A DNA stretch of 64,000 nucleotides from Euonymus europaeus (taxonomy: Eukaryota > Streptophyta > Magnoliopsida > Celastrales > Celastraceae), in assembly GCA_963580455.1 (NCBI GenBank), contig OY756967.1:21312022-21376021 (forward strand). The letters run 5' to 3'. The translations under genes and the position numbers were made by a program. Shown here one piece after another: positions 1 through 64,000 of this stretch (the first letter of the stretch is position 1; every line of letters begins with the position of its first letter). The notes under the pieces were generated by a model. The model saw only the letters and a list, made by a program, of their open reading frames with translations, ran no database searches and was not told the origin of the DNA.

Positions 1-97
1 TTGGTCTGATCTCAGTCTGGAAGAGGACAGGTTTGTTTCTTAATTAAGAAAGATTTCAAAATATTACTATAAAGTTTTCCAATGATATATATCATGT

Positions 98-600
98 TGT
101 AAAGTTTAAACAACTGTCTCAGAATATGGTGCAAGCTTTACATCTTTAAAACTTGCATAGAACATCGTTAGGAATGACTAGCGAAAGCATTCTTGAACCC
201 CAAGTCCCATGATTCAAAACATTGTACAGAAAGATTTCTATGATATTGTCATCATCTTCATAAAATAAAAAAATAAAAAACTTAAGAGTTCTCATAAGAT
301 TTTATAATTTCAATCATGGTTGCAGCTGCTAGATTAGATACCTTGGAAGAAATCCAGGAGAGACATAATGCTTTGAAAGAAATTGAGAAGAGGCTACTAG
401 ACCTACATCAGGTACACTTTGCATGAGACCAACCTAAGCGTGGACTGCCAAAACCCAGATTGCCTAATGTAGTGATGTTCGTTATGTGTTCTTTCCCGAT
501 TTCCCTAGATAATGGGATGTGATTATGGGAGTCTTGGTTGCAACCCAAGGAGAGATTTCAGACGTACACCATAGAAAATTGGGTTATAGTATTTATACCG
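98..600 (+). repeat. Direct repeat copy 1 carrying a syntaxin exon
   Basis: About 450-500 bp that recur in the same orientation at 3,086-3,530 with scattered substitutions and small indels. Both copies contain the same order of landmarks: the stretch around CTGTCTCAGAAT, a run of A/T near TCATCATCTTCATAAA, a syntaxin-like exon, its GT splice donor, and GGGAGTCTTGGTTG near the end. The DNA between the copies holds a kinase/KEN-type pseudogene (- strand) and a TRIM array. The copies are clearly diverged, so the duplication is not recent. Confidence 0.85.
326..411 (+). pseudogene. Isolated syntaxin (SYP1-type Qa-SNARE) exon
   Basis: The 86-bp stretch reads as an exon fragment with an AG acceptor before it (TTGCAG, ending at 325) and a GT donor after it (412). 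Its translation contains [18 protein letters not shown] and then RLLDLHQ, which matches the start of the SNARE motif of plant SYP1-family plasma-membrane syntaxins, where the family has a similar EIQERHDAVKEIEKxLLxLHQ block. No other syntaxin exons are visible on either side in this window. I therefore call it a captured or relic exon rather than a gene; the rest of the gene could lie to the left of the window edge only for upstream exons, since the downstream DNA does not continue it. Confidence 0.6.
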
Positions 601-869
601 CAATTAGTTTTCACATGTTAGCCTTTTAGACTTCCAAATCTTCTGTGATTTTGGTCTGATCTCAGTGTGTTCGTGTCTGTTTTGTTGAATTTTGGATAGT
701 AAAAATCTGTAGAAGCTGGGACCTCGAATCTTCTTGTTAAAAGCAGTGTTATTTGTTCGTGGTTACCGCAAAATGCATATGCTTCAGATGAGTTCACAAC
801 CAACATTTCTAATTTAAACCAAAGGCATATCAAGTACTGGCAGCAGTGCCCATGATAAAAATACATCTT

Positions 870-1450
870 CACCAGTCACCACCATACCGCTCCTCTAATG
901 CCTTCTTCATAGCTTCCTTTGTTACCCTTTCATCGTCAAATTTATATCAGAATTATCAACAATGAGAACTATCAACAATCACCATTTAGAGAACTATCAA
1001 CAATGATATGGTAGTTAGTAAGGACAAAAGCCATAATCCCTGCCATTCTCCCCAAAACATAAGACTAGCAAGTTGAGTTTCATCTACTATTTAGGATGTT
1101 GATTAATTCAGTGAATTATCCTGCCAATTGGGGAGCTAGAAATGAAATCAAGTCCAACAATTCCAGTTCCAGTGTCTAGGAATACCACCGGAATTTGTCA
1201 TTTCATATGGCATAACAGCAAAAAGGTGCTGCATAATGTGAACCAGAACATGTCAAATTGAAGAAAGAAAAGAAGACACAATGACTATAATCCCATACAA
1301 CCAGAATGCACAAGATCATATCATCATAATGATTGAAGAGTAGCATACAACATTTCAGCAGAAAAAAAAGGAATTGTTTCTGAACATTTTGAATCCAAGC
1401 ACCAGTAACCAACATGAAATACAAATTGCAATATGAGAAAAAATTCATCT
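870..1450. other. Intergenic, no gene recognised
   Basis: AT-rich DNA between the syntaxin-bearing repeat and the kinase/KEN pseudogene. Short open frames here have no family resemblance I can name. A small direct repeat around GAACTATCAACAAT occurs three times near 950-1,005. Confidence 0.5.
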
Positions 1451-1469
1451 TCAAAGCAACTAGCTGGAC

Positions 1470-3060
1470 TTTTTAATAGCTAGGTTCATTGTCCTCCCAA
1501 TCTTCGTCAACTACTTATCCTCTGCAAAATGTAAAATGCAACCAAAGTGAGTATATATATAAAAAAATACTTAGTGACACTCTCCATATTTAACAAGGGA
1601 ACACTCTTTAGTCCTTACCAAAAAATAGCAACGAGCTAGAATCGAAAACAGCCACTGCAATTTTAAGGATTGTCGATTTAAATGTGGCTGAAAGCCACAT
1701 ATCAACTTCCATATCTTTGATTGGTCATCGAGCCTGTTCGGAAAAGAAGAAAGTAAAATATTAACCCTAAACAAACCAAAAGAAAAAAAAACATGAATAT
1801 CTAAATGTTGGAGAAATACCACATCGTTTGAATTGGGTTCTATATTGTGGTTTAAATTGAGGGTTCCTTCAACTCTTTAATAGGCCTTTTAGGAGGTTGG
1901 GTTAAGGGCTCAATAAGTTTAACATGGTATCGGAGCCTCTGTTTAAGTTTTCACGTGTTGAGCTTCTCGGAGTTAGACCAACCCACACGTGAGGGGAAAT
2001 GTTGGAGAAATATCACATCGTTTGAATTGGGTTATATATTGTGGTTTAAATTGAGGGTTCTTTCAACTCTTTAATAGGCCTTTTAGGGGGTTGGGTTAAG
2101 GGTCCAATAAGTTTAACATGGTATCGGAGCCTCTGTTTGAGTTTTCACGTGTTGGGCTTCTCGAAGTTGGATTAACCCACACGTGAGGGAATGTTGGAGA
2201 AATACCGCATCGTTTGAATTGGGTTCTATATTGTGATTTAAATTGAGGGTTCCTTCAACTCTTTAATAGGCTTTTTAGGGGGTTCGGTTAAGGGCCCAAT
2301 AAATTTAACATGGTATCGGAGCCTCTGTTTGGGTTTTCACGCGTTGGGCTTCTCGGAGTTGGACCAACCCACACGTGAGGGGATGTTGGAGAAATACCAC
2401 ATCGTTTGAAATTAGTTTAACACTACATATCATTTTCACATTTGCTTCTTGTTCCAGATGACAACACACATTATCCATGAAATTAATCAAACCCATAAGT
2501 TCAGGAGTTTGTGTATCGTCACAGTAAATCAGATGAAGCATGCTATCATTTGGAACCAACCAGCTCCAACTTTCCTGTTTGTTTAGAATGATCTTTTGAA
2601 GTTCGTTTACAACACTGTAATACTCTCTCAGCTTTACAGCATTGAGTTGTTCTAATGATCTTTCCACCGAAAATATAAATTTTACTCTTTCTCTGGAGCT
2701 CATCAATACTGGATGATGTTTCATCCTGCAAAAAAAATATAACATAAAGATCCCTAACAAAATTCAGATAAAAAACGGAAACAAAGTTTTGCATACTCAC
2801 GTAAAACTTGTCTTGTTGTTGAGAACACCTATAAAATGTTCAAATTCATATGTGTGGCGCCCTGGTATCATAATTTCCAGCCATCTCGCGAGTCGCCCAA
2901 GGTCTATTTCTTGCTCACTTGATACGCTAGTATCAGTGATCGGACCAAGAAGAACTTCTAACTTGGGGTGTCCCTGGACAATACAAATACTGTTTTCTTT
3001 CCATTCGTGCTTCGTGCATATATTTCGGCAATGAAGAAACTCCAATAAATCAATTAACTC
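1470..3060 (-). pseudogene. Degenerate kinase/KEN-domain (IRE1/RNase L-like) gene fragment
   Basis: On the - strand three exon-like blocks appear in order. The first (about 3,045-2,805) contains DLGRLARWLEIMIPGRHTYE and EFEHFIGVLNNK, resembling the kinase C-lobe of IRE1 (DLGCVLxxCxxGGxHPFG and ERDVNIVxNQ). The second (about 2,730-2,440) contains HHPVLMSSRERVKFIF, resembling the HHPFFWSPExRLxFL start of the KEN ribonuclease domain, followed by an acidic stretch. A third block (about 1,735-1,570) is conserved in the paralogous copies but not clearly KEN. Catalytic kinase residues are not present in these pieces. A TRIM array splits the locus at 1,806-2,422. Two more copies lie at 11.7-13.4 kb. 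The family assignment is by eye and could be wrong; the pseudogene status is well supported by the interruptions. Confidence 0.4.
1806..2422 (+). mobile_element. TRIM-like LTR element, tandem array of four LTRs
   Basis: Three 119-bp LTRs (1,806-1,924; 2,000-2,118; 2,192-2,310) each start TGTTGGAGAAAT and end in TTTAACA or near it, giving TG...CA ends. A fourth (2,384-2,422) keeps the two ends but has lost about 80 bp from its middle. Each complete LTR is followed directly by TGGTATCGGAGC, a close match to the primer binding site for initiator methionine tRNA (TGGTATCAGAGC). The three internal regions are only about 73-75 bp, contain no coding capacity and end in a purine-rich GAGGGGA tract. 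The period is 192-194 bp. Flanks are CTAAA (1,801-1,805) and CTACA (2,423-2,427), a target duplication with one mismatch. The paralogous locus at 12,761 has a single uninterrupted CTACA, an empty site. Confidence 0.9.
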
Positions 3061-3085
3061 CTACAAAAAATTCAAACAGTTTAAA

Positions 3086-3530
3086 TCAACTGTCTCAGAA
3101 TTTGGTGCAAGCTTTCCATCTTTAATATTTGCATAGAACATCGTTAGGAATGACTAGCGAAGGCATTCTTGAACCTCAGGTCCCATGATTCAAAATATTA
3201 TACATAAAACTTTCTATGATATTGTCATCATCTTCATAAAAAAAAGAACTTAGAGTTCTCACAAGATTTTATAATTTCAATCATGGTTGTAGCTGCTAGA
3301 TACCACGGAAGAAATCTAGGAGAGACATAATGCTTTGAAAGATTTTGAGAAGAGACTACTAGACCTACATCAGGTACACTTTGCATGAGACCAACCTAAG
3401 TGTGGACTACCAAAACCCATATTGCCTAATGCTGTAATGTTAGTTATGTGTTTTTTCTCGATTTCCCTGGACATGGGATGTGACTATGGGAGTCTTGGTT
3501 GCGGCCACAGGAGAGATTTTATGCGTCATC
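3086..3530 (+). repeat. Direct repeat copy 2, with decayed syntaxin exon
   Basis: Second copy of the 98-600 segment. The syntaxin exon lies at about 3,290-3,373 but has lost bases around GCTAGATACCACGG, which shifts the frame, and has an in-frame stop in the remaining part. The splice donor after CATCAG is retained. It is more decayed than copy 1. Confidence 0.8.
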
Positions 3531-4300
3531 AATTTCAAGCAGCATTATCACAGGAAATCTCAATATTCAACATGGTCTAGATAGGTATCAAAGATTAATC
3601 ATAAATGTATGATAGATTATCAAACATGACATGCTGACAAATATATCGTAGCTTTCAAAATTTTAAATAACAAGTGTTTGAAATAGGTATCACACAGATA
3701 TTGTAAAAATATCGCAAATTATCATGAGCAAACTCAGTGCTGAACTTGGTCTATTATGTTCATTAAAATATGAAGGATATCACAAAGGTATCACATTCCA
3801 ATCACAACAACATGGATCGAGTGTGGTGGTTGGTGAGCATGGTTCGAGTATCACGTCTGCTAGGGTATCATGGTTCACAAGACAATGAAGTAGATTTTGA
3901 ATTTTATGATATATAAATGTCACAATTCCCGACAATGAAATATAATTTGAATTTTATGATACAGAGGAATCACGGTTCACGAAAGAATAAAATATAATTT
4001 TAATTTGAATTTTTGTGATACAAGAGCAACTTCATAAAAATAACATATTGGGTGACTAAAAATAAGACAAGTTTTTGGCGTCATACTTATGTACTCACAA
4101 GTTTCAAAATGTTGCACCGACTTCCAAATATCCCTTGGTAAAAATGGGTCAAACTAATAATAGTCCAGTTTAGTAATATATAAACTAGCCCAATGAATAA
4201 TAGCAAGCCCAATATGGGAAGCCTAGATAAAAGCCTAAAACACACCATTTCAATGATCAGAAACAACTAGGATTTCAAAAGTGTTTGTGTCTTCACACAG
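3531..4300. other. Intergenic, no gene recognised
   Basis: AT-rich DNA with several scattered GGTATCAC-like words and GAATTTTATGATA repeated at about 3,899, 3,952 and 4,006. No coding frame with a recognisable family is seen. It separates the syntaxin/KEN block from the CSN2-fragment block. Confidence 0.5.
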
Positions 4301-4570
4301 ATGTACACTCTTCTCACCTTCGTCAAGCTCGTCAGAATCGAATATATGATCATTTTCTCGTAGTTTTTTAGTGTCTACGCGGAAAACCATAACTTGATTT
4401 CATAGAACGGAATTTCTATCAACTAATGATGGGTTCGACGTTTTTGTTCCCTTTTTCTTTCTTTCTTTGTTGTGGTATTTTTCTTTTTCTTATATATTTT
4501 GGTATGTTTTAGAATGATGCTTACATTCATTACCTAAATGCGCGAGAGCCTGAAGAACAGTATATTGAAA

Positions 4571-4800
4571 TAACGCAGCGTCGCACATCGGTTAGGAAAT
4601 AAGTTTGAGACATAGTTATAAGTGTTGGGGAAAACTCATCCCATGGCATATGTATTTTGGGTTGGTTAGGCTTGGGCGGGCTTGAGGATTATCCCTCTCG
4701 CCGTGTGGGCCTGTGCTCCACATTTGGGCTTGTAAGGCTCGTGTTCGTCTTCTATCAGGTGATATCGGAGCTAGGTTTGACCCATGGACAGTGCCATCAA
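4571..4800 (+). mobile_element. TRIM-like LTR relic (second family), copy 1
   Basis: About 190 bp resembling the LTRs of the complete element at 6,051-6,538: it has CAGCGTCGCACATCGG near the start, ATAGTTATAAGTGT, GGGTTGGTTAGGCTTGGGC and GTGTGGGCCTGTGCTCC. It is followed by TGATATCGGAGCTAGG, a decayed methionine-tRNA primer site, and then a short internal stretch. No second LTR follows, so it is a partial element carried inside the duplicated unit. Confidence 0.65.
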
Positions 4801-5015
4801 ATTTCCAACCTTCGTCAAGCTTGTCAAAATTGAATATCTAATCATTTTCTCGTATCTTTAGGTTGTTTACACAGATTTCATGGAGCGGAATATCTATCGA
4901 CTAATGATGAGTTTGACATTTTTGCTTCATTTTTTCCTTTCTTTGTTGTGGTCTTTTTATGCTAATTCTATACTTTGGTATATTTTAGAAGGATGCTTAT
5001 GTTCATTAACTGAAT

Positions 5016-5430
5016 ATGTGTGCAGAGTTTGAAGAATATTATGTTTACATGATGGATGCTTACATAGAGATGTTAACATACATCAAGTCAATAGTCATAC
5101 AAAATTGCAGTAAGAAATGCATTCATGATATCATTCCATTCAAGCAAGATGTAATAGAGGGCACATTGACGTCATTTGATGCCCCTGTCAAGAAGATGGA
5201 TATAGAGAATACTGTCATTCGTGTGAGCGTTCGTAATTTAAGAAATATAAAACATAAAAATTTGTTGAAGCTAATACCCCAGTGCTGAAGGGTTGCCTAC
5301 TTTAAGCCTCCTTTAAATGGAGTTGATTTTACAACTTGAATTCTCTCTATCAGTAATAGTACATGAAGAGTTTTTCGAAGATTTTATTATTTATCAAGAC
5401 CCAGCTTCAAATCAAGATATGTTGTATTCG
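5016..5430 (+). pseudogene. CSN2-kinase chimeric fragment, copy 1
   Basis: An open frame of 90 codons (5,016-5,288) starts in CSN2-exon-4-like sequence: [14 protein letters not shown] here against [14 protein letters not shown] in the true gene at about 34,727. After the CIHDI residues, where CSN2 should continue [14 protein letters not shown], the similarity switches to an unrelated block starting IPFKQDVIEGTLTSFDAPVK. That block looks like the glycine-loop/VAIK region of a protein kinase (GTL...PVKKM) and then NLRNIKHKNLLKL. A stop follows CQ-like residues at 5,286; homology to other copies continues for about 140 bp past it. The upstream CSN2 part is only about 25 codons. It has no visible promoter. 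I call it a pseudogene, but the open junction is notable. Confidence 0.7.
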
Positions 5431-5555
5431 ACGTTTTTGTTCCCTTTTTCGTTCTTTGTGGTATTTTTTTTTTCTTCTATATTTTGGTATGTTTTAGAAG
5501 GATGCTTACATTCATTACCTAAATGCGTTTGAGCCTGAAGAACAGTATGTTGAAA

Positions 5556-5790
5556 TAACGTAGCGTAGCACATCGGTTAGAAAAAAAGTTTGAAACATAG
5601 TTATACGTGTTGGGGAAAACTCATCCCATTGGATATATATTTTGGGTTGGTTAGGCTTGGGCGGGTCTGGGGATTATCCCTCTCGCCGTGTGGGCCTATG
5701 CTCCACATTTGGGCTTATAGGGCTCGTGTTCGTCCTGTATCAGGTAATATCGGAGCTAGGTTTGACCCATGGACAGTGCCATCAAATTTT
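5556..5790 (+). mobile_element. TRIM-like LTR relic (second family), copy 2
   Basis: Same sequence type and same position in the duplicated unit as the copy at 4,571, followed by TAATATCGGAGCTAGG in place of the primer site. It was duplicated together with its flanks rather than inserted independently, since the flanking GAACAGTAT(A/G)TTGAAA is shared. Confidence 0.65.
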
Positions 5791-6050
5791 CCACCTTCGT
5801 CAAGCTTGTCAAAATTAGATATCTAATCATTTTCTCATATCTTTAAATTTTTTACACAGTGAACTATAACTCGATTTAATGGAACGGAATATCTATCGAC
5901 TAATTATGGGTTTGACATTTTTGCTCCCCTTTTTTTCTTTCTTATGTTGTGGTCTTTTTCTTCTACTTCTATAGTTTAGTATATTTTAGAAGAATGCTTA
6001 TGTTCATTAACTGAATATGTGTGCAGAGTTTGAAGAACATTATGTTTACA

Positions 6051-6538
6051 TGATGCAGCGTCCAACATCGGTTGGGAGAGGGGTTTTAGACCTAGTTATA
6101 AGTGTAAAGCAAAGCTATGTCATTGTACATGTCTTTTGGGTTAGTTAGGCTCCCTTATCATGTGGGTCTATGCTCTCCATTTGAGATGTATTCCTGTTTG
6201 GACTCGTGGCTCGTCTTCGTCCTGCATTAGATGGTATCAGAGCCAAGTTTTTCATGCGTACCCGGGCGGCCCTCTCCTGTGCATAGGTAGGTTGATGGGA
6301 GGCGTACACGTGGTTATGTAAGATTCTAAGCAATGGAAAATGACACAGCGTCCCACATCGATTCAGAAAAAAGTTTGATATTATAAATGTTGGACAAACC
6401 TATCCTATTGAACATGTCATTTGGGTTAGTTAGGCTTGGGTTTATAATTTGGCTTATAATTGAGCTTAGGCTTGTGGATTATACCCCTCACAGTGTGGGT
6501 CTGTGCTCCTCATTTGAGCTTCTGTTTGTCCTGCATCA
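6051..6538 (+). mobile_element. TRIM-like LTR element (second family), two LTRs
   Basis: Left LTR about 6,051-6,231 begins TGATGCAGCGTCCAACATCGG. It is followed at 6,232 by TGGTATCAGAGCC, an exact initiator-methionine tRNA primer site. The 109-bp internal part ends in CAATGGAAAA, a short purine tract. The right LTR (6,341-6,538) begins TGACACAGCGTCCCACATCG and ends CTGCATCA. There is no room for any protein. The two LTRs differ at many positions, so the insertion is old. The left flank (GTTTGAAGAACATTATGTTTACA) matches the CSN2-like sequence at 5,027-5,052, which shows the uninterrupted site. I do not see a clear target duplication. Confidence 0.75.
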
Positions 6539-6599
6539 TGGCATCGACAAACAATATTGCAACTATGAAGATATGAGAGATGTAATTTAATGGACATTA

Positions 6600-7990
6600 C
6601 GAAACCATATGGGCTTTTATTGTTTTTACTCCTCTTTCCCTCTTTTCCCTGTTTCTAATTGTATGTTTTGCAATACTAATGTACCCCTTCTCCCCAACAC
6701 CCAAACTTGGAAACGAAAAAAAATTTGGTTGAAACCCAAACTTGGAAACGAAAAAAGATTTGGTTGAAACAAATTTAGTAAGAGCACTTGTAGGCTTTGC
6801 TGAAGTGGTTCACATGAAACTTGAGAAGGCAAAGTGGTGAGTTCTCTAGAATTTTTATTCTTATTGTGAACAGGATAAGAAATCATATTTCTTTGGAATT
6901 TGGTCTTACTTTCAATAATGTTGATTTTCTCCAAATTTTTTGAACATATGGTTTTCACTATGGTTGGTTTGTAGAGGATCAACGTGTGCAACCCTGATGG
7001 GTAGTTCCACTACCTTTGCATTTTGGACTGAATCATTATATTCTTGTCTAAAATATGCAGCTGAACTAAATAATGACCTTTGACTCAGGAATTGATCATC
7101 TTATTTTTTATCGAATGTCATATCATTCGAGAAGGAACTAATGCTCATTTCCAAGTATAAACTTACTAAACTAAGAAATAGGGATACAACCACCTAATTA
7201 TGATTGAGTCCTAAGTCAAAGGCCATACCGAAGGGACAAGTAAAGAAGGAACAAAATGTTTTACTCCAAGTGTAACCATATTAAACTAAGGATGCTGTCT
7301 GGAATGGAGCATTCTATGACTTGTCCATTGTGCACATCAAACTTAGCATTAGCTAGCATCTTGTGTTTGTAACTACCACTCAAATAATAGACTTCTAGTT
7401 ACCTTGAATTTTGTTTTGTGTGAATGTTTATGCAACTGTAGATGGTTCTTGTTGCTGGGGGTTCAAAGAAAACTGTCAAACTTTATGGTTTAGGGAAGTG
7501 CAAAGAAGTGATGGATGCTTATAGAGAGATATTGACATACATCAAGTCAACAGTCATGCGAAATTGCAGTAAGGAATGCATTCATGATATTATTCCATTC
7601 AAGCAAGATGTAATAGAGGGCACATTGACGTCATTTGATGCCCTTGTCAATAAGATGGATATAGAGAATGCTGTCATTCATGTGAGCGTTCGTAATTTAA
7701 GAAATATAAAGCAAAAAAATTTGTTGAAGCTAGTACACCAGTGCCCAAGGGTTCCTAGTTTGAGCCTCCTTTAAATGGAGTTGATTTTACAACTTGAATT
7801 CTCTCTATCAATAGTAGTACATGAAAAGTTTTTCAAATATTTTATTATTTATCAAGACTCAGCTTCAAATCGAGACATGTTATATTCATTCATCATTATA
7901 TGCCTCCAAAACTTCAATTCGTGTTGAAAATAATTTCTAATAAATTTATTGCTATTTTGAAATTAATAGTTTAATTTTAAAATTACTAAC
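6600..7990 (+). pseudogene. CSN2-kinase chimeric fragment, copy 2, with CSN2 introns
   Basis: Collinear with CSN2 from the end of intron 2 through exon 3 (about 6,768-6,836, open but with substitutions), intron 3 (6,837-7,440, including the GACTCAGGAATT and AAGTATAAACTTACTAAAC landmarks) and part of exon 4. The exon 4 acceptor has changed from TAG to TGG (GTTGCTGGGGG), and several bases are missing just after it. From 7,442 a 110-codon frame runs through CSN2-like EVMDAYREILTYIKS and, after CIHDI, into the same kinase-like block as copy 1, ending at 7,774. A 33-bp tandem duplication lies just before exon 3 (about 6,699-6,765). Retention of introns shows a DNA-level duplication, not retroposition. 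Confidence 0.8.
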
Positions 7991-9190
7991 TATGATGCCT
8001 GCGCATTGCCTCAGGTCTCTCTTTTTTTAATTCATTTTTGGCTCTTCTTAAATTATTATGGTTTGTCTTATTAATTTGTTTTTTTTTTAATTACGTGTAT
8101 TTTCTTGTGAATGAACTTGAGAAAGGCATTGGCTCTATCAGGAAAATGGCAAGACATGAATATAAACAGTGACATGAGACGCAAGCATATGAATAAAAAA
8201 CAGAGACTTGCCACCAAATGTGTATGATGATAACCCATCAATACCAACAAAATAGTCTCTCTTTTCGTTTCCTTTTAATTTCAATTTGATCTGGACTGAT
8301 CATCTTTGTGATTTTATAAATGGGTAATTGTCAATTAGTGATGCCATTAATTAGATGTTAGCTTTAAAAAAATTGGTAAATAAACACAGAAACATCACAA
8401 ACTATCATTGAATGAAGCCTCAAATCATGAATCGAAGACACCCAAACTAAAAGCTGAATCACCATAAGCTCAAAAAGAACTCCACAGTTAAGCCTCAAAA
8501 TATGAATTGAACAAATTAAAAAAAAAACAATGACCATGAGGCTTAAAAAAAATGCAATCTTTTAGAGGTTAAAGAAATAGCAGAAGTTAGATTAAGTGAT
8601 AACGCAACCAATGTCCAGACAGCCATCAGAAAAATTTACTAACATCCCAACCAACAGTAACACAGATGGCAGATGCACATGAGTTTGTTAAGACCCAAAA
8701 GACTAAAACAATAATACCATCAAACAATGACTCCTTAATTGGAATTTTATTTAATTAGTACTCATCACCAAAAAGAAAATATCACCACCTGCACTTCTTC
8801 AAACCTTACCTGCTGCTACCTTGAGGAACACACAGATTGCATATGCCTCATTACCCTAAAAACAGAACCATCACCACCACCGCCACCACTGCTTTGAAGT
8901 GTTAACTTAACCCAAAGAAAACAATAACCCAACTTAGAACCTACGTATCATATACACACATCCAGGAACCAGAGTAAAATCGTTTCACTAACAATACACA
9001 GTCATTAAGTCTTTTCATAGGCCAGAGTAAATCTTGCATTTCCAGCATTCATGCCTGGGGAATAAAAATTTAAAGCAATCTCCAGTGTAATTTGCAATTA
9101 GACATCCACAAAATATAAAATCACTCGTACATGTTTTCATCAAAACCACTCATACATATGACAATAGTCGGATAATATATTTTGATTATG
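7991..9190. other. Intergenic, no gene recognised
   Basis: AT-rich DNA without a supportable gene. A run of ACCACCACCGCC-like trinucleotides lies near 8,870-8,890. Confidence 0.5.
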
Positions 9191-9202
9191 CATATCGAAG
9201 GT

Positions 9203-9518
9203 TGTTCGTTAGTCTGAAAGTAGGCAGTACCAGGCATCCAGGGGTTTCAACTGCAGGAACTGGTGTAGCATATTTGGAATCCCCTGGCTCGGCTAATCTA
9301 CTTACAAATGAGCCACACCTGACCAAAAACAATTAACAAAATAGTGATTTCATATAAGTAAAATAAATGTCAAACTGAAAAATACTATACAAAAAGTTAG
9401 GAAGAAACCTGAGCCAATAAATATCATAAATTACATGTTTGTCCACACTGTGCTGCCCAATTTTTGCAACAACAAATGGTTCCAACACTGCATGAGTGTT
9501 AAACCTGTCACAACTCAC
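9203..9518 (-). other. Two exon-like open blocks of unknown family
   Basis: On the - strand, one block (about 9,515-9,410) reads RFNTHAVLEPFVVAKIGQHS and onward to an Asp-rich YDIYWL segment; a second (about 9,320-9,205) reads FVSRLAEPGDSKYATPVPAV and onward. Both have balanced amino-acid composition and possible AG/GT borders, which is unlike the surrounding DNA. I do not recognise the family. They could be the 3' exons of a - strand gene whose leader is at about 11,290-11,040, or another captured fragment. Confidence 0.2.
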
Positions 9519-9593
9519 AAAACAATATCATCCATACTATATTACTCTCAGTATACGTAAAGATATGCAATTTGAATGTAATGATAACAAAAA

Positions 9594-9770
9594 TCATACA
9601 CAATGATGACAGCCCATGAGAAAAAATGAAAAATGATCCGCACCACCAGTTCTGTTCCAGATACTATATTTTCTTGCAATTAAGTCCAGATACCTCTTTA
9701 GATATACGCCAAGTTCCTTTTGATTATGAATATCTTGATCAAACAGCACAGTTCTAAGCATTTGTGAGCT
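9594..9770 (-). pseudogene. Exostosin-family (GT47) glycosyltransferase fragment
   Basis: An open block on the - strand includes YLDLIARKYSIWNRTGGADH followed by F and ends at a stop in TGA. The WNRTGGADHF core with a preceding hydrophobic helix and spaced aromatic residue is the signature of plant exostosin-like GT47 enzymes (for example the YPYWNRSxGADHF block of the At5g03795 type). Only about 58 residues are present; the Golgi anchor, nucleotide-sugar site and the expected ACHDWG continuation are missing or altered. Flanking sequence does not extend the match. Identification is from motif memory only. Confidence 0.5.
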
Positions 9771-9799
9771 GAAAGGTATCTATCTAAATTAGTATATGT

Positions 9800-11040
9800 A
9801 TTCAAAAAAGAGACATCCCAAAATGGAAGAAAACCTGAAGTAGGAATAAGAAAAATAGTTTGCTGCAAAATTGTTGGTCTTACAGGGACTGCCCAAGTTC
9901 TGAGAACACAAAATAAAAAGATACAGTCCACCCAAACAACCATACCCTTAAGATTTGTTGTCCAAACAACCATACCCTTAAGATTTACAACAAATCAGCT
10001 AGCTTCTTTCTAAAAATTCCAGTTTCTTGAGACCTTTAATTCTCCATTGTCTGCATAAAATTCAAGTAAAAAACGACAAATTAATAACCAAATTCCTTCA
10101 GACTATAAAGATGTAAAGCATTAGTTTTTTATTTTAATAAACGATGTGAATCAACCAATAAAAACTGAATCTGCCACAGCTCCCTCAAACATTTGTGATT
10201 TGTGATCAACCTAACTTTTTTTTCATATCACTTCCCATTCTCTTTCTCGGCGGAATTGGGTATGTTTATGATGATTAAAAAGTGTCTTTGAATAAGATAT
10301 TAAGAGTCAGATGCAAAGTGGACAGGAATAAAAACATACACTGTATTAGGAGAACAATTACTTTGAAATTATCAAATCTTAACCATTGAAATCTTAACCT
10401 GTGTAGTCATATCACAGGGTTTACTATATTTCATGAAACTAAAGCAAAGCATAATCACATATAAGCAAAGCCACCGCAGACAGCAGTGGCTAAGCTAACC
10501 AACCACACAAAGTAGCAACCTAGCTCGACTGACCATCAAGAACATGTCATGACAGAAAAAGTTGAGCAATTATAAACAAGGAGAAAACAGCCTAGTGAAT
10601 CAAAAAATGCTGAATAGACATCAGGAGTAGTCCATGTGGAACTACAATATGACATAGCAGCTAAATAAAATTAGACCAACCCAAAGAATGGCCTTTCAAC
10701 AATTCATCCACATGTTTGTTTTAATCGACAGAGGAAGCCAACAAAACAAAGTAACAGACCATTAAACAGAGAAGGCTAAAGCACCCAATCATCCAGACGA
10801 AGAACATGAAAGGTCAATCAAAACTCGCAGGAGCATTTCCAAGACTCACTGACACACAGACAGTTATTAGATTGGTGTAAAGGAGGTGCATGAACCTCGG
10901 AAAGCTTAGCTTTTAGCCATCAAAGTACATGCACAAACAACACAACCCAAAATAGCAGTATGGATCCAAACAAAGACAATTCCTCTTAGGCATCGCAAGA
11001 TCACAGGGAAAAGACATAAAAGCGAAAGATACAGACCTGG
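9800..11040. other. Intergenic, no gene recognised
   Basis: No supportable gene. A short tandem duplication built on CCAAACAACCATACCCTTAAG lies at about 9,925-9,985. Confidence 0.45.
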
Positions 11041-11295
11041 TCAGGTGCAAACAGCGAGAGTCCTCAATCGCCCATGGAGAGCTGCGAAAGCCAAAGACGA
11101 TTGATGGTAGCTGAGAATGGCGGAGGCAGAAGCAATGTATTATCTCGAGTCGCAAGTGTATGTGATGGAAAAGCAAGGGGTGACGTCCATAAGCAGCAAG
11201 CCAAAAAGGCTTGGACGCGCAAACGGGAGCAGTGGGCGAACACTCGACAACAAGAGGTGACACGGAGGGCAAGAGACAAAACGGATGAGAGAACA
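11041..11295 (-). other. Possible leader exon of a - strand transcript, cut at its 5' side
   Basis: Less AT-rich than its surroundings. On the - strand the sequence is pyrimidine-rich (for example CTCTCATCCG, TCTTGCCCTCCG) and ends in CACCTGACCAG followed by GTCTG, a good splice donor. The only ATG near the donor gives MGD and a stop. This would fit a non-coding first exon, but the long open frames on both strands are uninformative. The upstream side abuts the edge of the large inverted repeat at about 11,300, so a promoter there would have been removed. Confidence 0.2.
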
Positions 11296-11304
11296 ACGTT
11301 TTTT

Positions 11305-12490
11305 TTCATAAACATAAAAAATTTGTCGAATCTAATACACTTGTGGCCAGGGTTACATTCTTTGAACCTCTTTTAAATGGGGTTGATTTTGTAACTTGGC
11401 TTCTCTCCATTAGTAATCGTAAAAGAGGAGTTTTTCAGAGATTTGATTGTTTATTAAGACTCAGCTTTCGACCCATACGTATTGTGTTCACCCACCATTA
11501 TATGCATCCGAAACTTCAACTCGTGTTGAAGTTAATTTCCAAAAAAAATTATTGTTATTTTGATATTAGTAGTTTTAATTTTAAGGCTATATGAACTAAT
11601 TATTATTCTGATTGTCCTGATTCTAAACTGTTCGAATTTTTTTTATAAAAGTTAATTGATTTATTGAAGTTTCTTCATTGATAAAATATATGCACAAAGC
11701 AAGAATGGGGAGAAAAAAATATTTTTATTGTCCAGGACATGCAAATTAAAAGTTTTTCTTGTTCCGATCACTGATGTTGGCATATCAAGTGACTAAGAAA
11801 TGGACTTCAAACGACTTGCGAGATGGCTAAAATTTTTGAAGTCGGGTCGCTAGACAAATAAATTCGAGAACTCTATAAATGTGCTCAACAACAACACAAT
11901 ATTTACGTAAGTACGCAAATCGTGTTTCAATCTTTTATGTGAATTTAATTAGGGATATCTTTATTTTTATTTTTTTTGCAGGAAGAAACATCATCAAATA
12001 TTGATAATTTTTAGAAAAGAGTAAAATTTATATTCTATGTGGAAAGACCATTAAAGCAACTCAATGCAGTAAAGTCGGGAGGGTACCATAGTGTAGGAAA
12101 AAAACTTAAAAACATTATTTTAAATGATTGGTTCCAAATGATAGCATGTTTTAGGATGACGAAACTCCTGACATTATGACTTTGATTAATTTCATGAGTA
12201 ATGCGTGTTGTCATCTCGTACGAGATGCGAATAAGGTGATGATATGTAAATATTGATTTTTTTTTCTAGGATTAGCATTCTATTTCTAATTTTCCCAACA
12301 CACTTGATGTGTCTGCAGAGACGGAAGTTGATATGTGGCTTTCAACCACATTTAAATCCACGATTCTTATTAAAATTACCATGGCCGTTTTCAATTATAG
12401 GACGTTACTATTTTTGGTAAAAACTAAAGAGTCACAAAGTATTTTTAATACATACTCACCTTGATTGAATTCTTACATTTTGCAGAGGAT
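11305..12490 (+). repeat. Left arm of a large inverted repeat (kinase/KEN pseudogene, + strand copy)
   Basis: This segment is the imperfect reverse complement of about 12,510-13,745. It contains the tail of the kinase N-lobe block (AAAAATTTGTCGAATCTAATAC), the block downstream of it, and then the C-lobe/KEN blocks: GATGTTGGCATATCAAGTGA at about 11,772, and GTAAAATTTATATTCTATGT near 12,021 preceded by a stop (TTTTTAG) in the KEN-like frame. Arm length is about 1.2 kb. The loop is only about 34 bp, between 12,480 and 12,513. Confidence 0.85.
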
Positions 12491-12509
12491 AAGTAGATGA
12501 AGATTGGGA

Positions 12510-13745
12510 TAACAATGTAAGAATTCAATCAATGTGAGTATATAAAAAATACTTTGTGACACTCCCATAGGGAAAGGGAACACTCTTTAGTCTTTACCAA
12601 AAAATAGTAATATAATAGAATTGAGAATGACCATTGCAATTTTAAGGATCGTGGATTTAAATGTGACTAAAAACCACATATCAACTACTGTCTCTTTGAT
12701 TGGACATCGAGCCTGTTGGGAGAAAGTAAAATGTTAACCCTAAACAAAAAACATCAATATCTACATATCATTGCCTTATTCGCATCTCGTACGAGATGAT
12801 AACACGCATTACCCATGAAATTAATCAAAGTCATAATGTTTTTTGTTTCGTCATAGTAAATCATATAAAGCATGCTATCATTTGCAACCAACCACCTCCA
12901 ACTTTCATGTTGATTTAGAATAATATTTTTAAGTTCTTTTACAGCACTGTAATACCCTCCCGACTTTACTACATTGAATTTCTATAATGATTTTCTCACT
13001 GAGAATATAAATTTTACTCGTGAGGTAATCAATATTGGATGATGTTTCCTGGTAAAAAAAAATCTAACACAAAGATTTCCCTAAAAAAAATTCACATAAA
13101 AATTGAAGCACGGTTTTGCGTACTAACGTAAATCTTGTGTTGTTGTTGCACACAATCATAAAGTGTTCGAATTCATGTCTGGTGATCTGATATCAAAATT
13201 TTCAACCATCGTGCAAGTCGCCCAAAGTTCATTTCTTGGTCACTTGATATGCCAACATCAGTGATCGAACCAAGAATAACTTCTAACGTGGGGTGTCCCT
13301 GAACAATAAAATTACCATCTTGTCCTCATTCTTGTTCTTGTCCTCATTCTTGTTTTGTGCATACATTTTGTCCATGAAAAAACTTCAATAATCAATAAAT
13401 CAATTAACTACTACAAAAAAATCAAATAGTTTAGAATCAGAATAATTAGAATAATAATTAATTCATACAACTTTAAAACTAAAATTACTAATTTCAAAAT
13501 GACAATAAGTTTATTGAAAATTACTTTCAACACGAATTGAAGTTTCAAATGCATATAATGATGGATAAACACAATACGTCTTGGTCTAAAGTTGAATCTA
13601 TATGAATAATCAAATCTCTGAAAAGCTCATCATTTACGATTACTGATCAAGCGAAGCTAAGTTGCAAAATCAACCCCATTTAAAGGATGCTCAAAGTAGG
13701 CAACCTTAAGCACAAGTATCAGATTCGACAAATTTTTATGTTTTA
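12510..13745 (-). repeat. Right arm of the large inverted repeat (kinase/KEN pseudogene, - strand copy)
   Basis: Reverse complement partner of 11,305-12,490. It is also collinear, in the same orientation, with the locus at 1,470-3,060. At 12,761-12,765 it shows the uninterrupted CTACA that is the empty site of the TRIM array. Read on the - strand it continues upstream into the kinase N-lobe block and CSN2 fragments (13,690-14,560), which the left arm lacks. Internal stops and indels make it non-functional. Confidence 0.85.
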
Positions 13746-14560
13746 TTTTTCCTATAGTAAGAACGCTCACACACATGTCAGCATTCTCTATATTCATCTT
13801 CTTGACGGGGGCATCAAATGAAGCCAATGTGCCCTTTATTACATCTTGCCCAAATAGGATAAATTTGATTACACCTCGGTCAATACATACATTATACCCT
13901 TAGTTTGTCGAAACAGAAACCAAATATCAATTCAATTGAAGGAAACAAAGATCAATTCAAATATCAATTCTAAAATGCAAGTTCTAATGAAAAAAATGAT
14001 AGAATTCTAACCTCATTTAGAGCCTCTAGAGTAGTCTGATAAAATTCTTTCAAAACACCAACGTGTAGCTGACCCATAAACAGAATCACTAGCTGGCCCA
14101 AAACAAAAGTCAAAGTAACTAATACTGTAATAAATTCAGAAGTCAATTATTGGAGGGGTAGTTAAAAACATAAGTGCTAGCTAATGATAAGTTTGATGTG
14201 CACAATGGACAAGTCATAGAATGCTCCATTCCAGACAGCATCCCTAGTTTGATATTGTTACACTTGGAGCAGAGCATTTTGTTCCTTCTCTACTTGTCCC
14301 TTTGGTATGGCTTTTGACTTAGGACTCGATCATAGTTGGGGGCTGCATCACTAATTCTTAGTTTAGTAAGTTTATACTTGGAAAGGAGCATTAGTTACTT
14401 CCCAAATGGTATGGCATTTGATAGAAAATGAGATAGTCAATTCCTGAGTCAAAGGTCATTATTTAGTTCAGCTGCGCATTTTAGAAATGAATGGAATGAT
14501 TCAGTCACAAAAGAAAAGAAGTGCAGCTACCCCGTCAAGGTTGTACAAAGACACTTTTAG
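13690..14560 (-). pseudogene. CSN2-kinase fragment, copy 3 (- strand)
   Basis: Read on the - strand: CSN2 intron 3 sequence (about 14,560-14,110, with the CTTTGACTCAGGAATTGAC and TACACTTGGAGCAGAGC-like landmarks shared with 34,350-34,540 and 7,075-7,290), then part of CSN2 exon 4 (about 14,100-14,010) encoding a [12 protein letters not shown] block close to the true [13 protein letters not shown], then about 130 bp of other sequence, then the kinase N-lobe block (GQDVIKGTLASFDAPVKKMN) at about 13,865-13,740. Here the CSN2 exon part is the end of exon 4, missing from copies 1 and 2, so the copies sample different parts of a common ancestor. Confidence 0.75.
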
Positions 14561-14599
14561 TTGTGAATACTGAATTTCAATGTGGCAGAAAAAGCACAT

Positions 14600-16200
14600 A
14601 TCTATGACTAGTTCAAGTCACACTCCCATAATCCATTTTCTCTTACGAAAATTCCCGTCAACTAGTCATGTCAAATAAATAATACAATTTTTAATTCTAA
14701 TCTGGCCTTGTTCTATTTTCTTATCACTGAATGCCACATGCCTTACTTTTCCAGTTCTTAAGTAGATGTAGTAAAAAAAATTAAGGTTGAAAATAACTCT
14801 AGCTGAGAAGCTCTAGAGAGTAAACTGGAAATAGTGCAGAGAGTTTGTACAGTTTAAGGTAGTAATTTCACATTTTAAATTTTGAAAAGACAGTGTGTCG
14901 ACATAATTTCAGTTTAGAAAATGAACCAGAAAATTTGATATTTTCGTCAATCGAAAGCATGTCAACCACTTTTAAGGCCATGCTCAATAAAATAGTTAAA
15001 CTATGACAAAACAGCCAACAAAAGTATGAATTAATAGAGGCAGAGAGTTATAACCTGGGTGGCAGCAACAAAGACATAACTCTCGAGAAGGCTGTGCCAG
15101 ATCATTGCGCACTCTACGATCATAACAAGTAATAAAGCAGCCCGAAAGCCCAAGCAAAGCAAAAAACAAATGTGCTCCTGCAGTCAATAATATGTTTATG
15201 TGAATTTACCAGTAGCACATAAAGGTGTTCAAGCGCTTTCTGTAAATTACATGTTCATGAGACAGACAACAAAGGTGACCCAACAGCAAGTATCACTATT
15301 GCATCCACATCTCTCTTGCCATTGATAGCTAAACCATGTTCTGCTAATTTTCTATATATATATTGCCAAACCATAATGAAAAAGGAAGAAGGAAAATTGA
15401 TCTATTTTTTTTACATGTTGGAAGTTCTAGAATTTGAAATCATATGAAATTTAAGAGCTCAAACCACAAAAGCACTAATGTGGCATCTTTATCTTTCAAT
15501 TTTTTTCCCTCTTTATACAAATTCATTCTTTGACCACAATAGCACCAAAATAAAGGAACCAAGTAATGGTACATCTGAAGAGCAGGCAGATAAAACTGAA
15601 TCAATAAGTTGAGGGCTGTACATAAAACAGTAGAAATATTAGCAGTAATAACACCATAAACTTCCAAAAAAGAGGGTGGGGGAGGGAAGCACATCCAAGT
15701 TCGTAAAAATAATGAATTGCTGGAATTCTTGAAGACAAAGTAGGCAAACAAGGACATTAAGAGCCATGAAATATAACAATAAATACTAAAGTATGAACTA
15801 TGGATTCCAGTGATTCCACAAATGATAAGAAATTATGAAAACATCTTTCAAGTTATAAGCGAAATTTTGAGGCACTCAATTACATGTAATTTATAATTTT
15901 CAGATCGACCATAACTAAGCAATTGACTTTTAAATAGAGTCAAATATGTGTCAGTCTCCATCAACTGATTAAAACCATTGTATTGGTCTTTCCTCCTCAT
16001 TCCTCAGTCAAATTACTTAGCTCATCAAATTCAAGAATAGACACAAGATCTGAATAAAACCTGATGCATGAATATGTTGCTTTGATTATTTTTTTCTGGA
16101 CTCATGTCAAAACATAAAATAGAACTCATATCTGCAAGATAAATAAATAAAAAAATAGAATCCTCTGAAATTGCAAGCATTTGGTATGGATGGCTAAAAC
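14600..16200. other. Intergenic; one exon-like block of unknown family
   Basis: Mostly AT-rich without a recognisable gene. On the - strand at about 15,186-15,050 an open block reads AGAHLFFALLGLSGCFITCY and continues with a charged and Cys-rich stretch (DRRVRNDLAQPSREL, then CLCCCHPG) to a possible GT donor within CAGGTTATAAC. It looks like a membrane segment followed by a cytosolic Cys cluster. I cannot name a family and do not see connecting exons. Confidence 0.25.
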
Positions 16201-16225
16201 TCAGAGTTGCTTAACACCTCTCTTT

Positions 16226-16325
16226 TCACAGGTCATTAGGCAACAACACTGTACAAAATACAGTAGGCAACAACGCTATACAAAATGCAGATCAAGATAC
16301 AGTAGGAAACAACACTATACAAACT
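16226..16325 (+). repeat. Short imperfect tandem repeat
   Basis: Three diverged copies of a unit of about 30-45 bp built on AGG(C/A)AACAAC(A/G)CTxTACAAA, at about 16,229, 16,265 and 16,305. No coding role is seen. Confidence 0.7.
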
Positions 16326-16808
16326 AAGGTATGGACAAACATAGAAACCAAAGTAGTATTCGCTACATGGGAGACATCAGAATTCAGAAGCAACACTCAA
16401 AAGAATACATAGTAATCCATTCAATTAAATAGGATGTTGAGATTTTACCACAAATGTAGTAGAAGCTATAAACGCTGTCAAAACCCCATGCAAGACACAG
16501 CCAAGACTATTGATAACTGTCGATCAAATATACCAAATATGCCAGAAAAGCAATTACCTGTTCATAACAAAGATACAGATAGGGGCAATCAAATTTCCAT
16601 GTAAGCAATATATTTACAAATAAGGTAACTAAGACACAGAAGAAGAAAAACAACAACAGCAGATAAATGACGTACAAGCTGAACAGCCAGGAATATAGAT
16701 ATAATTTTGTAAATTTTAAGTACAAGCAGCAGCTATGCAAATGGATCACATAGTCAATGGAAATTTTGGAATTATAAGTTCAAAGTCAACCAGTGAAACT
16801 GTATTTCA

Positions 16809-17298
16809 AAATTGTAAAATACACATAGACAAAGGAATAAGAAAGGAACTAATCAGAAAGGAGTCCGAGCAAAGCAAATTGCAGTGAAAACCTAATTTAC
16901 CCAATCTGTGATACATAGTGAAAACCAAGATGAACAAAGTAAATTGTAAAATACACATAGACAAAGGAATAAGAAAGGAACTAACTAGGAAGGAGTCCGA
17001 GCAAAGCAAATTGCAGTGAAAACCTAATGTACCCAATCTGTAAATGGCAGCAGCTGAGTTGTTGCTTCTATGGGAGAACAGTAAATGGCAGCTCAGTCGT
17101 TGACAATCGTACGGCTCGCAGGCATGAGTCGCTCCGCGCAGGTCCACAAAGTAGGCATGAGAAGGAGTCCGAGCAAAGCAAATTGCAGTGAAAACCTAAT
17201 GTACCCAATCTGTAAATGGCAGCAGGTGAGTTGTTGCTTCTATGGGAGAACAGTAAATGGCAGCTCAGTCGTTGACAATCGTACGGCTCGCAGGAATG
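16809..17298 (+). repeat. Nested tandem duplications
   Basis: Two overlapping patterns. A unit of about 100 bp with ACACATAGACAAAGGAATAA and GTCCGAGCAAAGCAAATTGC is present at 16,809-16,908 and 16,943-17,042. A second period of about 170 bp repeats GTCCGAGCAAAG through GTACGGCTCGCAGG(C/A)ATG at 16,993-17,128 and 17,163-17,298. The copies are nearly identical, so these duplications are recent. A 113-codon - strand frame crosses the first pair and is repetitive because of it; I do not treat it as a gene. Confidence 0.9.
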
Positions 17299-17320
17299 TA
17301 GCGAAATAGTAAATTCTCGC

Positions 17321-17497
17321 TGAGAGATTGAGTAAGGTCTGATGTCGAGATCTATGGGAGATAGAGGCGTATCGCAGGGTGAGAGATTGAGTAAGGTCTG
17401 ATGTCGAGATCTACGGGAGATAGAGGCGTATCGCAGGGTGAGAGATTGAGTAAGGTCTGATGTCGAGATCTATGGGAGATAGAGGCGTATCGCAGGG
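17321..17497 (+). repeat. Three tandem copies of a 59-bp unit
   Basis: Units at 17,321-17,379, 17,380-17,438 and 17,439-17,497 start TGAGAGATTGAGTAAGG and end ATCGCAGGG. They differ at only one or two positions (TCTATGGG against TCTACGGG in the middle unit). On the - strand this would lie 120-300 bp downstream of a possible TATA box, within a CT-rich leader. Confidence 0.95.
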
Positions 17498-17609
17498 CGG
17501 AAGGCGCGTTTTAGCTGGTACGACGTCGTTTTGCGGGAGATAGATGGACGCCTACTCGCAGAACTGTAGCGAAATAGTAACTACTCGCCCGGAGAGAGCT
17601 GCAAATGCT

Positions 17610-17625
17610 GCAACTTATATAATAA
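17610..17625 (-). promoter_or_regulatory. Possible TATA box for a - strand transcript
   Basis: Reading the - strand, TTATTATATAAGTTG is a good TATA-box match, followed downstream by a CT-rich leader-like region with CTCTCTCC. No convincing coding exon follows, so this may be fortuitous in AT-rich DNA. Confidence 0.25.
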
Positions 17626-17649
17626 CTAGAGATGGGTCCGCCGCGTTGC

Positions 17650-20600
17650 TGGCGAATGAAGCCCAGCGCAGGGTTTTTTTTAATATTTTTAAGTAGTGTG
17701 AGAGAACTAATCTATGGGCTTCCGTACTCTGCCTTTGTTGTGCAAAGTTGCAGTTCTGTTTCTTCGCTGTGTAGATTATGTACATTTGGTTAGTTGGATT
17801 TTCATGTAAGAGTATAATTATAAAAGAGAATAATATGGGTTCATTACCTGTCATCTTTTTTGCATTTGTAGGTTTATGTGATTTTAAGGCTGCTAGCTGA
17901 AGCCTGGAGGTTGTTGACTTGAATTGAAGCAGGTTATCCGGAAGTTTCATTGAGGTGAGGGTTCTGTTTGAAGGATGTGTACTGAATTTGAGGTATTTTT
18001 TGGTTCTACGTGTGTTGGTTTTTGAATTTAGGATCTCTGGGAAATGAGATGGATTGGAATCTATTTAAGTGGTTTTTGATGTGTGGCTGTAAGGGATTTG
18101 TGTGTGAAAATAGTTTGAGAGTTGACTGTGTGCGTGTCTTCGAGTTGACATCGTAATATTGATGTCTTAGCAGAAAGAGCAATTTGTTTGAAAAATAGCA
18201 TATAAAAAAATCTTGAAAGGTTCATGACCCAGGACAGGGAATATTCTCATATAAATGAAAATCTTGAAATATGTGTTATGGGGTTGAAGAATGGAACAAA
18301 TTATAATTATTCAATGAATTAAATTAAACATGTAAAATAAATAATTTATTAATTTCGAGATAGAATTTGAGTGTACATAAAAATAAGAATATTGATGAGA
18401 GCAAAATAGAGCACATGACAGAAGAAAGTTAATTTATACTAAAAGATTCAATAATTTGAGAAGTCGCATGAAGGATGATCAATGTAGTTAAACGTTCAAA
18501 CATTTAGAGTATCAAAGAGAAGTACAAAAAGGGACTGTGAAGACAATGTCTAACCTTTCCATAATTGGATCGATAATAGCATATCAACAAAAGCACAAGT
18601 AGATTTGCGATCGTTCCTGCGAATGTTTGAACTTTATTGAGATGAGTCAAAGAGAAAAAGAATGATATTATAAACACGAATCCTTGAATTTCCTTTTAAA
18701 CAAAGAGGAATCGGGGAAAGTTTAGTACCAGTAGTAGCTGAACTTTTTCCAGAGAATCACTTAATCTGCATAATTTTTTTTAAAATGTTATGTACACAAT
18801 ATTACAAAACCTTATAGCATCACATTGAGAAATAGAAAACATATTTGTCACTTAAAGAGAGAAGCTATGTAAATCTATGAACAGAAAAGGGGAATACATG
18901 GATAGATGTGTTCGTCAAACTATTTAAACGGCCCATAACATAATTATAATATATCAAATTGACTAACTTGCAGCCACATTGAATTGCATAACAAAAAGGA
19001 GTGTTGGAAAATGATTGCATGTATTACATGGAAGTTGCATTTGTCTATGAAAGGGGGAATGAATCATTTTACAAAAGGTCTATGCAAAGCGACAAACACA
19101 TCACAATGCGCAGTAGTTGTTACAACTTTGGAAATCCAGTGGAAATTAGCAACAATTATTCACCATCACTATTCAGTAAGCTCAATGTGCGTACTCTTAG
19201 AAACTTTGAAACTAAAATCAAAGTCTCATTTTTGTGCTTCTTTGGGAAGTTAGAGGGAGGTGACATTTATTTGATACTATGGACCATTTGATTTAACTAT
19301 AATGTATAACATACCAGTAGTTACGCAAATAATAGAAAACCAACCGATGAATTGTAATAACTCAAATAAGAAAAGCAAAAATCATGAGCACAAATTGACA
19401 TGCATGGACCAAACCAACTATATATGCCGGTTTCAAATGCTGAGTATGCGGAATGTACTCATAGAAATTGAAATGGCAGAGAGTGTTCCACATCTTCTTT
19501 AACCCACATAAAAACATAAAACTTTCAATGATAAGTTCCAACCGTAAAGCATTGCACAAGAAGGGAATGGAAATTCTTCTTAGGGACACTGAATCATAAG
19601 TCAAGGTGGTCCGTGGGTCCGCATGAAGGATCACACTCTCCTTTTGACTATGAGACTTCGCTCTCACATGGATTGGATCTTTAGTACCAGTTGAGAAAGT
19701 GAACCGATTGAGTTGTCTATTCTTCACATCAAATATCTCACCTATTTACTTGTACTAAAGAGATTAGTCTTCTTTGCCTATGAATTAGCGTAGAAGAGAG
19801 GCACTTATAAATTAGCGTAGACTGTATTCAAAAAAATATAACTATGTTCCATCAATGATCAAGTTTATGTCTAAAATAAGCGAGTGTGTACTAAAATTAT
19901 CAAATGTAAGTTAGCATTGGTTTTAAAAGTATCACCAAACACCCGACCACTTGAAATAGAGCCAATGTGAGATATCCAACTATATATGCTTGTTTAAATG
20001 ACAAAAGATATATATATTTATATATATTTATGAATCTCTTTATTATTACACTGCCATATATATGCCATATTTTCTCAAAAGTTTTATTGGAAAATTATTT
20101 TTTCGTAAAAAGGAATAATAACGTTACATTTTCCTAATAGATATATTTTCCATATAATACACGTATAATATTTACTTTGTCCATAATAGAAGGATTATTA
20201 ATAAATATATTCCTTTAATTTATTGTGAAGTTAAGCAACTTCCAGGTCTACATTTTTAGGTATAGAATGGGCAGCTACTTTTTTTACCCTCTGTTTTGGT
20301 TTACTTTTATGGATTTCTATGGAAGATCTTGAGAATGTAATAATGTATATAACTCTTAACGCACTTGTGTCTTTATGGTGTTGACCTCAAGTTTCTCTGG
20401 ACATTCTTGTAGGTAGCCACATCAATGCAAGCAGATGAAAATGAACCAAGAAGTCAAAAGATGTGAAGGGCTTACTGATACAATGAAACTGTAGAATTCA
20501 AAGACTGTTCATCGATTGTAATTTCATCAAAGACAAATCATGAGCAGACCCAGAAACAAAACACAAAGGAGATGCAGTGTAGACATTTTTTACCAATGCG

Positions 20601-22000
20601 GATAGTGAATTAATGGCTTAATTCCTTAGCACCACAGCAACCATAAAGTACCCACAAAGCAGATGACCACTTGATGAGAAAACCCCGAAACAGAGCACGA
20701 AAGCATGAAAGCCGGATCAACATTTTAGACATCCACGCAGAAAACCCAGTGCTTTAGGATAAAAATATGTTCAGGAGATATGGAGCCTTCACAGGAAACG
20801 ATCTCGAAAAACTAAGACCCAAAATTCGACATTAAACAATGGAACCTCAATCACACCTCAGAGTTCTGAGGCTGAATTCTATGTTTTGAGGAGAAAAAAA
20901 AAGATAGTTTCAGAGATGACCCAAAATCTCATATCGAGTTCATGACAACCTGAATGGTTGGCAAAAGACCGAATCGAAAAAGAAAATTAAAAAAAAGAAA
21001 AAAAAACTCATTATTGCAAGTAATTTTTCAAAGCCACAAAAGTGAGAATACAAATGATCAACAATGATTCTCAAGCACATATACAAAACATAGGGACTTC
21101 CGATCAAAATACAGTTGTTCAATTCAAGGAAAATTTTCAATAAGTCTTATTCATTTCCCATCAAAACTTACGAATCAAATACACATGAAGGAGTAAACCT
21201 AGGATAAAAATCCATCAACTTCAACAGAAATCACGTCCCAAAACCGCACAAAATTCGACTCCCTCACCTCCTGGTGACGATTTCTCGCAAAAAGTGTAAA
21301 CCTTTACACTCCAGCCAAGTTCACAGGATTTTCACAAAAATGTAAGATCGTAGAAGAAACAAATCACCAATCACAATTCTCTCCCCCTTCCTAGAAACGC
21401 AAACACTCTCATTCTTCCCTCTCACTCTCTCATTTTCTATCGCAAATTATAACCCCAGAAAACGTTATTTTAAACACTACCCATTTCTCTTTCTCTCCTA
21501 AATCCCATACCTATACATAATGATGAAGATAGATAAGCGTTCTCTCTTACTAAAAGGTAGGCCATAACACAGGAAATAGAACCAGAGAAGCAGGTACCAA
21601 GAATTGCCACAATTAAAAAAAATGACGAAAGAGAAGCAGGTACTAAGGTAGGTCACTTGTTCTCAAGCTACAATCTGACAAAAGGGGACCAAAAAATGAC
21701 AATCATTAGAAGTGGTAAGGAACAATATGTGCACATCAAGCCCTCACAAAACAGAACACAAAAGAGAGTGGAAATCAGAGCTGAAAGAAATCACAAAACG
21801 CAATGAAATTAAGGACATCAGACAATTGAGAAGTAATTAATTTAACTAAGTGAAACCACACAATCAGCCTATGACAACAATTGAACCTAGTAAGTGGAAC
21901 CATGCAGATCAATAAGGAAACCCAGTCAAAGATACAGTATCAAAGGATTTCTTTCTATTAAAGAAGAAGAAAGGGCAGCTGACTGCTGACCTAGATTTTT
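17650..22000. other. Intergenic, no gene recognised
   Basis: About 4.3 kb without a recognisable gene on either strand. Open frames are short and have no family resemblance (for example those around 19,000-19,730). The stretch 21,365-21,450 is strongly pyrimidine-rich on the + strand (CTCTCCCCC, CTCTCACTCTCTC), which can mark a plant leader, but no coding exon follows it that I can identify. The block 19,980-20,220 is very AT-rich with TATATATTTATA repeats. Confidence 0.5.
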
Positions 22001-22580
22001 GGCTTTGCCTTGGCGTGAAGGGGAGGGAGCGGGCCGCAAGCTGAGTGAAATCTTAGAGAGTCGAATAGAAGAGATAACCCAAGGGTTTGATTCGTCAGTC
22101 TAGTGGTAAATCGTCGAACTCGGAGTCACTGCCGAACAACTTCTTTCCAAGTCGCTTTGGACTGTGTCTGTGGTGTGGAAATCAATACGTTGCAGCCTCC
22201 ACCACCACAACCATCTCTGACAGCTTCGCCGCGCTGTCACCGTGCTTGCCGAGTCGATTCTGACAATGTCGACGTCGCACTGTGTCAACCATGTGGTTGT
22301 TTTTTGGGACGAAAAAAAATACTCTCGAAAGTAAGGGGGAGAAGATAGAAACACAAAAGTCTGCCTTCACTGGGAGTCGAACTGTGGGCGTTTTGAACGG
22401 TGCACTGCAAAAGTTTCCGCCAAAGCATAAGTACGATTACTAACATTAGCCCCGACCATTTTTACAAACCGCTTTCTGCCAAGTGGTGGTTATCGTTCAC
22501 CGACATCCGACTCGCGCGAGTAGGCGAAGTCTCGGGCCACTCGTCAGGGAATTGCTCGGAATTTTGCGCTTTTGAGTATA
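22001..22580. other. GC-richer segment flanking the Helitron, no gene recognised
   Basis: Clearly less AT-rich than its surroundings. Frames on both strands stay open for about 80 codons in 22,100-22,354, as expected from base composition, and none resembles a family I know. It abuts the Helitron 3' terminus at 22,581. Confidence 0.4.
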
Positions 22581-22749
22581 CTAGTGCTAAACCCGTGGCT
22601 ACGCCACGGGAATTGATTGATTTTATGTACATACATCCAAATATTTGAAGATGTTTATAAATGAATTTTTAAAAATTGTAGTTTTGGAGAATCAAATTTT
22701 CAATGAGAGTGTTTTGTTATTTATAATTTGCATACGTTACTTTATCAAC

Positions 22750-25260
22750 CTAATCGAGAATTGATGAATTTAACATTAAATTATTATTTTCTTTGGTGGT
22801 TTCGATTGCAGTCAATTCTTTGATGGTCTTTCTATTCTGAACAGTCTGTTGAGCTAGTGGTATTGATGAGGAAAGTTTTTCCTTTAGCGTCACTAAAGAT
22901 GATTGTTTAGCACCAAATATGCAAGGAAACATTTTTTAAAAACTGCATATTGAATTGCATTAAAGTAAAGTAAAAAATTGTTATACATTTTAAATTTGTA
23001 AAGATAACTTGATGTTTTTAGTATCTCTCTAATTTCTGGCAAATCCATGTTGACATGTTTTGGTGGCACAAGTTGAGGAGAGTTTTTGACTTCACCTGAA
23101 AATTATTCATGAAATGTTTCTAAAATTAGTATTTCTTAAGTATAAATTTGAAATTTGCATATCGATTTATACATACCTAAAAGCATCTTCATAAATGTTG
23201 AGGTGATGACAATAACATAAAGGCCCTTTTCAAAACTCAGTATTAATTCTATAAAAGCTTTCGCTCATAGAGTTATATCCAGCCTATAATCTCTGTATAA
23301 CCAAGGTCAGTATAACTGAAGATGTATAGCGTTGTTGCAAATCTAATTAAATGGAAATGAAACACTGTTTGGTAAAAAATCGCTGACCATCTGATATTTA
23401 TAGGCATTAGCTAGGGAGCATGATTAATGGTAGCACATAAAGAGTACAACATAAATTTTTATAATGTTCAATAGGATAACATGCAATATTATTTGATGAG
23501 GAGACTACTCCAAATGGATAAAGGGACATGTCATTCCCATGTCGTGGGATAACATATTATAAAGAACTATATGTTACTAACATATTTATACATTCATTTC
23601 CAAACAATATAATGGATCTACGAAAAGCGTATTGTTAACATGATGCGTCATATCTAATGAATTAGAGCATGAAAGAAACGATGCAACAATCAATTTTAAA
23701 AAGCAAAACAATAAAGATACTTTAGCTGCATAAACCCATAAGAGGAGCATTGATGTTAGATGATTTTAATGATGCACATGATTATGGTTTTATATTTTAA
23801 GTGGTATTAGAGAAAAGTAGCAATAAAATGTATTGGAAGGAATGATTTGTGGATGTAAAATTAGTAAATAATGATCAAACACAATAAAAAATTGTAAATA
23901 TTGAAAGTAAAGAAAAATACAACGCAAAGAAGTGTGCAGTAAATTACTTTCCGCGCAACTGGCTTCTAATAAGTTTTTATATTCAAAATCTTAAAGGTTT
24001 CCACTGGCTTCTTATACTTTTTTTTATTCACATTTCAGAATAAGTGGTTATCAGTTGTTTGTTTTGCTATAGTATTTCCAAAACCAACATATATCACTCT
24101 ACTTATGTAGTCCCTTACAGTTGATAATGATACATAAATAATAACAATAAGTATGGTGATTTCAAAACTTTTTTTTGTCCATTATTTATCTCTCAAAATG
24201 TTTTTTTGTTTTTAGTCCAGCACATAACTGCAGTCACAAGATAGTAGAAACACAAATTAGCATGCCATCAGTAGCCACAACCTATGGAAATATAATGAAA
24301 ACAATGATAACTAACATCCATGTATGTAATATTAAACTGAGTCGGTCTTCCCTTGCTATTGTGCAAGGAGTATCAATAAAGACAAGTAGAATCAAATGCA
24401 TTATAATTGAACAAATCAAGCTAACACGGGAGTGATCTCTGAACAAATCACCGATTAATACAATGTACATGGAAAAATGAAAAGTTGAAGGCTGCAACTA
24501 TTTATTTAATTTATACGCACCTTTCAAGGTCAATTTTCAAGTCCTGTTTGTCCACTAAAACACCACTAACGTCAATTTTTTCAATGGTGCCCATTCCATA
24601 CATCAAACCAATGACATCTATGGAAAAGGAAGGAGGTTAGTCTTGTTCTTTTTTAAAAAATTAAATTTGTCTAGCCAAGAACAGAGACTAACTTTCTTAA
24701 GATTATTTGTGTACCTGTTAAGTAAATGTCATTGCCAAGCCGTTCTCATATTATACTCCTTTTCTGAAAGTAAAACTTGTGTTCCCCAATGGTGGCACCA
24801 GCATAGTCTTCAATCTCCTTGACTGAATTTGTTGGCAAGAAAATGATTGTGTTTTTTCCTCAACAGGGTTAAAGATAGCTTCATTTTTCAGAAGTAAAAA
24901 ATTTTGTATCCTATAAATAGCATTCTCCTTGATCTTGGCACGAAATTTGGTAGCTAGACGTTTCCAAATCTTAGCATGCACTTGAGTGCCCTGCTTTGTG
25001 GAAATTAAAAGAATACATGAGTTAGGAACAAAATCTATCCATATGTTTTTTTCCTAGAAAATTATTAAGGATGGACAATATAATATAATCATGCAATACT
25101 ATTAGATAGATGCATCAATACCTCCATCCAAAAGCAACATATCAATACTCATGAATTCATTGTTGTTTTGAACATTTTCCGAATCCCATAATCGAGTTAT
25201 TCGGGCAACAACCTCTCATGATATCTTTGAACTATTGACATACTTGAATGTGACTACCAT
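22750..25260 (-). pseudogene. Replication protein A1-like (OB-fold) gene remnant in the Helitron
   Basis: Several - strand exon-like blocks follow the order of plant RPA1-like proteins. First VVARITRLWDSENVQNNNEF with SIDMLLLDGG after it (about 25,215-25,120); then GTQVHAKIWKRLATKFRAKI and a KENAIYRIQNF block (about 24,995-24,870), the typical GTQIHAxI...L..GxVYxIxNF of the first OB fold (DUF223 type). Next comes a GLMYGMGTIEKIDVSGVLVD block with KQDLKIDLE (about 24,610-24,520), matching DVVGxVxGVGPxExI of the second OB fold. At 23,080-22,985 a PEIREILKTSSYLYKF block could be a later segment. RPA binds single-stranded DNA; plant Helitrons often carry such genes. Several gaps and AT-rich insertions suggest decay, though introns could explain part. 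I cannot decide whether an intact message is possible. Confidence 0.65.
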
Positions 25261-26844
25261 AGTGGGATTGCAAAATAGGTATTTGAAATGTTACAGTGAT
25301 GGCCAACAATTGCTACAGGTGAGTATATTTATATGGGTTCTATCATTTTGAAATGCATGGATCTTTATTAATGAGACACATAAATCTAAGCAAGTCTTGT
25401 TTATATTGATGAGTAGTACGGTGAATTTATTTAGGAATTGTAACCATTTAATAAAACCATTAACTATAAAGTTGCAAAAACATTGAACATGAAACACAAT
25501 TATTCAATTATTATATTATATATGAGTGTAAAGGCTATACATTGGATTTATAACATGTAGGGAGGTGTTAAGTTAATACCTATAAATCAATTGTAGCGGT
25601 CACTTAAGGGTCAAAACAACATTATGTCAGCTAGTGCATGAATCCTTTGTATATGCTCAAAAATCTGCAATAATAATAAAGATATCAGGAAATTCCCTTC
25701 GCAACTTGTTTAAAATTGTTGTTGATTTCATTCATTAAATTTCATTAGCCCTTCCTCTTTCCCTCCAGGATGTTGGCCTACTGTCTTTTAATATTGAGAT
25801 TTCACACCTATAATATGTGATGCCTGAATTTCAACAAATATTAAGCCTCTAATATACCTATGCATATTGATGCTATTATATGTGGATAAGGTGAAATGTA
25901 AATGCTTCTTTGCTTTGCATTTGATTAAGATCGATTGGATTAATTGTTTAGCATGAGGGGGAGCCAATATTGTTATAGGGCTTCCAAAAATGCTTAGCAA
26001 TGCAATAAATTTTCCTTTCTGGATGAAAGTGATGGGCAACTTCTCCAACTCTGCATAGTGATGATGAGGGTCAATCTGGATTGTTTCCCAATTTCTTGAT
26101 TACCAAATAAAGAGTTCAAGAAATAAGATCGAGGTTTACAAATTTTATAAGAAGGGCATTGGACAATTTGTCAATTTTATTATCTGAGCAATAACATATG
26201 AAACATAACTATAAACTCTATAAGTGGCTCTAAGATATAAGATTCAAGATTTGAAGCACATAGCGTTGTGGCCTCAAAATATTTATTATAAAATATCTAT
26301 CATCCAATCTTATGCAATTAGATCCCATTAAGTAAAACCTAGTTTCTACTACCCACTATTACATGATGAATAGTAAAACATATATAATTATATGAATACT
26401 AACCTTGCTCAGTTGGTTCAGATAACCCATGTATCCTCCCAGTTAGAAGGACTTGTTTCACAGAAGTTACTACTATCGGAGATCCCAAAACTACAAATGA
26501 AACCAAAGAAACCCAGAAATCAAAACTGTTATTCGTTTTAAAAAACCAGATGACCCTTCATCTTGTCCGTTAAATATTAACAAAGGCACTTCATTTTGAA
26601 TCTACAAACACTAAGGCTCTTGAAAATCCAAGCAAACAATGAATAGCAACGACCAATTATGGTAATTTTTACATCAAGAGTCACCCAGTTTTTTTTCTTT
26701 TGTAGAAAATTCATCCAGACTTACAAAACTCATCAATAGAATTGACTGGTGTTCTTAATCTTAGAAAATATATACAAAGATATTCATTTCTAAACATCCC
26801 CAAAGATAACTGAAAGATTAGATCCAAACTAATTTAGGAAATAT

Positions 26845-27150
26845 CCTCATTAGAATAAGAACCCAGAAAAACAAACCCATGAATCAACAACAAAGGTGAA
26901 AAACATGCAAACGTACTCGCAAACCACTTGATTGGGGGCAGTAGTATCCATCTAGTAATGTCTGGACCATTTAGAAATATCAAGGATCTGCGCCTGAGTA
27001 GAATAAAAACCCAAAAAAACAAATCCATGAATCAACAACAAAGTTTTAAAAAAATGCAAACGTACTCGCAGATCACTTGGTTGGGGGCGCTAGTATCCAT
27101 CTTGTAATGCCTATACCATTTCGAAAGATCAAGGGTGTGCACATGAGAAT
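26845..27150 (+). repeat. Tandem duplication inside the Helitron (about 150-bp unit)
   Basis: Two copies, about 26,850-26,998 and 26,999-27,150, share AATAA(G/A)AACCCA(G/A)AAAAAC, ATGAATCAACAACAAAG, ATGCAAACGTACTCGCA and GTAGTATCCATCT or GCTAGTATCCATCT. They differ at about 10-15% of positions. The unit lies close to the 5' terminus of the element, possibly in the promoter or leader of the RPA-like gene. Confidence 0.85.
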
Positions 27151-27544
27151 ACTCGCCAAAAGCAAAGGCCGAATTCTCCTCCTTTTTTAGGTAGGCGCAG
27201 AGACAACCTCAACCCTTGGGGTATCTCACCTCACATTGGACCCTATCGAATTCAAGAAAGATAGAACAAATAATTTTGGCATCATGGCCCTTTCGTTGAT
27301 TAGCAAGGATCCGCTGCTTGCCATGGCGACAACATCGCTAGCAGTTTTGAAGGAAGAGTCTGGTGGAGAGGAGGTCTAAGAGTCATGATTTTAGGGTTGA
27401 ATTAAATTTAGACTTTAAAATTCATTTTAAAATCAAATCTAATTAAATAAAAACTCTAGGTGGCACTCTTAGGTTAATCCACATGTCATAACAGTGTTAA
27501 ACCAAAAATTTTGTTTCAGAAATTATAAATAGTATAGATAGATA

Positions 27545-30500
27545 AAATCAAAAGGCTGGATAGGTGAAACTCAACTGACAAATTGGAAATTTTTTAGCAC
27601 TTCCCACTTGAATTGCTCTTAACTTTAAGGGATCCATTGGACTAAGGTTTACAAACAGAGACCCAAGTACGATTTTCTCCGAAATACAGACACACACAGA
27701 GGACAGAGACCGGACACGTCATTATTTAAAATCGAAGTACGATTTTACTGGACAATTGAGCCCCATTTTCCCTGATTCTAATTTTGAGTTTTCAAAAGGG
27801 ATCTACGCCAGAAATGCACTCCAAAAATAGACGCCAAATTAAAGCCTCCGCATGCTGGAAATCCACACCGGAGTGAGATGATATTTCAATAACATATAAG
27901 CTGTAAATTGCATAAATTGTCAAATAAACGATGTTGTATTTGGTAGAACACGAGTTTATGATTGTGTATGAGCTGTAAATTTACTACTAAGAATATGTAA
28001 AATAGTTTAATAATGAAATAAAATATATGGGCAATAGAGAAAATTAGAGAATTTTTTGATATGTATGTCAAAGTGGATAGAGCATATAAGTTTTTGAACT
28101 GAGAAAACAAACTTATAAGATGTAATATACTCCACCAAACTCTCACTTAATGAACTGGTGTCACAACAAATGTCCTTTTAGTAAATTTCCCTTTCAATAA
28201 CTGCCTCCTATTTGGCATAATTGCCAAATTATTGCTTCAACAAATTATGGTAAAGGTCCACTCCAATTAGACTTTTTTTTTGTAAGCAGCAGAATCAATT
28301 AAGAGAAAGAAAATAATACAACTCCAATTAGACTTTGGTTGATGGAATTCCCGAATGGCTGCTTATTTAGACCTGGTGCACGGCAATATTATGAAATCCA
28401 ATTCATTTTCTTTGCTCGTGCTGATTTTGTGATTTTGTATCAAATCAAGTTTGACAAGTCGTTTATTTATTTTTGTGATAGTGCATGTAGCATAACAAAA
28501 ATTTGAAAAACAAAAATGTTAGTCAACTGCGAAGAGATAGGTTGAAAGATATCTTAATCAGTAAAAAGCTTACTGCCATGAAGATCAATTATTGGCAGGT
28601 TTAACTGGCCAAGAGCCACCATTGTAATAGCTCTATCTTGCATTTTTAGGGTTATTGAAAAATATGCACTTGTGGAAACGTTTTAAAAACAAATAATGCA
28701 CATAGGAGTAATCGATAGATAACAGCTTTCAAAAATTTATTGCTTATTATGATTAAAATGCATAATCTATGATAGATCTAATCGTTTAAAGATTGTATAT
28801 CTTGATATCTCTCTGAATTGATCTCTAAAAAATATTGAAGGATAGAGGCAGCTAGTTGGATACGATGTTAAACTTGCGGATCTTTCATCTTATGAACCAA
28901 TTCTCAAACTTGGATTTTAAGAGTGCGGACTCCCTACACCAAGAACATGAAAATGAAAATCAAAATCAAAACTGTGGAGAAAATTAGATAGTCGATTCCC
29001 ACTGGTATCTCAACGTTAGGGAAACAAAACACACTAATGTGTGTTTATATAGGGATCGGCCAATTTAAGGTTTCCTAACCCTAGTTTGCCGGCCCTCTCT
29101 CATCTCTAATGTGGAATCTCCAACCTTAGTTAGGTTTTCTGATTCACTTAGGTTTGGACTTTCATGTGCTACAGTGGGGACCAACGAGGAAAATAAAACA
29201 TGGACTTCATACGAATTTAATTATTAGCACAAACCCATGAGCATAATTAAAATTCATAAATTATAATATATTTTACTAAAATATTATTATTAAACTCTCT
29301 GTTTTATCTCAAATTAAATCTGAGTATTTCGTTATAATTGTTCATTAAAATTCTCAAGTTAAGTTACAGATATCCATCAATTAAATATACCACTGACAAA
29401 TAATATTTAATTAATATATTTAAATATTTCTCGAGTTTACCGCTTAACTTATTTAAATGTGTCGAATTAATTAAAATTCACCTACAGGGTTTTGAACAAA
29501 TCTCAAATTCTATAAGCATTATCTAGAGGGCATCATCAATCCATAATTGAATGAGAATTTTATTAACATATTATTGTTTAGCGTACATTTAATGTGGTAA
29601 CATAATTCACTCGGTGTATGTCGACCTGTATAAAAAGACTTCACCCTTTGATAAATCGAAGTCGCATATATTACATGCACACGCACCAATAATCTTTAAT
29701 AAATTAAGACTATGAACAATATCATAACGTCAGTGTGAGTGTACAATATTCCATATAGTCAGAATCGGAAAATTGACTCACACAAAGTCTTAATCAATAC
29801 ACTCTAAGTGTACTAGTATAATAAGTTTAAGCTTTACAACTTTCCGTAACCAATATATATGCATGCTGAAATACTATACTATGCTTTGCCGACGGTTCAT
29901 CTAATTACGTCTAAGCTGTGATCATTTATTTATATTCGATAAGAACTTATGAATTGATCTTCCGTGTGTAAGCTAAACTCTATACACCAATCCATATACC
30001 ATATAGAATAAAAGCCGTTTATGCTAATATGTCATTTTTTATATTTAAATATTAAATATATTTTATTCAAATAAATAAACTGAGTTTGAACATTATATAA
30101 AATAATGACATTTAGCATACTATCCCTATCAAGGGTCAGTTATGATCATACACTCATAATACTCCAGCTAGATATGAAATCTTCAAAGGCATTTCACCAA
30201 TAACATCCTACCATCGCTCCTCAATAAGATCCATTATAGCCATGGCTTGGCATCGAGTTGCTAGTGCGAACAATATTGCGACGCAATTTGCCAAAACAAA
30301 CCACTTGAAGTCCATTAGAGCTGGACCAACATTCTCAATGAATTATCCTCCTTTAGTTGGCATGAAGTCAAGCGCCCACTCCGGTACTGATTCGGGTATA
30401 ACGTAACATTGAAATTATTAAGAGCAATATGAGAGTATTCCTCCGTCTTAAACCAGTAAATATTGAAGCCAAAAGTAACTGTGCATGTGGTAGGTTAATG

Positions 30501-32160
30501 GCTTAATATCGGCAGTCGCTTCTCAATCACCATTATGAACTCCTTCCCGCCACCTTCATATCGAAGTAGTTGCAAAGCACACCTTAGCTCCATGAAAAAC
30601 AATGCCTGAATCTCAATAGGGTAACTATTAGGATAAATATCCTAAGTTGAATGACACATTGTGGGATATGGTATGCTTAAAGTGTACTGTAAGGTAAGTA
30701 GAGGTTACCATTGAGTTACTCAGTTGCAATAACCTACAGGTACCTTCAGGTATGCTACCGATCACCACGGGATCAGATGTGAGTTACACAACATTTTGAG
30801 TTTATCTGAATTTTTTTTTAAAATTTAATATGAACCACGTTTTTATCCAGCTAAATCTGTTGTGGATATTATCTATAGGAGTTATGATTAGAATGAAATT
30901 ATGCTAGATATCTGTTGGTTTGTATTTCTTAGGAAAAATCTTTTCATATGACAATTGTGTGATGAGATAATTATTGTTGAAATAACCTTGGGTAGGATGC
31001 CTCATAACATGTTTTATGGGTATCGTTAAAACCACGTGTGATAATGCATGGAATTTGCATGATATTTTACGTACACAAGTTGAATTGTGAATAGATAATA
31101 TCATGTGACTTTTAAAGTTGGTAATTTCATGTTTTTGTATGATGATAATGACATAGGTGTTTGTGTCATATATGTATGTATGTATGTAGATAAGACTTAT
31201 CATATAGGTGGTTTTCTCAATATATTGTTGGTGGATAATTACTCTATGTTTGTTAGGTCTTTTGCTTTATCCCTATTAGTTTTTCAGGATATGTTGATAA
31301 GATATTATCATAACCTAATAAAAATTTATCAAGATAAGGATGGGTATCTATAAAAAGGAACGGCTATCAAAGAGTGAGGGGTTATGGAAGCGTATACAAG
31401 CACAATTGAGATTTTATTTTGCTTCTATGTATCGTCAAATTCTCTCATTAATTTAGTTATCTCTTAAGGTGAGATCTTGAGAGTGGATATAAAGAGAGAA
31501 TTATAGTGAGGTTATTTTGTAATTATTTGAGACTCTACAAATAGTTGTTTAGTTCATTGAGATTAAATTTTTTAGGATTTCAAAAGCAAACTTATATGGT
31601 TGTACTCTTGATTCGTGATTAATAGATTGTTTCGTAAGATTGGTAGCTCATAGACTCGAGGTTTTCCGAATTTTATTTTTTATCGTAAAATTTTTGGTGT
31701 TATTTTCTTTTATTTTATGTATTTTAATTTTTATATTTGTTTATTAACATTATTATAGACACATCAATTCTCAATATCATCATGATCGACATCTATCTCT
31801 TTCTTGAGAAGATCTAAACGCCTATATAGGAAGAATGCCCAAGGAATTTCGATCTCCAAAGCGCATTTGATGAAACTTATTTTGAGATTTTAAAAGGACT
31901 TCTAATCTTTTTTACTTTTTAGAAAAACAATATAAAATAAAAATTAAATCTGAAAACTGGAATACATTTTTCGCAACATAAATATATTTTCCTACGGTCA
32001 CCGCTAATATGACCACAGTAGCACGAACTACCACGCGACCCGCTTATTTTCAGCCCTCCCCTCAGTCGATGCCCTCTGGGATTTCAACCGGATTTCTGAT
32101 CGTTTTCTCGTTTCGCCACTCTTGGTGCCTGCACGTTCCCGGAGCCGAATCTCTATTGTA
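27545..32160. other. AT-rich intergenic region
   Basis: About 4.6 kb between the Helitron and CSN2. Apart from the RNase H-like relic described separately I see no gene. The part 28,640-30,140 is very AT-rich and may be a decayed retroelement LTR, but no matched ends could be found by eye. The 31,960-32,160 part, less AT-rich and with CCCTCCCCTCAG, should contain the CSN2 promoter and leader. Confidence 0.4.
30205..30620 (-). pseudogene. Possible RNase H-like fragment of a non-LTR retroelement
   Basis: On the - strand two short blocks resemble the RVT_3 RNase H-like domain found in plant non-LTR elements and relatives: [20 protein letters not shown] (about 30,615-30,556; family pattern AExxALxxALxxAxxxGxxxxIxE) and, after about 190 bp, [18 protein letters not shown] (about 30,318-30,265; family pattern FVxRxxNxVAHxLAxxA). 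The intervening frame is broken. Similarity is weak and based on spacing and hydrophobic pattern. Confidence 0.3.
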
Positions 32161-32169
32161 CGAGTAATC

Positions 32170-35100
32170 ATGGGTTCAGGTAGGGTTTATATTGCAGTTT
32201 CTCTCAAATATGCACGATTATGTATTAGGGTTTTAAGGTCTGTTTTCTCTCGTGGATTTTTTTTCATCTTCTGTATATTTTGGTATGTTTGAGCGAAAGC
32301 AAGCTTACGTTGATTACCGCAGATGCTGATATGGAGGATTATGGCTTCGAGTATTCAGATGAGGAGCCTGAGGAACAGGATGTAGACATCGAGAATCAAT
32401 ATTACAACTCCAAAGGTATTTTTCATTATTTTTACTTGTGTAATTTAATGGAAATTCTTGAAAGATAAAAGTCTGGGTGATATCCATTATTTGAAATATT
32501 TATTAGGCATTAAAGGGTTTATAGTAGAGAATTAGAGATTCTATCCACGGAGAAAATTTCGTGGGACGAATTTTATTTAGCTGGTGAATTTTGAGGGGAC
32601 TTATCCTGTCAATTTTGCATGATCGAGTTCTTCCATACGATTTAGATGTACTTTTAAGAGAATTTTACGACTGTGTATGTAATTTTTTTCCCCTTTTGAA
32701 CCAGTAGCATATATTCGCTCTGATGATTATAAGAAATTTAAGGGTTGGGAGAGACCTAAAGGCTCAAATCCGGGGATTATTACACTTAAAGTATTTATTT
32801 ATTTAATGGATGGCTTATGACTGATCCCACAGAATCTGTTATTATCACTTTTGAATTCCAGAGTTCTGAATTTTATGTTAACAGGGATGTCCTCTTGGTG
32901 GCACGGCTCTCATTCAGAATTTGATTTATTGTGTTTGGGCTTTTTGATTTATGGTAGTAGGACTAATAGTTCCAGACCAGTCTTTTTTATATTTCTTTGT
33001 CAATAGGTAGGATTACTTAGGACTAATACATGGTTTACGTAAAACCCTTATTAGCATGGTAGGTTCTAGAATATCAGAATAGCTGGCACAATCTCTTGTC
33101 TTTTGTGCACTGTCCTAGTTATAGGCAAGGTGCTTTTGGCGTTTGAGGATTATGAAATGATGAAAATTATATTTTGAAATTGGTTATCTACTTCTGTCGT
33201 TTCTCTCTGTTTTTGTTATGGTTAAATCAAGAACAAGAGGGCTTTCTTGCTCCTTGACCGCTTGAGTTTACCACTGTTCCAGCAATTTCTCTCTGTCAGT
33301 GAACTTGATACTTGGATTTCCTCTCTTGGGTATTTTGGTTCATAATAGAATCCTCTTCAAGAGATACGATCTGAGACACCAAAAATTTGTTTCCAAAAGT
33401 GTCAAATACAATCATAGTGAGTTTTAGATTTATTTTCATTGTAAGTTTGCAGGTAAATTATGGTTTATGAAGTGTGGTTGGATTTCTTGATACATAACAT
33501 CCTTCAGTTTTTGAAGGCTGGGTACCTTGTGAGTTGTGACTATAACACAATGCGAGAATATGGCCTAAATTGGCTTGGTTGGAGTGTGGGTACATTAAGC
33601 CTGTTTGAGGCTTACATCTATGAAAAGAAGGAACGCCTGAATTGACATAGAGATTGAGGCAATGAGGAACACGTGTATCAAGGCATTTCTGAACCTTGTT
33701 TATTTTGTTTTCCATTCTTACCTAGTTTAATGGGTTTTATCTTTTCTTTTGTTTAATGTATTTATTGATGTTTCATAGTTTTTTTTTTGCATTACAGCCA
33801 TTTACAGCCATTATAAGTGATGTTATTCCTTGAGTAGAAGATAAGCTATACATGAAATATGATTTCAACTGTATATGCTAATAGCTACCATCTGGGCTTT
33901 TACTCTTCTCTTTCTCTCCTCTCTCATGCTAGATGTTGGTAGCTGCATCATTTGTTGTATGTTTTACTAATGTGCCCCCCTCCCGAACCCCCAAATCTGG
34001 AAACAAAAAAGGTTTGGTTGAAACAGATCCAGAAGGAGCACTTGAAGGCTTTGCTGAAGTGGTTCGCATGGAACCTGAGAAGGCAGAGTGGTGAGTTCTC
34101 TAGAATTTTGATACTTATTGTGAACAGGATAAAAAAATCCTATTTTTATGGGATTTGGTTAAACTTTCAAGTTTCAAGAATGTTGGTCTTCTCCAAATGT
34201 TTTGAATATATGGCTTTCACTATGGTTTCTACTTTGTAGAGGGTCAACGTATACAACCTTGATGGGGTCCTGGGATGCTCCACTCCCTTTCATTTTAGAT
34301 TAAATCATCCCATTCCTGTCTAAATTGCACAGCTGAACTAAAGAATGACTTTTGACTCAGGAATTTACATCTCATTTTCTGTCAAATGCCATCCCATTTG
34401 AGAAGGAACGAATGCTTCTTTTCCAAGTATAAACTTTAAACTAAGAAATAGGGATGCAGCCGCCTAACTATGATCGAGTCCTGAGTCAAGAAGGGGGCAA
34501 GTAGAAAAGGAACAGAATGCTCTGGTCCAAGTGTAACCATATCAAACTTAGAATTAGCTCATCTTATGTTTGTAACTACCCTTCCAGACTTCCGAATGAT
34601 TTAATTACCTTGAATTTTGTTTTGTGTGAAATGTTAATGCAAATGTAAATGGTTCTTGTTGTAGGGGATTCAAAGCACTAAAGCAAACTGTCAAACTCTA
34701 TTATCGTTTAGTGAAGTACACAGAAATGATGGACGCTTACAGGGAGATGTTAACATACATCAAATCAGCAGTGACGCGAAATTACAGTGAGAAATGCATT
34801 AATAATATTATGGATTTTGTTTCTGGGTCAGCTAGTCAGAACTTTGGCCTTTTGAAAGAATTTTATCAGACTACTCTAAAGGCCCTGGAGGAAGCAAAGA
34901 ATGAGGTTAGAAGTCTATCCTTTTTTTTTTCTTTTCCTCTTTCAATCATAACTCCCCTTTTAGGTTGAGATGTGATCGAGTGCCCCTGGTCATTCAGAGA
35001 CTTTGGTTCAAAACGAATCTTAAGCTATGCAAGATTTGGTTTGATATGGGTGAATATGGGCGAATGAATAAGGTATCTTTTCTCTACACATTCTGTGTCC

Positions 35101-37148
35101 CATTTTAATGCAATTATGTGGATTTCTCATCACTTATGGATGTATATCATGCACAATTAGATTCTAAAGGAACTCCATAAATCTTGTCAAAGAGAAGACG
35201 GCACTGATGACCAAAAGAAAGGAAGTCAACTTCTGGAGGTTTATGCAATTGAGATTCAGATGTACACGGAAACTAAAAACAACAAAAAGCTCAAGGTATT
35301 TCCTGTATTTACAATACATCGGGGATTTCCTTTATATGTGTGGTTGCTTTATATCTTCAATTATTTTTTACTGTTGGTAGTTTATCATATGCTACATTAT
35401 GCATTTTTAACTGGCTTTATTTTACCAATTTGTCAAAACGATTGAGCTGCATTTGACATATAATGGATTTCTTGCAGCAATTATACCTACAGGCACTTGC
35501 AATTAAGTCAGCAATACCCCATCCAAGGATAATGGGAATAATTCGAGAATGTGGTGGGAAGATGCATATGGCAGAGCGTCAGTGGGCTGAAGCTGCAACA
35601 GATTTTTTTGAAGCCTTTAAGAATTATGATGAAGCTGGAAATCAACGGCGCATACAATGCTTGAAGTATGTTTATTGTATCTCGTATCTTGTTTTTCTTA
35701 GAACTTTTACTTTAGCTCATAGTCTTATACCCACCTCAGTTGCATTTTCAATTGGCAAAAATATCATTACATCATTGCATATGGTGTAACCAGAATGGCT
35801 TTTTGGAAAAGAAAATATAGCAGTAGGTTGTGGTTCGGCAGTTCGCTAAGGCTGGAGGAAATTGGGGTGATAAATTAGAATTAAATGGAGCAGTTTTCCA
35901 GAAGAATAAGGGAAGGAACATTCTTTGGACAAAGTCTGATGCATGCTGTATATAAAAATTTGTAATGTGAGCGTGCCCGCTCTTCATAAAGTCTGACTGT
36001 TGAAGCCTTGTATTCTGAAGTTTTTATTGATTTGCAAGGTCTTGTTATTCACCATTGCTAGAGATCACGCACTGGTGGATTGAGATAGAAATCTAGTATG
36101 TTGATGTATTAATGTATTTTCTTTCCTCTAAATCTGTGTAAGCATGTTTAATCATGTTCTTCAATGATCTCACGACCCAGAATGTCTCAATTCACAGGTA
36201 TCTGGTTCTTGCCAATATGCTAATGGAATCTGAAGTTAATCCATTTGATGGTCAAGAAGCCAAGCCGTAAGTCTTTACTAGCTCATAAAATCAGCATTTT
36301 TTTTCCATCCCTCTATCTAATTGTTCCACTGCAGATACAAAAATGATCCTGAGATTTTGGCAATGACAAATCTTATAGCAGCATATCAACGTAATGAGAT
36401 TTTGGAGTTTGAAAAAATTCTGAAGGTACTCTAAACTTACTGATATCACTAGCATTTTTCTTTCGTCACTCCCCATTTGCATTCTTCTGTAAATTTATTT
36501 ATTTTTTGATATACCATCTGGTTATCGGTGGGTATTCCAGAGTAACCGCAGGACAATAATGGATGATCCGTTCATCAGAAATTATATTGAAGATCTGTTG
36601 AAAAATGTCAGAACCCAGGTGCTGCTTAAGCTTATCAAACCTTACACTAGAATCCGGATTCCTTTCATATCAAAGGTGAATGAAACTTTTATTAATCTTT
36701 TTTTTAATGCAAAAAAAAAAAGAGGCTACGAAGGAAAGGTAGATGGTTTATTCGTTTGTTTAACTTGGTGACAAATATTTTCTTTGTATGTGCTTGCTAA
36801 ATTCGGTTTGTATTCAGGAACTCAATGTGCCAGAAAAAGATGTTGAGCAGTTGTTGGTTTCATTGATTTTGGACAATCGCATTGATGGCCACATTGATCA
36901 AGTGAACAGGCTTTTAGAACGCGGTGACAGGTTTGCATTTCTTGTCTTTTCATGTTTGCATCCTTTTTCACTCCTTCGTTGCAGCTGAACAATTATATAT
37001 TGTTGTAATACATTTAGTATATTGCTCATACCATAATTGTTGACGTAAAATGTCGTGCAGGTCAAAGGGAATGAAAAAGTATACTGCCATAGATAAATGG
37101 AACACCCAGCTAAGGTCTCTTTATCAAACGGTCAGCAATCGCGTATGA
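32170..37148 (+). CDS. CSN2: COP9 signalosome subunit 2 (CSN2/FUS12)
   Basis: CSN2 is a scaffold subunit of the COP9 signalosome, the nuclear complex that removes NEDD8 from cullins and so controls ubiquitin ligases, including in light signalling. I assemble 12 exons with GT-AG borders and continuous phase: 32170-32179, 32323-32415, 34012-34090, 34665-34905, 34998-35072, 35161-35295, 35478-35665, 36198-36266, 36335-36425, 36541-36675, 36818-36930, 37061-37148. They encode 438 residues; Arabidopsis CSN2 has 439. The N terminus has the acidic [19 protein letters not shown] block, then helical repeats ([14 protein letters not shown]), the [14 protein letters not shown] loop, and a C-terminal PCI domain (from about residue 300, with [17 protein letters not shown] and [11 protein letters not shown]). 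The start is fixed by a tiny exon encoding MGS plus one base. No disabling change is seen, so it is probably functional. Its fragments litter the first 15 kb. Confidence 0.97.
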
Positions 37149-38960
37149 AATCGTTGGCCTGAAACATGGTTTTCCTCTCAGAGTGCCAATACGATGGTGC
37201 TTTTTGCCCTAGCATGGCCACAACATAGTATAAACTGCAAAGTAGATGGGCTTAGTTTTTTACGCATCAGAGAATGTCAGCGCGAAAATATCTAGTTCAT
37301 CGAATTATAAGATGTTTTGAAGACAAGTTTTGAGGGGTATAAATATTGTTCGGAACGCAACCGAATTTTAGTACTGCAAAATTCAAGACTCGTTGATAGC
37401 ACAGATGGAAAACATTGCTTCCTAATTTTCTTTTTGTTTGTCTTTTGCTGCAGTTTTGGTCGATGTATTGAGGTGGTTGTCAAGGTGAAAATGGTCGTGT
37501 TGAGTTTGATGATTTCACCATTGCCTTTTGAGATCTCGAGCTCTTTACAGGGTGAATTCAAATCCTCAACGAATCACTACCATATCCATTGAGATGCACC
37601 TTCTGTCTCTAATGTTTAGCATGCGGACCTTATTTTTTGTGTTCAATTCTTGTACTTTTTAAAGAGGACATCAAATTACTTAAGAACTAGATCAAACTGT
37701 GACAAGGTATAAATCCGAGTATGCATCAAGTAAACAAGTAACTCGAGTAAAAATTCACAAGCTAAGAACAAAACAAGCATTTCGAGTAAAAGTTCACAAG
37801 CTAAGAACACAATTACGCTTGATGACTCAACCATAAAAGCAGCAAGGTACCAGAAGTTTAAAAAATAAAACAATAATTCCAAAAATATCATCTAAACCAA
37901 CAATTGTAGACCAATGCATGAAATATTATAAGGTGGGGTTGTATTGGTCACTTTTGGGTAGAAGATAATCTTCTTTTTTCATTAGCACCAGAAATGTTTG
38001 AGATAGACATGTACAATCTTTATTGTACGTATACTCATTAAAAAAATCGCATTAAGATCCCCTATATGTATACATAAATACATATATACATAGTTCGTTC
38101 ATATATATATATTGAAATATTGAAATTACTTGTAGTAGCAATATGATTATACTAATATAATCAAAGAAAATAAAGAGTTTTTCAAAGAATTTTCTGGAAG
38201 AACTTCCTTAACTTTTTTATTTGAAATAGAGATTACATAACGTAGGTTGATATTCCATACCTAACATATATATAGATGTTTCGCATGAATAGACATATCT
38301 ACGTGTTCGTTAGGTTTGCGTGCTTTTAGTGATATTTATTTCATTTTTTAAACATATCTATATAACGATGAATATCACAATCCTAAATAATACACTCAAT
38401 ACTTTTATAAAAAAAATAATAATAATACACTCAATACGTATTAAATAATCTACGGAATAATCAAAATTTGAATAAGATCAATTATTATCACACAAGTCAA
38501 AATTAAGGATATTCCCACTAACTAAATTTGGCAAGTAATTATTAGCACATTTTTAGGGTTCCTAATTAATTAATTATACGTTAATATACTCTAAAGGAGC
38601 ATTAAAAAAAAGCTAAAAATCGTCATAAAAGTAGGTTGTTTATTTATTTATTTTTGTCTAGAGGGACTTTATTTTCTTTCTTACCAAACAAAGAAAGAAA
38701 GAAAACTAAAATGGTGATGACGGTGTGCAATTAATATGAGATGACCATTGATCAAACACATCCACACAGAAGAGGAAACACAAATGGCTTGGTTACTTTC
38801 TGTATTAATGAAGGGAATGGGGTCATCAGCAGAACCACATGGACCAGATTCTCTTCGACTCGAAAAGTCGCACGTAACCTATATGACAACAATGCCGTGA
38901 GAGGTGGAAAACGAGGACTGTGTTGGTGCTTTGTAAAATCTGGCAATAAAGACAGTGATA
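37149..38960. other. CSN2 3' region and intergenic DNA
   Basis: Contains the presumed CSN2 3' untranslated region and AT-rich spacer. An imperfect tandem duplication of about 50 bp built on TCACAAGCTAAGAACA lies at 37,735-37,810. A 17-bp duplication (AATAATACACTCAATAC) lies at 38,387 and 38,420. No gene is recognised. Confidence 0.5.
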
Positions 38961-38984
38961 TCTGTTGTAGGCCAAGCTTTGTCT

Positions 38985-40960
38985 TCTTGCAAGAATCGGA
39001 GAGAGATCATCATCATAATCACATCCACGGCAAAACATGGTTACTTTCTCTGCCCTTTGCACCAGCTGAAGAACCAGTTCTATCTCTTCTCCAGCGTTTC
39101 CTCTTATCTCAGGTTCCCACAAATCTCCAAGTAGGCGAGTATATCCTCTCTTCCTGTTTTTTTTTTTTTTAATGCAATCATTGTTGAGTTATTGAATGTT
39201 ATTACACATGTATATATGTGTGAAGCCGTTGTTGAATTTGCCTTCAAGCTTTTTATGCATCATGTTGTTTTCGAAATCTCCCTTTCGTAAATTGATTTCA
39301 AATTTCGTTTTGCTCGTACTTTTTTTTTTGAAACTCTGAACTGGGTTTTTCTTCTTCTTTCCCGAAACTGGTTGAACTCTGAAATCTACGAGGGTCTCTT
39401 TTTTTTTACCTTTTGGTACCATTTCCAGCGAAACTTCATTGAATCTTTTTCTGGGGAGGTTTTAGAGGTTGGTTTCTTCTGATTTGATTGTTTTTTGTGA
39501 TTCTGAGCTTTTGTTCTGAAAAAGAAATCCTTGTCGCTAGAGAAAAGAGTTTGGGTTTTGAGAAAATATTATCTTGCTAATATTTTAATTAATCAACCAT
39601 AGAATATGCTCTTACAGTTTGATGAGAAGATTTTTAAATTTCTTGCTTGTATGGTCGACAATTTGGTCTAAATTCCAGTCGGGCTGCGAAATCCTAACTG
39701 GTTAATGTTTGCTTTGAGGTCAAATCTCTTTCTCAGTTTTTCTTTCTGTGTTTAATTGGGATTTCTTTTGGAGATCTTGCTATCTCTTTTCTCTTTTAGC
39801 CCCAATTGGAATTCTTTCTCTATATTCTTATTTTTGAATGCGGTGTCAAGTTTTTTGCATTCCATAATTGGATGTTCATTGTCCTTTGCTCAGCCAGTTG
39901 AATTTTGTGACTGAACTGTAGCCTAGATTTGATTTAGCAAATTGGTTTTCTTTCCATTGTGTTGCAATTCTAGATCTTTCGTGTTTACTGCATCTTGAAA
40001 TTGCTAAGTTCCTCGTGCTAGCTCGAAATGTGATGTGATGTTAGTTGTAAACATTGCAGCGAGGGTTTTAATAAATTGCAGAGGTACCGACCTCTTTTAT
40101 CAAAAAAAAAAAAAAAAAAAACATTGCAGTGAATTTATGTGTAAAAGACAGTGATGTTACCTGTTGTAATCAACATTTAGTCCAATAGTTTTCTCTTCTT
40201 CCTACATTTTGTTGTTCCTAGCTCAGGCACTTCTTCAGAGTCTAGCATCAAGCATAGAAGTGAAAATTTTAATCTCTACTGTTCTCAGTATTAATTTTAA
40301 CATCTTTGGTTAATGCATACCTGACAGACTTTCTACCCAGCTTCCTCTATTTGTTTCCCTTCTTGTTTTGAAATTCAAATATTTCTCTGAACCTCAAGCT
40401 ACTGCAAACAAAAAAAAAAAACAGAAATGGTGGAAATCATTTTGTTCCTGTGTTATGATGTATAGAACAGCATTTGGTAAGACTGTCATGTAATGTCTTT
40501 GAAGTTTATAGCAGTAGTCAGAAACCACAACTATGGTTACTTACAGATGGTCCTTATTCCCTCCTCCACTCCTTGTGTTTTGGGGACTTAGAATCTTAGA
40601 ATTTTATCTCTGTATGGGGTTCAGGCTGTGCACTTATTATTAAATAAATTAGGGCAATCTGCTACTTGTTTCAATTCCTGAAATCGTAAATTGTACGAGA
40701 ATATATTAGCCTTTTGAAAAAAAAATTCCAATTTAATTATTATACTTTGTGTGGGCTGTCACCATCCTTGTTTATATTTATCAAATCATACATGCTTATA
40801 ACCTTTTAAAACATGTCTTTTCTTCCATTGCATATCTACTAGGAAGCTTGAAGCATAGTTGCCTAATCTGGAACTTGTGTTTCTATTTGCATTTCAGGAA
40901 GATTTTCTTTTGGTAAAACTTGTCCAGCTGCAATAAGAAACTCCAGCTTGTCAACAAAGC
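38985..40960 (+). promoter_or_regulatory. CIPK3 5' leader with a leader intron (inferred)
   Basis: A pyrimidine-rich, less AT-rich stretch ends at a donor after CAAATCTCCAA (GTAGGCGAG, intron from 39,131), and a good acceptor (GCATTTCAG, ending 40,897) lies 63 bp before the CIPK3 start. This predicts a leader intron of about 1.77 kb, common in plant genes. A 143-codon open frame over 38,741-39,172 overlaps this leader and is not thought to be coding. The transcription start is not determined. Confidence 0.5.
40049..40129 (+). mobile_element. Short retroposon (SINE-like) 3' end with poly(A) and target duplication
   Basis: About 61 bp ending in GAGGTACCGACCTCTTTTATC and a run of about 19 A is flanked by ACATTGCAG on both sides (40,051-40,059 and 40,121-40,129). 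The hairpin GAGGTACCGACCTC before the tail and the flanking duplication are what a 5'-truncated SINE insertion leaves. It lies in the inferred CIPK3 leader intron. Confidence 0.75.
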
Positions 40961-43900
40961 ATGAGTCAGCCTAAAATTAAGCGCCGCGTGGGCAAATATG
41001 AGGTCGGAAGAACAATCGGTGAGGGAACATTTGCAAAAGTGAAGTTTGCACGGAATTCTGAGACGGGGGAACCTGTGGCTATTAAAATTCTTGATAAAGA
41101 TAAGGTTCTGAAACACAAGATGGCGGAACAGGTGTCGTCATTAGGATCCCTCCTATTTTCAAAACTTTTTTTCCTTGTGCTATACTAGATGAGAATTGTC
41201 AGTTGCATCATTGTGTTCCAAAGTGACATTCTAGATGCTGTTTTATTCATTGTCAGCTATCTTTAGCCTTTGAACTCCATTCTCTAAAAGATCTTATCAT
41301 CGTGAAAATTATGTTTTAACTGTTGGGTAAGCAAGTCATCATTGTGATCATTGTATATTTGTTCTTAGTTGTTTTGTTCATGCTTCTGCAGATCAAGCGA
41401 GAAGTTGCAACAATGAAGCTGATAAAGCATCCACATGTTGTTCAATTGCACGAGGTCTCATTCCTTCCCGTTCTCTCATTTCGTCTAAATTTTGATGCAA
41501 TTGATTGTAGTACCCCTCTCCCTCCTCAAAAAAGAAAAAGAGTGAAGAAAAAACAATGTGCATTTTTTTTTCGGTTGATTGTGATATTTTGAAAATGCCC
41601 TGTGAATATTGACTTTGAAGGGTTACTTTGGTTTTTGCTGGTCCGTGCCTGAAGTAATGTTGTTGTTGGAGATCACCTATTTTGACAGTTTTCCCGAAGT
41701 TGAGTGCTTGGCAAACTTTTTGTTATTAAGAAGCCTTTTGCAATATGCTTTAGAGCCAAGAGAGAGGTGTTTGGCATCAGCTGGTATATGAGCTTGTTTA
41801 CCCTCCAGATTGGCATGCCTTGCCTTGCCTTTTACCCTTGTTATGATTTTAGTTCACGAATGAAGAAGATGGTTGGACTGTCTAAAAATATTGGTCAGGG
41901 AAGATTTTATTTTATGAATGGGAAATATCACGCTCACTTTTGTTCTCTTTCACAACACCTCTCCCCTCCCTCCCCCACCCCCCCAACTCCCCCCCTACCC
42001 TTGTTATGATTTTAGTTCACGAATGAAGAAGATGGTTGGAAAGGAAATGACTGGCTCTAGAAGATTCTACTAGATGTTCATATGTTGCCAAGAATAGGAA
42101 TTAGTTATCCGTGTTATAATTAATTTTTAGTGGAGCTGAAAGGAATTTGCATATGAGGGAAATACTATGGCCAATGCTAACTTATTGAAATTTGATATGA
42201 ATGATCTTTAATATATATTTTTCTTCCAGGTGATGGGAAGCAAGACAAAGATATTTATTGTTTTGGACTTCGTTACTGGGGGAGAGCTCTTTGACAAAAT
42301 TGTAAGCGATGAATTTACAATTAGTCCCATTTTTTGCGTGTTTCAAAATGTAGGGAAAAAAATATTGAATGCCATTAATTTTATTTGTAATGTTTATCAC
42401 ATTATACCCGGGGTTAAGGCTGATTGCATCTTACGCTTCCCTGACTTTGCCTCCTCTGTGGGAGCTTTGTGAGCTGAAGTGATTTATGTTTACCAACTAT
42501 CAGATTACATAAAAGACTTTCCTACATATGGATGTCAATTTTTTTCACACCATGTTTTGTTTTGTATATGCTGCTCTTTGTTGATTGGTATTACAATCTG
42601 TAGTAGCTCGAAATACTAGTCCCACACTTGCAGTTTTGTTCAAAACAAGGCAGGAGATATTTCTTGATATGATTGTTTCAATCTTGAAGGTAAACCATGG
42701 GCGGATGAGAGAAGAGGAAGCTAGGAGATATTTCCAGCAGCTTATAAATGCAGTTGATTATTGCCATAGCAGGGGTGTCTATCACAGAGACCTGAAGGTG
42801 ACACATATATGATCATTTAGTCGTTTTTTTTTTCTTTTTTTTTTCTTTCTTTTGTAAGTTGGGGATTAGGGAGTGGATGACTATTTTCATGTTTGTCAGA
42901 GTACGTAATTATCTTAGTGTTCTTTTTCTTGTGTGTCAGCCAGAAAATCTGCTGTTGGATGCTTACGGAAACCTAAAAGTTTCAGATTTTGGATTGAGTG
43001 CACTTTCCCAGCAAGTCAGGGTAATCTCAATATGAAAACATCTGAAATTGCTGACATGCTTTCTCATTATTCATTCTTGTCAATTATCTTCATGTGCTTT
43101 GAAGTACATAAGTGTGAAGGCTAAAAGGCAAGATAAACTCTAGCTATAGTAAAGTGTAGCAAAGGAGTTGTACTTAAAAGAGCATTTTTCTATGAAATTA
43201 TGGTGTTACATTCTCCCTTTGGAAAAGGAAAAATACGATGAGCATTTTGACACAGTAGAATGTTTTAGTGGCCTCTTCTAATGAGTTTCGATGGAAAAGC
43301 ATCCCTTCTGGACTGTAGTAGAAGAATTAGCTCAAGTAAAATCATAACTGACAGGATGGCCCTTGAAGATGTAAACCTTTGCACATTTGGAATAATTGGT
43401 GGAGATTTGCTGCTTCCAATCAATTTATGGCGAAGTTAATTATTTTCTGCAGACAAATTGGGAAACTGAAGAAGAGTTGTTTCACTTAGTGTTACACCTG
43501 GGACAGCATTGAAAGCTTGCCTTTCCTTGTGTTAGTCTTGCTGGGTTCTATATATGACAGTTGTGAGGATGAAATACCCGCTAGGACTATTGAGAAAACG
43601 AACCAGGAAATAAAAGTAGACATGCAAACCAAGAGTTCAAAAAAGAAGAGAAGGGAACATTAAACTTCATTTAGGTAGCTGCTTCGATTAATTTGTTTGA
43701 CGGCCTCTGTGACTCTGTTTAAGTATATTTATGATAAAAAATCAAGAACATTTCAAAATAATAAAAATCAAGTCTCTCACTTAGTAGTTATGGCATATGA
43801 AAATATACTTTTTCAACATTTTATGCGCCTATGCTATTATAATAATAGTTTTTTTCATTTCCTAATTTTGGTTCCTGGATTGTTTTCATTCATTTTGTAG

Positions 43901-46900
43901 GATGATGGTCTGCTTCACACCACCTGTGGCACTCCAAATTATGTTGCTCCTGAGGTGCGGATAATTGTTGTTTCATTCTAAAGTCCTTTGCCCATCTATA
44001 TGCCACTTCTAAACTTTTGGAGTTTTGGTACTTAAATCTGTTATGTAATTTGTTGTTGTTTAGGTCCTTAATGATAGAGGCTATGATGGGGCAACTGCCG
44101 ACTTGTGGTCATGTGGAGTGATACTCTTTGTACTGCTTGCAGGGTACTTGCCTTTTGATGATTCTAACCTTATGAACCTATATAAGAAAGTGAGCATTTT
44201 ACAATGTCGTATTATCACTCTTCTATCATTCTCCTACTTTTGCTTTCTCACACTCGCTTGCACCTTGTCCAGATTTCAGCTGCAGAATTCACTAGCCCTC
44301 CTTGGCTTTCTTTCAGTGTCATGAAATTAATCACTCGCATTTTGGATCCCAACCCTATGACGGTAAGCCACAGTGTCATAACATTCTCTTTTTTTAACCT
44401 AATCATTGTGATTGCAAAAATTGAAGCCCAAAATATGTTTACAAAGCTTTAATGTGCGTGTTGCTACATACGGTGGCAAGTGTCACATCATTATATCATC
44501 ATTCATATTGATTCTCGGTCGCAGATGTGGAATGTTTTCTCTTATCACTTTGCTTCTGGACACATAGGACCCCAGGCAATTATCATTCAGTATTTATATT
44601 TTATACAAGAGTGCAGGTGAGTTGTAAAGTGCATCTGAGTATAAACCATGTCAAACCTGTTTAATGGGAGCCCGCCAACCTAAATCTAGACGGTCGAAAA
44701 ATCTAAAACGTGATTCATAAAAGCATTGAGTGATGTATATGAAGTTGTATGATTTTCATGTTCAACCAATCCTAAGGAGTTTGTTTGGCATAGTCGCATA
44801 GATGAAGAATGGTGTCTTCTTCCAACTGTGTTTTGGCCAATTGTTAGAACTTAGAACTTAGAAATGCAATCCAAGAAGTCATGATGCAATAATTAAAATG
44901 CATAGTTTTCCTGGTTTCATGACGATCGGTGAATACTTATTCTGTTTCATTTGTTTGTCTAACCAACTGTTGGTCTAACCAACTGTTGTCTCCCATTGCA
45001 TGTACATTAAGCAATGATTTTCCTTCATTACAAACCTGCTAAAGCATATACTACTCATTTGAGATTTTCTCATGTATATTGGACTTTAAATATAACCATT
45101 AATGCTTTTCTTACCTTTGGAGCTCATATTATTCTGCACCTCTTACTTATTTGTGTGGTTCCCCTTTTTTGAATTACTGGCTACTGCGCTCTTTATGGCA
45201 GCGAATAACCATTCCTGAAATTTTAGAAGATGAATGGTTCAAGAAAGGTTATAAACCACCAGTCTTTGTAGAAAAAGAAGATACAAATTTGGATGATGTT
45301 GAAGCTGTCTTCAAGGATTCAGAAGTGAGTAGATGATTTTGTAATCGCACGATTTCATGCTTATAATTTGACTAATGTCTGGTGGAGTGTTTTCTCTTAA
45401 TGCATTGTTGCTTGACATTGCTACAGGAACACCATGTCACGGAGAAGAAAGAGGAACAGCCTACAGCTATGAATGCGTTTGAGCTAATTTCTATGTCTAA
45501 AGGTCTAAACCTTGGAAATCTATTTGATGATCAGGTGCGCATGTTTATAAATTTTCATGAGCCTCATCCTCCATCCTTTGTAGTTTTCATCTACCGGTAA
45601 TCCGGTATGAACTGCTAATCTTGCGTTCTGTGATGATCTGTTTGTTTTCTGATACTAATGAAACTGTCAGCAGTATCTAAAAACATCAGTCCTTGGCACC
45701 TTGCATCAGTGGTTCAGAATATTATGCTATTATGCTGTCGTAGTGTTGCCTGTCCTTAGGATTATAGGTCCGGTACCTTCTTTTTCTTTATTCCTTGTTT
45801 CCTTCCCTTCCCTTTGTTGTGTTTGTCATTATGAGCCTCTAGAAATGCGAAGTCAATTTGCAAAAGTTACAGAAACATTTAGTTTGAGAACACATCAAAG
45901 GGATTGATGACTAGTTAAGAGAATAAACTGATTCAAAGTGGTTCACTGCAGTTTTAAGGTATAAATTTGATGTCAGAGCTGAAATGCATGTACGCCTTCA
46001 TGTTGCACTTCGAATTGAACACTAGAGATATATTATTTTATTTGGAGCCTCTAATAAGAATTTAGTGGCTTCATCAGTTCATTAGACCTTCCCAACGTAA
46101 TTCCGGCTTTCTGATTCTGCCTACACTTCTTTCTTTTAATACGTCATTTGGATTTTGTAATCCTATTAATATTTCAAGCCTAACAATAATGGTCACACGT
46201 TCAAAATTCCGAGAAACAGCCTCTCAACCATGCAGGGATCGGAGTGATCGCATCTTATGCACCCGATTCCGCCTCCACTGCTGAAGCCTTGTGCACAAGT
46301 GTTTGTTACCTTTTCACTAATATTTCAGTCTTGTTTTGTTTTTGGTAAATATTCGTTCGTTATGCGTGGGCACTGCAGGATTTCAAGAGAGAAACAAGGT
46401 TCACTTCTAAATGCCCAGCCAATGAGATAATCAATAAGATCGAGGAAGCAGCGAAGCCCCTTGGTTTTGATGTTCACAAAAGAAATTACAAGGTGGGAAT
46501 ATTCCCATTCCACTTTTGTTTCATTCAGCAGTTACAGAAACAAGGCTCGAGGTAATGTTTAGGTTTTGCTGTAAAATTTATGAGTTTCTTCTCATTATGC
46601 TTTTCAGATGAGGCTTGAAAACATGAAAGCTGGGAGAAAGGGAAACCTTAATATTGCGACAGAGGTACGGCACAATGAATTTCATATTTTGGTTAGAGGT
46701 CTCAGATATTGTCTGCTATTTTTAACTTTCTATTGGTATCGTAATCAGATATTTCAAGTAGCTCCTTCCCTTCATATGGTTGAAGTGAGAAAAGCAAAAG
46801 GCGACACTTTGGAGTTCCATAAGGTACCTTATATATTGTTTCTGCTTTGTTTGCTCATTAGTTATTTTTCAGCTCTCCCGCTCATCGGAAGAGATTTATA

Positions 46901-47175
46901 GCATGCCAACATTGATGATAAGTTGAATACTGGCAATGTTCTTTACTGGTTAATACTCTTAAGGTTATTATGATAAGTTAAAAAGATGTAAAAAGTATAA
47001 ATTTTTGTTTCCATTGAATTTGTTGGATTATGTATGCACTACTGCAACATAACTCTAGTTACATATTTTAATTTTGCTGCTGTTGAATGTGTTTTTGCAG
47101 TTCTATAAAAACCTTTCGACGTCCCTTGACAACGTTGTTTGGAAAACTGAGGAGGACATGCAAGAAGCAAAGTGA
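40961..47175 (+). CDS. CIPK3: CBL-interacting protein kinase 3 (CIPK3/SnRK3)
   Basis: CIPKs are Ser/Thr kinases switched on by calcineurin B-like calcium sensors; CIPK3 acts in abscisic acid, cold and ion-stress signalling. Fourteen exons with in-frame borders: 40961-41131, 41392-41454, 42230-42301, 42690-42797, 42940-43020, 43901-43954, 44064-44189, 44273-44362, 45202-45324, 45427-45534, 46379-46492, 46608-46664, 46749-46823, 47101-47175. They encode 438 residues (Arabidopsis 441). Visible features are the glycine loop IGEGTFAKV (19-27), VAIK lysine 42, HRDLK with Asp136, DFG (154-156), APE (181-183), the CBL-binding NAF motif (312-314, in [15 protein letters not shown]) and the PP2C-interaction region from about 336. 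The start [20 protein letters not shown] matches CIPK3 closely, which separates it from CIPK8, 9 and 23. No damage is seen. Confidence 0.96.
41838..42037 (+). repeat. 41-bp direct repeat in CIPK3 intron 2
   Basis: The segment starting CCTTGTTATGATTTTAGTTC and ending GAAGATGGTTGGA occurs at about 41,837-41,878 and 41,996-42,038. Between the copies lies a C-rich stretch (41,960-41,999). It lies inside the intron and has no visible effect on splice sites. Confidence 0.85.
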
Positions 47176-48219
47176 AAACACTGTCAATTTTGACGTGTGA
47201 TTGGCTGGATCTTCTGGTTTCTACGTTGCCCCCGCCGTTTTCCATTGAGTTTCATATGTTCGTTCATTTTTTTGTATCAACTTATCTAGCCACCTTTTTT
47301 GTGTTCTGTTCTTCCTTCTTATTGGATTCTACTTGCCTTGTGGAACTAATGAACATGTGGTCCAATGATAGAGTTGTTGTGTCTAAACACAGACTTCACA
47401 GGTTCACTTTCTGTAATTGTTTTCCGTGTTACTGTGCTGAAGAGCTTGTAATTTTTCACTTCTAAAGTAAATGTCAATTGCGAAGAAAAAGAAACTCTTA
47501 TTTTCCTTGATTTTCTTCCAATGTGATTTGTTCTCGGTGAACACTGAGTATAAGGTGAACACTGAGTATAAGTTGGTGTACATAAGTTTGTACAGAAATT
47601 AATGTCTGAATATATTTTAGAGTATATCTGACATGGAATAAGTTTCCTAGACCTTCTACCAAATAAAAATTAAATTGAGGATTTCTTGTCTAGCGTACTT
47701 TTGAAAGGCCTGTGGTTATTGGGTTTGTTTGCAGAACCAAAAATAACCCCAACTTGAGGCCCATTAGTCTATGGTCGTAGACTCCTACTTCAGACATCCA
47801 AAACAAACGTAGAAGGTATCAGCCCAAACAATAAGGCCTATAGTTGGCTCAACTGGAGGCCCATCAGTAGGAAGCCCAAGGCCCATTTATTTTCACCTTT
47901 GTTTGTAAATAAGTTACAAAAATATGCCCAAACAAACACTGCAGTATAAAAAATAAAAATAAAAAACTTCCAAACGAGGAAGAAATCAATTTGTTCCTCT
48001 CGGGGAGTGGATCTACTGCAGCTAGACTCATTGAAATCATTCAACTTATATACAGTAGTTCAGTATAGCATCTCTTAGTTTGATGTCTGGTTATGCTTAT
48101 GGAACAGGAACACCTGTTGGGATTGAGAAGTTTGAATTTCACTTTCTCTTTCTAGTTTCAGGTGTTTTCATGCTTGAGAACGCAGTGAGAGTTCTGAATT
48201 TGAGTATAACAATTAGATC
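47176..48219. other. CIPK3 3' region and VPS26 upstream region
   Basis: Contains the CIPK3 3' untranslated region and spacer. A tandem duplication of about 18-19 bp (GTGAACACTGAGTATAAG) lies at 47,538-47,573. The VPS26 leader should lie in 47,990-48,219; a short upstream frame starting near 48,080 overlaps it and is not expected to make a product. Confidence 0.5.
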
Positions 48220-51200
48220 ATGGTACTGTTTCTCTATTTTCTTCTTTGCTGCGATCGTCTGACTTTTCGGTTTTTATTTAGATCATGTATTTGTTCTCAG
48301 AATTTCTTGATCGGAGCTTTCAAGCCACCATGTAGCGTTTCAATCACCCTCGCAGACGCAAGAACTCGTAAGCAGGTGCTGTTTGATTATTTGTAGAAAT
48401 TTCAATTGAATAGATTATAGATCGTCTCCCACTCTTGCGATGTGGATGTGTGTGTATTCTTATTAGTTATGTATTTGTTCTTGTAGGTTCCTTTGAAGAA
48501 GGACAATGGTCAAACGATTATGGTTCCTCTTTTCCAAAGTCAAGAAAACATCATTGGAGAGGTCTATTGTGATTTTTTCTTTTAAGACCGGAGCTGTTTT
48601 TGTTTGATTCTTGGAATTGCAATTGCGATAAGAACGGATAGTTTACTCTTTGTATTTGGATGTGGCGCTCAGGTTGTTATAGAGCCAACACAAGGGAAAA
48701 AATTGGAACATAATGGTGTTAAGATTGAATTACTTGGTCAGATAGGTGTGTTTCTTTCTACTTTAACTTTCATTTCTAAGTTTCGTGATATTTCATATTT
48801 GGAACTTCATGTTTACCGAAGACTGTTTATCTTTTGATCTTTGATCTCAATTGAACATATCTCACGAATCTGGTCTCAGTTATCTTTGATCTCACTTGAG
48901 AAGACTGCCTGAAACTTTTACTGCTTTCAGTAGTTAAAATAACCAAGACTGAAAGTACTGGATTTAATTTATTTTTTTTAAAATGCATGAATTGTTGCTA
49001 TTTTCTGATTTAATCCAAACCTCTATATTGTGTTGTTAAGACCTACTTACTGTCTCTGAGTTCACAAAAGTAACCTTCTTATGATGTGTTCTTTTTCATA
49101 TTAGAAATTTTCTAGTGTTTTATTTTTCAGCCTGGTTCGTTTTTTGTTCGAGTGTTCTTTCACTTTACCCCTTATTTCCTTTTTGAGGGTTGATTGCTGA
49201 GCTTTTCGGTCCATGTTTCCTCTAATGCATGATTTTGTGGTGATGCCATAACAGTTGTCCTTGTTTCTTTGCAGAATTGTTCTTTGATAGAGGAAACTTT
49301 TATGATTTTACTTCTCTTGGTGAGTTGAACCCCTCGCACTAGACCCAATAGTTCATAAATTTCCTGTATATATGTGGTTGTCATTTTCATTGAGATTCAT
49401 TGGTGGTTCTGTTATGAACTTTAGCTTTATCCTTTTAATTCAGTAGCAGTTGTTTCTCCATCTAAGGTATTTTTCTTCTTTCTGATTTTGAGATGGGCTC
49501 TAATTTGCTCATTTTTTGTGCAGTTCGTGAACTTGAGGTCCCTGGAGAATTATATGACAGAAAATCTTATCCCTTTGAATTCTCTACTGTGGAGATGCCT
49601 TATGAGTCATACAACGGCATAAATGTGAGGCTTAGGTGGGTATCTGTTTAAATGTCAAGTGTCGTGCTTATATAACTTGAAATTGTCAAATTTTGGCTCG
49701 CTCTCTTTTTTCTTTTCATTTTTTCCAGTTTTCTATATGATATCCTTGAGCTTGATATATGATTTATATATCCTCTTATTTGTGCCTATGCTATATTTTA
49801 GTCTGCATGGGTTTAAATAATTTTTCCTATCTTATCTTTGTTGATACTCTCTCTTACGATTTTTTTTCCTAGTGTTCCCCTATCCCCTTTGATGCATTTG
49901 AAAGAATTTGCATGTTTGGGCTTGTATCAAGCAATGAAATGAATTGTCAAATTTGCTTTATCGATCATGATTTTTGTAATTCGGGCATTCTAGATTGTTT
50001 TTCTTGAGAAAATTTCAAGATATTTTCTTATCTTTTGTTGAGGAGAATTCCTTTCAAATTCATGTTCTTTACTTCTAGTCATGTGGTTCCCTTTTCTCGT
50101 TAATCCAGTGACTGGAGAAGTATGAATCTGTGTATCTAACTCCCCTATTCTTAGGAGAGAGGAGTATCGTCTTCTAACATTGTGCGAATTTCTTTAATGG
50201 ATGAATAGCATTGAAGTGGAAACTTTTTGCCTCTAATTTTGAGATTGGAAAGTTGAATCAATTATAAAAGTATCTCAAGAGAGAGCTGATTGCGAAGATT
50301 TTTCATGTGACTTACAGGTATATTTTGAAAGTGGCCGTCAGTAGGAATATTGTCAGCAACATTGTGGAGCACCAGGATTTTGTGGTAATTTGTTCTCATA
50401 TATGTAATTGGGTGCTGAATTTCCCTGTCACCGTGTATCAATTGGCAAATAGTTGGTGTGTTTGATTTGTTTTTTATCTATTTGGTGAATTATCTTAGTG
50501 TAAGACTCGGAACTCGAGTAATTTGGAAGTGATACTGTCTACTTCTTGTTTGGTGAGAGAAGAGAGGGAGGGTAGGGAGTAGTTTGTCAGAATGGAGTTC
50601 TTACCAAATGTTTTTAATGTAACGACCCATAATGAATATTCATCTCTAGAGTTTATTATTCATTTCATCCTGTTCTCCAAATTAAACGGGAGATTGGGGA
50701 TGAGTTGCGGTGTTCTTATTAAGTATTCATATTTGGCAGTGTACATGTCATTTTATATTTGTTACTTCTGGATGTAGAACCCAGTTAGCTCTTTTACTTT
50801 CAACAAACACTCAAAGACAGAGGAAAAGTGCTATTTTTTCATCATTTCATCAATAAAGTTGATTATGTCAAAATAAAGTATTGCAAATCAGCTTCAGCTC
50901 ATAATCATTAAGTCTATTTTCATGATGACCTCATGAGATAGATTCTTTTCATTGTACCGCTGACTCAGTAAATTATTCTTCTTTTCTCTTTTCAAGACTT
51001 ACTAAGTCCATTTTTCGGCCTTTTCCTTTATTTTTTTTATTTCTTTAAATTTCCATTATGCCTATGAACCAGGTTCGCAACTATACTCCTCCTCCGTCAA
51101 TCAACAATAGCGTTAAGGTTAGCAAATTATTCTTATTTGCTCAATTTTTCACAGATTTTTTACATTGATATCTACTTGCAATTTTAATGATTATTTTCCT

Positions 51201-52881
51201 GATATTTGCGATGTTTAGTGGTTGCGGTCTTCTGTGGTTTTTACCATTTGTTTTGGTTTATAGGAGAACTCCATGCTGAACCAAACCTGACCTGTTGGGT
51301 GCATTGGTTTTCATACTGTACTTTTGTTCTGTTCGCTAATACATTGACCAGATATTTCAATGGTTATACTCATACCCATAAAATGTATATATAAATGTAG
51401 AAGGAGATCAATTTGGTTTAAATAGATATACTGGTCTGGTACTCCAGCCAAACTGATGTAAAACCAAGACAATAAATGGACCACAGTAAACTGACAGGGT
51501 CAGTTTGATGAGGAGCCATTGTGCTCAATAAACATGGCTTATACATTCCTTCTTGTTCATGCGTGCGATTTGCCGTGATTGGTACACAGAATACGCATCA
51601 CCACATAACTGATTTAGTGCTTGATAATGCATCATATTTATGAGTAGGATTTCACATATTTATTTCAGATGTTTCCTTTGTGATTTTATGCTTGATAATT
51701 TTTGTGTATGTCATAAGAAATCTATGTCTCAAGTATATATTTATCCTGCATGGTTATATCGATGCCTTATGTAGATGGAAGTTGGAATTGAGGACTGCCT
51801 ACACATTGAGTTCGAATACAGTAAAAGCAAGTAAGTACACATGAAGCTCTTGCTAAATGGGCGAAATATTATCCAGCATATCTGCCAGAGAGTGTCGGGG
51901 GATATTAATTTATAGGATTCATTTGTCAATGCATTGATGGTGAACATATTCAGGTATCATTTGAAGGATGTCATCATTGGCAAAATATATTTCCTTCTGG
52001 TGAGAATAAAGATAAAAAATATGGAGCTTGAGATCAGGCGTCGAGAGTCAACAGGATCTGGACCTAATACATATGTGGAGACAGAGACCCTTGCAAAATA
52101 TGAATTGATGGATGGTGCTCCTGTACGAGGTATGAGATTTTCATAAAGCTGCATAATCTATTGTGATATGCCATGTGGTATCATTTGAAGGATGGCATCA
52201 TTTTTGTATTGATAGTTGTAGAGAATCGAAGTCATTGAAAATTTGATGTGATTGCAACTTGGCATCTAAAACTGATTTATGCTAGCATTAGATTTTTCTA
52301 CTGAATTTTTTCCTGACCTTTTCCAATAACTGAAAATGCAACTGATTTGTACCTGATCTTTCCAGACTGAACTTTCTCAATGGTTGGTGAACTTTTTAGT
52401 AGCCCGGTGTCATGATGTTCTTATTTTTTCCAATACCATATAGTAATTCATGCTTTGATGGTCAGATCTCGTGCATTTAGAAACGTCGATTCCCTTACAT
52501 ACTTTCCTACCAGAACAGTCCATTTTTTATGGGATGTCTCCGAAGGGACAGAACCGTCCATATGTGTGTGTAGTGCTGTGTGATATGTGGGAAGTTCTAC
52601 AATGACTGATTTGCCCAGATAATTTCATGAGTTCATGTAGATTCTCATGATAGATTATCCTGAAAAGTATTGACATTCTTGCAACTGTTGATTCTGTCTC
52701 AGGAGAATCAATTCCAATCAGACTATTCCTAAGTCCGTATGAACTCACTCCGACATATCGCAACATCAATAACAAATTTAGTGTGAAATATTTTTTGAAT
52801 CTCGTTCTAGTTGACGAAGAGGATCGGCGATACTTTAAGCAGCAAGAAATCACAGTTTATCGGGCCCTTGAAACTTCTTGA
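48220..52881 (+). CDS. VPS26: Vacuolar protein sorting 26 (retromer core subunit)
   Basis: VPS26 is the arrestin-fold subunit of the retromer core (VPS26-VPS29-VPS35), which recycles vacuolar sorting receptors and PIN proteins from endosomes. Eleven exons keep frame: 48220-48222, 48301-48375, 48487-48561, 48673-48745, 49275-49319, 49524-49635, 50318-50384, 51073-51117, 51775-51830, 51954-52129, 52703-52881. They give 301 residues (Arabidopsis VPS26A 302). Matches include FLIGAFKPPC at the start, FFDRGNFYDFTSLVREL, YPFEFSTVEMPYESYNG, KYHLKDVIIGKIYFLLVRIK and DEEDRRYFKQQEITVYR near the end. The start is inferred: a three-base exon ATG followed by GTACTG gives the expected MNFLIGAF. An ATG in another upstream exon is possible. 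The tail is short (ALETS after VYR). Confidence 0.93.
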
Positions 52882-55875
52882 TTGTTTATAATGCTTGAAG
52901 AACCTCAACATGTTAGAAAGAGAATAGAAAGAAAAGTACCTGTCGAACCATTAGAGCGGAGCGGTGGAGCCTATTGTTTAAATCTTTGGTAAGTGGATGC
53001 TGCGAATGCCTTGATTTTTGCTCGCACTTCACAAGACTTGAATGTTTGTGCTTGGTTAGGATGTTTGCATTTCAAAGTTCGTCTTTTGTGTGCTTGATTT
53101 ACGAGGTTCTTATTTTATAGATTTGCATGCGGAGCTAAACCTATTACTTTAGTTTAATAGCGATGTGTACTGTTAATCTCACATAACCTTATTTTAGTTT
53201 TATATGAATGAATTAATGAATTGATGTTAGTACCTCCTGAAATAGCTATACAGGGGATTCGAGCTATACCGGGTATCTGGATAGTCCATTGGTGTCATTC
53301 GGGTCGGCCAAATTGTGTTTGGTTGGACAATTACGCGGTAGTATTAAAATAATTTGCATGAGTTTGTTTTCTTCTATACATCCGACTAAAGATGACTCAT
53401 GCAGTCATGCGGTGTGGAAAAGGGAAGGTAATTTGGTAAATAAATTAATGATGGAAAAAAAAAGGGATTATTAACCAGCTCCAGCACTCAGCCCCTCCCG
53501 AAAAGAGTTAAGATGGGCCCCATCCCCTAGGCCTTGGCATCGGGCCTATTGACTTCGTTGACTTATTATTTTTGTTCGTAATGTAGGTTTACTTTATTTT
53601 TGGTAAGACCCCATGAACCGATTGAAACTCCAGATTCATACTAGAACCACAATCATTCGATAGAACTTTCAAGCTAAGTCCAGCAATTCTCTGAGTAAGA
53701 ACCACTGTATCATCACTTATTCAAAGAATAAGAAAAGACATAACAATTAAAAAAAATGCAACACATCCCGTGTGATCAAAATAAACATGAACAGAAGTTT
53801 GAAAGCTCAGCCTGTCCCATTAATTTGAAGCCTTGGCCCAATAGACTTGGGCTAATGGATCAGGATCAGATTCAAGCCTGGGCCCGGGTCGTATGGTTCG
53901 GGCTTGGGCCGATATACTTGATAATGAGCCCAGTAAGTGATAATGTGAGCAAGTCTTAAGGTGATGTTGTATATAGAATAGAGAGATAATAATAGATGAG
54001 GAAAAATTAATGGATCATTTCATTCTCATTTTTAGTTTGTTAATTTTTGGGCCCATTCCCACTACACTCTCTCCTCTTTTTTATTCAATGCAAATTTGGT
54101 AGAAATTTATCATTCCACATGAAATCCAACGTTAAAAGATTGTATTGCCCCTTATTTGCATTTGTTAACATGTTTATGTCATATCTTAGATTATGTTAAA
54201 ATGGATTGCATTATCATAACAAGTATTTGAATTTGGATAAAAATTAATATGTTATAAATTTATTTATTTGTTAATATATGTAATTTAATTAAATTGTTTT
54301 AATTTGTTAATTATACTTAATTAGAAATGGTAAAATGAAATTTGTTATACATAAATATAAATGGTATAATATACATTGCACATGTTTTATTCTCATTCCC
54401 AATACATCCTTTTATATATCTCAAATGTAAGAATCAAAAATCATTCATTTCATTCTCACTCTCTAAAACTATTTTACATATTAAACGATACCTAAGAGAC
54501 TAAAAGATAAGAGTAAGAGATGTTACGATTCCTCAATCTTCAGGACAACCACAATGGTGGTTATTTGTTGGGGACAACAATAAACTTCATAAGCATAAAA
54601 TAGATAGCCAATGATGGAATCATGGCCAGTATAGAGATGGAAATAGCTTTAACAGTGGAAGGTGATGCATGACTAGAAAGATATAAAAGTGAATATTTGC
54701 CTGAGTTTTGGGAAACAGGAATTTCCCGATTATTAAATTTCCAAAGGATGCTAGGCAAACTATATATAGAGAGAGAGATGGCAAAAAAAAAAAACAAAAA
54801 CTGATCATGACATAATCTGCATGGTATTGGATCCATTTAAAATTGGAAAACTCCTATAAGATTAAGAAACAATTTTAATTTTTGTTTAAATCCGTCATGA
54901 TTTCGGGTTGATATTTGATGTCGTGTTTAGGATACCTATATCGATTAATAAATGGTTAGGATATTCGAACCGAAACTAGACCGAAATCAAACCCAAAATC
55001 GCAACCGACGCAACCCACCTTACCCTTAATTACAAGTAAATTCTTAAAATATTAGTAAATATGTTAGAGAAAATATTCAAACTTTACACATGTATACAAA
55101 CATAAATTTTTTAACCACTAATCCAATAAATAGGTACCCGACGATAAATAGTTTTAGTAATGATAACGATTTTGATATTTTTTAATTGAAAGGGTATTCA
55201 ATCCATTGTCATCATTACCTTAATAGGATGTATGTATAAAAACAAACAAAGGTAAAGTAGTATAACATTCTTGCCGTTTGATAAGAAGACAAACTCCCCT
55301 CTCACATATATAAAAAGACAAATACCCCCTTATTTCATAAGATAAACTTTCTCACGATTTCATAAAAAGACAAACATCTCACATTTGTAAAAAATCAAAT
55401 TCTTCATATCTAAAATAATATGAATAACTAAACTAATAATTAATAGTATAATTTTAAAAAATTGATAATTTTAAAAAATTGATAATTTTAAAAAATTGAT
55501 AATTGAAGATAAACTATCATAAATATAAAATAAAATTAATTTTAACAGGGATATAAAGGGAGACATCTATTTTTTCATGAAAGCTGGACGTGTTACTTTA
55601 CCCAACAAACAAAAATTGTGCAAGGCTTATCCGTCAATGTATTTTTCATAAATATTAAATTTATTATTTAAAAAAAAGGGAAAAAAAAAGTTTTCGTGGT
55701 GCTGTTAGCGGATCAGATGCTGCTTGGGGTTTGGGTCGCCCTTTTTCTTTTATAACCGCCAACCTTCCCTTGTATTTTCCAAATTGAGGGCAGTCTGTCT
55801 TCAACAGTATTTTTTTTTTTAAAAAAAAAGAGAAGAAAAAGAAATATCGGTTTCATTTCTCTCCTAAAGCTCAAC
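52882..55875. other. VPS26 3' region, intergenic DNA and calmodulin promoter
   Basis: No gene recognised. Landmarks are a GGGCCC/GCCCAATAGACTTGGGC-rich stretch at 53,815-53,930, very AT-rich DNA at 54,160-54,500, and four tandem copies of a 17-bp unit (ATTTTAAAAAATTGATA) at about 55,450-55,505. Upstream of calmodulin, CTTTTATAACCGCC at about 55,747-55,760, some 120 bp before the start codon, could serve as a TATA box. Confidence 0.5.
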
Positions 55876-56855
55876 ATGGCTGAAAACCTAACGGACGACC
55901 AGATCTCCGAGTTCAAGGAAGCCTTCAGCCTCTTCGACAAGGACGGCGATGGTCTGCTCTCTCTCTATTTCCCTTCTTTACTCTGTCCTGGTTGTTGTAA
56001 TTAGATCTCAATCATTACCCTCTCGATTAAGCTGTCATTCTTTACTTTCTATTTTTGTTTTTCTCTTAATTGATTGTTGTATTTTTATCGATGTGTCTTT
56101 ATTTGCACAATATCGTTCTTTTGGTTTGATTTGTGTTAGGGTTCTCTGTGATCTGTTCAACCTAGATCGTCGTATGTTGCTGGATGAGCTGCTTAGATTC
56201 TTCTGTTGATATGGTTTTTGAGGTGTTCATCGCAGTTGTGTGATCAATTGACTTTGATGATATGGTTTGACCCCATCCAGTTTGTTATGCATCGGATGAT
56301 TTATTTGGCTGAGGTTTTTCTTTGCGATCACATAGCTATTTTAAGCTGTCTTGGCTGGTATATGATTGATTTTTGTATTTTATTGCAGTCTCTTCTAGGA
56401 TTAAAATTGTTCGGTTCGGTTTGCTCAGCCATTGTCAGCTGAGTGTAAGAATAACGTTCTATGTATCTTGTTGATTGAGTTTTAGCTACTCCATGCCCAA
56501 ATTGTTGGAGGCAAAAGTTGTGATGATGACGGAAATTAAGTAATTAACTAGTTTTTACCAGCAGTCATGGGGCGGATCTTCTTCTTTTTTTCCTGATTCG
56601 TTAAATTGTCTCTGCTAGTTGCACATTTGAACTGTCATATTTGGTTGTGCGACTTAAGTTCACATATTTCGTGGACTTAAGTTCACATATTTCGTGGAAT
56701 GTTACGACGTTTCTTATTTTTCCCATTGTGGATGAGCTCTGGTGGTCATGCCCTTCCAGAACAATTTGATCACATTGCATTTTTTGTTCAATTTTGCCAT
56801 CGTGGAGGATGCATGGTATGTGTTGATGGTGAAGATGAAGGATTTATTCTTGCCT

Positions 56856-56899
<44 letters not shown>

Positions 56900-57416
56900 T
56901 ACTCCATTTGTTTGAAATACATGGAAATGATTTTTTTTTTTGATGGATTAGCTGATGGTGCTTGGTTGTCTTATCCAATGTCTCTTGTTACAGATAGTTT
57001 GTTGCCATTATGGTTTCATTCCATTTAATGAAAGTATTTCAGGTTGCATCACCACTAAGGAGCTTGGAACTGTGATGAGATCTCTGGGGCAGAACCCAAC
57101 TGAAGCTGAGCTCCAGGACATGATAAATGAGGTCGATGCTGATGGCAATGGTACAATTGATTTCCCAGAATTCCTCAACCTGATGGCCAGGAAGATGAAG
57201 GACACTGATTCTGAGGAGGAGCTCAAGGAAGCTTTTCGGGTTTTTGACAAGGACCAGAATGGCTTTATTTCTGCTGCTGAGCTTCGCCATGTGATGACAA
57301 ATCTCGGTGAGAAGCTGACAGACGAGGAAGTTGATGAGATGATCCGCGAGGCTGATGTGGATGGTGATGGTCAGATCAACTATGAAGAGTTTGTCAAAGT
57401 CATGATGGCCAAGTGA
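55876..57416 (+). CDS. CAM: Calmodulin
   Basis: Calmodulin is the four-EF-hand calcium sensor that binds and regulates many targets in cytosol and nucleus. Two exons, 55876-55951 and 57043-57416, encode exactly 149 residues. The intron interrupts the codon of Gly26, the conserved position in plant calmodulin genes. EF-hand loops start at residues 21 (DKDGDGCITTKE), 57 ([12 protein letters not shown]), 94 ([12 protein letters not shown]) and 130 ([12 protein letters not shown]), each with the acidic ligands and final Glu. The C terminus is VMMAK. Cys in the first loop is the plant hallmark. The protein appears to match the most conserved plant isoforms except for MAENLTDD at the start (usually MADQ or MAEQ). 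The 1.1-kb intron holds a GA microsatellite. No frame damage is seen. Confidence 0.98.
56652..56698 (+). repeat. Tandem pair of a 23-bp unit in the calmodulin intron
   Basis: GACTTAAGTTCACATATTTC followed by GTG occurs twice in direct succession, with no mismatch. It lies in the intron. Confidence 0.9.
56859..56897 (+). repeat. (GA)n microsatellite in the calmodulin intron
   Basis: An uninterrupted GA dinucleotide run of about 19.5 units. Perfect runs of this length usually vary in number between individuals. Confidence 0.98.
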
Positions 57417-60400
57417 GGACTTCAGACTCTCATTCAACTCTAAAAACAGATATCATTTAAAAAAAGAAAGTCGAAGGGAACAGGGCAGATAAGTTTGATG
57501 AGATTTCTATTTGCCATTAGGACATCTTAACTGTTTCTTGCACTCTTACCTGTCGTATCCACTTCTTGTTATGTTTATTGTTTGGTAGCTTGGGTTGATA
57601 GTGCCTGCTTTTGTTCTTTTGGTATTCCTTTTTATGCCTGTCGTGAACCTATAACAATTGGCGGTATCTCATTTTTCTTCTTCTTATGGATATCTAATGT
57701 TGTTTATAATTATATACAGAATTTCAAGATTACTTCTTTTTAGTTTGTCGTTTTGACGCTACCAATTGTTTCGGGAGAGCTTTGAACTCTGATATAAAGT
57801 TTTTTAGAGGAAAAGGTGGTGTGATGCTTTCATTTAGAGGTGCTACAAATAGTCAAATCCTAAATCATTTTACTCAACTTATATCATTTTCCTTCGATTC
57901 TACTCTAATCTTTTAGAGTGTGGCTTTCATAGTTGCTTTTGGGAATTGGCTTTGGATTATCTTAATTAATTAATTTATGGTTAAATATAACTCCAGCAAC
58001 GATACTAATTGGTCTGTTCCGATTTGTTTGGGTTCGCTGTCAGTTGGACGGTAAGCACCGTATGGCACTACCACGGGGGGCTGTGTGGTGGGGAGGTGGT
58101 TGATCGTGATCTTGGTATCATTGGATTATTGGAATTACACGGTTAAATTTTTGCAGAATTTTTTTTTCTGGCTACTAAATCCTTCAAAATATTACTCCTC
58201 AGATTATTCATTTCTTCGTTTGTGTTGGGAATATAATGGAAAAAGGCATGCTTTTTTTAGTGGGTTTTTTTTGTTTCTTTTCATGTGGTGCAATTTATAC
58301 CAACTGATTAAGATGAATAAAAGATTGAATATAATCGAAAATGTAGTATTGTTCGATTGTGATCCATAACGCTTAAATAAATCTGTCTGGGAAATGGAAG
58401 CTAACAACATGATTTTTCATATAATTATAATAATAATTTATTTCTAATGGCAGACGAAAGGCGGCACAGGGAATGGCAGAGAGGAAGGGAAGAAGCAGCA
58501 GCAGTAACGACTCCAAGGATGATCAGAGTAACAGTAAAAAGAAACGACGCAAAAGAGAAGGGGTTAGTAAATGCACGATCCTCTAATTCTCAAATAAGCA
58601 GCTCTTTCAGATTTCTGGTAGTTCTAGGTGATCCAGCAGGACCAGCATCCTCTCCCTCAATGGAAATACAGATGGTAATATAATTAGTGATGTACGATAA
58701 AATATTTCGATGGAATAAAACTTCGGGAACTGTCACCAAGACAGCCGAGCCTCTCACAGATAAACAAAACATCAAGTCAAAAAAAATCATTACTAAAGGC
58801 GGATCAAAAGTTTCATGTTACTAGTTTGGAAAGCAACTGGGTTGTGAAACCCTAGAGTTACAAATTCAATAAGAAAAACCAAGTAACCAAAGGTACAAAT
58901 TCAACGTCTTGACAAAAATGTCTAGAAAGTTTAGCTTCCCCAACATAAACATAAAGTCGTATGATGGAACATTCGACCTGGGCGACCACGTAGTTCAATA
59001 CAAGCAAAGGATGTTCATCGTTGCCTCCCACACGATATGAGAGAAGCATGCATGTGCAAGATAAAATCAAAATTCAATGCCTTGAGAAGACAAAAACGAA
59101 ACTTAGTCCCATTAAAACGAAAGCACAAACATAAAACACTTCAAAAGGTTCCTCAAGTCCGTAAGTATCATGATATATGTTATAGCAAAACTGAAATATT
59201 GCCAACAATGAGAACAAACTCATGTACTTTCTTTCTCTGAAGTAAACGGCTGTTTACATTGTATTGAGTGCAGGTTCCAGGAGTTGAATGTTCTGCCATC
59301 AAATAATAACATAAGCTGTCAACTCCTGAATTGAACAATGAGCCAAATACTCTGTTGCACAATGCAAAAACAAACTGGATTCAACTTCTGCTCCAATCAT
59401 GGGACGGCTAAAAATGGCTTGAAAGTCAGCAGCAATCCAACGAATTGGACCGAGTTTAATACGAAGAAAACCATACGATCACCTGCATTTCATTCATATA
59501 GTTTGAATTTCAAGGAAAAGCAGAAACGATAGTAAAGAATTACATTTTAATGCGCTATGTGAATAATGAAAGAGAAGGTACAAGACATGCAGTTAGTCGC
59601 ATGCATTTTCTATTACTCCCATGCATTTGGTTCTTAACCAAAACATCCAATGATGCTACAGTCCAAAAAAGCATTGCAGCTTTTTTCAGCTATGCGAGAG
59701 TACGACTGTATATCTTGCCATTCTTCAACCGCACACAGGAGTTATTTGCCTATGTCTTTTTTATCAACCCCATAAATGGCAGTTCATTCTACTAGGTTCG
59801 CTGGATTTTCCTTCTCATAGCCATTAAGCTGCAAAGCCTGCAATATACTAATTTACTAGCCAATGCCAGAGATCTTTCTATCACCACACTGCATCAGTCC
59901 CCCTCACAGTCCCAAAGGTTTGCTGTCACTCATCCACCTAAATGCAACCCATCATCTCCAGATTAAATCATGTTCCGCCATAGATCTCGAATGCCACTTG
60001 TCCAAAATTCATGATTGATGATGCCCTCAATGCCCCTAGAGGCAACCTCCTGATTTGAATGTAAGGAGTCTTTCATGAAAAACCAAAAAACCATCTACCG
60101 TACACAATGGGGTCCGAATTCTATTGCCTATAACACACCAAATGAACTTTGAATGCAGAAGTAGAACATTGATGCAAAATAGGAATTGATACAACTGAAA
60201 ATAATAATCCCACCATCCACTGAGATTGTCTTTTCACCCTCTCTTCTCATGATTTTCTCAATGACCAAAGTTTAATACTACAAAACACGACCCAAATTAG
60301 ACAAATCTATAGGTGGGAATGAACAAGTTGAGGAATGAAGTCATTTTCCAAGGCAGTCAGAGGTAACTTGCTGAAACAGTGCAGCACTTAAAATAATAAA

Positions 60401-60627
60401 TAAATCCCTTGCAGAGAAAGGAGAGAGCACGGATTTAGAAGGTCTGTGTAGGAGTACATAAGTTTGGATAAGATAGGATAGTGTTCCTTTAACCATTTGC
60501 AAAGACTAGTACATACGCTTCGGAGATGAAACATGTGTGCGTGTTTGGAAACATAAACAATTCGTACCAGGGAGGAAGGCAGCAACTTGTCGTTTTTGTG
60601 CCCAAGAGAACCTGCAGTTGTAATAGG
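57417..60627. other. Calmodulin 3' region and intergenic DNA
   Basis: No gene recognised. A basic Ser/Lys-rich stretch follows an AG acceptor-like site at 58,453 (one frame reads AERKGRSSSSNDSKDDQSNS and then KKKRRKRE), ending in front of GGGTTAG; it could be a relic exon but has no partner exons. The rest (58,700-60,600) has short frames on both strands without family resemblance. The copia target region is at 60,600-60,627. Confidence 0.45.
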
Positions 60628-60933
60628 TGTTAGGAGTTGAGAGAACACAAATTTCTAGTATATTCAATCCTCTTAAATAATTACACAGCAGCTCACTAAT
60701 ATATATAGTCACACATACATAGTTCTAGATTTTCCTAGATAATTCTAAAAACATATGGATATATGTTTACCTACATAATTCTAGAATCATCTATACAAGT
60801 CTACACACTTGCGGATATATGTTTACCTACATAATTCTAGAATCTTCTATACAAGTCCACAGACTTGTGGATATATGTTTACCTACATAATTCTAGAATC
60901 TTCTATACAAGTCCACACACTTGTCCTTCAACA
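60628..60933 (-). repeat. 3' LTR of the copia element, with internal 56-bp tandem repeats
   Basis: The LTR boundaries are TGTTAGGAGTTG (60,628, + strand reading) and CCTTCAACA (ending 60,933). Inside are three consecutive 56-bp units starting at 60,757, 60,813 and 60,869, each with GGATATATGTTTACCTACAT and TCTATACAAGTC. They differ at a few positions each. Repeats of this kind in an LTR often carry transcription-factor sites; that is inference here. Confidence 0.9.
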
Positions 60934-60940
60934 CTCCCCC

Positions 60941-63900
60941 TCAAGTTGGAGCATAGATGTTACTCATGCCCAACTTGTCACACAACTCTAAGAATTGAGT
61001 CCTCCACAGTGCTTTAGTAAAGATATCTCCAATTTGATCTTTAGAGCGAACAAACATTGGAAGAATTCGCTTGGTCTTCACTACCAAGTCTCGAATAAAA
61101 TGGCAATCCACCTCAATATGTTTAGTACGCTCATGAAAAACAGGATTAGAAGCAATATACATAGCTGCTTGATTATCACAGAACATTTTCATAGGAGTAA
61201 GAGATGGAAAACCTATTTCTTGCAGCAAGGACTGAACCCACATCATCTCACAAGCAGTGTGTGCCATAGCACGATACTCGGCTTCTGCACTAGATCTAGC
61301 AACCACATTCTGCTTCTTACTCTTCCATGTAACCAAGTTATCTCCCAGAAAAACACAATAACCAGAGATTGATCTCCTATCAAGAGAATCTCCAGCCCAG
61401 TCTGCATCACTAAATCCCTTGATTTCAAAGGATTTAGAACGTTTAAACAATAAACCCAATTCAGGTGCACCCTTAAGATATTTAAGTATTCTACAGGCTG
61501 CATTCCAATGTTCTACCTGTGGATTCTGCATGAATTGACTCACAACTCCAACAGCAAATGAAATATCAGGACGAGTAACAGTAAGATAAATCAATTTTCC
61601 TACTAATCTCCGATATCTACTTGGATTCTCAAAAGGCTCTCCACCATCTTTGCTAAACTTAACATTAGGATCCATAGGAGTCGAAACGGGTTTAGCTCCC
61701 AAGAGACCAGTCTCCTGTAATAAATCTGTCACATACTTTCTTTGGCACAGAGATAAACCAAGATTGGATCGAGCTACCTCAATTCCTAAGAAATAACGCA
61801 ATTTACCAAGATCCTTTACACTAAAAAGACCATTGAGAAACAGTTTGAGTGCCTGGATGCCTGCTAAATCACTACCAGTGACTACAATATCATCCACGTA
61901 CACAACAAGAATAATGCAACCACTAGCACTATGTTTCACAAAGACAGAATGATCCACAACTACCTGCTTCATGCCAAAGGTTAACACAGCATTACTGAAC
62001 TTTTCAAACCATGCCCGAGGAGATTGTTTAAGACCATATATGGCTTTGTGCAATCTACATACCTTCTTACACTCCCCCTGAGCAACATATCCAGGAGGTT
62101 GCTCCATATACACCTCTTCTTGTAAATCACCATGTAAGAAGGCGTTTTTAATATCAAGTTGATATAAGGGCCAATCTTTGGTGACTGCAACTGCCAAAAT
62201 GACTCGAACAGAAGACAACCGAGCAACTGGAGAGAAAGTTTCAAAGTAATCAACGTCATATGTTTGAGTGTACCCTTTTGCAACTAAGCGAGCCTTATAT
62301 CTCTCGATACTACCATCAGGGAGATATTTAATGGCATAAACCCATCGACAACCAACAACATGCTTTCCAGGAGGTAAATCAACAAGAGTCCAAGTCTGAT
62401 TGCGCTTTAGAGCAGCAATTTCATCATCCATAGCTTGTTTCCAAGCAGGAATAGTAACGGCTTGATTAAAAGAAGAGGGAAGACGAGTGGCAGAAAGAGA
62501 AGTAATAAAGGAAGAAAAGGAAGGAGTCAAATGAGAAAAGGACACAACATTGGAAATAGGATGTTGAGTACAAGTCCGTTTACCTTTACGAAGAGCAACA
62601 GGAAGATCAGTAGGAGAGACTGTAGGAGGAACAACAGGATCTGGGAGCGAAGAGGACAGTGGGGGAGTCGAAGCAGGTTGGTCTTTAAGATGTGGATCTG
62701 TTGGACCAGCAGATTTAAGCTTGGACCAAGTGCCTCTACTATAAACTTGTAATGGTTTGGGTAAATCATTAGAAGAGGGAGGTAGAGGTAAAGGAACAGA
62801 AGAGGACTCGGGAACCATAGGAGAGTTAGAAAAATATGGAACATCATCAAAGAAAGTAACATCAGAGCTTACATAATACCGACAAGAAACAGGATCCCAA
62901 CAACGATAACCTTTTTGTGTACGAGAGTAACCAACAAAGATACATGAAGTAGCCCGAGCAGTCAACTTATCATTATCACCACGCAAGATTTGAACAAAAC
63001 ATTTACTACCAAAGACATGAAGGGGAAGAGAGAATGCAGGAAGAGAAGGAAAAAGAATAGAAAAAGGAGATTTACCATGTAAAAGAGAAGACGGCATTCT
63101 ATTAATTAAATAACAAGCAGTTAAAACAGCATCACCCCAATAGCATTTAGGAACATGCATATGAAGAAGTAGTGTACGAGCAATTTCAATAATATGCCGA
63201 TTTTTACGCTCAGCAACACCATTTTGTTGAGGTGTATGTGGACATGAAGTTTCATGAATAATACCTTTGGTTGCCAAAAAAGAAGATAAGGGTCCTTTAA
63301 CATATTCAAGAGCATTATCAGAACGTAACACACGAATAGAAGTACCAAATTGATTGTAAATTTCATTATAAAAGAGTTCAAAAATAGGGGCTATATCAGA
63401 ACGACGTTTTAATAAAAACAACCAAGTCATCCGAGAATGATCATCAATAAAGGTTACAAAGTAGAAATGACCACTAAGACTAGCAACACGAGTAGGCCCC
63501 CAAATATCAGAGTGCACTAATTCAAAAGGAACAGAACGACGACTAGTAACACGTGGAGGAAAGGAAACACGATGATGTTTACCTAACTCACAAGCATCAC
63601 ATTCTAACTTAGACAGAGAAGAAGGAACAAACATAAGTTGTCGAAGAAGTTTCAAGGATGGATGCCCCAAACGATAGTGCCACTGAAGAGGAGACAAGGA
63701 AGATACGTCAAAAGTAGAAAGCAAAGCAGTAGGTGGATCCAAATAATAAAGACCAGCGTGTTCACGACCCCCACCAATCATCTTCTTCGTCTCTAAGTCT
63801 TGAAAAACACAATGAGAGGGAAAGAAAGTGACACTACAGTTAAAGGCTTTGGTAAGCTTACTGACAGACATAAGATTAAAAGGAAAGTTAGGAACATATT

Positions 63901-64000
63901 GAACATGTTGCAGGGAAAGAGAAGGAGTAGGGGATAAAGTACCACTGCCTAACACAAAACAAGGACGTCCATCAGCAACAGTTATAGTTTGAGGGGATGA
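60941..64000 (-). CDS. Copia pol polyprotein, partial (integrase, RT, RNase H)
   Basis: The frame is open from the window edge to the stop at 60,941, over 1,015 codons; the true start is outside. Numbered from the in-frame GTG at 63,955, the parts are: the end of the protease region; the GAG-pre-integrase zinc-binding block (HYRLGHPS at 93-100, CDACELGKHH at 119-128); the integrase core with Asp150 (VHSDIWGP), Asp213 (RSDN) and Glu249 (QQNGVAERK), the DD35E spacing; a reverse transcriptase (about 505-750) with KARLVAKGYTQ, NAFLHGDL and the catalytic YVDD at about 686; and RNase H (about 850-985) with SDADWAGD, SSAEAEYRAM and DNQAA. All expected catalytic residues are present, so the enzyme half looks competent. 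It makes the DNA copy and inserts it; it is not a host gene. Confidence 0.95.
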   Translation of the reverse strand, partial: SSPQTITVADGRPCFVLGSGTLSPTPSLSLQHVQYVPNFPFNLMSVSKLTKAFNCSVTFFPSHCVFQDLETKKMIGGGREHAGLYYLDPPTALLSTFDVSSLSPLQWHYRLGHPSLKLLRQLMFVPSSLSKLECDACELGKHHRVSFPPRVTSRRSVPFELVHSDIWGPTRVASLSGHFYFVTFIDDHSRMTWLFLLKRRSDIAPIFELFYNEIYNQFGTSIRVLRSDNALEYVKGPLSSFLATKGIIHETSCPHTPQQNGVAERKNRHIIEIARTLLLHMHVPKCYWGDAVLTACYLINRMPSSLLHGKSPFSILFPSLPAFSLPLHVFGSKCFVQILRGDNDKLTARATSCIFVGYSRTQKGYRCWDPVSCRYYVSSDVTFFDDVPYFSNSPMVPESSSVPLPLPPSSNDLPKPLQVYSRGTWSKLKSAGPTDPHLKDQPASTPPLSSSLPDPVVPPTVSPTDLPVALRKGKRTCTQHPISNVVSFSHLTPSFSSFITSLSATRLPSSFNQAVTIPAWKQAMDDEIAALKRNQTWTLVDLPPGKHVVGCRWVYAIKYLPDGSIERYKARLVAKGYTQTYDVDYFETFSPVARLSSVRVILAVAVTKDWPLYQLDIKNAFLHGDLQEEVYMEQPPGYVAQGECKKVCRLHKAIYGLKQSPRAWFEKFSNAVLTFGMKQVVVDHSVFVKHSASGCIILVVYVDDIVVTGSDLAGIQALKLFLNGLFSVKDLGKLRYFLGIEVARSNLGLSLCQRKYVTDLLQETGLLGAKPVSTPMDPNVKFSKDGGEPFENPSRYRRLVGKLIYLTVTRPDISFAVGVVSQFMQNPQVEHWNAACRILKYLKGAPELGLLFKRSKSFEIKGFSDADWAGDSLDRRSISGYCVFLGDNLVTWKSKKQNVVARSSAEAEYRAMAHTACEMMWVQSLLQEIGFPSLTPMKMFCDNQAAMYIASNPVFHERTKHIEVDCHFIRDLVVKTKRILPMFVRSKDQIGDIFTKALWRTQFLELCDKLGMSNIYAPT

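Follow-up and report, generated by a model that had tools for sequence, protein, structure and literature searches.

A long inverted repeat of pseudogene fragments in Euonymus europaeus, most likely a decaying relic of a local duplication

The inverted repeat and its relatives

The window that we analysed is a stretch of 64,000 nucleotides of the Euonymus europaeus genome (contig OY756967.1, forward strand, 21,312,022 to 21,376,021; coordinates below count from its first base), in which two copies of a gene-fragment pseudogene lie tail-to-tail on either side of a short loop. A BLAST search of the window against itself returned a single continuous self-inverse alignment at 11310-13743 (2542 columns, 75.4% identity with gaps, E 0). 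An earlier note had described arms of about 1.2 kb facing each other across about 34 bp, had matched them to a locus at 1.5-3.1 kb and had followed the right arm into sequence derived from CSN2. The self-comparison and the alignment of the arms confirm both the inverted repeat and its match to 1.5-3.1 kb, the loop is exactly 12480-12513, and the CSN2-derived sequence is found at 13990-14547. The features are as follows.

11310..12479, + strand: left arm (copy L), a gene-fragment pseudogene with its 5' end truncated at 11310
12480..12513, + strand: loop, which continues copy L, is found at the same place in paralogue A and is missing from copy R
12514..13743, - strand: right arm (copy R), the same pseudogene as L, placed tail-to-tail with it
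12476..12517, unstranded: junction, with CATT at 12476-12479 and AATG at 12514-12517 forming a 4-base inverted microhomology
12429..12564, unstranded: apical stem, identical at 47 of 49 ungapped columns (96%) and with one 2-base gap
13744..13862, - strand: unpaired continuation of copy R that stays in register with paralogue B at 7590-7731 and paralogue C at 5144-5296
13990..14547, - strand: CSN2-derived sequence upstream of copy R
1528..3088, - strand: paralogue A, matching about the inner two thirds of both arms
7590..7984, + strand: paralogue B, which covers the 5' portion of the arms and follows CSN2-like sequence at 6735-7293 and 7333-7593
5144..5428, + strand: paralogue C, which also covers the 5' portion of the arms and follows CSN2-like sequence at 5049-5134

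When the two arms are aligned with each other, 1170 nt on the left and 1230 nt on the right, 942 of the 1147 ungapped columns are identical (82%) and there are 19 gaps; the substitutions consist of 130 transitions and 75 transversions, which corresponds to a K80 distance of 0.21. It is unlikely that the inverted repeat arose as an artefact of assembly, because its arms differ by 205 substitutions in addition to the 19 gaps. The next-longest inverted-repeat arms in the window measure 41 nt, in a search for arms of at least 25 nt separated by no more than 120 nt. The inverted duplication of pseudogene fragments is real and well delimited, and its junction is readable.

Copy L ends at 11308-11310 in the comparisons with copy R and with paralogues B and C, and the homology of the left arm to the copies at 7706-7980 and 5250-5407 ends at 11308 and 11310, respectively. 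The stretch 8000-11308 has no other match within the window and may be an insertion that truncated the left copy; a run of eight T (11299-11306) stands just left of the arm. The outer ends of the arms correspond to paralogue B up to 7984 and to paralogue C up to 5428. Paralogue A is split by a tandem-repeat insert at 1803-2410, with an offset of about 193-194 bp and 93% similarity, and neither arm contains such an insert.

Upstream of copy R, an unmatched stretch at 13863-13989 lies between the extension of the arm and the CSN2-derived sequence, which aligns with copies elsewhere in the window (14547-14138 with 6985-7396 at 87%, 14545-14246 with 34252-34548 at 82%, and 14087-13990 with 34813-34927 at 76%). 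The copy at 34.6 kb is CSN2 (COP9 signalosome subunit 2), as its frame at 34630-34968 matches solved CSN2 chains with an E value of 2.4e-42. CSN2 sequence is present at 33990-34968 and at 35457-35789, the frame in the second of these being assigned by eye only, and duplicates of part of 33990-34927 lie at 6.7-7.6 and 14.0-14.5 kb. In open frames on the + strand at 7442-7774 (110 codons) and 5010-5288 (92 codons), a CSN2-like exon passes into sequence that corresponds to the 5' portion of the arms, and we interpret these frames as a chimeric CSN2-plus-unknown gene copy. Copy R likewise has CSN2 followed by the arm (14547-13744), with the unmatched stretch between the two.

The source gene had been labelled a kinase with a KEN domain in the earlier note, and some stretches do look kinase-like by eye, but Pfam, NCBIfam, the PDB, a profile comparison and two protein searches, all of them run on decayed and hand-joined pieces, do not support the label. 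Ten pieces entered one Pfam search; seven were taken from the copies, and the other three came from frames that lie at the start of the left arm or to its left. No kinase or KEN family was among the Pfam or NCBIfam results. For three of these pieces Pfam gave sub-cutoff matches, to families that are unrelated (E 0.059-0.12), and NCBIfam returned two unrelated families with one member each (E 0.01 and 0.043). A profile comparison with KEN segments gave an E value of 0.38, there was no IRE1 among the PDB matches of the window's pieces, and the protein searches yielded no protein homologue. A PDB match to DEPDC5 (E 0.00028) was dismissed, as it is made up of two weak domains (E 3.4 each) in a chain that holds the same stretch twice.

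Junction and origin of the duplication

The loop starts with TTGCAG and, together with the T run before it, resembles a splice acceptor by eye. Paralogue A carries the loop sequence directly past the point at which copy R ends, in the same order and with small differences, AATG included, and the loop is therefore a 34-base run-on of copy L. Since AATG stands at the matching place in paralogue A, it is also expected in copy L; a 4-base match at a loop length of 34 bases is possible at 8 of 1044 positions of L. A single-copy spacer that is continuous with one copy and an inverted microhomology at the junction characterize fold-back inverted duplications, and both are present at this locus. A report on human fold-back inverted duplications describes a similar arrangement, with microhomology of 2-8 bp at 13 of 21 sequenced junctions, compared to 4 bp here; the human duplications differ from ours in being large and having spacers of 766-70466 bp, whereas the spacer in Euonymus is 34 bp and the event is old (PMC3907307).

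We propose either that a broken 3' end of copy L folded back at CATT/AATG and primed the synthesis of copy R, or that a central deletion trimmed two tail-to-tail copies to the present junction; a microhomology-mediated deletion of this type would leave the same scar as a fold-back. The 5' part of L would later have been lost at 11310, with mostly free drift in both arms. In the outer part of the arms, L and R group together against B and C at 18 informative columns, and the alternative groupings are found at 2 and 0 columns. In the inner part, the K80 distances are 0.20 for L-R, 0.24 for L-A and 0.21 for R-A, a set of three sequences that is unrootable. The two arms are nearly as divergent from each other as they are from paralogue A, which is unpaired, and the similarity of the three distances indicates that the duplication is old relative to the split from A. 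We consider it probable that the locus is a decayed local inverted duplication within a cluster of partial gene copies joined to CSN2, and that its arms hold little evidence of upkeep.

A different origin would be the capture of gene fragments by a non-autonomous transposon bounded by long terminal inverted repeats, and the long inverted arms, the short centre and the gene fragments within are what such an element would display. However, paralogues B and C continue through 13743 to 13862, so that there is no element terminus at the right end, where we reject the terminal-inverted-repeat reading. The best five direct repeats at the ends of the arms (searched at 5-12 bp, with shifts of a few bases) are T-rich, 5-6 bp long, with TTTTTC the longest, and are taken as low complexity. 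We regard a transposon as extremely improbable.

Predicted folding and tests for upkeep

The earlier note had suggested that a read-through transcript would fold into a long imperfect hairpin, and the predicted fold bears this out. The minimum free energy is predicted to be -1195.5 kcal/mol for the + transcript and -1236.3 for the - transcript, whereas 12 dinucleotide-shuffled versions of the + strand average -482.2 (sd 14.4). In the predicted fold of the + transcript, 991 of the 1170 bases of the left arm are paired with the other arm, and 672 of the 1149 21-nt windows of this arm contain no more than 4 unpaired bases and no more than 1 nt of asymmetry. By prediction, a transcript would thus be able to form a long double-stranded stem, as is expected of an inverted-repeat siRNA locus.

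Within a stem, a transition yields a G-U pair or an unpaired A-C, and if the transcript is under selection, G-U should be in excess. No such excess exists between the arms, with 58 G-U against 72 A-C in the + transcript (72 against 58 in the - transcript; two-sided P = 0.25). The longest identical run between L and R spans 29 columns, where shuffles average 29.4; in windows of 50 columns the variance of mismatches is not clearly out of the ordinary (P = 0.078); and the conservation of 21-column blocks across L, R and A does not exceed that in permutations (P = 0.87). CpG is not depleted in the arms: the ratio of observed to expected is 0.96 in L and 0.76 in R, with 0.69 in the unpaired paralogue A, where the yardstick is a mean of 0.55 for windows of 1.2 kb.

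To these we add a branch-wise count of C-to-T type changes at CG, CHG and CHH. Copy L changed at 2 of 21 CG, 3 of 17 CHG and 27 of 162 CHH sites (CG and CHG together 5/38, P = 0.81); copy R at 6 of 26, 5 of 15 and 15 of 145 (11/41, P = 0.011); and paralogue A at 10 of 32, 1 of 10 and 14 of 148 (11/42, P = 0.009). The excess at CG and CHG is present in R and in the unpaired A and is lacking in L, which is perhaps a trace of methylation with nothing specific to a hairpin. Using frames taken from paralogue A, L and R differ at 22.1, 14.2 and 13.9% of codon positions 1, 2 and 3 and at 18.8% elsewhere; the corresponding values are 22.7, 14.2, 25.0 and 19.9% for L-A and 23.8, 16.4, 19.4 and 15.6% for R-A. 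By these counts there is no third-position excess, and no coding constraint, between the arms. Taken together, the arms appear for the most part to carry little sequence evidence of upkeep as a hairpin.

There are two segments of the stem that match better. The apical stem reaches 96% identity, compared to 81.5% for the remainder of the arms (uncorrected P values of 0.004 in a hypergeometric and 0.007 in a Fisher test), and 30 of 1099 windows reach this 49-column identity as well. In a patch at 12156-12260, L and R are identical at 95 of 100 columns, with a scan P of 0.012 over the inner 836 columns; when the full arm is scanned, the best patch is 12171-12260 (85 of 90 columns, P = 0.060). The same scan gives P = 0.60 for L-A and P = 0.28 for R-A. 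Across 12169-12257, L differs from R at 4 of 78 columns, and the differences from A are at the usual rate (17 of 78 for L and 16 of 78 for R). The two segments are the chief hint of upkeep, and they could reflect a short conversion tract, an effect of repair near the centre of the palindrome, or a constraint on pairing. It is very doubtful that the foldback is decaying everywhere except in the apical 50 bp and/or the ~100 bp at 12156-12260, with these held paired by selection or conversion in a transition from siRNA hairpin to miRNA.

Small-RNA readings of the locus

If the locus were an active endogenous inverted-repeat siRNA locus, its folded transcript would be cut by DCL4, DCL2 and DCL3 into siRNAs of 21, 22 and 24 nt directed against relatives of the arms. 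The strength of the predicted fold and the large share of well-paired windows in the left arm agree with this, such loci are known (PMC4687873 and PMC1790633), and 277 of the 2360 21-mers of the arms match paralogue A with no more than two mismatches (3, 94 and 180 at 0, 1 and 2 mismatches) and 58 of the 2360 match the region at 3.5-8.1 kb (1, 10 and 47). The raised C-to-T change at CG and CHG in the right arm points in the same direction, but the excess is equal in paralogue A, which has no partner to pair with, and is missing from the left arm. Three further observations speak against an active hairpin: there is no excess of wobble pairs, the CpG in the arms is undepleted, and the arms have diverged almost as far as copies that are unpaired. 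Activity of the locus as a source of small RNAs is possible, although we regard an active siRNA locus as unlikely.

The targets of any such RNAs would lie among the relatives of the arms. The earlier note had suggested that, if transcription extends, they could also act on CSN2, which is not supported for the stem: in the CSN2 region at 33.5-41 kb, none of the 2360 21-mers matches with two mismatches or fewer, and six match with three. For comparison, 15-33 kb has no match within two mismatches and 2 at three, and 41-64 kb has 2 at two and 12 at three. CSN2 is therefore rejected as a target of small RNAs from the stem. The CSN2-derived part is located outside the stem and is unpaired there, which implies that it would give no double strand without an RNA-dependent polymerase. 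Small RNAs of the stem, if they are made, would act on relatives of the arms, in the window or beyond it, and not on CSN2.

The inverted-duplication model also allows for a young miRNA gene at 12429-12564, within a larger foldback that is decaying, and this apical stem, with its raised identity, would be the best place for a candidate miRNA-like duplex. The criteria for plant MIRNA genes accept at most 5 mismatched bases and no bulge above 3 nt in a duplex of 20-24 nt, and ask of the reads that miRNA and miRNA* account for them with a precision of at least 75% (PMC12594335). The two pairing criteria are passed by 71 of 112 21-nt windows of the 5' arm in the innermost 300 nt, a result that does not discriminate, as a palindrome with a short loop is expected to pass them anyway. 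Rfam has no miRNA match at the gathering threshold anywhere in the window. With laxer filters over 3.5 kb there is one match, to MIR1512 at 12451-12542 (31 bits against a threshold of 79, E 0.0019), and a search of 401 bases with E up to 10 gives 13 matches, including MIR6224, MIR4208 on both strands (37 of 140 bits) and MIR2646 (35.4 of 245 bits), the last having the lowest E value at 3.8e-06. In a search of the whole window at E up to 1 with stricter filters, the miRNA families of the apex were absent from the matches listed. These scores are far under gathering, and unrelated families share the same place on both strands; we reject membership in a known miRNA family (MIR1512, MIR4208, MIR2646 or the others). 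The Rfam alignments consist largely of paired positions with differing letters, which suggests that the shape of the hairpin is what was recognised. Together with the lack of any 21-column block conserved three ways beyond chance, this makes a young miRNA gene quite improbable.

The most likely reading thus remains that of a decaying and ordinary duplication relic, which is a known kind of locus (PMC1790633, PMC4687873, PMC2708354, PMC3237417). It resembles Arabidopsis IR71 and IR2039, which are likewise long inverted repeats whose very long stem-loop would form with no need of an RNA-dependent polymerase, but about 18% of the aligned columns of the Euonymus arms mismatch. For IR71 and IR2039 precursor RNA is detected; siRNAs of IR71 are known, and the IR71 precursor accumulates in the dcl234 mutant (PMC4687873). 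Like the proposed ancestors of MIR161 and MIR163, which are inverted gene duplications, it has foldback arms that resemble a gene family. The same account suggests that large foldbacks may first pass through an siRNA stage and that drift and death are perhaps the commonest fate, and it is this fate that our locus fits (PMC1790633). The locus is also similar to paired inverted pseudogenes in rice, where two neighbouring paralogous pseudogenes occupy opposite strands within 2 kb of each other; the example described there has a duplex of 185 nt, a loop of 1283 nt and mapped hairpin small RNAs, compared to a stem of 1.2 kb and a loop of 34 nt in Euonymus (PMC2708354).

Inverted gene duplications have been proposed as one starting point of new small-RNA genes in plants, and many of them should just decay. 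At this locus the junction can be read, an unpaired paralogue serves as a yardstick and two more copies are present, so that counting can separate decay from upkeep. Most of the counts are on the side of decay, and the locus is thus a useful ordinary case and not a discovery.

Elsewhere in the window, a cluster of local direct duplications at 16809-17497 is 96-100% alike, with matched lengths of 138, 118, 101, 59 and 52 bp. An open frame of 154 codons at 56952-57416 resembles calmodulin by eye, with EF-hand repeats, and frames at 61981-62868 resemble, again by eye, frameshifted pieces of a Copia-type retrotransposon polyprotein.
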